Virus record (IMG/VR): IMGVR_UViG_3300047387_000077
Location: 1 to 33,205 of that record
Length of the DNA stretch: 33,205 nucleotides
Source of the DNA: a virus
Reading direction: 5' to 3' (one strand)
The notes below the pieces were generated by a model, which was not told the origin of the DNA, did not search any database, and saw only the letters and a program-made list of their open reading frames with translations. The translations under genes were made by a program, and so were the position numbers. Shown one piece after another: positions 1-33,205 of this stretch. Position 1 is the first letter of the stretch, and each line of letters begins with the position of its first letter.

Positions 1-781
1 CGTAGATGTCAGCGCCTGCCAGGATGTCATCAGGCCTCCAAAGCTTCGCGTCAAAGATCCCATCGATGATTGCTGCCTTGTTCCGGTTCACTAAGCAATC
101 GTTAGCGTCCTTCATAGGCAGGTGAGCAACCTTACACTTACCAGCAGGCAACAGGTGGGCCACCTCCTCGACTGCCTTGCGGCCTTGCTCGTCCATGTCG
201 AACATCAGGACCACCTCCTTGAAGCCCGAGAGCCACTCAAGATGACGCTTGAACATCGCCTTAGCCGACTGTGAGCCAGCGCCAAGTGAAACAACAGGGT
301 ATTTACCCCCAGTGGCCACAGCGACTGACATGGCGTCTATTTCTCCTTCAGTTACAACAACCTTAAAGCCAGGCGTTGGGTTAGCCCAGATGTTCTGCCC
401 GAAGAAATGGTCAGGCTTCCCTGAGCACCGGAACTCTTTACTGGCGTAGCGATACTTCTGGGCAATCTTCTGCCCGTCAATGTCGTAGTAGTTTGCAATA
501 TGGCATTTGTTGCCATTGTGGTTACCAACTTGATACCTGTATTTACGACAGGTAGCTTCGTCGATGCCTCGGGATTCGAGGGCTTGGTAGTCACCTTCAA
601 TGAAGGGCGTAGTTTTATTTGTGTTGTCCATTACTATCATGGGAGGTTGTTCAGAGTCTCCCCGTTTAAAAACTCCACAAGAAAAGCACTTAGTGGAGTT
701 GTCTTCGTTTATTGTTAATGCGTCACTGCTCCCACAATCAGGGCAGGGTTGATGATTCAACAAGGCGGTAGGTTCAGCCAT
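1..781 (-). CDS. DNA primase-helicase (T7 gp4-like), N-terminal part, cut by the left edge
   Basis: This is an open frame that starts with ATG at 781 and is still open at base 1, so only about 260 N-terminal residues are visible. I translated it by hand. It begins with a zinc-binding primase module (CPDCG at residues 13-17 and CFSCG at 32-36). A TOPRIM fold follows, with TEGEID (Glu145, Glu147, Asp149) and FDMDEQG (Asp195, Asp197), the metal-binding pattern of T7 gp4 primase. The RecA-like helicase half should lie beyond the edge. It would prime lagging-strand synthesis and unwind DNA at the phage fork. The start overlaps the end of the endonuclease I gene by 25 bases, which indicates translational coupling. 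The family call is firm. Whether the helicase half is present cannot be seen. Confidence 0.95.
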   Translation of the reverse strand, partial: MAEPTALLNHQPCPDCGSSDALTINEDNSTKCFSCGVFKRGDSEQPPMIVMDNTNKTTPFIEGDYQALESRGIDEATCRKYRYQVGNHNGNKCHIANYYDIDGQKIAQKYRYASKEFRCSGKPDHFFGQNIWANPTPGFKVVVTEGEIDAMSVAVATGGKYPVVSLGAGSQSAKAMFKRHLEWLSGFKEVVLMFDMDEQGRKAVEEVAHLLPAGKCKVAHLPMKDANDCLVNRNKAAIIDGIFDAKLWRPDDILAGADIY

Positions 782-1158
782 TCTTTCGGTATTGCTTGTG
801 CACACCACAAGAATCCATGCTTATCACACCAGCCACCATAAGTCGTCGAGCTCTTTGAGTTGAGCCTTAGGTTTGCGTTCTGGAACACAAAACGAAGGTC
901 AACGTGCGGATGCTGCTCGCGAACCAATAGGTGCTTGGATCTATCCGAGGGCTCAAAGTAACCTTTAACTTCCAACATTATACCACTAGGCAGTATGAAG
1001 TCAGGCGTATAGGTGCAGAGCCTCGTAAACTTTAGCTTCTGACTCTCGTAGGTGTAATCAACCCCAGCCCCCTTGAGGGCCAGGGCTACACGTTCCTCGA
1101 GTTTAGAACGAAAAGGCGTCGTCGTCGGCCTCTTGTGATACCTTCGGCGTCTCATCAT
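757..1158 (-). CDS. Endonuclease I, Holliday-junction resolvase (T7 gp3-like)
   Basis: A 133-aa protein of T7 endonuclease I type, which resolves branched DNA before packaging and helps degrade host DNA. FRSKLEE places the first catalytic Glu at residue 21. YTPDF gives Asp53, and LEVKGY gives Glu63 and Lys65, matching the Glu/Asp/Glu/Lys active site of T7 gp3 in spacing. LLVREQHP and a C-terminal WCDKHG block are also typical. The start (tandem ATG at 1158/1155) lies 56 bases inside the SSB gene and gives an Arg-rich leader (RRRR at 3-6). A slightly shorter form starting at Met2 is equally possible. The stop overlaps the primase-helicase start, so SSB, endonuclease and primase-helicase form a tightly packed replication and recombination block. 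Confidence 0.95.
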   Translation of the reverse strand: MMRRRRYHKRPTTTPFRSKLEERVALALKGAGVDYTYESQKLKFTRLCTYTPDFILPSGIMLEVKGYFEPSDRSKHLLVREQHPHVDLRFVFQNANLRLNSKSSTTYGGWCDKHGFLWCAQAIPKEWLNLPPC

Positions 1159-1708
1159 TAGTTAGCTCGTTGGTAAAAGCCTCTCCTCCTGAGAAACCAT
1201 CAACAGAAGAGAATGGTTTGTCGTCGGCGGAGAACTCCTTCAGGTCAATGATTTGAACACTACGCAAGCGCAGAGTCATCCCAAAGCCTTGACTCGAGAC
1301 ATTCCAGAAGTGTGGCTCGACTGCCATCTTCAATTCAGAACCAGAACCAACAGCAGGCATTTGGATCTTGGTCCCTTTGGCGTTGTAAGCAGCCACTCGA
1401 AACTGAAGAAGGCCTTTCGTCTTCGTCTGCTTCATTGCGTCCTGCTTGGCGTAGATCTCAAAGCTTCCCTCGTCGGTGACTCTGAGCGGGTTTGATGTTG
1501 CCTTTTTGACCTTACCGTCTTTGGTAGCACACTCAGCCTTATAAGCCTTTTCATAAAGCTCATTAATCTGGGCGCTAAACTCGTTAAAGCCAGCCTCGTC
1601 AACATGCAAGCGACACTGGTATACTCCGTTATCATTGAAGCGAGTGTCAGGGTTTTGAAGGTGTGGATATACGGCCTTCCCTACTGGTGTTACAATTACT
1701 TTACTCAT
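1103..1708 (-). CDS. Single-stranded DNA-binding protein (T7 gp2.5-like)
   Basis: A 201-aa protein with the layout of T7 gp2.5: an OB-fold body of about 160 residues followed by a flexible acidic tail. The tail ends in ADDDAFSF, acidic residues closed by an aromatic residue, which in gp2.5 contacts the polymerase and helicase. The N-terminus (SKVIVTPVGKAVYPHLQNPDTRF) fits the family's first strand. It would coat ssDNA and coordinate leading and lagging strand synthesis. The gene starts 28 bases after the RNA polymerase stop. Its leader is A/C-rich with AAAAAAGAACA directly before ATG and no Shine-Dalgarno sequence, like the early genes. The 3' end encodes the start of endonuclease I in another frame. 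Confidence 0.93.
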   Translation of the reverse strand: MSKVIVTPVGKAVYPHLQNPDTRFNDNGVYQCRLHVDEAGFNEFSAQINELYEKAYKAECATKDGKVKKATSNPLRVTDEGSFEIYAKQDAMKQTKTKGLLQFRVAAYNAKGTKIQMPAVGSGSELKMAVEPHFWNVSSQGFGMTLRLRSVQIIDLKEFSADDKPFSSVDGFSGGEAFTNELTNDETPKVSQEADDDAFSF

Positions 1709-1736
1709 TGTTCTTTTTTGTCTTTGTTGTTTTTGG

Positions 1737-4193
1737 TTAGCTAAAGAAGTATGTTGACTCCTTTATCTTGTTTATCTCAGCGTCACCAAACTCTGGTGGC
1801 ACCGGGAAATCTAAGTCTGGATGTTGTTCCGTTAACTGCGTGCGCCATTCATTCAATAGATCACGCGAAAAGAAGTCAACAAAAACTTCACGCAATGTCG
1901 AAGAAAGTTCATCACACTTGTTTGAGTGGGTCCCATAGCTGTCATGGATGAACGAAAAGTCATAGATCCCATGGTTCTTGTTGGCACGCACAACAGTCTC
2001 GTGGAGGGCTGCCGCATCGAGGCTATGCACGACGTTAGGTGATGCACCATTAACCATTCTCCTTCGACTGATGACCTCATCGTCGTCCTCGCGAAACTTT
2101 ACGCACGTTGCCTTCCCACTGATGTATGTGTTTACTTGTTGGTTGTGGACCTTGTAGTATTCTTGGTGCACAGGGAACCCGGTAGGTGATACCCACGACA
2201 ACGCACGATTCTCATTGGCAATCAGCCGGGTGCACGCTTGGAACCAGTCCATGCACTCCTTTGGCTTCTTAAGGACCGACTCAATGCCCCGCCAGACGTG
2301 CTCAGCAAGCATGTGGATTGCGTAGTATCGCTTGTCGTCACTGAACGGTTTTTCTCGTTTCTTTCCGTGGATCTGTTCGTCATACCATTCGTTGATGTAT
2401 GCACGATTAGAATACGGAGTGAGCCCATACGAATAGCACATTACGGGCCTCTTGCAGCTAACCCGATCTATCCCAAAGCCCACCCAAGCACGCGCCAGTT
2501 CATCCCCGGTAGCGGCCTGGGCCTTCAAGGTCTGGACGGCATTAGCCGCAACAACCCCATAGATGTCCTGAGGTGTGGTTGTCGGTAGAACATTTGTCGC
2601 TTCCATCCCATACGGATCACGCGTCAGCATAGAAAGAATCTGTAGGCCATTGTTGGACGCGTCCATGTTCACCGGGAGCGCACTGTTGATCTTACCATTG
2701 AGCTTGTAGGCTGCCCATTCGTTCGCCCAGGCAAGGAAAGACCATGGCTTGTCTGCCTCTGTCCACAACAACTCACGCTCAGGGTCCTTGGCGATCTTGA
2801 TGGCGTCGTTGGTGAAGTCTTCTGACCACTTCCACCGCTCGTCCAAGGTGACCTTGTCGTTGCCCCACGCGTTCGCCCCGGCAACTGCGAGCCACTTAGC
2901 GTCGTTGTCGTTGGCCAGTCGTTCTGTCCGGGCAAACTGTAGGAGCCCCCGGCACAGGTCGTTCCCCATGACACTCAGCGACGACGCAATGTTATACACA
3001 CGCCCTCGGAAGTCACAGTGACTCGGATAGAAAAACCGAGAGGCACTGAGCTTCTCGGCTGTGAAGATAATTTTACTGGTCAGTAGGCGCTTCGACTTAG
3101 TGCTGGCGTTGCGTGAGTAGATCCCGGCGGCCATCTGTCGCCACTTACGGTTACTCTCCTCGTTGTCGTGAAAGTCATTCGGTATGTCTGGTAGTTGTTC
3201 GTCCTCCTTACTTGGCAGGGCACCCACCTCTACGTTGTTCTGCCAAGCCCACTTGGCAACACGTAACACACTCGGATTGATTACCCACGGCGTCCCTTGG
3301 ATAAGGTTACAGGCCTCCATGGGCACCTCGAGCTTGTCGTTCTCAATTGTCCTCAGGAAGTCCATGTTGGACGTCTTGATGAACGGAAGCTTGGGCAGGG
3401 CCGTGCCTACCGTGTCGTAGCCTCCCTCCCAGATCGAGCCCCAAGGCAACGGTGCGTCAGCGGTGGGCAACCAGAACGGCTCGAAAAGCTCTTTGTCGTC
3501 GTTGTAGTTCTCGATCCAGTCCAGGGTGCCCTTCGAGGCCGTCACGTAGCGAGTCGGCTTCTTACCTGCCTTCTCCAGGATGTAAACATACTCAATGATC
3601 CCGGTGACGTGCCTAAGTAGCTCAACCAAGGTCAAACCACAACTAAGCTTGTCGCGCCTGCGCCAGTCCGTGTAGCTTGGCATCAGGCCCTTGTCGGCCT
3701 CGTTACGCATCGAGCTCTTGATGTGCCTGCGCTGGTTAAGGAGTCCCCCACGGCGGCGCTGTGCGCCCAAAACAATTCCCTCTCCCTTGGCCTCGTTGTT
3801 CTTCACAAGGAAGTCACAGCGGTGCTGGTCCTCAACTCGTGAGCCAACAAAGTGACTCACTGCTGCCATGTTCTTCTTGAGGGTAATGCAATCCAGGACA
3901 GCCTTAATTACAATAAAACCAATCACTGATGGCTTCATCTCTCGGAGGCCTACCTGCCAGAGCGCACTGTTCCTGTTGTCCCAACCATCAACCATATCTT
4001 TGATGGCCTTTGAGTAAGTCGGGAGCCCTCCCCGGATCAACCTTTGCCCGTATTTCGTCTCGCTTTCTGCCTCCCGCTTCTTAGCAGACTCGATGCGAGC
4101 GCGATACCGACCAACGCCGAGGTCAACCATGTCTTGGTTGAGGTCCGACTGAGTAAGTTCTTTAATGACATCCTTTTCCTGCTCGTTCTGCAT
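1737..4193 (-). CDS. Single-subunit DNA-directed RNA polymerase (T7 gp1-like)
   Basis: An 818-aa T7-type RNA polymerase, somewhat shorter than T7's 883 aa, which would transcribe the middle and late phage genes. Motif A is NMDASNNGLQ with catalytic Asp511. Motif B is CKRPVMCYSYG with Lys581 and Tyr589, equivalent to T7 Lys631 and Tyr639. Motif C is FIHDSYG with catalytic Asp751. The N-terminal third is the less conserved promoter-recognition domain. The start at 4193 overlaps a 56-aa upstream gene by 32 bases and has no clear ribosome-binding site, so coupling is likely. It is separated from the nine early genes by a terminator near 4700 and has its own sigma70-like promoter at 4342-4370. In T7 itself, RNA polymerase is part of the early operon upstream of the early terminator. 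Confidence 0.98.
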   Translation of the reverse strand: MQNEQEKDVIKELTQSDLNQDMVDLGVGRYRARIESAKKREAESETKYGQRLIRGGLPTYSKAIKDMVDGWDNRNSALWQVGLREMKPSVIGFIVIKAVLDCITLKKNMAAVSHFVGSRVEDQHRCDFLVKNNEAKGEGIVLGAQRRRGGLLNQRRHIKSSMRNEADKGLMPSYTDWRRRDKLSCGLTLVELLRHVTGIIEYVYILEKAGKKPTRYVTASKGTLDWIENYNDDKELFEPFWLPTADAPLPWGSIWEGGYDTVGTALPKLPFIKTSNMDFLRTIENDKLEVPMEACNLIQGTPWVINPSVLRVAKWAWQNNVEVGALPSKEDEQLPDIPNDFHDNEESNRKWRQMAAGIYSRNASTKSKRLLTSKIIFTAEKLSASRFFYPSHCDFRGRVYNIASSLSVMGNDLCRGLLQFARTERLANDNDAKWLAVAGANAWGNDKVTLDERWKWSEDFTNDAIKIAKDPERELLWTEADKPWSFLAWANEWAAYKLNGKINSALPVNMDASNNGLQILSMLTRDPYGMEATNVLPTTTPQDIYGVVAANAVQTLKAQAATGDELARAWVGFGIDRVSCKRPVMCYSYGLTPYSNRAYINEWYDEQIHGKKREKPFSDDKRYYAIHMLAEHVWRGIESVLKKPKECMDWFQACTRLIANENRALSWVSPTGFPVHQEYYKVHNQQVNTYISGKATCVKFREDDDEVISRRRMVNGASPNVVHSLDAAALHETVVRANKNHGIYDFSFIHDSYGTHSNKCDELSSTLREVFVDFFSRDLLNEWRTQLTEQHPDLDFPVPPEFGDAEINKIKESTYFFS

Positions 4194-4332
4194 ACAATTC
4201 TAGGGCTTTCTTCATGAATTCTTGGCGGTCTTTTAGTCGCTTGATGCGCTTGGCAAGCATGGCACACTCATCCTCGACTAGTTGGCGTCTTATTTCTTCT
4301 GCTTCCTTGTTCTTTATTAACTTTATGCTCAT
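4162..4332 (-). CDS. 56-aa basic helical protein upstream of RNA polymerase, unknown function
   Basis: A short gene of 56 codons. ATG is at 4332 and TAA at 4162, overlapping the RNA polymerase start by 32 bases. The product is highly charged and predicted helical (KNKEAEEIRRQ at the N-terminus, then AKRIKRLKDRQEF), with a heptad-like look suggesting a coiled coil, and ends GKGCH. No family is recognised. It is the first gene after the sigma70-like promoter at 4342-4370, whose expected start point falls only a few bases before the ATG. The mRNA may therefore be nearly leaderless. It could serve mainly to couple ribosomes into the RNA polymerase gene. Coding status rests on position, frame integrity and composition. 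Confidence 0.65.
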   Translation of the reverse strand: MSIKLIKNKEAEEIRRQLVEDECAMLAKRIKRLKDRQEFMKKALELYAERAGKGCH

Positions 4333-4341
4333 TACGCCTAC

Positions 4342-4370
4342 TTTTTAGGTAAAAACACACATATTGTCAA
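4342..4370 (-). promoter_or_regulatory. Sigma70-like promoter for the 56-aa gene and RNA polymerase
   Basis: On the minus strand a perfect TTGACA (4370-4365), a 17-bp spacer and TAAAAA (4347-4342, four of six consensus bases). The expected start point is near 4335, only a few bases before the ATG at 4332, so the transcript would be nearly leaderless for the 56-aa gene. It would let host polymerase express the phage polymerase despite the terminator at 4682-4721. Confidence 0.6.
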
Positions 4371-4401
4371 TTTTATTCTTGACGCACCCCCGGTGCACGC
4401 T

Positions 4402-4454
4402 CTTAAAGTATCTCTAAGAGATCGCTAAGCAATCACTAAGCAATGGTCCTTAGT
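4402..4454. repeat. Phased short-repeat array B (10-11-bp period)
   Basis: On the plus strand, CTTAAAGTAT (4402), CTCTAAGAGAT (4412), CGCTAAGCAAT (4423) and CACTAAGCAAT (4434) are contiguous, followed by a CCTTAG remnant. CTTAAAGTAT is identical to a unit of array A at 7995. It lies 30 bases upstream of the RNA polymerase promoter. Confidence 0.8.
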
Positions 4455-4480
4455 GGTAAAAACAAAAGACAACTACATCT

Positions 4481-4520
4481 TAAGGAATCTATAAGACACT
4501 TAAAGACACTTAAAGACACT
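4481..4520. repeat. Phased short-repeat array C (exact 10-bp period)
   Basis: On the plus strand, four contiguous decamers: TAAGGAATCT (4481), ATAAGACACT (4491), TAAAGACACT (4501) and TAAAGACACT (4511). The last two are identical. The core and the phased spacing match arrays A, B and D. Confidence 0.8.
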
Positions 4521-4619
4521 ATGAAAAATAAAGACTTCTTTACTACAACTACAACCATTTGCTTAGTGTTTTATTACTTAGTGCTTCTGGCACTCATTGT
4601 GTTCGGCTCTAAGTCGTAA
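4521..4619 (+). CDS. Possible 32-aa plus-strand membrane micropeptide
   Basis: This would be the only plus-strand gene in the window. It has a Lys-rich start (MKNKDFF), a Thr run, then a strongly hydrophobic stretch (ICLVFYYLVLLALIVFG) long enough for one transmembrane helix, and ends SKS. It lies in the gap between early genes and RNA polymerase, directly after the 10-bp repeat array, and is followed by a hairpin that can terminate in both directions (4682-4721). No convincing ribosome-binding site or plus-strand promoter is visible. A chance AT-rich hydrophobic frame is a real alternative. Confidence 0.25.
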   Translation: MKNKDFFTTTTTICLVFYYLVLLALIVFGSKS

Positions 4620-4681
4620 TCGCCGGGGCAAACTCTACTATCATCCGGCCTGGCTGAGAAATCTAGTCGATCAGTGAGGGC

Positions 4682-4721
4682 ACAAAAAAGCGCTTAGAGA
4701 AAACCCTAAGCGCTTGTTTTT
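4682..4721. terminator. Bidirectional Rho-independent terminator closing the early unit
   Basis: A perfect 10-bp stem AAGCGCTTAG / CTAAGCGCTT with an 8-base loop. On the minus strand it is followed by TTTTTTG, so early transcripts should end here, 19 bases after the last early gene. On the plus strand it is followed by GTTTTTGG, so it could also stop transcription coming from the plus-strand micro-ORF at 4521. It cuts the early genes off from RNA polymerase. Confidence 0.88.
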
Positions 4722-4739
4722 GGTTGTTGTTGTTGTCAG

Positions 4740-4967
4740 TTATTTAGCAACAAAGCAAGTGCAATCTTTGTGCTCGAAATGTCTCGTTGCTTGTATCCAA
4801 TACCGACTACTTTCTTGCCTGCTTCTATATTTCAAGCTAGGCCTTTTAGTCTCGAAGGGCTCGAGCTCATACGAAAGAGAGTTAAAGTTTTCAATGAATC
4901 TCTTTGCATCAGCTATCCTCGAAAAGGTGGCACGGTTTGACTCATAGAGAGTGAATAGTTTGTTCAT
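4740..4967 (-). CDS. Early small protein, 75 aa, unknown function
   Basis: Unrecognised early protein. I chose the ATG at 4967 rather than 5018. It has the best Shine-Dalgarno sequence of the early region (GGAGG nine bases upstream), and its ATG shares bases with the preceding gene's TGA (ATGA overlap). The product starts MNKLFTLYESNRATFSR, is basic and soluble-looking, and ends with two nearby cysteines (KDCTCFVAK). It is the last gene before the terminator at 4682-4721, so it closes the early transcription unit. Such genes in T7-like phages often encode host-takeover factors, but nothing here shows a specific role. Confidence 0.8.
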   Translation of the reverse strand: MNKLFTLYESNRATFSRIADAKRFIENFNSLSYELEPFETKRPSLKYRSRQESSRYWIQATRHFEHKDCTCFVAK

Positions 4968-5257
4968 GCTGTTTCCTCCTTTGAATAGTGAGAACATGAA
5001 GTGCAATCTTCCTCCCATTGATCTGCAACGTAAGGTTGTTTTATGCGCTTTCGAGCATCTTTAAGCTGACACGGAATGCCCTCCATGAGCTTGAGAACAA
5101 TCCCGCACGAAACGTGAGTGATGTCTGTTCCCCAGCTCATCTGTTCAGCGAATTCCTCAATCAACTTGAGCGCATTTTGCCCTTCAAGCTTCTCAAGTCG
5201 TGCAAGGTTCTTCTTGTCGTGTTCTATTTCTTCTTTGTTCTTTTTTCTTTTGTCCAT
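4964..5257 (-). CDS. Early small protein, 97 aa, unknown function
   Basis: Unrecognised early protein. The first 40 residues are highly charged and helical (MDKRKKNKEEIEHDKKNLARLEKLEGQ), suggesting a coiled coil or nucleic-acid contact. The C-terminus contains CTSCSHYSKEE, a cysteine/histidine cluster together with an internal CGIVLKLMEGIPC pair that might bind metal or form a small fold. The start follows the leader CTAACAACAACAACT with no Shine-Dalgarno sequence. The stop overlaps the next start as ATGA, so the two are translationally coupled. It lies 11 bases after the 109-aa gene. Confidence 0.78.
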   Translation of the reverse strand: MDKRKKNKEEIEHDKKNLARLEKLEGQNALKLIEEFAEQMSWGTDITHVSCGIVLKLMEGIPCQLKDARKRIKQPYVADQWEEDCTSCSHYSKEETA

Positions 5258-5268
5258 AGTTGTTGTTG

Positions 5269-5598
5269 TTAGTTGCTTCCTTCTTTGTCAAAGATTTTGC
5301 GAGCGAACCATTGTTCTGGTGATTCGCCTTTTAAATCCGTAGGACCAGCGCCTTCCGCAATCTTGCGAAGTCGGTTTGCAAACCTGCTGGCGTGCCATTG
5401 GTTGTCAATATGCCCCGCATAGTCTGGAATTAGATCCTCAAGCTTTCGGAAGTTCTGCTGGATTTGCAGATTAAAAAGCAACGGCATACATTCCAAGACC
5501 GTGCGAACGTCTTTTGATGTCACTTCTGATTCCCAGTAAAGCCGCATGCACTTGTCTACTTGTTCCCTCTCTTCGTCCGTGCATCCAGCACGAAACAT
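5269..5598 (-). CDS. Early protein, 109 aa, unknown function
   Basis: Unrecognised soluble early protein, rich in charged residues and predicted mainly helical. It begins MFRAGCTDEEREQVDKCMRLYW and ends FARKIFDKEGSN. There is no signal peptide or membrane segment. The start lies 12 bases after the stop of the 47-aa gene, and a GGAGG that encodes the end of that gene is about 16 bases upstream, too far to be a normal ribosome-binding site. Reinitiation is therefore likely. It sits in the compact early gene run between about 7200 and 4740. Confidence 0.78.
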   Translation of the reverse strand: MFRAGCTDEEREQVDKCMRLYWESEVTSKDVRTVLECMPLLFNLQIQQNFRKLEDLIPDYAGHIDNQWHASRFANRLRKIAEGAGPTDLKGESPEQWFARKIFDKEGSN

Positions 5599-5610
5599 TT
5601 CAAAAGCTGG

Positions 5611-5754
5611 TCACCCTCCATTGTCTGGAAGGGCCCAAGTATCACGGCATTCAAACTCATCGACAGAGTGATAAGCTGCGAGTGCTTTCTTGCGTCGCTT
5701 TGGCCACGATTGGATTGCGTCGGCGGCAATCATTAACAGTCCTTTTTCTTTCAT
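5611..5754 (-). CDS. Early small protein, 47 aa, unknown function
   Basis: A short gene of 47 codons, starting at 5754 and ending with TGA at 5611. Its leader reads AAAAAGAACAA directly before ATG, the same A-rich leader used by three other early genes. This is the main argument that it is real. The product starts MKEKGLLMIAADAIQSW, has a very basic centre (PKRRKKA) and an acidic, aromatic C-terminal part. No family is recognised. It follows the hairpin at 5799-5824 and is closely linked to the 109-aa gene downstream. Confidence 0.7.
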   Translation of the reverse strand: MKEKGLLMIAADAIQSWPKRRKKALAAYHSVDEFECRDTWALPDNGG

Positions 5755-5798
5755 TTGTTCTTTTTAGTTTAGTTTGATCGGAGCTCATTAACTCCATG

Positions 5799-5824
5799 GA
5801 GCCCCTTGCGCTTGCAAGGAGCTC
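5799..5824 (-). promoter_or_regulatory. RNA hairpin between early genes, possible RNase III-type processing site
   Basis: Minus-strand stem GAGCTCCTTGC paired with GCAAGGGGCTC (11 pairs, one G-T) with a 4-base loop AAGC, in the 76-base gap between the 205-aa and 47-aa genes. No U-tract follows, so it is not a terminator. T7 early mRNAs are cut by RNase III at intergenic hairpins, and this could be an equivalent. Confidence 0.45.
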
Positions 5825-5830
5825 TTGGAA

Positions 5831-6448
5831 TCAACCGTTTTCCCAATGGCGCTTTATGGTGACCCATAGCGTCGCTTGATAGACTGACGGAGCTTCGTTG
5901 AGCTTGTCTGCTTCGCTGATGGTTAACCTCTCAACGCGGTTGTATTGTGGTTTAGTTAATCCTTCCACAATCGCCTTGCGCTTCGTTGAGCTCGTCAAAC
6001 ACGCTCGCATGTGCCAACGATCAATCACAACACAACGAGCCATTCTTGTGAGCTCTATGCTCTTGGCGAAGGCCCAAGTTTTTGGGGAGCCACCATCGAG
6101 GGCCCTTGAGTTACCCTCGAGAAGGTCCCAAGCTTTGGTTTTGTTGTTGTTGAATGTGCAGACCCTCACGTCACTAGGCTTGCCACCATCATGATGGACC
6201 AGCGCTAAGTTCAATGCATCAAGCTTGTTGCGTTCCCAATCGTTCATTGGGCTCAATGCGCTAATCACTGCGGACGCCGTCCAGACATCACAACCAACTT
6301 CTTGCGCGATCAATTGAGCGTGGGAGTTAGCGTCATCATACCATTCGCCACCTTGGCGTGCGTCTTGTGCTGTTGCTCTGTCTCGCCATGTTCGGAGGTT
6401 CTTGCGGATACTACTATCACTGACCTTTGTAAGACTTTGCTTTTTCAT
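5831..6448 (-). CDS. Early 205-aa protein, HhH-GPD DNA-glycosylase-like motif order (tentative)
   Basis: The largest early protein, found in phages but without a function I can name. What is visible: TASAVISALSPMNDWERNK at 57-75, FNNNKTKAWDLLEG at 99-112, GGSPKTWAFAKSI at 119-131 and VVIDRWHMRA at 140-149. The order and spacing parallel endonuclease III-type HhH-GPD glycosylases. Those have an LSAQxxDxxVN helix, then a hairpin with a catalytic Lys, then a VDTHxxR stretch with the catalytic Asp about 18 residues later. Here Lys123 and Asp143 are 20 apart. The FeS cluster cysteines of endonuclease III are absent. A role in base excision, modification or fold-only DNA binding is inference. Its ATG overlaps the stop of a 30-aa membrane peptide (ATGA). 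Confidence 0.8.
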   Translation of the reverse strand: MKKQSLTKVSDSSIRKNLRTWRDRATAQDARQGGEWYDDANSHAQLIAQEVGCDVWTASAVISALSPMNDWERNKLDALNLALVHHDGGKPSDVRVCTFNNNKTKAWDLLEGNSRALDGGSPKTWAFAKSIELTRMARCVVIDRWHMRACLTSSTKRKAIVEGLTKPQYNRVERLTISEADKLNEAPSVYQATLWVTIKRHWENG

Positions 6449-6537
6449 TTCTTAAGCATCAGTTTGATTATGATAACCCACATGGCAGCCGTGATGCTGA
6501 CCGTGATCGCCCAAAACATTGAGAATGTGCGCTTCAT
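6445..6537 (-). CDS. 30-aa single-pass membrane micropeptide
   Basis: A 30-codon gene with ATG at 6537 and TGA at 6445. Both ends form ATGA overlaps, with the 66-aa gene upstream and the 205-aa gene downstream. This double coupling is strong evidence that it is translated. The peptide begins MKRTFSMFWAITVSITAAMW, continues with a hydrophobic VIII, and ends KLMLKK. It would form one transmembrane helix with basic residues on both sides. No family is recognised. As an early-expressed membrane peptide it might act on the host envelope or in superinfection exclusion, but that is speculation. Confidence 0.7.
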   Translation of the reverse strand: MKRTFSMFWAITVSITAAMWVIIIKLMLKK

Positions 6538-6734
6538 TTGAATGCCCTCCTTCCGTTGCGCTTCTCGATTAGCTTGAAATCAAGCGTCTCAGTCCGTGCA
6601 ATGATATCGGTCATGACATCTTCATGACTGGCCCGCAAGAGTGCTGCTTGTATGTCTGCGAGCGTGCTCCGTTGTTCTTCGAGAACCGTGATGATCTCAC
6701 GGATTGTTTGCTTTGTTCTTTTGTTCTTGTTCAT
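6534..6734 (-). CDS. Early small protein, 66 aa, helical, unknown function
   Basis: An unrecognised early protein starting MNKNKRTKQTIREIITVLEE and continuing as one long amphipathic helical stretch (QRSTLADIQAALLRAS, then TETLDFKLIEKRNGRRAFK). It looks like a coiled-coil or small helical-bundle protein with basic termini. The start follows AACAAAAGAACCA, the repeated early-gene leader, with no Shine-Dalgarno sequence. The stop overlaps the 30-aa membrane peptide start as ATGA. Confidence 0.78.
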   Translation of the reverse strand: MNKNKRTKQTIREIITVLEEQRSTLADIQAALLRASHEDVMTDIIARTETLDFKLIEKRNGRRAFK

Positions 6735-6758
6735 TGGTTCTTTTGTTCTTGTTGTTGT

Positions 6759-6908
6759 TTACTTACTTTCTGGGATTATTTTGATGCTATCAAAAAACCT
6801 CGAGGGAATGTCTGTCAACTTGGAGTAGATCTCCGCCCCTTCAATCTCTCCCCCGGTCAGCATCCAAAGGAGACCGACTTGTTCCGCTAAGTATTCTTTT
6901 TCGTTCAT
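6759..6908 (-). CDS. Early small protein, 49 aa, unknown function
   Basis: A 49-codon gene with ATG at 6908 and TAA at 6759. Its leader, GATAAAAGAACCA directly before ATG, is nearly identical to the leaders of the genes starting at 7199 and 6734. The product begins MNEKEYLAEQVGLLWMLTGG and ends FFDSIKIIPESK. It is mixed hydrophobic and acidic, with no clear membrane segment. No family is recognised. The shared leader and its fit between neighbours support it. Confidence 0.72.
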   Translation of the reverse strand: MNEKEYLAEQVGLLWMLTGGEIEGAEIYSKLTDIPSRFFDSIKIIPESK

Positions 6909-6921
6909 TGGTTCTTTTATC
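6906..6921 (-). promoter_or_regulatory. Repeated SD-less early leader, example at 6908
   Basis: Minus-strand AAGATAAAAGAACCA directly precedes ATG. Nearly the same leader precedes the genes at 7199 (AAGATAAAAAGAACCA) and 6734 (AGAACAAAAGAACCA), with shorter forms at 5754 (AAAAAGAACAA) and 1708 (AAAAAAGAACA). Upstream of several are (AAC)n runs. There is no GGAGG. These look like a shared translation-initiation element rather than chance. Confidence 0.6.
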
Positions 6922-6935
6922 TTGTTATTGGTTGT

Positions 6936-7199
6936 TTACTCCACGATAAAAACACCCACAATATTGGAATCATAACCAAGCACCCAAGTCTTGCGCTTGT
7001 GAATGTCACGCGAGATGACCAAAGACTGTGAGTTAGCTGTGGTTCTCTTTAACCATCCACAAGGAAAGATAATCTCTTTAATCTTCCCATCTTCATCACG
7101 CTTGTAATCAGTGACGGCTTCGTTTGCGTATCCATAATTCTCAAAGCCCGGAAGGCTGTTAAAGATAGCGACGAGTTCTTTTAATGTCTTGTAGTTCAT
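6936..7199 (-). CDS. First early gene, 87 aa, unknown function
   Basis: The first gene after the non-coding junction zone, in the position of T7 gene 0.3, which in T7 blocks host restriction. The product is 87 aa, begins MNYKTLKELVAIFNSLPGF, and has a beta-rich C-terminal half (KEIIFPCGWLKRTT, then SLVISRDIHKRKTWVLGYDS and VGVFIVE). It shows no similarity I recognise to T7 Ocr and is not strongly acidic. The leader is GATAAAAAGAACCA before ATG. A host-defence or host-takeover role is expected from position only. Confidence 0.78.
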   Translation of the reverse strand: MNYKTLKELVAIFNSLPGFENYGYANEAVTDYKRDEDGKIKEIIFPCGWLKRTTANSQSLVISRDIHKRKTWVLGYDSNIVGVFIVE

Positions 7200-7314
7200 T
7201 GGTTCTTTTTATCTTGTTAGCTAGCTCAATAATTGGGCCAGTGAAGAGATTACTAGCAGTTCTATTTAATTCTTGCAAGAAAAACTTTAAACTTTCTCAA
7301 GGTTGTTTTGAGTA

Positions 7315-7398
7315 GGCTTGGTGAAGCTTGGCGAGTCTTGATGTGCGTGCGAAGGAGTCGGAGAGGAATCGCTGAGGAATCTCTAAGGAATCGCTGAG
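7315..7398. repeat. Phased short-repeat array D
   Basis: On the plus strand, 11-bp units GAGGAATCGCT (7363), GAGGAATCTCT (7374) and AAGGAATCGCT (7385) are contiguous, followed by GAG and preceded by a diverged unit GAAGGAGTCGGA (7351). Further left are GCTTGGTGAA and GCTTGGCGAG decamers. The text CTAAGGAATCGCTGAG here resembles CTTAAGGAATCTATAAG in array C and GATCGCTAAG in array B, so the arrays are related. Confidence 0.75.
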
Positions 7399-7618
7399 CT
7401 TTTCAAAACGTAAAAACACCCACACACACACTCACACGCACCCGCGGACCGGCTCAGCGCTGGCCAATCGATCGCTTGTTGCTTCCCTTCGATACCCCCA
7501 GGCCCCCCTTGTCATCTTTGCGCTCCTTCGCGCCCGACCTCCTGGCGTGAAGACGTCGTCAAGTTTGCGCTGAGACTCGCTGAGCCTGCGACGAGGCCCT
7601 ATGGGGTGATGCGACACA

Positions 7619-7642
7619 CTCTCCGTATATATCAACCCCTCA
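7619..7642 (-). promoter_or_regulatory. Second T7-class promoter candidate
   Basis: The minus strand reads TTGATATATACGGAGAG; the part TATACGGAGAG matches TATAGGGAGAA of the candidate at 8124-8146 in 9 of 11 positions. It lies just after the terminator at 7654-7694 and points into the early genes. In T7 a comparable left-end promoter, phiOL, exists. Two sites are too few to fix a consensus. Confidence 0.45.
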
Positions 7643-7653
7643 GACTTTTTTGT

Positions 7654-7694
7654 GAAAAATAGAACAGGGCCCCTAGCGATTACTAAGAGCCCTG
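7654..7694 (-). terminator. Rho-independent terminator behind the 78-aa gene
   Basis: Minus-strand stem CAGGGCTCTTAG paired with CTAGGGGCCCTG (12 pairs, two G-T), a 6-base loop TAATCG and a TTCTATTTTT tail. It lies 43 bases after the stop of the 78-aa gene and closes that unit before the early region proper. Confidence 0.85.
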
Positions 7695-7736
7695 CCTAAT
7701 GAACAACACAATGCAAATATAGAGCATAAGGTTAAC

Positions 7737-7973
7737 TCAGGGCTTCTCTTCGTCAGACGATGAGGGCGGCCCGAAGTCAATCTCGATGCCATCTATATAG
7801 GAATTAAAAGATTCGTCAACAATATTTAATCCGACATTGAGCAGGCCTTTGGCTGCAAAAGAATTGTCATAGATGACTCTGCACTGGTGCCGAGTGTCAG
7901 CCACAACAACCACATAGTTCTCGTAATGTTCGCCTAGGGTGGCTTTGAGTGAGTCGAGAGGGTCGTCAGGCAT
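7737..7973 (-). CDS. 78-aa acidic protein in its own promoter-terminator unit
   Basis: A small acidic protein (MPDDPLDSLKATLGEHYENY at the start, FGPPSSSDEEKP at the end) with a beta-like middle (YVVVVADTRHQCRVIY). No family is recognised. It is bracketed by strong signals: a sigma70-type promoter at 8084-8111 upstream and a Rho-independent terminator at 7654-7694 downstream. The long leader between them is made mostly of phased short repeats. It sits between the large terminase and the early genes, roughly where T7 has gene 19.5 before the right end. It could instead be an early-expressed gene if the physical end lies upstream of it. It may be a nucleic-acid mimic or host inhibitor, but only its acidity suggests this. 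Confidence 0.72.
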   Translation of the reverse strand: MPDDPLDSLKATLGEHYENYVVVVADTRHQCRVIYDNSFAAKGLLNVGLNIVDESFNSYIDGIEIDFGPPSSSDEEKP

Positions 7974-7974
7974 G

Positions 7975-8094
7975 CTTAGAGATACTTAGAGTTACTTAAA
8001 GTATCTTTAAGATATCTAAGAGATATAGTTGTAAATGAATAAAATTAAAGAATATAGTGGTCTCTTAGTCATCTCTAAGAGTACTTATAGAGAG
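7975..8094. repeat. Phased short-repeat array A (10-11 bp, TTAGAG/TAAGAG core)
   Basis: On the plus strand, units CTTAGAGATA (7975), CTTAGAGTTA (7985), CTTAAAGTAT (7995), CTTTAAGATAT (8005) and CTAAGAGATAT (8016) follow without a gap. A second run is CTCTTAGTCAT (8062), CTCTAAGAGTA (8073) and CTTATAGAGAG (8084). The period of 10-11 bp puts every unit on the same face of the helix. Related units occur in arrays at 4402, 4481 and 7363. Confidence 0.8.
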
Positions 8095-8111
8095 AAAATA
8101 ACCCTTGTCAA
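8084..8111 (-). promoter_or_regulatory. Strong sigma70-type host promoter
   Basis: On the minus strand a perfect TTGACA (8111-8106) is followed by a 16-bp spacer and TATAAG (8089-8084, five of six consensus bases). This is the best host-type promoter in the window. The start point is expected near 8077, and transcription would enter the repeat-rich leader and the 78-aa gene. It is the probable early promoter of the genome end. Confidence 0.75.
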
Positions 8112-8123
8112 TAGGCTTTTTAT

Positions 8124-8146
8124 TCTCCCTATACGATCATTGATAT
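8124..8146 (-). promoter_or_regulatory. T7-class phage RNA polymerase promoter candidate
   Basis: The minus strand reads GATCGTATAGGGAGAA. The TATAGGGAGA decamer is identical to positions -4 to +6 of the T7 consensus promoter, while the upstream recognition part differs, as expected for a diverged polymerase. It lies about 30 bases after the large terminase stop, where T7 has phiOR near the right genome end. It may serve transcription and replication initiation. Confidence 0.65.
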
Positions 8147-8176
8147 AAGACATTTATAATGAATCATTTACAACTA

Positions 8177-9856
8177 CTACCAAGTGAGTATGTTTTCACT
8201 TCCTTTTCGTGTTTTATAATATGCCTCTGCATACTTTTCTAGCTCCATTTTAAGATCGTCCTCCTTTCGCTCTAGGATGCGTTCTGACGCGTCTTGGGCC
8301 ATTTGGGCGGCCCAGTAGCCAACCGCCATCGAAAGCGCGTCTAAGCGGTCGTCATGCGTCACAGCGCCCCTGTCACGAGTTATACGAGTCATCTGGTAGA
8401 TCAACTGGTATTTCAGTGAGTGGTCCTTAGGGTAGCTCTGAGTCGTCTCGTAGTCGTTCTGGATGACCTTCGGGTCAATCACAAGCTTATGGCCTGTCAT
8501 CACTGGCTCGAGGGTATCGATGATCCTTCGTTCCTTTTGTGTGCTGTGCCTCACTTCCTCAATGGTGCACGGATGGACCTTGCGAAGTATTGGTTTTAGT
8601 AGTTCAACAAACATACCATCCCCGAAGTTACTCTCTACGACGATCTCATTAACCTTGTGTTCTTTGGCGGTCATCGAAAGGAACTTAAGGGTTTCCTCAG
8701 AGTATCCCCCTTGGACCCCTCCAGCCGCTGTGACATAAAGGAATCCGTTAAGCATCTTCACGACTGCGTAGCCTGTCTCGTCCTTGCCTCGTCCTGACGG
8801 GTCGATTGACATGACGCTCCCGGTATACTTAACGTGTTCGCCAAGCACCTTCATCGGTCGATAGAATCTGTCTCCGGTCATCCCTACGTTAGGTATTGAT
8901 CCGTCCCACTCGAGCTCTGGGTCCCGAGCCCACACTAGGCGTTCTGGGGCCAGTTCGTTGTCAAGGGACATCACGATAAGGTCCGCAAGCTTCAGCGGAT
9001 ACTTTTCGACGTCACTAAGGTTTGAGTCCAGCATAAATTGAAGAGCATACCCGGCAGAGCCGTAGGATACTTTACGTTCGGCAAGGTCTACGTCAGAGAA
9101 CCGTAGTGGCTCTGTGGACCTTCCTTTTTGTTCTATATCAACACAACAATCAGCGATGTGCCCATCGTAACGCTTAGCGCTTTGGTCCGGGGTGACATAC
9201 TGAGCAGGCCAGATGCGTGTCTGGTAGCCCCGCTCGGTTAGCTGACGGTATATTGTGTCTTCGCATTGTGGTGTTCCTAGAAAGATTATCTTTGAGTCAT
9301 CGTTGGGTTTAAGGATCGCATCGAACTCTTTGACTTGTTCTCCGAGCTTGTCTCGCATCATTTGGGTCGCCGAGTTGTTTGGGACCTCGACATCGTCAGC
9401 TACAATGATGTCTGCACGAGACCCGGTCAGTTGAGATGTGATACCCAGGGACTTGACGGACGGCGCGTGGGCCGCTGGGGCTGGGCCGACGTCGAATGAG
9501 ATCTTACTGAATCGTTGTTTGTCTTGGGGAATGAGGTGCTTAAGTAGGGGCATCTCATGGATAAGCCTAAGAGTAAAAGTTGAGAAGTCATCTGCTCGAG
9601 TTTTTGAAGCAGAGACAACAAGTATATTCTTTGAGGGGTCGAGGAGCAACTGGTGGACAACGTAAGCAGAGCAGATCCAGCTTTTTCCAACGCCTCGAAA
9701 GCCTTGAATAACTGCTCGCTTGTCTCCGTGCTGCATGTAATCCGCGATCTCATATTGAATAGTTGTGGGGGCAGGTAAGTTTAGTTGCTTCCAGACAAGA
9801 TAAAGGAAGTTACGGAAGTCTTTAAGCTGTGATGCTGTTTGTTTTATGTCAGCCAT
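8177..9856 (-). CDS. terL: Terminase large subunit (T7 gp19-like)
   Basis: A 559-aa packaging motor. The ATPase domain has Walker A GFRGVGKS at 52-59 and a Walker B region DIIVADDVEVPNN. The nuclease domain shows MSIDPSGRGKDETGYAVV, VVESNFGDG and HDDRLDALSMAVGYW, the acidic metal-binding set of T7-type terminases. It translocates DNA into proheads and cuts concatemers. The start overlaps the HNH gene by 8 bases. An AGGAG lies about 14 bases upstream. The stop at 8177 is followed within 35 bases by a T7-class promoter, as expected near the right end of a T7-like genome. Confidence 0.98.
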   Translation of the reverse strand: MADIKQTASQLKDFRNFLYLVWKQLNLPAPTTIQYEIADYMQHGDKRAVIQGFRGVGKSWICSAYVVHQLLLDPSKNILVVSASKTRADDFSTFTLRLIHEMPLLKHLIPQDKQRFSKISFDVGPAPAAHAPSVKSLGITSQLTGSRADIIVADDVEVPNNSATQMMRDKLGEQVKEFDAILKPNDDSKIIFLGTPQCEDTIYRQLTERGYQTRIWPAQYVTPDQSAKRYDGHIADCCVDIEQKGRSTEPLRFSDVDLAERKVSYGSAGYALQFMLDSNLSDVEKYPLKLADLIVMSLDNELAPERLVWARDPELEWDGSIPNVGMTGDRFYRPMKVLGEHVKYTGSVMSIDPSGRGKDETGYAVVKMLNGFLYVTAAGGVQGGYSEETLKFLSMTAKEHKVNEIVVESNFGDGMFVELLKPILRKVHPCTIEEVRHSTQKERRIIDTLEPVMTGHKLVIDPKVIQNDYETTQSYPKDHSLKYQLIYQMTRITRDRGAVTHDDRLDALSMAVGYWAAQMAQDASERILERKEDDLKMELEKYAEAYYKTRKGSENILTW

Positions 9857-10073
9857 TTCTTGAGCGATTTCTCCTTTTTGATTGAATCCTTAGGTTTGCT
9901 CGTGTGTTGTTGTTGGGGTTCCTGTCTTTATGATCAACGTCCTTCCCCTCCAAAGTCTTCCTGCCTACCTTTTTAATCATCAACCTTCGTGCCGCGTTGC
10001 GTCCGGCCCTGCGTTTCTTCTGGGTCGGCTTAGCGTGGTAGGTGTTGTATTCGTTCTTGTAATTTCTAGCCAT
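9849..10073 (-). CDS. Small HNH-family protein between the terminase subunits
   Basis: A 74-aa, extremely basic protein. The C-terminal half carries a compact HNH motif, GKDVDHKDRNPNNNTRANLR, with Asp47-His48 as the first conserved pair and Asn56/Asn60 downstream. The N-terminal half (KKRRAGRNAARRLMIKK) is a basic helix. It overlaps the small terminase gene by 8 bases and the large terminase gene by 8 bases, so it is translated as part of the packaging module. HNH proteins next to terminases stimulate cos or pac cleavage in some phages. A similar role here is inference. A homing-type nuclease is less likely, because it does not interrupt any gene. Confidence 0.85.
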   Translation of the reverse strand: MARNYKNEYNTYHAKPTQKKRRAGRNAARRLMIKKVGRKTLEGKDVDHKDRNPNNNTRANLRIQSKRRNRSRNG

Positions 10074-10302
10074 TGGACGTCATGTCTACGATTCGGTCTA
10101 CATTATCATCATGGAATGGCAGTGCGTTTACCAGTTCGTGTAGTGGGGAGCTATCGGTGGCAACCGCACTCACGTTGTTATCTTTGAGAAACTGCCTGAC
10201 CGTCGATAGGTCTGCGGTTGTTGCCTCCCCTGACTTAACGCGCATCAAGAACTCGTCGATGAGGAGGTCCTGGAGTTCGTATAGTTTATCTGATTTATCC
10301 AT
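10066..10302 (-). CDS. terS: Terminase small subunit (T7 gp18-like)
   Basis: A 78-aa protein beginning MDKSDKLYELQDLLIDEFL, helical and acidic. It has the block TTADLSTVRQFLKDNNV, which is typical of T7-like small terminases. It would recognise phage DNA and load the large subunit. I chose the ATG at 10302, one base after the upstream gene's stop, rather than 10335, which would overlap the upstream gene by more than 30 bases. Position (after ejection proteins and a small membrane protein, before the large terminase) agrees with the T7 order 17.5-18-19. Confidence 0.85.
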   Translation of the reverse strand: MDKSDKLYELQDLLIDEFLMRVKSGEATTADLSTVRQFLKDNNVSAVATDSSPLHELVNALPFHDDNVDRIVDMTSNG

Positions 10303-10303
10303 A

Positions 10304-10453
10304 TTATTTAAGTTCCTTAATGATTTTGATAGCAAGGTAAGTCAGGGTTGCTAGGCCTACACCAATAGCAACAACATCGTTAACACTCTCGAGGGTAAGG
10401 GTCCCAAGGAGTCCTGTGAATCCAATGAATGATGGCATGTATGATGAGTTCAT
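10304..10453 (-). CDS. Small membrane protein, holin-like (T7 gp17.5 position)
   Basis: A 49-aa protein starting at the ATG at 10453, one base after the stop of the giant ejection protein. It begins MNSSYMPSFIGFTGLLGTLT, has a second hydrophobic stretch (VAIGVGLATLTYLAIKII) and ends KELK. It thus has one or two membrane segments and a basic C-terminus. It occupies the slot of the T7 holin gene 17.5, directly before the small terminase. A second holin candidate exists in the lysis cassette (26300-26485), so which one makes the lethal hole cannot be told from sequence. A longer frame starting at 10609 exists but lies inside the upstream gene and is rejected. Confidence 0.72.
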   Translation of the reverse strand: MNSSYMPSFIGFTGLLGTLTLESVNDVVAIGVGLATLTYLAIKIIKELK

Positions 10454-10454
10454 G

Positions 10455-13400
10455 TTACTGGGCTTTGTAAGAGTCAACGTAGCGCTGGTATAGCTCTGGG
10501 TTTTCTTCCAGGACTTGTTTTTTAGCCGCTGCATTGTAGGCGCTGAGTAACCTTCTGATTGCTTTTGCTTTCGGGCTTGCCGATGCCGTTGGGTCCCTTG
10601 GGTCTGCATCGGGCATCGCCTGGTATCGTTTGTCCTTGAACATCATCGCAAGACGATCTCGCAGAGTTTTCCCTCCAAGTTTCTTAGTCCCTACAAGTTC
10701 CATTAGCCTCGCATACGCTTGTTGGCCCGTGTCTGGGTTGTAGTAGTCCCTCATTTCTAAATCCTCAAAGCCTTGCCTTAGTTTGGTTGCTGGTTTCCCG
10801 AATCCAACGCCGAGATTACCTAGCTCGTAGTCTACGATATTCTTTGCGGCATCTTTTGAGTAAATTGGATCAACCAGTCCTTTAACTCCTCCTGAAGACT
10901 CAAGGGTCTCAACGTCCCCTAAGAAGTTATACCGAGGCGGAAGCTTACCTTCTAGTCCTGGTGTTCGTTTAATCATGTAATCCATGATCCCTCTGACCTC
11001 CCGTAGGGGCCTGTCTTCCTGGACGTTCATGGTTTGGTTTGCAAAGTTAGGAACAAACCCACCTGCGATGCTACCAATAAACCTTTCAGTGTTATTTACC
11101 GGATCTTTAAGCACCTTGAACAGGTTATCAATTCCTTGGACATAAGACTTGTTGGTAATGTTGTTTGAGAACGCAAGGGCCAACACTCCAAAGATTGTTC
11201 CCATATCTTTATCGTCAAACTCGTTGTATTCGAGTCCTTCGTTAATGTCGGCAACAATCCCTAGCATAGTCGCCATTGGGTCTAAGCGCTGGTAGCTGTG
11301 AATCCTGTCCCCTATTTTGATTGAGTAAGGTTGGTTGTCTAGCTCCCAAGCCTTCCGTGCATTCTTTTCACGAGGACCATAACCACTAATCATCTTTGAG
11401 GAGTCCTGACTAGCAAGCACATAGATCAATGACGCGGTTGTTGCCACGGACATAGCCATCTTTCCTCGGATCTCTGCGCGTTCTGTGCGAGTTCCTTTAG
11501 CTAGTCCTTCTCTATACTTAGAGCTCATCATCCGAGTAAAGTGCATAGGAAGCCCAAACGGAGAGCGCTCAACACCAAACGAAAGGATGTTGGTGGGTGT
11601 TCTTACAAACGGAACGATAGCGGTCATCCAAGGGTTCTGCACAATGATATTCGAGAGCCCCTTAACAATGCTGTTTTCTGAATCTTGGGTGTGCGTGTTA
11701 ATCTTTGCGCCTTGCTCAGCGCGGGCCGACAGGGCTCCTCGGTTTCCATAGTCAACTTCTACTCCATCATCAGTAATGAAGCGTTTCTCTTCTTTCTGTT
11801 TTTTGATGTAGTTAGTAACAAAAGTCTCCCTTTCTGAGAACCTGAGGTTTTTCTTATCGGCTAATTCCTTAGCAGTCATCACCAGGTTCTTTTCGTTAAA
11901 GACACGCCCGGTCTCGGTAATGTGAGCGTTGACCCCTTTGTGGACATACTCACCAAGTTGTTTTCCGGTCAGGCCCTTTGCTTTCCCTTTAAGGGCTAGC
12001 TCGGTCATCACATAGCTTCGGTAAGACATCGCCTTGAACAATTCGTCACCCGTTAGGAGTCCCCGTGAAGGGAGCCTTACGATAGTTCCGATGGTGTTTA
12101 TAGCAGACCCAAAGGCACCTTCACGGTCTGATTGAATTGCGTTCATGCTATCTTTAGCATCATCGAACTGCCTTGAGTTTGGAATACTGATTGCTTCCCC
12201 AGACTTCGCAGCCCGCACAGCAAGGTCAAATGAATCCATGATCGCGTGAGTGTCAAAGGCGTAGCGAAGGGTTGCCCTAGCAAGCTCAAAGTCTCCAGTT
12301 AATGCGGCACCTCCTGCCCTTTCTAAGGTCCGAAGGCCATAGGTGATCGCTGAGCCAATCATGTTGATGTTAAAGGTAGAGATACCAGAGAGCAACGAGT
12401 TGATCCAATACTCACGAACAACATCAAACATACGTTTACCCATAGACTGCTTAGCAATCTTGTTGAGTCCCGCTTCGATTCCATCAGCAGTGCGTGCTGT
12501 AAGAATTAGTTGTAGTAGCTTTTGTTGGCCCATGCTGCCTCGTCGGTCACTTTTGTATGCCTGGATCGCCTCCATGCTTTGCTCTTGTAGTTGTTGTAGT
12601 GAGCTATCAAACCGCTTAGACTTAACATCTCCATAAACAAACTTACGCTGAAGCAGTGCCAAAGAAGGGTATCGACCATAGAGTCCCCATAGACGCTGAG
12701 TGCTGACCATTAACTCCATCTGCTGGAGCACTTGAGCATACTTAGCATCATACATATCTAAGAGCTCCGGGTCTGCGTTCTTCTGAGTTTTCTTTAGGAG
12801 ATCGCTGGCCTCCTTAGCTAAGTTGTGGACATTCTCCCCAATGATGTTGTTAAGCATCTTGATTGCAAGTTGGTCCTTAAGAATCTCATCAAAGACTCCT
12901 TCAAGCTTTTCTCCTTTAGCCTCAAGCTCTTTGACCATCTTCTGCACATTGTGGGGATTTACCCCAAAGGCATCACTAAGCTCCGCGTTGATTCTCTCTA
13001 CACTTTGCTTGGGATTAAGTAACTCATCCGCTGATGTTTTAGGAATCTTAGCTTCCTTACTAAGGAACTCTATCTGTTCCCCAGCGAGGGCCCTTGCAAT
13101 TGTTATGAAGTCTTTCTCTTCGGAAATAGTCCGTATGACTCCTTTGATTGCATCAACGCCTCCCCCTGGCCCTGCATCTTTAAGCGCACGTTTAATTACG
13201 TCTGTTAGTGCATCTTCATAAGCTTCAGGGTCACTCGTTGCCGGGTCCATTGGGTTGCCGTCTTTATCAACAACACGCCCAATAGGGACTTCGTCTTGTG
13301 GGTTAACCGCTTTGACTTTACCTCCACGAGATTTTAGATATAGTTCTGTTTCCCTTTGGATGTTATCTGGGAGATTCCTTAAGTTGATTTCTTTCTGAGA

Positions 13401-15935
13401 AGCATCCAGGAAAGTCACCTCGACATGGTCAGGGTGTCCGTTGCCTTCTTTTATCTCCTTGATGTCTAAGGTGATGTTTGCGTCGGCAGCGGCTTGTCTT
13501 AAGAACTTACCATTGCGAACTTGAGTGATGATTTGTTTCTTGTTTTTCCCGAACGCATCTTCTCTTGTTTTTGTCATCGCAAATCCTATTGCTGATTCTT
13601 CAGATACAGCTTTGCGTCTATAGGTATTTATAACGTCACCATTTGGTGAAATAACTTTGACTTCAAACGAATCAAATTGCTTAAGCCCAGACTTCTTAGT
13701 CCCTCTTTTATACTTAGTAGCCTGAAACTGATAATTGTCGATGTTAACTTTATCATCAAATTTGATAACATTAGCTTTGACAGAATCTTCACGAGCATCC
13801 CTTGCTTTTCGTATTGTGCTATTAAATACTTTATCTACTTCACGCATCATAGCTTTGCTATCTTCAAAAGATACCCCTGCCTTTTTAAATGCTTCTTCTA
13901 GTTTTCCTTCAGAAACTCCTCGATAAAGGTCAGTCCCGCTAAGTTCTTTAACTTGCTTCGCAAACTCTTTGTTAATCTTAACCTTATACTTAGTGGCAGC
14001 GTTCATCAAGAACCCTAAGCCCTTTTCAAACTTAGCACCTGCCCCCGCCATGCTCATCTGTTCAAGACCACTAATCTCATCATAGGCATCTATAGGAGTA
14101 TACTTTCCTGATACTGTCTCAGGGTTCTTCCCTGACATTCTGAAAGTTTGGTTGTCTTTAAATACTGAATTACTAACAGACAATACCTCATCGAGCATAG
14201 AGGACTCTTGAGGTTTAAACCCAAGTATCTTAGCAATTAACTCTTTAAACTTTGTGTATACAGTCGCAGGTTTCTTGCCTTTAGTGATTGTGATTGAGGC
14301 TAGTTCTCTTTGGAACTGAGGGTCCATGAAAGCCTGTGTGATAAACTCATGGATGTTACCAAGGCCATATTGAGCACCTTTACCCATAACCTCATCAGGA
14401 ACTCCGGCAGCCCCTTTCTTACCTCCCTGACGTAATAGTGCTGATTGCCCCAGCCGATCTACCGCTGTTAAGTATAGATCTCCCAGTTCTCGAAGCGAAG
14501 TGGGAACTTGCTCCCCCTTCGTATTCTCACCTGTTTTTACTAGTTTTCTTAGTTCGTTTAAGTATGCAGTCCCCTTAACAGCTTTTCCTTTTCCGTCCCT
14601 AACGTAAAAATTCTTATATATAATATCAGTAGAAAGAGAGTGGATATACTCATGAACTACTGTTGATAACTTATCATTGTCATAAAGGTGCACACGAGAG
14701 TTATATTCGTTCCGTGAGGACACAGCATTAGGAGAGTAATACGCCCTTCCTTCTTTTCCTACTTCTATATCAACCTTCCCTAAGGTATCTCCAAACCTAT
14801 CTCTTAATGTTTTTAATAGATTAACCTGATTTAAAGTATCTTTGTTATAGGTCCCTTTTCCTTCATCTATTGAAGAAATGATTCTATCAATAAACCCTAA
14901 AGATCCCGTTTCTCCTTCAACTCGGAACTTACTAAGCTCAATTACAGCAGAGTCATCATTACTCGCTTTTGTTATATAATTATATACATCCTCAGCGCTA
15001 GCTTTACGTCCTCCTGCGCCTGCTGTAGCGAAATCTAATCGCCCTGTAGTTTCATCAATAATGAAGTCATCTAGTGTTAGTCCCTTCTCTGTTATGAATT
15101 CCTCCATCTCCTCCGGGGTCGATTTCATAGAAGACTGCCCTCTAATACCTGTCAGGGGATCATCAAGCTTCCCATAATCAAACTTAACAGCATCCTCACT
15201 GCCTTCTGCAATCGCCTCATCCACAGCGTCTTCTGGTGATTTGCCCTCCGCAATCTTCTTGTTACGGTTCTTAATCATTTTCACCCCAGAGATAAACGGA
15301 GCAAGGATTGCCCCTACGCCTGCCTCAATAAAGACTCCCTCTAAGGCGTTCTTAAAGCGGCCTTCAATCTCCCCGTCTTCGTCAGACGCTTTGAGATACT
15401 CTGTGACTGGGTTTTGTAAGTCTGGGTATTGATACAACAGGTTACTGAGGCGTTCTTCCTGTGCATCAAACATTAAGAAGTCTGCTGCTACCCCTGCCGC
15501 TAAGCCATCCCCGAAACGTCTTAACTTCGTATTCTTTGCAAGCTTACGTGCTTCTTGGTGAGACAATTTACCCCCTCGAGCAATCTTGTTAGCGACGTTT
15601 GCTCCTAGATACTTCCTAGCGTTAGCTAAACGGCCTACTTTCCCTAATACACCTATACCAGGAACAAACCCTGTAGCGAACTGTGACATTCCCTCTATGA
15701 AACCACCCGCCATTGTATTGGAGGTGCCTAGTAAGCGTGTGTCGTAGTCGGGAAGCATATCGCCTACCACAAAGTCGGCGAAGTCGTATAGCCCTTTGAC
15801 GCCTCCCTCAACACCTCGAAAGGGTGCTGCAAGTGTGTCTGATAAAGAAAAGAACTCCTGCTCTGGGGTTTCATCGTCCAGTGAGCGAGCGCCTGTGCTA
15901 ATAAACGCGTCAAGTGAAGTGGGATCTATAGCCAT
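10455..15935 (-). CDS. Giant internal virion / DNA-ejection protein (gp16-like) with zinc-metallopeptidase signature
   Basis: An 1826-aa protein, longer than T7 gp16 (1318 aa), at the gp16 position. Near residues 84-100 there is a Gly-rich hydrophobic stretch (ATGFVPGIGVLGKVG). A zincin motif, HEYIH, lies at 428-432, and a second conserved block, NIHEFITQAFMDPQFQ, starts at 527 with Glu530 as plausible third ligand. This is the pattern of metallopeptidase modules in large polyvalent phage proteins. The C-terminal third carries hydrophobic segments (MSVATTASLIYVLASQ) and conserved blocks PFVRTPTNIL and RLDPMATMLGI typical of podoviral ejection proteins. It would be packaged inside the capsid and injected to build the trans-envelope channel. 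No transglycosylase domain was seen here; a muralytic domain is in the preceding gene. The start lies 18 bases after that gene, with leader ACTAAAACAAAAC. Confidence 0.9.
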   Translation of the reverse strand: MAIDPTSLDAFISTGARSLDDETPEQEFFSLSDTLAAPFRGVEGGVKGLYDFADFVVGDMLPDYDTRLLGTSNTMAGGFIEGMSQFATGFVPGIGVLGKVGRLANARKYLGANVANKIARGGKLSHQEARKLAKNTKLRRFGDGLAAGVAADFLMFDAQEERLSNLLYQYPDLQNPVTEYLKASDEDGEIEGRFKNALEGVFIEAGVGAILAPFISGVKMIKNRNKKIAEGKSPEDAVDEAIAEGSEDAVKFDYGKLDDPLTGIRGQSSMKSTPEEMEEFITEKGLTLDDFIIDETTGRLDFATAGAGGRKASAEDVYNYITKASNDDSAVIELSKFRVEGETGSLGFIDRIISSIDEGKGTYNKDTLNQVNLLKTLRDRFGDTLGKVDIEVGKEGRAYYSPNAVSSRNEYNSRVHLYDNDKLSTVVHEYIHSLSTDIIYKNFYVRDGKGKAVKGTAYLNELRKLVKTGENTKGEQVPTSLRELGDLYLTAVDRLGQSALLRQGGKKGAAGVPDEVMGKGAQYGLGNIHEFITQAFMDPQFQRELASITITKGKKPATVYTKFKELIAKILGFKPQESSMLDEVLSVSNSVFKDNQTFRMSGKNPETVSGKYTPIDAYDEISGLEQMSMAGAGAKFEKGLGFLMNAATKYKVKINKEFAKQVKELSGTDLYRGVSEGKLEEAFKKAGVSFEDSKAMMREVDKVFNSTIRKARDAREDSVKANVIKFDDKVNIDNYQFQATKYKRGTKKSGLKQFDSFEVKVISPNGDVINTYRRKAVSEESAIGFAMTKTREDAFGKNKKQIITQVRNGKFLRQAAADANITLDIKEIKEGNGHPDHVEVTFLDASQKEINLRNLPDNIQRETELYLKSRGGKVKAVNPQDEVPIGRVVDKDGNPMDPATSDPEAYEDALTDVIKRALKDAGPGGGVDAIKGVIRTISEEKDFITIARALAGEQIEFLSKEAKIPKTSADELLNPKQSVERINAELSDAFGVNPHNVQKMVKELEAKGEKLEGVFDEILKDQLAIKMLNNIIGENVHNLAKEASDLLKKTQKNADPELLDMYDAKYAQVLQQMELMVSTQRLWGLYGRYPSLALLQRKFVYGDVKSKRFDSSLQQLQEQSMEAIQAYKSDRRGSMGQQKLLQLILTARTADGIEAGLNKIAKQSMGKRMFDVVREYWINSLLSGISTFNINMIGSAITYGLRTLERAGGAALTGDFELARATLRYAFDTHAIMDSFDLAVRAAKSGEAISIPNSRQFDDAKDSMNAIQSDREGAFGSAINTIGTIVRLPSRGLLTGDELFKAMSYRSYVMTELALKGKAKGLTGKQLGEYVHKGVNAHITETGRVFNEKNLVMTAKELADKKNLRFSERETFVTNYIKKQKEEKRFITDDGVEVDYGNRGALSARAEQGAKINTHTQDSENSIVKGLSNIIVQNPWMTAIVPFVRTPTNILSFGVERSPFGLPMHFTRMMSSKYREGLAKGTRTERAEIRGKMAMSVATTASLIYVLASQDSSKMISGYGPREKNARKAWELDNQPYSIKIGDRIHSYQRLDPMATMLGIVADINEGLEYNEFDDKDMGTIFGVLALAFSNNITNKSYVQGIDNLFKVLKDPVNNTERFIGSIAGGFVPNFANQTMNVQEDRPLREVRGIMDYMIKRTPGLEGKLPPRYNFLGDVETLESSGGVKGLVDPIYSKDAAKNIVDYELGNLGVGFGKPATKLRQGFEDLEMRDYYNPDTGQQAYARLMELVGTKKLGGKTLRDRLAMMFKDKRYQAMPDADPRDPTASASPKAKAIRRLLSAYNAAAKKQVLEENPELYQRYVDSYKAQ

Positions 15936-15953
15936 GTTTTGTTTTAGTATGTA

Positions 15954-18900
15954 TTAAGGTATTTGAGGAGGGCGATTAACAACAGTAAGATTGTCCACGT
16001 CTCCTCGATTAAGTTGTTTCATCAGTTTCTTAACTATCTTAGGCCACTGTGCGTTAGTCTTATTGACGTCATTATCAGCGCCTACGGGGGAATATTTTGT
16101 GGCTATTTCATCTACAGTAGTCAGGCCCTTGTATGGCCCGTTAGGATTAGCCAGTGTCTTAGCCATGTGGTTAATAGAGTCTTCAACCTTCGGAAAGGTT
16201 CTTACGATGTCCCCATCGGTCACTCCCATTGCATTCCTTTTGGTTCTAAATGCGCTGGATTTGCCATGCCCCGTCTCCATGATTGCTATTGCCATCAGGA
16301 ACGCTGGGTCAACATTATACTTAGCGCCTGCCTTCTCAAAGGAAGATTTTAAGTTCTGGATAGGTTTTCCTATCTTACTGTCCTTAGGAATAGTTAGTGT
16401 GTTAGTAGCGCCCTGTTGTTCTAGAGGTAACTGTAGTTGTTCTTCTGTAGATATTCTTGTGCCTACTTTAACGTCCGTGGGTTCGGAAGGGTCTTCTCCT
16501 TCTATTGTAGATACCTTTGTGTCTACTTTTAGGTCCCCCAGGCTTGGGACTGTAGGGACTTTAAATGGAGCCTTACGTTCTGGTTTGGTTTCTATGGTTT
16601 CCCTAAGAGGTTTGTCTTCCCTTTCAATTGTCTGTTGAAGCTTCTTGACTCTTTCAGGTGTGGTCTCTCCTTGGTAATACTCAAGCCCCCGCTTTTGTGC
16701 TTCATCAATAGTATCTACAGAAACGCCTAGCTTATCTGCGATTGGTTGTAGTTCTTCTTTATTTTCGTAATTGAGAATTGTAAGCGCTCTTCCGTCTGTG
16801 TTCTCACCCAGAAGTTCATTCTCAAAGAAAGATACGCCATCAGTGGTTTCTCCCGTGATGTCTACGCCTTCTGGGATGCTTCCTTTTTCCATCGATTTTA
16901 AAACCTCAAAGGTATTGTATCCTGCTAACCTTCTACTGCTTAAGATTGCTTTAGCTGCTAGGTCCAGTTGAATTTTAGCATTTGTCCTTTGTGCATCACT
17001 GGGGGCTATAAACCCTAGATTAGAAGTATACTGAGTCAAGAAGTGATCATAATCAGATTTGAGGTATTTTTTAGTTTTATCATAGTTGCTTCTGACAACC
17101 TCAAACAAAATCTTTGCGTCTCTTTTCTGGTAAGCCCCATTAGCTAGGCCTGCTGTGAACGAATCAATTTCCGTCATCACATCGTTGGCCGCATAAGCGT
17201 TTCCTAATATTTGAGACCCTGATACTTTGCCTTGGGTCATAAGTTCAGGTTGTGTCCTTATTGCCGATAAAGCAGATCCTCCAACAAAAATATCAGAATA
17301 CCCTTCTACAGGCCTATCACGCCTTCTTCGTCCTTTAGAAAGACTCAATTTTTTTAAGTCTTCTTTCCTGGCCGTTTGAAGGTCAGTAATACGCTCTGGT
17401 CTCTCTCCTTCTTCTTTTATTGCCGCTGCCCTCTCATCCAGTTCCTTCTTGTTCTCAGTTATAAGACTTTTGAACTCAGTCTTGATCTCTTCGAGAAGCC
17501 TTGTGCGTTCAGAGAGAAGTGCCTCATCTAATATATTCTGCTTACTTTCTAATGTCCTCTCGTCCGAAATATTGTAAGTTTTATCTCCTATGGAAAGCGA
17601 CTCGCCTCCTTCGGCATCAAAAAGTCTTTCCTGTAGGTCAGTCATGAATGAATTGAAATCCCTTTTGAACTTCCCAATCATTTCAATGGTTTTGCTCTGA
17701 GGAGGGCCAACATCAAAACCACCTGTCACTAAATCTCCTTTTTCAAGTTCAACAAACCCTTTGATTAGTCCGTAAGCAGGGTCTTCCTCTTTGATCCCAT
17801 TACTTTTAATAAACTCATCTGCCTCTTTCTGGAGCTCTTGCAAACCTTGATTCTGGAAAGACACAAGACTGTCTGTGCCTGACCTGCCTGCTACCTTCCT
17901 TATTGTGGCTACTCCTCGGTCTCTTGCTGTTGCTTCTTTTTGTCTACTTACCCTGAAAGCCTCCGAGGTCAATGCCTGCTCGTCCCCATCTGTTATATTC
18001 TTAATCTCATCTTCTAGCTTTTCTTGATACTCTTGCTTCTCTGCATAAGAAAGATCCCGATATTCTTCAGAGTCAAACAGCTTATCAAACTCCTTCGCTT
18101 TCTCATTCTTAAACAAAGTATCTTCAGTTATTCTCTCCTTGCGCTCTTCAATTTCTTTATCCTCAAGCTCATCTTGTAGGTTGTTGTAGTAACTGTCCCC
18201 AACAGGATCATAAGACCTAAGGGGCTCATTGCCTACCTTGATGCCCGACTCAGCAAGCTCTTCAAGTTTTACCTGAGCTAGTCCTGGCTTCATTGAGTTT
18301 AGCCAACTTTGTAAGACTAGCTTCTGGTCAGCAGCGGTAAGTGGTCCTGTTTTTGTCCAAGCTTCTTGATACCTAGCATTCCGTTCTTGTGTGCTCATTG
18401 ACGCGGCCTTGCCATCAAGAGTAGGGACTTTCATATCTGAAAGCGTTGAAACCCGACTCAGCGCCTTAGCTGCCTGAGGGATAAGCACTCCGTTCTTGTG
18501 GCTGTCCGAAGCTTCCTTTGCGATCTGCACACTTGCCCGGTTACGGTAGTCTGTTGTGCTACGCATGAACCCAGCGAGCATCAGTGGGTCAGACATTGTG
18601 TCTTGGTTAGCCTCCTTGAATTGTGTGGTAAGGCCCTCAATAAACTCATTGATCTGCATTGGGCTCGGTTTACGTCCTTTAATAACTACCTGGTCTTCAA
18701 TATACTGAGCTTTGTTCTCCTCAATAAAAGCCATATACTCATCGGCCTTGTCTGCCCCTATGAGTTCCTTAGCGTATATCTCTGCGACTGGGTTAAGCTC
18801 GTAGCCTTCGCCGCGTAGCTTACTGTTGAACTTCTCTTCGCTCTTAAGTCTTTGTGCTGCTAACTCCTTTTCCTTCTCAGTCATCTGAGCAAAGTCGAGC

Positions 18901-19145
18901 CCGAACATAGTCTTTTGGAGGTCTGTTGTGGCTTGTTGGGCTTGCCCATACGCTTTGATTGCTGGATTTATCTGCCCTAGCGTTGCTGCTAGTTTCCCCA
19001 GAGACGTCTGTGAGGCAGGCACAGGGTCCTGCACTGCCACTGAATACTGCCCTGCCTGAAAGGGTTTTCCTGTGATCGCAGGAGCGCTCAAGTTGAATGG
19101 CACCTGCTCACGGTCTGGCTTGGTAAATAAATCTCTGCGTGTCAT
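15954..19145 (-). CDS. Internal virion protein (gp15-like) with C-terminal glucosaminidase-like domain
   Basis: A 1063-aa ejection protein, longer than T7 gp15 (747 aa). Most of it is charged and helical, with extensive Glu/Lys-rich stretches between residues 330 and 620. From about residue 925 to 1050 there is a peptidoglycan-hydrolase domain of the glucosaminidase (GH73/FlgJ) type: VDPAFLMAIAIMETGHG with candidate catalytic Glu957, then RTKRNAMGV and a WPKIVKKLMKQL end. A Pro/Thr-rich linker with two similar DTKVSTIEG / DVKVGTRIS segments precedes it. In T7 the muralytic domain sits at the N-terminus of gp16, so here it has moved to a different ejection protein. The gene's ATG overlaps the preceding TAA by one base. 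Confidence 0.9.
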   Translation of the reverse strand: MTRRDLFTKPDREQVPFNLSAPAITGKPFQAGQYSVAVQDPVPASQTSLGKLAATLGQINPAIKAYGQAQQATTDLQKTMFGLDFAQMTEKEKELAAQRLKSEEKFNSKLRGEGYELNPVAEIYAKELIGADKADEYMAFIEENKAQYIEDQVVIKGRKPSPMQINEFIEGLTTQFKEANQDTMSDPLMLAGFMRSTTDYRNRASVQIAKEASDSHKNGVLIPQAAKALSRVSTLSDMKVPTLDGKAASMSTQERNARYQEAWTKTGPLTAADQKLVLQSWLNSMKPGLAQVKLEELAESGIKVGNEPLRSYDPVGDSYYNNLQDELEDKEIEERKERITEDTLFKNEKAKEFDKLFDSEEYRDLSYAEKQEYQEKLEDEIKNITDGDEQALTSEAFRVSRQKEATARDRGVATIRKVAGRSGTDSLVSFQNQGLQELQKEADEFIKSNGIKEEDPAYGLIKGFVELEKGDLVTGGFDVGPPQSKTIEMIGKFKRDFNSFMTDLQERLFDAEGGESLSIGDKTYNISDERTLESKQNILDEALLSERTRLLEEIKTEFKSLITENKKELDERAAAIKEEGERPERITDLQTARKEDLKKLSLSKGRRRRDRPVEGYSDIFVGGSALSAIRTQPELMTQGKVSGSQILGNAYAANDVMTEIDSFTAGLANGAYQKRDAKILFEVVRSNYDKTKKYLKSDYDHFLTQYTSNLGFIAPSDAQRTNAKIQLDLAAKAILSSRRLAGYNTFEVLKSMEKGSIPEGVDITGETTDGVSFFENELLGENTDGRALTILNYENKEELQPIADKLGVSVDTIDEAQKRGLEYYQGETTPERVKKLQQTIEREDKPLRETIETKPERKAPFKVPTVPSLGDLKVDTKVSTIEGEDPSEPTDVKVGTRISTEEQLQLPLEQQGATNTLTIPKDSKIGKPIQNLKSSFEKAGAKYNVDPAFLMAIAIMETGHGKSSAFRTKRNAMGVTDGDIVRTFPKVEDSINHMAKTLANPNGPYKGLTTVDEIATKYSPVGADNDVNKTNAQWPKIVKKLMKQLNRGDVDNLTVVNRPPQIP

Positions 19146-19777
19146 TAATTAGTAGTTGTTGTAGGTGCTGAAGGAAGTTGGCGTGCCTGTAGACGCTTAG
19201 CATCGGCATATGTCCCAAGGCTTGTCGTGGCTGCCCCTAGCATTGTCCCAAGGACGTTAGGAGTAGCGATAGGCTTGTTGATGTTGATGTAGTTCTGTTG
19301 TGTTTGGAGTCCAAGGTCCCGAGCTCGCATCTCATAGGCCTGGTCAGCCAGGTATTGATTCTGTTGGATTGCATAGTTGTGCTCACCTACCTGCCTCTCT
19401 AGGTCTCTCATCTCTGACAAGAAACTTGCAGACCCAAGGCTTATGCCTCCCTCGGCGGCTGCTACTTCCTTACGTGCCATGGCCTCCATGCTTGCCCGGT
19501 TGGCCGCTGAGACCTCCTGGGCGAGCCTTAGCGACTCAGTGGCTTGTTGTTTACGCATCGCAGATACCTGCTGACTGTATCGAGCGTTCTCAGCAATCGT
19601 GGCGCGTTTCTGAGCCTCGGCTTGCATCGAAGCCTGTTGACCCTGAGCGCCAATTGTAAGCATGCCCTGAGCAAGTGGCCCAAGGAGCGACATGGCCCCT
19701 GCTGCGGTAGCCGCCGTCCCTGTGACTGTCCCACCGAGAAGTGCTGTCCCTACTGCTCCGAATAATGGTAAACACAT
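19145..19777 (-). CDS. Internal virion protein (gp14-like)
   Basis: A 210-aa Ala/Gln-rich protein in the gp14 position. The N-terminus is hydrophobic and Gly/Ala-rich (LFGAVGTALLGGTVTGTAAT, residues 5-24), followed by a long helical region rich in Ala, Gln, Met and Glu (AEAQKRATIAENARYSQQ). This is the usual shape of gp14-type ejection proteins that insert into the outer membrane. The C-terminus is Thr-rich. It is packed between the gp13-like gene (6 bases) and the gp15-like gene (1-base overlap). The assignment rests on composition, size and order rather than catalytic motifs. Confidence 0.85.
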   Translation of the reverse strand: MCLPLFGAVGTALLGGTVTGTAATAAGAMSLLGPLAQGMLTIGAQGQQASMQAEAQKRATIAENARYSQQVSAMRKQQATESLRLAQEVSAANRASMEAMARKEVAAAEGGISLGSASFLSEMRDLERQVGEHNYAIQQNQYLADQAYEMRARDLGLQTQQNYININKPIATPNVLGTMLGAATTSLGTYADAKRLQARQLPSAPTTTTN

Positions 19778-19783
19778 ATTAGT

Positions 19784-20251
19784 CTAGTTTGTTGTAATGA
19801 TAAATTCGTAAAATGAATGTGACGAGATCTCTACCTCTTGTAGAAACTTAGCGCCACAGAACTTCAGCCAGCGTATGGCTTGTTTGTTGTCTTTAAGGAC
19901 CACGTTAGAGGTGATCCCAAAGGGCTTGGAAAGGTGTTGGACCCAGGCTCGAGATGCCCGGACGAAATGCTTCTTGTGCTTGGTGACATCAGGTGTTCCA
20001 AGCATCCATATATAACCACCATCCTCAGCTTTCCCTGAGCCAAACATAGCGAACGGCTCTTTGTCCGGCCCAAGTGCCGTGTAGGTCTTATAGTCAAGCG
20101 TAAGGGCAATGCTGAGCGCTTCCTTAGGGCTATGGCCCAAAAGCTCACACTCGAGGGCGTCGTGGAACCGTAAGCGATCCTTTAGGTAATTCGCATGGGC
20201 CATTGTTGCTGGAACAATAGAACAATCACCATAGGCTTTCTTAGGCTCCAT
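19784..20251 (-). CDS. Internal virion protein A / gp13-like, acetyltransferase-type fold (tentative)
   Basis: A 155-aa protein starting MEPKKAYGDCSIVPATMAHA. I chose the ATG at 20251, which overlaps the tail tube B gene by 11 bases, over one at 20320 that would overlap by 80. The sequence has the look of GNAT-like phage proteins: an N-terminal helix with LKDRLRFHD, a strand pair with TYTALGPDKEPFAMFGSG, GYIWMLGTPDV, and a final strand region (KFCGAKFLQEVEIS). T7 gp13-like proteins at this position help assemble the internal core. Whether any acetyl-CoA binding survives cannot be told, and no clear Q/RxxGxG/A loop is visible. Confidence 0.75.
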   Translation of the reverse strand: MEPKKAYGDCSIVPATMAHANYLKDRLRFHDALECELLGHSPKEALSIALTLDYKTYTALGPDKEPFAMFGSGKAEDGGYIWMLGTPDVTKHKKHFVRASRAWVQHLSKPFGITSNVVLKDNKQAIRWLKFCGAKFLQEVEISSHSFYEFIITTN

Positions 20252-23200
20252 ATCGACTTGATCGTGTGTGCAAGAAGGATTCAAACTCAGCAGACTGGAA
20301 GTTACTAGGCTTGGTGCCATCGTTCTCCAGTTTAATCTCTACGTTTTCACTAGAGGTAAACACAGGGGCCCTAAAGAATCCGTCTTTGAGCTCCGTGCGT
20401 AGTGAGCTCCCGGTGCCCGTGAACGACTCAGGGAACTCGTTAGTATACTGTGCTCGTTTATCTGGTGTCACCTTGATCTTATAGTCTGAGGTTTGCGTAT
20501 GGTAAAGCGATAGGTTCTTGATGAACTGCTTGGCCGAAGCGTTAGGTGTCCGGGCTTGGCCTGCCTGGGCCTTAAAGATCTGCTCAGAGAACGTGTAAGA
20601 ACTGGTGAACTTAAATCCAACCCAAACTGCTGTAAAGGCAGGAACGAAGCCAGCAGTAGACAGTGTAATTCTTCCTGATGAATCTGTTGTAGTAGGAACA
20701 AATACTCCCCGGTCTGTGTAAACAGTAAACGAAGTTGGAACAGTAAAAGGCGCAGGGGGAGGTGTAGGGGTTAAAGAAAACCCAGACATAGAGGACCTTA
20801 GTGGCCTAGTGGCACCTCCCGTAAACGTAGGGAAAGTAATTTTATTATTATATACCATCCCAGGGAAACGCATGTCTAAGTGTGTAACATTGTCATCTGA
20901 GGAGGTTACAAGAGATGTGGTGACAGCACTTCCATTAAGAGCGTGTGTAGCAAGCCCTTCGTCTTCCCCATCAAAGTTAAGAGGCATATTGAGGATGTAA
21001 GTTTCCCCAGCAGTGTCATTGGTAGCAACAATATACAAAGTCGAGTCGATGAACTCAAAGCCCTTAATGTTTACCCCAAAGTCCCACTTGAACCATGAAC
21101 TCAACACCTTCTTGTTCTCACTAAAGAAGTAACGATACATGTAAAGGGTCTGGTCTTCGTCTTTGGATAAGATCCCTAGTAGGTTTTCTGAGAGTGACCC
21201 AGAGAAATACGTGATGTCCTTAGGGATATACCTGGGGACTTGCTCAGTGATCTCGTTGGACTCATAGACGTCTGTGGTCTTGTTGAGTGAAAACTCTCTG
21301 ATGCCTGTGTTGTTCCCTAAGTCAAATGGATAATAAATATATGAACCGACAGACACAGGGTCGGTCTCATTGTTATACTCGAAGTTCGTGATGGGCTTTA
21401 CTGAGACCGTGCGTGGCGTCAGTAGGTCTTCGCCTTTGAGAACAAACTGCCCATTCTTTGAGAACAAGATAAGGTTTTCTTGGGATGCAGCAGCCGCCGT
21501 AATGTCAGTGACTCGGTCAGACTCGACAATGACGTCAATCGGGTCCGAGTCAAGAAGGGTTGTGACTGTTGTTCGACCAAAGTTATACTCAAAGATCCCC
21601 TTGTCATTCACTCGGCCTAGCCCGGCTTCGGAAAGTATTACGTTACTACCACAGACAAACCCTAAGCGATTCTTAAAGAACACACTGTTCTGGATTGTTT
21701 GGTCAGAAAACGATGCGAACGGATTACTTATTTCATCACCTACACTGCGCAGTGCAGTCTTAAGGTGTTCCAACTTAAATTCATTTAGCCCTGTGTTAGT
21801 GATAAACAAAGGTAAGCTTGTTTCCTTGTAATTAAGAAGAATGTCAGGAGCAACGGTCTCAACCCACGAGCCTGGCCCGATCTCTTGGTTCTCATCGTCT
21901 GTTTTAAACTCGACGTAGTAGTCGTCAGCAGCAAGCTCACCATCCCCGCGCACCTTGACCCGGAAGCCGTTCTTAGCAAACAACGGGAGATCAGTGATTG
22001 CGCCTACTTCTTTATAGACGGCTCCGAGTGCTCCGCCTCCAAGTCCGTCCTTAGCTTTTATCGTGAAGTCACTTTGCTCGTTGTTGCTAGAATCTAACTT
22101 ACGTTTAAGAACAATCAAGTTGCCCTCACGGGTCAATGTAAACTCGGCGTTTGTTCCTGCGCCTATCCCAGGGAACCTGTCTTCAAATCCACCGAATCCG
22201 CTGGGTATATGCCCAGATGATCCTCCATAGTTAGGGTCCAAAGTAGTATGGTGCCCTCTTTGTAAAACTTCAGTAATTCTAGTAGTGTCCGCGTGGTAAC
22301 TTTTACCAGTGTTTTCCGAGTAAATAGTTACATGCTTGGTGTTATCATATTGCGTCACTCCTCCTAAACCCGGAGACTCTTCTAAGGTCACTGTAATAGA
22401 GACAGTCGCCCCTACGTCTGAAACAGCTAAAGACCCTGGTTTTTGGAAGTTTATAATACGACCTATGTCTTCAATAGACGCAGCGGATATAGTTCCATTT
22501 GCATCTGCTGTTACTTTGACAGTTGTGTCTCCAGCCGATCCAAGGCCTATATTATATGACACCCCACCTATTGACTTAGTCGTAGGATACGAAAAGACTT
22601 TATAAATATCTTGATTTACATACCCAGAACCACCACCCCCAGTTACAGAAACATTACTCGTTGAACTAAGTGTATACTTAAATCTACCAGATCTTTTATA
22701 AGTTAATGTCAACTGTGCAGTAGCAGGTGTCTTTGAGCTATAGTTAACCTCAAGCGAATATTCTTTCTCGTAGTCTCCTTGCTTCACAAAGATCAGCGCT
22801 TCTTTATCTAACGAAGAAGAACGCGTAGTTTGATCTACTGAAACGGTGGAGCTTCTGTTGATGAGAAACGTCCCGTCAGCCACTGTTGTAGCCCTAAGTG
22901 TGTCCCGTGCGTTGGTGGTGCTTGCTGATACATCTAGATAAGTCCCAGCAGTCGTGTAGCCTCCTGTGGCGTCATTGATAGTCGCCTCGTCCCCACTAAG
23001 CACGTTGTAAGCGTGGAACTTAGTGCCATCGTGGATGAGAACATAGCGCTCAGTTTCACTTCGGTTAACAAAGTGAATAAAGCTGTCCGCTGAGATCGCT
23101 GCGTCAGTCCCAAAGAGTTTCTTAACAAACCTAGTGCCGTTGCGTTTTGTTAATCCATCAACAACACTACTCATGAAGTTAACCTGATCGTCGCATTGTC

Positions 23201-23276
23201 CTGAGAACCGTGTGGCATCGGGCTGCTGGCTAACCCCCTGAATAAGGTTTGGTAATGATGTATTAATTAAAGGCAT
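20241..23276 (-). CDS. Tail tubular protein B (T7 gp12-like)
   Basis: A 1011-aa nozzle protein. The N-terminus, MPLINTSLPNLIQGVSQQPD followed by ATRFSGQCDDQVNFMSSVVDGLTKR, is the hallmark of gp12-type proteins. So are NSVFFKNRLGFVCGSNVILSEAG and a C-terminal region with a strand-rich fold. It is longer than T7 gp12 (794 aa), with extra strand-rich sequence around residues 190-360 and 800-900. It forms the distal part of the stubby tail and is the last barrier before DNA release. The gene starts 2 bases after tail tube A, without a Shine-Dalgarno sequence. Confidence 0.95.
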   Translation of the reverse strand: MPLINTSLPNLIQGVSQQPDATRFSGQCDDQVNFMSSVVDGLTKRNGTRFVKKLFGTDAAISADSFIHFVNRSETERYVLIHDGTKFHAYNVLSGDEATINDATGGYTTAGTYLDVSASTTNARDTLRATTVADGTFLINRSSTVSVDQTTRSSSLDKEALIFVKQGDYEKEYSLEVNYSSKTPATAQLTLTYKRSGRFKYTLSSTSNVSVTGGGGSGYVNQDIYKVFSYPTTKSIGGVSYNIGLGSAGDTTVKVTADANGTISAASIEDIGRIINFQKPGSLAVSDVGATVSITVTLEESPGLGGVTQYDNTKHVTIYSENTGKSYHADTTRITEVLQRGHHTTLDPNYGGSSGHIPSGFGGFEDRFPGIGAGTNAEFTLTREGNLIVLKRKLDSSNNEQSDFTIKAKDGLGGGALGAVYKEVGAITDLPLFAKNGFRVKVRGDGELAADDYYVEFKTDDENQEIGPGSWVETVAPDILLNYKETSLPLFITNTGLNEFKLEHLKTALRSVGDEISNPFASFSDQTIQNSVFFKNRLGFVCGSNVILSEAGLGRVNDKGIFEYNFGRTTVTTLLDSDPIDVIVESDRVTDITAAAASQENLILFSKNGQFVLKGEDLLTPRTVSVKPITNFEYNNETDPVSVGSYIYYPFDLGNNTGIREFSLNKTTDVYESNEITEQVPRYIPKDITYFSGSLSENLLGILSKDEDQTLYMYRYFFSENKKVLSSWFKWDFGVNIKGFEFIDSTLYIVATNDTAGETYILNMPLNFDGEDEGLATHALNGSAVTTSLVTSSDDNVTHLDMRFPGMVYNNKITFPTFTGGATRPLRSSMSGFSLTPTPPPAPFTVPTSFTVYTDRGVFVPTTTDSSGRITLSTAGFVPAFTAVWVGFKFTSSYTFSEQIFKAQAGQARTPNASAKQFIKNLSLYHTQTSDYKIKVTPDKRAQYTNEFPESFTGTGSSLRTELKDGFFRAPVFTSSENVEIKLENDGTKPSNFQSAEFESFLHTRSSRYGA

Positions 23277-23278
23277 TA

Positions 23279-23869
23279 TTAGAGTAGATCGTAGTTGCGG
23301 TTAATACCAAGGCAAGACGCAACGTCGTAGTTATCAAAGATAGTTCTGTCGGCTCCTTGGCCGTCCATCTCCTCGAGGTTATAGCGTGCTTTAAGTTCAT
23401 CCCGTAGGATCTGTTGCTCAAGCTCCTGAGACCCGACAGTGCGTGCCTGAAAGACCCTTGAGGCTTTGAGTGTAATGTATCTCCGTGCTTGTTCGTGGAG
23501 ATCAGTGAAATCTAAAAGGAACATTAACCGAACGTCAATGTCTCCTGTGAAAGTAAATGTGTTGTCTTCACGGTTAAACAGCTTGCCTCCGCGTTGCACA
23601 ATGTCCTTAGAGTTATCCAAGGTATCTACGTGCATAATGTCAGCCGCAAGAACGATCTCATTGCTGCTGTTGGGGCTAAGCGTCTGCTTATTGACCGTAT
23701 TGAAGTGCCATCCCTCTGATTGAACCTCGCGACTGACTTCGTCTAACACGGTGATCGCGGTAACCGCAGAGATAGGCAGAGTGGAAGTAACAGTGATTTG
23801 AGTCACCGGGCTTTCCCCAATGTTACCCAGCATCGTATTGACGGCTTCGAGTTTTGTAGTGAGTGGCAT
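23279..23869 (-). CDS. Tail tubular protein A (T7 gp11-like)
   Basis: A 196-aa adaptor protein beginning MPLTTKLEAVNTMLGNIGES, the conserved N-terminus of gp11-type proteins. Its block LDEVSREVQSEGWHFNT is also diagnostic. It forms the ring joining portal to tail nozzle. I reject the longer frame from 23902, because its first 11 codons are the terminator hairpin and U-tract behind the capsid gene. The chosen ATG follows an A/T-rich leader with no Shine-Dalgarno sequence. Tail tube B follows after 2 bases. Confidence 0.93.
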   Translation of the reverse strand: MPLTTKLEAVNTMLGNIGESPVTQITVTSTLPISAVTAITVLDEVSREVQSEGWHFNTVNKQTLSPNSSNEIVLAADIMHVDTLDNSKDIVQRGGKLFNREDNTFTFTGDIDVRLMFLLDFTDLHEQARRYITLKASRVFQARTVGSQELEQQILRDELKARYNLEEMDGQGADRTIFDNYDVASCLGINRNYDLL

Positions 23870-23881
23870 AATTGTAAAAAT

Positions 23882-23920
23882 GAAAAAATACCCCGTCCCC
23901 AACTTAATGAGGACGAGGCA
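23882..23920 (-). terminator. Rho-independent terminator behind the capsid gene (T-phi-like)
   Basis: Minus-strand hairpin of 12 pairs (TGCCTCGTCCTC with GGGGACGGGGTA, including three G-T pairs), an 8-base loop and TTTTTT. It begins 18 bases after the capsid stop and lies before tail tube A, the same location as the T7 late terminator. It would allow high capsid output with read-through to the tail genes. Confidence 0.9.
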
Positions 23921-23938
23921 TGAATTTAGTAAGTGCTA

Positions 23939-25045
23939 TTAGCTAGCAGCAGATGCAGTAGTGTTAACCACAACAGCAGACTCAGGGCGAAGAACACCAA
24001 GGCCCATTGCATACTTAGCAACGAACAAGGTGGACTGGCGCTCAATGAGATACTCGGACTCAGTAGCGAGGTCGAGAAGCTTAACGCAACCAACAGCAGA
24101 TGAGTGCCCAGCAACGAAGCCAAGGTCGTTAACGGCGCTTCCTCCAGTAACAATACCAGAGAGGTCACCGTTGTAACCAGCGTCGTCATTAGCCACAGCA
24201 GTCCCCTCAAACGGAGAGTTCGCAACGTTTGCATCATCAGCGTTTTGGCCACTTACAGCAACCTGAACACCAGCAATGTGTGGACTCTTGAAGAGACGGA
24301 TTCCTGCAACTTCAAGGATACTACCTTTAGCAGCATCAGCAGAACCACTCGAGGTGTCCTTGTTGATTGCTACGTTGTCAGCAGTGAGCAGCTTGTAATA
24401 CTGGAACGGAGTCAAGATAGCGTAACGACCATCTGAGGGGACTTCCTTCTCGTCAAGTGAACGAGCACACTCAAAGAGTGCTTCAACAAGTCCTCCAGCA
24501 GTCAATGTGTCTGCACCAAGAAGCTGAGTTCCTATGTCTCCTCCAGTGACGTTAGCCGTGGTAGTGAGACCAGCAGCAAACATTGTCTTAAGGATCTGGA
24601 TGTCCAGACGCTTAGCAAGTGCCTTTCCGAGCTCCTTACCGTAGATGCTACGGAGGTCGTAGTGGTTCTTAACTTCGTCAATTCTTGGAATAAGAGTTGA
24701 AGCGACGAGCATGTCGTCAATGTTAATCACCTTCTCGTTGTGAGCAATCTGTGACAAGTAGTCCTTGTTTGATGCAGACGTTGTGTTTAACAAGTCATCA
24801 CCAGGAACATGATACTTGGCTTCTGCCTTGCCTGTTACTGGGAACTGTGCGCTCTTTCCACTGGAAATCGTGCGAGTCATGATGAGGTCTTTAGCAACAT
24901 TTGATTCATCAAACGCTGTAAGAATCTCACCGCTAAATACCTTAAGGAACAGAGCGTTGTCTACTGACGGAGAGCCAGCAGGCGCAGTTCGTGCCCCTGT
25001 GCCATTCACTTTACCCGGAATGGATGGGAAGTTATCTAGTGCCAT
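23939..25045 (-). CDS. Major capsid protein (T7 gp10A-like)
   Basis: A 368-aa major capsid protein. The block AFDESNVAKDLIMTRTISSG followed by SAQFPVTGKAEAKYHVPGDDL is typical of T7-like capsid proteins, as are INIDDMLVASTLIPRIDEVKNHYDLRS and RYAILTPFQYYKLL. It builds the icosahedral head around the scaffold. It has its own 136-base untranslated leader with paired short repeats and ends 18 bases before a strong terminator, the same arrangement as T7 gene 10 with T-phi. The leader next to ATG (AACAAAACAAACTATAACC) has no Shine-Dalgarno sequence, although this should be the most highly translated gene. No obvious 10B-type frameshift extension is seen; the terminator follows directly. Confidence 0.96.
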   Translation of the reverse strand: MALDNFPSIPGKVNGTGARTAPAGSPSVDNALFLKVFSGEILTAFDESNVAKDLIMTRTISSGKSAQFPVTGKAEAKYHVPGDDLLNTTSASNKDYLSQIAHNEKVINIDDMLVASTLIPRIDEVKNHYDLRSIYGKELGKALAKRLDIQILKTMFAAGLTTTANVTGGDIGTQLLGADTLTAGGLVEALFECARSLDEKEVPSDGRYAILTPFQYYKLLTADNVAINKDTSSGSADAAKGSILEVAGIRLFKSPHIAGVQVAVSGQNADDANVANSPFEGTAVANDDAGYNGDLSGIVTGGSAVNDLGFVAGHSSAVGCVKLLDLATESEYLIERQSTLFVAKYAMGLGVLRPESAVVVNTTASAAS

Positions 25046-25181
25046 AATAAGTTTTGGTTATAGTTTGTTTTGTTTATTTTGTCCGTAGTCGTTAGTCACC
25101 AACGAAACGATCAGTTGTCTGACGCATCAGGCTGAAGGTTTATTGGTTGATGTCCTTGGGTTTATTGGACGCAATGAAAGT
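25046..25181 (-). promoter_or_regulatory. Capsid leader with 22-bp-spaced direct repeats and a weak T7-class promoter candidate
   Basis: A 136-base non-coding leader before the capsid gene. The minus-strand decamer CCAATAAACC occurs twice, at 25159-25168 and 25137-25146, exactly 22 bp apart (two helical turns). About 35 bases further, at 25079-25102, the minus strand reads ACGACTACGGACAAAA. It shares the TAxGGAxA core with the two better phage-promoter candidates (8124-8146 and 7619-7642). A strong late promoter is expected here by analogy with T7 phi10. The repeats are seen directly; the promoter call is weak. Confidence 0.35.
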
Positions 25182-25451
25182 TTAATTTAATACGCAGAGT
25201 TGCTGAATGCACCCACGTATGATTGTGTAAGTCGTTCGGTTATCCTCCTCAGTGTCGTCTTCACTGTAGGAGGGGTGCCAACACGTTACATTAAGGAAAG
25301 TTTTATCTATATGCTCTACGATGCCATACACGGTGCATACTAGGGGTTTCCCTAAGTCTTGTGCATGGTCAAGAAACACAATCCTTACGATGTCTTCGAG
25401 CTCTACTTCTTGAACTAAAAGAGGCTGCTCGCTTTCAATTATAGAGGACAT
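25182..25451 (-). CDS. 89-aa late protein between endolysin and capsid, unknown function
   Basis: An unrecognised small protein, MSSIIESEQPLLVQEVELED at the start, strand-rich in the middle (GKPLVCTVYGIVEH, then FLNVTCWHPSYSE) and ending CIQQLCVLN. It is acidic, with no signal peptide or membrane segment. It overlaps the end of the endolysin gene by 17 bases, so it is co-translated with the lysis cassette. Its length and beta-rich look would fit a small OB- or SH3-like domain, but no function can be assigned. Confidence 0.75.
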   Translation of the reverse strand: MSSIIESEQPLLVQEVELEDIVRIVFLDHAQDLGKPLVCTVYGIVEHIDKTFLNVTCWHPSYSEDDTEEDNRTTYTIIRGCIQQLCVLN

Positions 25452-26046
25452 GATTATAGTAGTTGTTGAATCCGTTAGCCAAAGCAGCGCCTAAGCTATC
25501 GTGATTAAGTTTAAATTGATCCCAGTCGTCCATGTTGGACCCGAAGAACGGCTCAGCGATCACTGAGGGGCATGGAGTAACCCGGAGAAACTTTGAGCCT
25601 CGCTCTTGCTTTGTCCGTGGCTTAACGCCTCTGTCCCTGGTTTTAAATTCATTTACAACAACCTCCTGTAGACACTCAGCAATCTTCTTGCCCTTGCTGG
25701 ACTTGTGCCAGTAGAGCATCTCGCTGCCGTGTGCTGACGCGCTTGCTGAGTTAAAGTGGAGCTCTATGGCCGCCTTGACTTTCTTGGTCTTTAAGAACGT
25801 CCCTAGCCACTCCATGGCATCAAAGTAGTTCTCTCCTTGATACTCACAGACAATCATACTGGGAACATCAAGGTGCTCCTTCATTGCCTTAGCCACCCGT
25901 AGGTTGTAGTCCCACTCAGTGGTAGTGTTGTCGCACGAGGAAGCCCCCATGTCTACCGCACGGCTATGCCCTACGCAGATCGCTAAGATCGGCTCAGCGT
26001 CCTCTTGGGGGACCTCTGGGCCACTGAACCATGCACTACAACTCAT
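25435..26046 (-). CDS. Endolysin, N-acetylmuramoyl-L-alanine amidase (Amidase_3)
   Basis: A 203-aa amidase that would cut the bond between MurNAc and the peptide stem. The Amidase_3 zinc site is visible: His27 in CVGHSRAVDMGAS, Glu44 in TTTEWDYN, His97 in AAIELHFNSA, and catalytic Glu165 in VIAEPFFGSN. T7 lysozyme is instead a small Amidase_2-type enzyme encoded among the early/middle genes that also inhibits RNA polymerase. This one is from another family and is encoded in the late head-gene block. The first 20 residues (SCSAWFSGPEVPQEDAEP) are not a clear signal peptide, so release through a holin is expected. It overlaps the lipoprotein gene by 11 bases. Confidence 0.93.
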   Translation of the reverse strand: MSCSAWFSGPEVPQEDAEPILAICVGHSRAVDMGASSCDNTTTEWDYNLRVAKAMKEHLDVPSMIVCEYQGENYFDAMEWLGTFLKTKKVKAAIELHFNSASASAHGSEMLYWHKSSKGKKIAECLQEVVVNEFKTRDRGVKPRTKQERGSKFLRVTPCPSVIAEPFFGSNMDDWDQFKLNHDSLGAALANGFNNYYNHVLYN

Positions 26047-26233
26047 TCTCTAAGTAGTTAATGTAGTGAAGAAGTGCAGAGATGGTCTGTTTCTCGTCCT
26101 TGTCAAAGTCATGGGCATCAAGCCTCTGGATCATTTCGGGAATCCGGCTTGGCTTGAGTGTCGTGCACCCACTTGTTGATAAGGATGCGATGACGATTGT
26201 GCCTGCGATTAGCAAGCTCTTTAGTGTATTCAT
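26036..26233 (-). CDS. Small lipoprotein, likely outer-membrane spanin (o-spanin)
   Basis: A 65-aa protein with a lipoprotein signal: MNTLKSLLIAGTIVIASLST and then SGC, giving a TSGC lipobox with Cys23 as the likely lipidated residue. The mature part is about 43 residues, with a predicted helix (FDKDEKQTISALLHYINYL). Size, signal and place, between a membrane protein and the endolysin, fit an o-spanin, which would imply a Gram-negative host. Its 5' half overlaps another frame that resembles an i-spanin (26118-26303), the classic nested Rz/Rz1 arrangement. It starts 10 bases after a terminator-like hairpin. An immunity-type lipoprotein is an alternative. Confidence 0.78.
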   Translation of the reverse strand: MNTLKSLLIAGTIVIASLSTSGCTTLKPSRIPEMIQRLDAHDFDKDEKQTISALLHYINYLENEL

Positions 26234-26303
26234 CTCTTATAGAAAGAAAAAGCCTCCCCAGTGACGGGAAGGCTATAAGTAACTTAACGATCGACCCGAT
26301 CAT
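26118..26303 (-). CDS. Putative inner-membrane spanin-like protein (i-spanin)
   Basis: A 61-aa frame whose ATG shares bases with the stop of the holin-like gene (ATGA). It has an N-terminal hydrophobic segment (IGSIVKLLIAFPSLGRLFLS, residues 2-21), then a highly charged tail (RDEYTKELANRRHNRHR, later AKPDSRNDPEA). This type II membrane topology fits an i-spanin, although 61 aa is short. Its second half overlaps the lipoprotein gene in another frame. Against it: a perfect-looking terminator (26243-26274) lies inside its coding sequence. It may be real with partial termination, or a chance frame. Confidence 0.5.
   Translation of the reverse strand: MIGSIVKLLIAFPSLGRLFLSIRDEYTKELANRRHNRHRILINKWVHDTQAKPDSRNDPEA
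26243..26274 (-). terminator. Rho-independent terminator inside the lysis cassette
   Basis: Minus-strand stem AGCCTTCCC paired with GGGGAGGCT (9 pairs, one G-T), a 6-base loop GTCACT, then TTTTTCTTTC. It lies between the holin-like stop and the lipoprotein start, and within the overlapping i-spanin-like frame. If active, it separates the portal-scaffold-holin transcript from spanin, endolysin and capsid, and would require a promoter further down or partial read-through. Confidence 0.75.
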
Positions 26304-26485
26304 TTGTCTTTGGCTTTCCCTACGTTAAGAGCAAGCCAGTCAACGACCTTGTAGAGCTTAGCAGCCCAACTATCATCGGTAGGCGTCGGGGTCAGCGCTG
26401 CGATGGCTGAGGCCGCTGCAACGATAGCAGTAAGGGTACTAATGAGGGTGTCTTTGTTGTCAATGATGTAGTTAATAATGTTCAT
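26300..26485 (-). CDS. Holin-like small membrane protein
   Basis: A 61-aa protein with one hydrophobic Ala-rich segment (TLISTLTAIVAAASAIAALT, residues 13-32), a Pro/Thr turn (TPTPTDD), then an amphipathic helix (WAAKLYKVVDWLALNVGKAK). This form is common among small phage proteins encoded next to lysis genes. It is placed 3 bases after the scaffold gene and directly before the spanin-like genes and endolysin, so a holin or pinholin role is the best guess. There is no Shine-Dalgarno sequence. The other holin candidate is at 10304-10453. Confidence 0.7.
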   Translation of the reverse strand: MNIINYIIDNKDTLISTLTAIVAAASAIAALTPTPTDDSWAAKLYKVVDWLALNVGKAKDK

Positions 26486-26488
26486 AAT

Positions 26489-27271
26489 CTAAAGGACGTC
26501 AGAGATTGCAAGGCGTCGTTGGACCTCGTTACGATACGCGGGGTCACTGTTATACCTGGGGTCACGCATAGCCATGCTGACTTGCTTGGACGAACCAAAC
26601 GGAGCCACTGCATTGCCCGAGGTGTTCCCTTGGACGAGCGTAGGGGTTGCCCCACTGGCCGATTGATACTGAGCGTAGAGACCTTGGACTGCTACTTTAG
26701 CTTGGTCGATGGTTCCTTTCTCAACGATCTGGTTGAACGCATCTACCGAGGACTCATCGAGGGACTCATTGGCCCACTCAGTCATCGCTGCGTAGTTCTC
26801 TTGGCCTCCTGCAACCTCAAAGACGGCAGCGGTCTGACTCTCAGCGATTGCTTGTTGTCCAGCTATATACGACTCAACGAGCTCACGAGGAAGCCCTGAG
26901 CCCTCCAGTGACTTGAAGGTATCGTCACTGAGTGTCCCTGATTCCATGAACTCCTCAGTGGCTTGGTTAATTGATTGAAATGCCTCAGACGGCTCAGCGG
27001 TCTCGGTTGGTTCCTCAGTGGGATTGCCAAGCTTCGACTCTAGTTCACCATAGGCTTTCGCCATGTCTTCTGGGCTTGAAAACTTCTCAGGGAGCCACTC
27101 AGGGCGGTCCTGTGCTTGTTCCTCGGGCTCAGGCGCTAAGCCATCCCCGAGTTCTTGTTGTAGTGCCTCCTGCTTGTCATCCCAAGCTTGGGCCATTGCT
27201 TCTGTAGTATCAGTTGCTTCTTGTTCTTGCACTGACGGACTTACCATCGTGCTGGTTTGTAGTTCGGCCAT
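26489..27271 (-). CDS. Capsid assembly scaffolding protein (T7 gp9-like)
   Basis: A 260-aa, very acidic, Gln/Glu/Pro-rich protein in the N-terminal half (LGDGLAPEPEEQAQDRPEWL), with a helical C-terminal half ending in a basic stretch (MRDPRYNSDPAYRNEVQRRL). The C-terminal DPRY..DPAYRNEV motif is typical of T7-like scaffolding proteins, where the basic helix binds the capsid shell. It shapes the prohead and leaves before packaging. It starts 7 bases after the portal stop. Confidence 0.92.
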   Translation of the reverse strand: MAELQTSTMVSPSVQEQEATDTTEAMAQAWDDKQEALQQELGDGLAPEPEEQAQDRPEWLPEKFSSPEDMAKAYGELESKLGNPTEEPTETAEPSEAFQSINQATEEFMESGTLSDDTFKSLEGSGLPRELVESYIAGQQAIAESQTAAVFEVAGGQENYAAMTEWANESLDESSVDAFNQIVEKGTIDQAKVAVQGLYAQYQSASGATPTLVQGNTSGNAVAPFGSSKQVSMAMRDPRYNSDPAYRNEVQRRLAISDVL

Positions 27272-27278
27272 TTATTTA

Positions 27279-28826
27279 TTATTCGGGTTCAGGTGCCCCT
27301 TGTTGCCGTTGTTGTTCAATAGATTGGTCAGAAAGGGCCTTAATGCCCTGAGGTGCTACTTGCTGCAACATAGCCATCTGTTGGGCTTGTTGTTGTTCAG
27401 CTTGCATCTCTTCCTGGCTCTTAACGAGTCCAGCGGTCTTGATGCCTAACGAGGTTGCTCGCCTCTGGAAATATTCTCCAACATTCACAAACTCAGCAAC
27501 AGCTTGTGGACCTACCACTTGCGCTGCGCCTGCAAGGAACAAGTCAAGTTTCTGGAGGTCGTTCCCTCGGCCTAGCGCCTCGACCCCTGTGATAATCACT
27601 GGGCTCACTACGTCCTTAGGGAGGGCAGGAAGCTTCTTCTTGCGCTTCATGACATCCATGAGCCTGTTGACAAAGGGCATCTGCATCTCAGTTGACAACA
27701 ACGAATACAACCCTCCAAGGGCCGACTCGAGCTCCTGTGAAAGCATACGTATCTCCTCGGCAGTCACTCGCTCAGCATTACGCACAACACCCGAGGTAAG
27801 CAAGAAGGCCGAACCGAGTCGGTCAGAGATCACTTGGATCGACGCTTGGGCGGTCCTGAAGTCGTTCACCTTGTTTAGTTGTAGTGTTGTTACATCAGCA
27901 GCGTTGCCTTGGACGATAGCACCACTAGGGCTCTCAGCTAACGTCCGGGCCCGTGTAGTGCCATTAGGATTCACCAGGAACATCACCTTGGCCGCTGCCG
28001 CTGATCCCTCAACGATGGCCCGAGTGAGTCCCTCAAGTGACTGTAGGTCACCTAAGTATTCTTCGACATAACCACGACCATAACTCTCTCCGTCAATCCG
28101 GGAGAACCTCAATGGAATGAATGGATTCTTGTCAGCCTTCACTGTGCCCCCTGAGCTTGGCAAGGCGACTCCGTTGACATCTTGGTAAATCACAAAGTTA
28201 TCCCCTTCCCGACAAGCAGCCGTGTAGAGGTGAATCTCGTCAGTGGGCTGTCCTCCAGAGCTCGCTAAGGCCTCCTTGACCTCATCGTCCACAGCCTCGT
28301 AGCTAAGGTTCTCTTTGGTGGCTATGTGAAGCACGTTGCCCATCGGGTCCCGGTCAACCACAAAGCGGTCCAAGTGAAACACTCGGATGCCTCCTTCGTC
28401 AGGTAAATACAACAACACATTACCAGTCACGATAAGATGCTTAAGGGCCGCATGGATAGCAGTCCGGTAAGCCTCACGGCTAATCTCACTCATGACCGAC
28501 TCCTCGACTTGTTGTAGACTGGTTTCAATCTCGGAAATAAGCTCTTCAGGTGCCCCTTCGTTAGCCAGGGCATATTTGTCGATGTTCAATCGAAAGAACG
28601 GGGCGTTAGGCGGAAGGAGTGCTAACAGTAATTTAGAGGCGAGGTTATTTACTCCGCGAGCCCCAACGCCCTGAAAAGGTGTTTCAAGCCTGCTGTGTGC
28701 ACCGTGCCCCTCTTCGGGCATGACATACGGAAGGGTAAGCTTAGAGCACGACCTGGCGCGGTCTAAGTATTGGTAGCGCTTCCCTTCAAGGGTGTCGTAT
28801 ACGGATTTAGCAGTTTTGAAATTCAT
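27279..28826 (-). CDS. Portal / head-tail connector protein (T7 gp8-like)
   Basis: A 515-aa portal of T7 type. Diagnostic features include LTLPYVMPEEG near the N-terminus, ARGVNNLASKLLLALLPPNAPFFRL, a GYVEEYLGDLQSLEGLTRA block, and SGVVRNAERVTAEEIRMLSQELE. The C-terminus is Gln-rich (MQAEQQQAQQMAMLQQ). Twelve copies form the ring through which DNA enters and leaves. The start overlaps the upstream 111-aa gene by 4 bases (ATGA) and is preceded by GAGGA at a good distance, one of the few plausible Shine-Dalgarno sequences here. Confidence 0.97.
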   Translation of the reverse strand: MNFKTAKSVYDTLEGKRYQYLDRARSCSKLTLPYVMPEEGHGAHSRLETPFQGVGARGVNNLASKLLLALLPPNAPFFRLNIDKYALANEGAPEELISEIETSLQQVEESVMSEISREAYRTAIHAALKHLIVTGNVLLYLPDEGGIRVFHLDRFVVDRDPMGNVLHIATKENLSYEAVDDEVKEALASSGGQPTDEIHLYTAACREGDNFVIYQDVNGVALPSSGGTVKADKNPFIPLRFSRIDGESYGRGYVEEYLGDLQSLEGLTRAIVEGSAAAAKVMFLVNPNGTTRARTLAESPSGAIVQGNAADVTTLQLNKVNDFRTAQASIQVISDRLGSAFLLTSGVVRNAERVTAEEIRMLSQELESALGGLYSLLSTEMQMPFVNRLMDVMKRKKKLPALPKDVVSPVIITGVEALGRGNDLQKLDLFLAGAAQVVGPQAVAEFVNVGEYFQRRATSLGIKTAGLVKSQEEMQAEQQQAQQMAMLQQVAPQGIKALSDQSIEQQRQQGAPEPE

Positions 28827-29158
28827 GATAAGTCCTCAGTAGGTTGAGGTTTGATTGATAAAAATTCTAGTTGGGTAAGCTCTTGGACTCCATCAGTCCC
28901 CTCAAGCATCAGGTCGTCGTTAGCAGTGAATCGCCAGCAGTCGATGGCTATGAGTTTACCACTAGCATCAGTGGCTTCGGAAAGGTTTTCTACAGGTGGA
29001 AGTCCAGTGAGCGTAGTGCCTTGTTTGTTAGGATACCCACGGTCAGCGTCAACAGCAGCCACGAGTCCTGTGTAGACATCGGGTTGAACAACGTAATATC
29101 GAAACCCAGTGTCAGCGCGGGACTGTTCGATTTCTGTAAGTGGTTCTTGGTCTTCCAT
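28823..29158 (-). CDS. 111-aa protein between adhesin and portal, unknown function
   Basis: An acidic soluble protein with FRYYVVQPDVYTGLVAAVDA near the N-terminus and LIAIDCWRFTANDDLMLEG near the C-terminus. No enzyme motif or membrane segment is seen. It overlaps both neighbours (1 base with the 113-aa gene, 4 with the portal). Three such small acidic genes in a row directly after a tail adhesin suggest chaperones or assembly factors for the adhesin, or small virion decorations. This is inference from position. Confidence 0.75.
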   Translation of the reverse strand: MEDQEPLTEIEQSRADTGFRYYVVQPDVYTGLVAAVDADRGYPNKQGTTLTGLPPVENLSEATDASGKLIAIDCWRFTANDDLMLEGTDGVQELTQLEFLSIKPQPTEDLS

Positions 29159-29499
29159 TAGTCTATCGGTTCAATTTCAGCGGGAAGTTCAAGTTCATCC
29201 AGTGCCTCAAGGTCTTCCTCAATAGGCGGCTCCCACTGTAGTCGTTGTAGGTAGGTCTCAAGGTCGATTTCCTCAATGCCCTCCAAGGTAAAGTCGTCGG
29301 TCTCAAGGATACCAGAACGCTTAACACAATACAACCTGTCGCTGTTAGTCTCTGGGTCTAAGAAAGTCTTATCCCACAGTGCCAGCCAGCGTTCGCTTTG
29401 TTCGTCAGGCAAACCTCGGGCTTCGTTACCGGATGCTGTGAGTGTCTCGTAGGATGCCTCGTTGCTGAACCTAAAGAATCTATGAGTTTCGTTTGTCAT
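29158..29499 (-). CDS. 113-aa acidic protein between adhesin and portal, unknown function
   Basis: A soluble protein that begins MTNETHRFFRFSNEASYETL and includes ERWLALWDKTFLDPETN. It has a very acidic C-terminus (EEDLEALDELELPAEIEPID). The phrase LETDDFTLEGIEEI is similar in style to LTANDDLMLEG-type text in the next gene, so the two may be distantly related. Possible tail-fibre chaperone or assembly protein. It starts 4 bases after the 75-aa gene and its stop overlaps the next start by 1 base. Confidence 0.75.
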   Translation of the reverse strand: MTNETHRFFRFSNEASYETLTASGNEARGLPDEQSERWLALWDKTFLDPETNSDRLYCVKRSGILETDDFTLEGIEEIDLETYLQRLQWEPPIEEDLEALDELELPAEIEPID

Positions 29500-29503
29500 T
29501 GTT

Positions 29504-29731
29504 TTAAATATTAGGGTCAGTCCATTCGGAAGTCGCCATTAAGCTTAAGGTTTCTTGGTGACCTAGCTGCGGTTCTCCTTCTAAACAAGACGGGGTGTCG
29601 CCTTCAAATTTGACGAGTGCTTGAGTGCCGTCAACAGAACGCCTGAGTGTATCAGTTGAGTCTTGTAATACAGCATCGAAATCAATGTCGTCGATTTCTG
29701 AGGCATTAATAATGACGTAAGTTCGTTCCAT
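29504..29731 (-). CDS. 75-aa protein directly after the adhesin, unknown function
   Basis: A small acidic protein, MERTYVIINASEIDDIDFDA at the start, then a region TLRRSVDGTQALVKFEGDTP and an ending TSEWTDPNI. It begins 1 base after the adhesin stop and probably is translated by reinitiation. This style of small protein occurs next to tail fibres in marine T7-like phages to my recollection, which would fit a fibre-associated role. I cannot confirm that without a search. Confidence 0.75.
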   Translation of the reverse strand: MERTYVIINASEIDDIDFDAVLQDSTDTLRRSVDGTQALVKFEGDTPSCLEGEPQLGHQETLSLMATSEWTDPNI

Positions 29732-29732
29732 C

Positions 29733-32700
29733 TTATGGGGTGTTTGTTTGGAATGTTGGGCCGTTGATTAGTGTGCCGTTATAACTGTTCGCTGAATTAT
29801 CAGTGACTGTTGAACCGGTTCCGCTGTCGTTGTCTCCCATACGCCACCAAGCAACCAGAGTTGATAAGTTATCATAGCCGTTTGTGTTTACGTTTAGGTT
29901 AACTGGGCGACCTCCGTTGTAAATGGCAGTCACATCTGTCGCACTTAGTTCTGAGTTCCAAATCGCGACCTCATCGATGTTGCCGTTGAAGAATCTTTGA
30001 GCCGCATTAGCACGTCTTCCGATTGTAGCCGATGAGAAACTTGTCCCAGCAGAATAGGCGTTGCTTGTCGTTGTCTCTAGAACACCATCAACATAAATCT
30101 TTTGTGTAGAAGCCGTGACAACCACGACTGCCTGATGCCAATTACCATCGTTAACGGTTGATGTTCCATATTGGTCGTCGTCCGTGAAATCAGACCAACC
30201 GACCTTGTTAGTAACTACCGATAAAACACTATCATCATTGCCACCACCACTTGAAAGATAGCTTATTAATGTTCCTTCACTGCCAGGGCCGCCGTAGGAT
30301 GCTGTTGTTTTAAACCAAGCTGAGAGCGTGTGAGTGTTACCAAGCACCGGAAGAGTCATTGACATATAGTCATCGGTCCCGTCGAACGCAACGCTGTAGG
30401 TGTTATTCAAACTAAGGTTAACATTATTGACTATTACCTGCCAACCTTTGCCAGACAGACTGTCGATTGCGGAGTTAGTCGTGGCACTGAGTGAGCCAGT
30501 GGCTGTGTTATATTTGATGGTTATCTCTGGCCCGGTTGAAGGAGCCGATTGACCGCTGGTATTAATTGAAACCAGAATGTTCTCCACGCTTGCCGAACTA
30601 AGTGCGTTGTTGTCGAGCCATGTGTTGAGGAAACAATAATCTTGCGGAGTCCCCATAGTGTCGAATGCGTTAGCTGGGAAATCGACAAGAGACTGACAAT
30701 TTTGGAATGCTGTCTGGAAATCATCGCCCTTACTCAAATTTAAGTTTGAAGGCAGTGTGGTGAGAGCCGTGCAATTTTTGAATGCGCTGGTAAAATCAAC
30801 CGAACTTGCCGAAGTTCCTAACAATGTCCCATCCTCAATGGTTGTTATGCCCGAGCCGCTCCACGTAAACCTAAATACTGTCACGTTTGGAGCTTCGAGT
30901 TTTCCGAAATTGGTTAGTGAACTACACCCCATCCAAGTTGAGTTGAGACTGGTTGCGCTCGGAAGCTGCATTGAAGGGAAGGTCGTTAGCGCACTACAAT
31001 AATACCAACATAAATCAAAAGAAGAACCGTTTGAGAAATCACATTGCCCAAATTCTTGAAGCGATGTTGCCTGAAAGAACGATTGGTTGAAATTGGTGCC
31101 AGTGCTCAAATCCAACGCAGGGAAACTCGTGAGTCCACTACCTCGCCATGCGTCTATAAATCCGACTCCTGTTTTATTAGTGCCGAGTTTAATATCAGAA
31201 GGGAACGATGTCAGCTCATGGCAATCCCTCCAAGCTCCATTAAAGAATTTCCCGTTTCCAAGGTCTAAAGCAGGAAAAGAACTTAGTGTAGTATCACGCC
31301 ATGTATCAGTAAACTGAACGTCTCCCGTGGCTGCTGTTCCCATTTTTATACCATCGGGAAATGAAGTTAAAGCTGACGAAGTGAACGAATTGGCAAAGGT
31401 GGTGCCGGTGCTTAAGTCGAGCGGAGGGAAACTCGTGAGCCCACTCGACTGCCATGCGCTCGTAAAGCTAACATTTGTCGCGCTTGTTCCTAGCTTTGCG
31501 CCGCTTGGGAATGAACTTAGGGACGAGCAGTTTTGCCATGTCTGAATAAAATTATTTGAATTACTTAAATCCAAATCAGGGAAAACTTCAAGAGAATAAT
31601 TATTTAACCAACCGGCCTGAGCTGTAGTAACACTTGATGCGTCTACGTGTTTAAACTCAACAATGTCACCTCTCCCAAACCATGTGTGTGAAAAGTGGGA
31701 AACTGCGCCGTCTGCTGCGCCTCGGTCGATAAGTAACTTACGAGCGTCTTCGATGTCTTTGCCTGTTGCTGATGCTGGTAACAAGATGATTCCGTAAAGG
31801 TCTCCGATTGACCTTATGGCTCCAGCGTTACCCAAAAGATTCAACTCAGTGACCGCATCGTTATCCACGCGATACACAAAGGTTCCGAGTGACGTGCCTA
31901 CGATTTGCCAGCCAGCTTGGGTTGTCGATGGGATGTCTAGGTGGTCAGTGTTGTCGGCAAAGGTAACCTTGAATCCGTCCCCGACTGGGCTGTCGTTGCT
32001 TGTGGATTGTGTGGCAAGCTTGTCGGTGTCCCCATTGTCACTGCCAACGATACGTCCGTTCCAAGCAGACGACCCTGATGAAATCGCTCCGACTGGTGCT
32101 TTCTGTGCGTCGTAGAAGTAATATCCGTCGGTCTGATGGCGTAGGAATACAAGGTTCCGATTATTAATATAATTACGAATCTTGCTCGCGGTCGCTTCGT
32201 CTGGCACAGAGTCAACACTGAAGAGTGCTAGATATTCTAGGTCGATGGCTGTGTTTGCTAACGATGGATTTATATACGAACCAATGTTGAACTTATCGCT
32301 GGCCGTGGTGATTGTATGCGACTCAGTTTTTAGATTGGCGTTGTTTACCTTTGAGGATTGAGAACCGTTTTGAATTTTAGATTCGTGTAATATATCACCA
32401 TTACCAGCATCGAACATTGCGACATGGACAAGGCTGGCCGTGGCTAATTTGAATCGAGTGTGTAAGTCTGCCGTGCTGCCGCTCCTTATTGAAAACGCTG
32501 CCCCCGGCTCTCTGTCGTCTTCACCGCCGCTTGATGAGTTCGTCGAAAACACGCGCCCCCAAGCTTCACCACCATCACCAAGCACACTAAACGCCGCAAA
32601 CATATATCCGCCGTCGATGTTGTTTGCAAAGAGACCTTGAAGACCATCGTTAGTCCCATCGAACCGCAAGACCGGCTTCTTGATAATCGTCGCGGGGTCG

Positions 32701-33205
32701 TTGCCGGATTGATTGATTGTTACCACTTGACCAGTCGCGCATTTGAACTTGGTGTCACCGTGGCGCACGGTGGTGGCCGTGAAGTCGCAGTTGAATACCT
32801 CAGTGCCTTCGATGGATAACGTGGCTTTCTTTATGTAGCCGTTAATTCGACCGATTGAGGTTCCATATTGGCCGTTGAAAGATAGGTGTGTGAAAGTATA
32901 AGTATTATCAGAAATGTTTGCCGTGTGCGTTGCCTTAGTTACTCCATCTTGTTTAAGCGTTGCCGTGGTTCCACTTCGCTCAACAGTTAAAGTTGACGCT
33001 CCAGTTGATAAAGGAGAGGTTAAACCACTAGCTTCTGGTGCGAAATAAAAGGCATTATTGTAAATACCAAATCTATTGTTTGCGTCAGCTCCCGAAGCCA
33101 AATGGAAACTGGTGGCATCAACCAAATACACTTCAATCTCAAACACAAAGTCTTCATTTGCTGAGATGCTTGGGATGTTAACAGCCGGAGCGTTTCCAGT
33201 AACAT
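29733..33205 (-). CDS. Giant tail adhesin / receptor-binding protein: LamG-like domains plus BspA-type (DUF285) leucine-rich repeats; start outside the window
   Basis: The frame is open to the right edge, giving 1156 visible residues. The GTG at 33146 is only an internal codon, since the 19 codons before it are open and strand-like. In order: a LamG/concanavalin-like domain with RFDGTNDGLQG and a second beta-sandwich region (visible residues 1-330); a region with KDIEDARKLLIDRG (about 450-500); a run of BspA/DUF285-type repeats (about 500-860) with units such as LTSFPALDLSTGTNF; and a C-terminal LamG domain starting VAFDGTDDYMSM with NGNIDEVAIWN. Such domains bind carbohydrates or surface proteins. 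No tail-fibre gene exists at the usual T7 place after gp16, so this is the likely receptor-binding protein. A T7-type fibre anchor would be beyond the edge. Confidence 0.85.
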   Translation of the reverse strand, partial: VTGNAPAVNIPSISANEDFVFEIEVYLVDATSFHLASGADANNRFGIYNNAFYFAPEASGLTSPLSTGASTLTVERSGTTATLKQDGVTKATHTANISDNTYTFTHLSFNGQYGTSIGRINGYIKKATLSIEGTEVFNCDFTATTVRHGDTKFKCATGQVVTINQSGNDPATIIKKPVLRFDGTNDGLQGLFANNIDGGYMFAAFSVLGDGGEAWGRVFSTNSSSGGEDDREPGAAFSIRSGSTADLHTRFKLATASLVHVAMFDAGNGDILHESKIQNGSQSSKVNNANLKTESHTITTASDKFNIGSYINPSLANTAIDLEYLALFSVDSVPDEATASKIRNYINNRNLVFLRHQTDGYYFYDAQKAPVGAISSGSSAWNGRIVGSDNGDTDKLATQSTSNDSPVGDGFKVTFADNTDHLDIPSTTQAGWQIVGTSLGTFVYRVDNDAVTELNLLGNAGAIRSIGDLYGIILLPASATGKDIEDARKLLIDRGAADGAVSHFSHTWFGRGDIVEFKHVDASSVTTAQAGWLNNYSLEVFPDLDLSNSNNFIQTWQNCSSLSSFPSGAKLGTSATNVSFTSAWQSSGLTSFPPLDLSTGTTFANSFTSSALTSFPDGIKMGTAATGDVQFTDTWRDTTLSSFPALDLGNGKFFNGAWRDCHELTSFPSDIKLGTNKTGVGFIDAWRGSGLTSFPALDLSTGTNFNQSFFQATSLQEFGQCDFSNGSSFDLCWYYCSALTTFPSMQLPSATSLNSTWMGCSSLTNFGKLEAPNVTVFRFTWSGSGITTIEDGTLLGTSASSVDFTSAFKNCTALTTLPSNLNLSKGDDFQTAFQNCQSLVDFPANAFDTMGTPQDYCFLNTWLDNNALSSASVENILVSINTSGQSAPSTGPEITIKYNTATGSLSATTNSAIDSLSGKGWQVIVNNVNLSLNNTYSVAFDGTDDYMSMTLPVLGNTHTLSAWFKTTASYGGPGSEGTLISYLSSGGGNDDSVLSVVTNKVGWSDFTDDDQYGTSTVNDGNWHQAVVVVTASTQKIYVDGVLETTTSNAYSAGTSFSSATIGRRANAAQRFFNGNIDEVAIWNSELSATDVTAIYNGGRPVNLNVNTNGYDNLSTLVAWWRMGDNDSGTGSTVTDNSANSYNGTLINGPTFQTNTP
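30650..31560 (-). repeat. LRR-coding repeats in the adhesin gene
   Basis: About fifteen alternating units of roughly 22-26 codons encode the leucine-rich repeats. Some copies are close at DNA level: GGAAACTCGTGAG followed by T/C and CCAC occurs at 31121 and 31429 on the plus strand, each followed by a GCCATGCG copy. Amino-acid units follow the pattern LTSFP-(x)-(D/K)L-(x)TxxxFxxxWxxS. This could allow gain or loss of units by recombination. No reverse transcriptase or second template copy is seen in the window. Confidence 0.8.

Follow-up and report, generated by a model that had tools for sequence, protein, structure and literature searches.

Phased short-repeat arrays of two classes at the predicted genome ends and the RNA polymerase gene of a marine T7-like phage

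The stretch of DNA analyzed here (the window, 33,205 nucleotides) is a marine Autographiviridae (T7-like) genome whose minus strand crosses the concatemer junction and carries three arrays of short repeats. Taken as a whole, the arrays are best explained as the repeat system that T7-like phages have at their genome ends, in which one protein would act on the two arrays of class I while the units of the remaining, SRL-like array would go unread; we put the probability of this reading at roughly 55%. The minus strand holds all main genes and both promoters, in the order TerL, first array (8094-7975), a 78-amino-acid open reading frame (ORF), a terminator, the genome-end signature (7651-7617), second array (7399-7310), early genes, third array (4517-4400), and RNA polymerase (Table 1). 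Genome matches with a TerL identity of 56 to 58%, among them Pseudomonas putida, Microvirga, and a Vampirovibrionales MAG, are too distant for a host to be named.

Table 1. Positions of the repeat arrays and neighboring features in the window
Feature	Position	Strand	Evidence
Single-subunit RNA polymerase, 818 aa	1737-4193	-	PHROG 414, Pfam PF00940
Sigma70-type promoter TTGACA-N17-TAAAAA, RNA polymerase transcript	4342-4370	-	Comparison of clades
RNA-polymerase array (class I, upstream of the gene), block 2: five units at 10-13 bp	4400-4456	-	
AT-rich spacer of RNA-polymerase array, about 72% AT	4457-4477	-	
RNA-polymerase array (class I), block 1: four units at 10-10.5 bp	4478-4517	-	
Intrinsic terminator closing the early operon, upstream of RNA-polymerase array	4683-4715	-	
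SRL-like array (class II): TTCCTCAGCGA/TTCCTTAGAGA units at 11 bp, then CACCAAGCTT-type units	7310-7399	-	Score 29, p at floor 0.003
Direct terminal repeat (predicted; about 200-250 bp with approximate boundaries)	7400-7630	-	Inferred from T7, LUZ100, and Pasto geometry
Genome-end signature AAAAAAGTCTGAGGGGTTGATATATACGG (also cited as AAAAATCTGAG)	7617-7651	-	
Strong intrinsic terminator directly before the genome-end signature	7655-7696	-	RNA fold z -6.0
78-aa ORF (LGEHYENY...)	7737-7973	-	
SRR-like array (class I), block 2: five units at 10-11 bp	7975-8022	-	Score 32, p at floor 0.003
AT-rich spacer between SRR blocks	8023-8061	-	
SRR-like array (class I), block 1: three CT-N-AG units, the first being the -10 box	8062-8090	-	
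Sigma70 promoter TTGACA-N16-TATAAG, right end	8084-8111	-	TTGAC and unit spacing in relatives
Conserved single-copy element ATCAATGATCGTATAGGGAGA	8124-8144	-	Kept in close relatives
TerL, terminase large subunit, 559 aa	8177-9856	-	PHROG 38, PF22530
TerS, terminase small subunit (T7 gp18 family), 89 aa	10066-10335	-	PHROG 891, PF11123

A self-similarity scan at lags of 9 to 13 bp ranked the three arrays first to third among the 9- to 13-bp self-repeats of the 33-kb window (scores of 28, 26, and 23). No other segment scored above 14, and shuffled versions of the region 4000-8700 reached at most 16. Together with the array significance tests, this rules out chance or base composition as the source of the arrays. 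The units were located where the initial annotation had placed them, and they stand out against shuffled sequence. Core units lie at 7975, 7985, 7995, 8005, and 8016 plus 8064, 8075, and 8084 in the SRR-like array, at 7354-7398 in the SRL-like array (AGGAATC units, 11 bp apart), and at 4402, 4414, 4425, 4436, and 4449 and 4479, 4489, 4499, and 4509 in the RNA-polymerase array. The unit CTTAAAGTAT, already noted as shared between distant arrays, occurs in identical copies at 4402 and 7995. The same annotation had seen a single repeat family filling every large noncoding gap around the genome junction. Neither part of this description held, given that the interval 7736-7426, a large gap together with the presumed terminal repeat, is free of arrays and that the repeats fall into two classes. 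Class I comprises the CT-N-AG units of the SRR-like and RNA-polymerase arrays, both designed as two phased blocks on either side of an AT-rich spacer, while the SRL-like repeats (7315-7398) form class II. The proposed helical phasing applies within sub-arrays, where the spacing is mostly 10 to 11 bp. Over a whole array, it was only moderate (mean resultant of 0.68 at a period of 10.75 to 11), and T7, phiSG-JL2, and SP6 carry the same kind of array with a period of 12 to 13, so that placement on one helix face is no general rule.

The SRR spacer lies within the AT-richest stretch of the window (7992-8067). Across six clades, SRR spacers are 79 to 91% AT, and the two blocks are separated by 41 to 46 bp (near 43) in five of them. 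In ten loci of the window's group, TTGAC is followed 15 to 17 nt on by the start of a unit, with the -10 box inside unit 1. The clustering of arrays around the genome junction and sigma70 promoters that had been described initially is supported. A consensus promoter scan listed neither of the two sigma70 promoters because neither -10 hexamer ends in T. From its position and its TATAGGGAGA end, the element ATCAATGATCGTATAGGGAGA may be a phage-polymerase promoter of the T7 phiOR kind. It scored 31.8 and the runner-up in the window 13.1, making it a single-copy element, and it was thus discarded as a member of a phage-promoter set. The SRR-like array was likewise rejected as a leader of the 78-aa ORF, since this ORF is missing in three relatives (L007, L008, and L018) and reduced to a C-terminal remnant in a fourth (L016), all of which retain the array.

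On its left side, the direct terminal repeat is predicted to begin in or just after the genome-end signature; the same signature is found at the start of the T7 terminal repeat and, in LUZ100, precedes the annotated repeat by 28 nt. The SRL-like array lies about 200 to 340 bp past the signature, which corresponds to the far edge of the terminal repeat in T7, LUZ100, and Pasto. SRL arrays are hypervariable, ranging from 0 to over 300 bp among phages with 95 to 99% identical TerL, and are sometimes absent. Phages that have unrelated SRL units, or none, still share 92 to 100% identity in TerS, and this near-constancy while the units change completely disfavors a unit-specific reading of SRL by TerS. 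The same finding weighs on a pac-type terminase array, in which the repeats would be TerS binding sites marking the concatemer junction for cleavage. A TerS gene is present in the window, and the predicted terminal repeat is flanked by arrays in nearly all lineages, as this explanation would have it. However, the TerS core is invariant over lineages with different units, packaging would not be expected at the RNA polymerase gene, yet a class I array lies there too, at a distance of about 3.5 kb, and the TerS structure model was of low confidence and was left unused. We regard a terminase array as unlikely, although it is among the two strongest alternatives.

Within the TerL-to-RNA polymerase interval of the window, strong matches to the SRR-like array fell in the RNA-polymerase array only. 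SRR and RNA-polymerase arrays covary within genomes: own-genome pairs had a mean z of 5.1 to 6.7, versus 2.5 to 3.5 for other pairs, and beat 118 to 119 of the 120 re-pairings (1 to 2 of 120 were as good). The sample consisted of five related genomes, one pair being assembled from two contigs of one metagenome. Comparison of SRR with SRL gave z values of 2.5 and -0.6, versus 5.7 to 6.2 for SRR with the RNA-polymerase array. Such covariation is as expected if one protein reads both arrays, and it suggests that a single DNA-binding protein does so. The idea of protein-binding arrays put forward in the initial annotation is therefore supported for a protein that reads the sequence of the CT-N-AG class and disfavored for TerS on SRL units. 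Profile and domain searches recognized no DNA-binding domain in the early ORFs of the window, and an early DUF7178 protein was set aside as the array binder, its structure resembling OGG1-type DNA glycosylase only weakly (E above 1). A 56-aa ORF upstream of RNA polymerase is another candidate binder. The RNA polymerase promoter is almost constant in clades A, A2, and B, and clade C has a variant with identical TTGACA. CRP-125, LUZ100, and Bylgja lack an RNA-polymerase array, so that this array falls outside the core system. Recombination between the arrays could account for part of the covariation.

We envisage that a small phage-encoded protein, probably as a dimer, would bind each quasi-palindromic CT-N-AG unit, loading cooperatively along the phased units in the two arrays of class I. 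Bound protein at the right end would cover the -10 box (unit 1) and the start site of the host promoter, and a nucleoprotein complex would form over the AT-rich spacer adjoining the terminal repeat. This complex may silence host transcription there and contribute to labeling the junction as a site of maturation. Bound upstream of the RNA polymerase promoter, the same protein would tune that promoter as well. The tandem repeat of SRL, at the edge of the terminal repeat, would turn over fast, with no specific reading of its unit sequence. A more speculative extension, which we hold to be clearly less probable than the preferred reading, is that a phage DNA-binding protein of a kind not yet described co-evolves with the CT-N-AG arrays at the genome-end host promoter and upstream of RNA polymerase. 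In T7-like phages that have temperate relatives, it would thereby link the control of early transcription to the processing of genome ends, T7 SRR being a remnant or relative of this system.

Part of this evidence could also be read in terms of pure transcription operators, with class I serving a lysis-lysogeny or timing regulator and the genome-end position being incidental. The -10 box inside unit 1 and the second class I array preceding the RNA polymerase promoter fit this alternative, as does the presence of integrase together with MarR-type or other helix-turn-helix (HTH) genes in relatives such as CRP-125, Bylgja, LUZ100, and Pasto. It has been proposed that MarR controls RNA polymerase (PMC10134795). 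However, arrays are kept at the genome end in lineages that have no TTGACA promoter there (CRP-125 and LUZ100), and neither an integrase nor a regulator was recognized in the early region of the window. Operators alone are therefore improbable, to the same degree as the terminase array.

Less probable still is a replication origin, in which phased iterons flanking an AT-rich spacer beside a phage-promoter-like element would form a secondary right-end origin, perhaps with another at the RNA polymerase gene. The bipartite iteron layout, a spacer that is AT-rich in all six clades, and the phiOR-like element 12 bp upstream of the promoter are compatible with it. Nevertheless, this element is putative and single copy, no Rep-like protein was found among the ORFs scanned, and T7-type replication is not known to require an iteron-binding initiator. 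An equally poor candidate is the absence of any recognition, the arrays being by-products of slippage or recombination near genome ends. The hypervariability of SRL agrees with this, and for SRL alone the by-product reading may hold, but class I shows the same type of unit, block arrangement, length of spacer, and overlap with a promoter across clades and covaries with a distant array. An RNA or single-stranded hairpin element is very improbable: the units are palindromic, with low folding energy in some genomes (the RNA-polymerase array of the window has a z of -4.5 as RNA), but the clade B and C RNA-polymerase arrays fold at a z of 0 to +1, with no structure in common, and no Rfam family reached its gathering score.

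Genome-end arrays turned out to be widespread in the Autographiviridae family. Known or predicted genome ends are flanked by similar arrays in about 20 lineages. The cultured relative CRP-114 carries arrays of both kinds. SRR-type arrays were found in 13 of 14 lineages and SRL-type arrays in 17 of 18, including T7, SP6, phiSG-JL2, LUZ100, and Pasto, and in LUZ100 and Pasto arrays extend across the right repeat edge as annotated. SRR was statistically weak in L068 and was not detected by the array-scoring method in L051, L060, L137, and L138. A common CT-N-AAG unit across all lineages was dismissed, being significant in only part of them. The comparison thus separates a constrained class of repeats (SRR type) from a free-running one (SRL type), and the signature predicts genome ends from metagenomic contigs. 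The covariation of two distant arrays provides a concrete handle for finding the reader protein.

Judged by position, the first two arrays are the equivalents of T7 SRR and SRL. The terminal short repeats of T7 were reportedly described in the genome sequencing work; in the open-access literature, we found no paper assigning a role to them. In T7 (and T3-like phages), as in the window, the interval from TerL to the early region has degenerate tandem units on either side of the terminal repeat. Window repeats lie both between TerL and the left repeat edge, as predicted from the end signature, and at the right edge (the SRL-like array). T7 SRR contains CTTAGAG, CCTATAGGG, and CCTAAAG units, some at about 11 bp. 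However, all five CCTAAAG/CTTTAGG copies of the window fall outside its arrays, the SRR and SRL units differ from each other where T7 has the same unit on both sides, and the period is 10 to 11 instead of 12 to 13. Moreover, block 1 lies on a sigma70 -10 box, and there is an additional array at the RNA polymerase gene. The suggested kinship with the T7 repeats thus stands for position and not for the units, which makes the window arrays a variant of the T7 repeats.

Other systems offer partial parallels. Phage pac or cos arrays also place repeated sites (for TerS) beside a cleavage region, but SRL units vary although TerS hardly does. In plasmid R1, the parC site of ParR consists of 11-bp repeats, phased in two blocks with an AT-rich promoter region between them. 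In class I, two phased blocks enclose an AT-rich spacer, and in the SRR-like array the promoter overlaps block 1 and not the spacer. The phage arrays lie at genome ends and the polymerase gene, and no ParM or ParR homologue was found among the neighboring ORFs of the window. The left-end CCTTAGT array of SP6 and the CTTTAGG array of a Microvirga lupini prophage resemble class I in their CT-N-AG-type units and in where they lie with respect to the genome end or TerL, but their period is about 12, and no second array was observed.

Ranking of the window for short-period repeats, by local self-alignment at lags of 9 to 13 bp, placed three segments at the top, 7919-8027 (score 28), 7316-7445 (26) and 4402-4520 (23), while the fourth-best segment scored 14 and shuffles of the region reached at most 16. 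The arrays of phased repeats that the initial annotation had described in the noncoding gaps around the genome junction are borne out as real, dense and essentially noncoding. They fall into two classes: the units of the array equivalent to the left short-repeat array of T7 (SRL) differ from the CT-N-AG units shared by the right one (SRR) and the array upstream of the RNA polymerase gene (RNA-polymerase array).

The record is a linear virus contig of 33,205 bases with all of its main genes on the minus strand. We assigned it to the Autographiviridae on the grounds of its RNA polymerase (PHROG 414), large terminase subunit (TerL) with a T7-type nuclease domain, small subunit (TerS; PHROG 891, PF11123), T7-type SSB, endonuclease I, primase-helicase and portal; by both RNA polymerase (41%) and TerL (71%), the closest named relative was Ayaqvirus S45C18. 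The minus-strand order is TerL, junction, early genes and RNA polymerase, and therefore the contig spans a concatemer junction. Between TerS and TerL lies a 74-aa ORF (9849-10073, minus strand) weakly similar to HNH endonucleases (best PHROG 4590, of unknown function). A DUF7178 early protein (5831-6448, minus strand), kept in clades A, A2 and B, has a predicted fold that weakly resembles OGG1-type DNA glycosylases (E above 1).

In T7, AAAAATCTGAG directly precedes the start of the terminal repeat, and in the LUZ100 record AAAAATGCGAGACGGTATAGCG lies 28 nt ahead of the annotated 244-bp repeat, the published length (PMC10134795). This genome-end signature, usually followed by a C-run/G-run, also lies downstream of TerL in the window's close relatives and in CRP-114, CRP-125, HTVC131P, HTVC134P, Bylgja, IME-DE1 and several metagenomic lineages, and could serve to orient metagenomic contigs. 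Given that it marks known ends in T7 and LUZ100, its position in the window, immediately after a strong terminator, predicts a terminal repeat with its left edge near 7635-7615 and its right edge near 7400. The block TGTGGGTGTTTTTAC occurs three times in the window (7403-7425, 4350-4363 and 6947-6960); before the SRL array it is invariant in relatives, and a variant form lies inside the RNA polymerase promoter.

Features of the junction and early region
Feature	Position	Strand	Remarks
SRR array	8094-7975		class I
SRL array	7399-7310		class II
RNA-polymerase array	4517-4400		class I
Genome-end signature AAAAATCTGAG-GGGTATACG, then C-run/G-run	7617-7651	minus	common to T7, LUZ100, pelagiphages, roseophages and the window
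Single-copy conserved element ATCAATGATCGTATAGGGAGA	8124-8144	minus	upstream of right-end sigma70 promoter
56-aa protein MSIKLIKNKEAEEIRRQLVEDECAMLAKRIKRLKDRQ..., probably helical	4162-4332	minus	between RNA polymerase promoter and gene, overlaps gene start

Within the genus-level group of the window, SRR consists of about three CT-N-AG units at 9 to 13 bp, a gap (41 to 46 bp in five of six clades) and several more units, with spacers of 79 to 91% AT versus 53% for the genome. In ten loci, the distance from TTGAC(A) to the start of unit 1 is 15 to 17 nt, which makes the -10 box part of the array. The conserved element ATCAATGATCGTATAGGGAGA resembles the end of T7 promoters and is a putative promoter-like element. 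An imperfect 24-nt inverted repeat (8026-8049 and 8153-8176) flanks the region of the right-end promoter and was not evident in more distant clades; the locus L040 (9665-9950) carries a tandem duplication, with a 120-bp unit, of the first array block together with the right-end promoter.

The RNA-polymerase array, ca. 3.5 kb from SRR, follows the same two-block plan (gaps of 30 to 63 bp) and, among the lineages tested, was found only in this genus-level group. In five genomes from related clades, the clade C pair combining two contigs from a single metagenome that were taken to belong to the same virus, SRR/RNA-polymerase array pairs from the same genome had mean z values of 5.1 to 6.7 versus 2.5 to 3.5 for other pairs; no more than 2 of the 120 re-pairings matched the own-genome fit. 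Such covariation is what a shared trans-acting reader would predict; recombination between the arrays could contribute. Other clades have similar short proteins at the place of the 56-aa ORF. A different repeated dyad, ACTATCA(C/T)GTGATTGNGTCCG, lies ahead of the RNA polymerase promoter in loci L112-L133, where three contigs from independent metagenomes (L116, L121 and L127) all begin 65 bp upstream of RNA polymerase, that of L121 inside the dyad.

The positions, spacing, promoter overlap, two classes and covariation of the arrays are direct observations. In the mechanism that we propose, the quasi-palindromic units would be bound cooperatively by a protein that may cover the right-end host promoter, assemble a complex over the AT-rich spacer adjoining the terminal repeat and act on the RNA polymerase promoter from upstream. 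Domain searches found no candidate for this protein. TerS as a unit-specific reader of SRL is disfavored, since it hardly changes while the SRL units do. Among phages with 95 to 99% identical TerL, SRL length ranged from none (L012, L013 and L069) to >300 bp (L018).

Across the family, comparison with 300 dinucleotide shuffles per region gave significant SRR-type arrays for 13 of 14 lineages and significant SRL-type ones for 17 of 18, with T7, SP6, phiSG-JL2, LUZ100 and Pasto among them but not phiKMV; most SRL regions were delimited at a constant offset from the genome start or the end signature, while the SRR regions and the SRL regions of clade B, L042 and LUZ100 were set with arrays already seen, which makes their p-values optimistic. 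The SRL arrays of LUZ100 (171-271) and Pasto (172-401) straddle the annotated right edges of the repeats, at 244 and 271, respectively. The window arrays are like T7 SRL/SRR in position and general form, but neither the CCTAAAG unit nor a unit common to both sides was found in them. Judged by sequence, they are thus a variant at the T7 SRL/SRR place rather than a member, and they probably work in the same place. The T7 heptamer itself occurs elsewhere, five times at 21-bp spacing in an Ayaqvirus-like contig (L210) and, in the form CTTTAGG, after TerL in a Microvirga lupini prophage relative (L273, 7749-7815), where six copies are spaced at exactly 12 bp.
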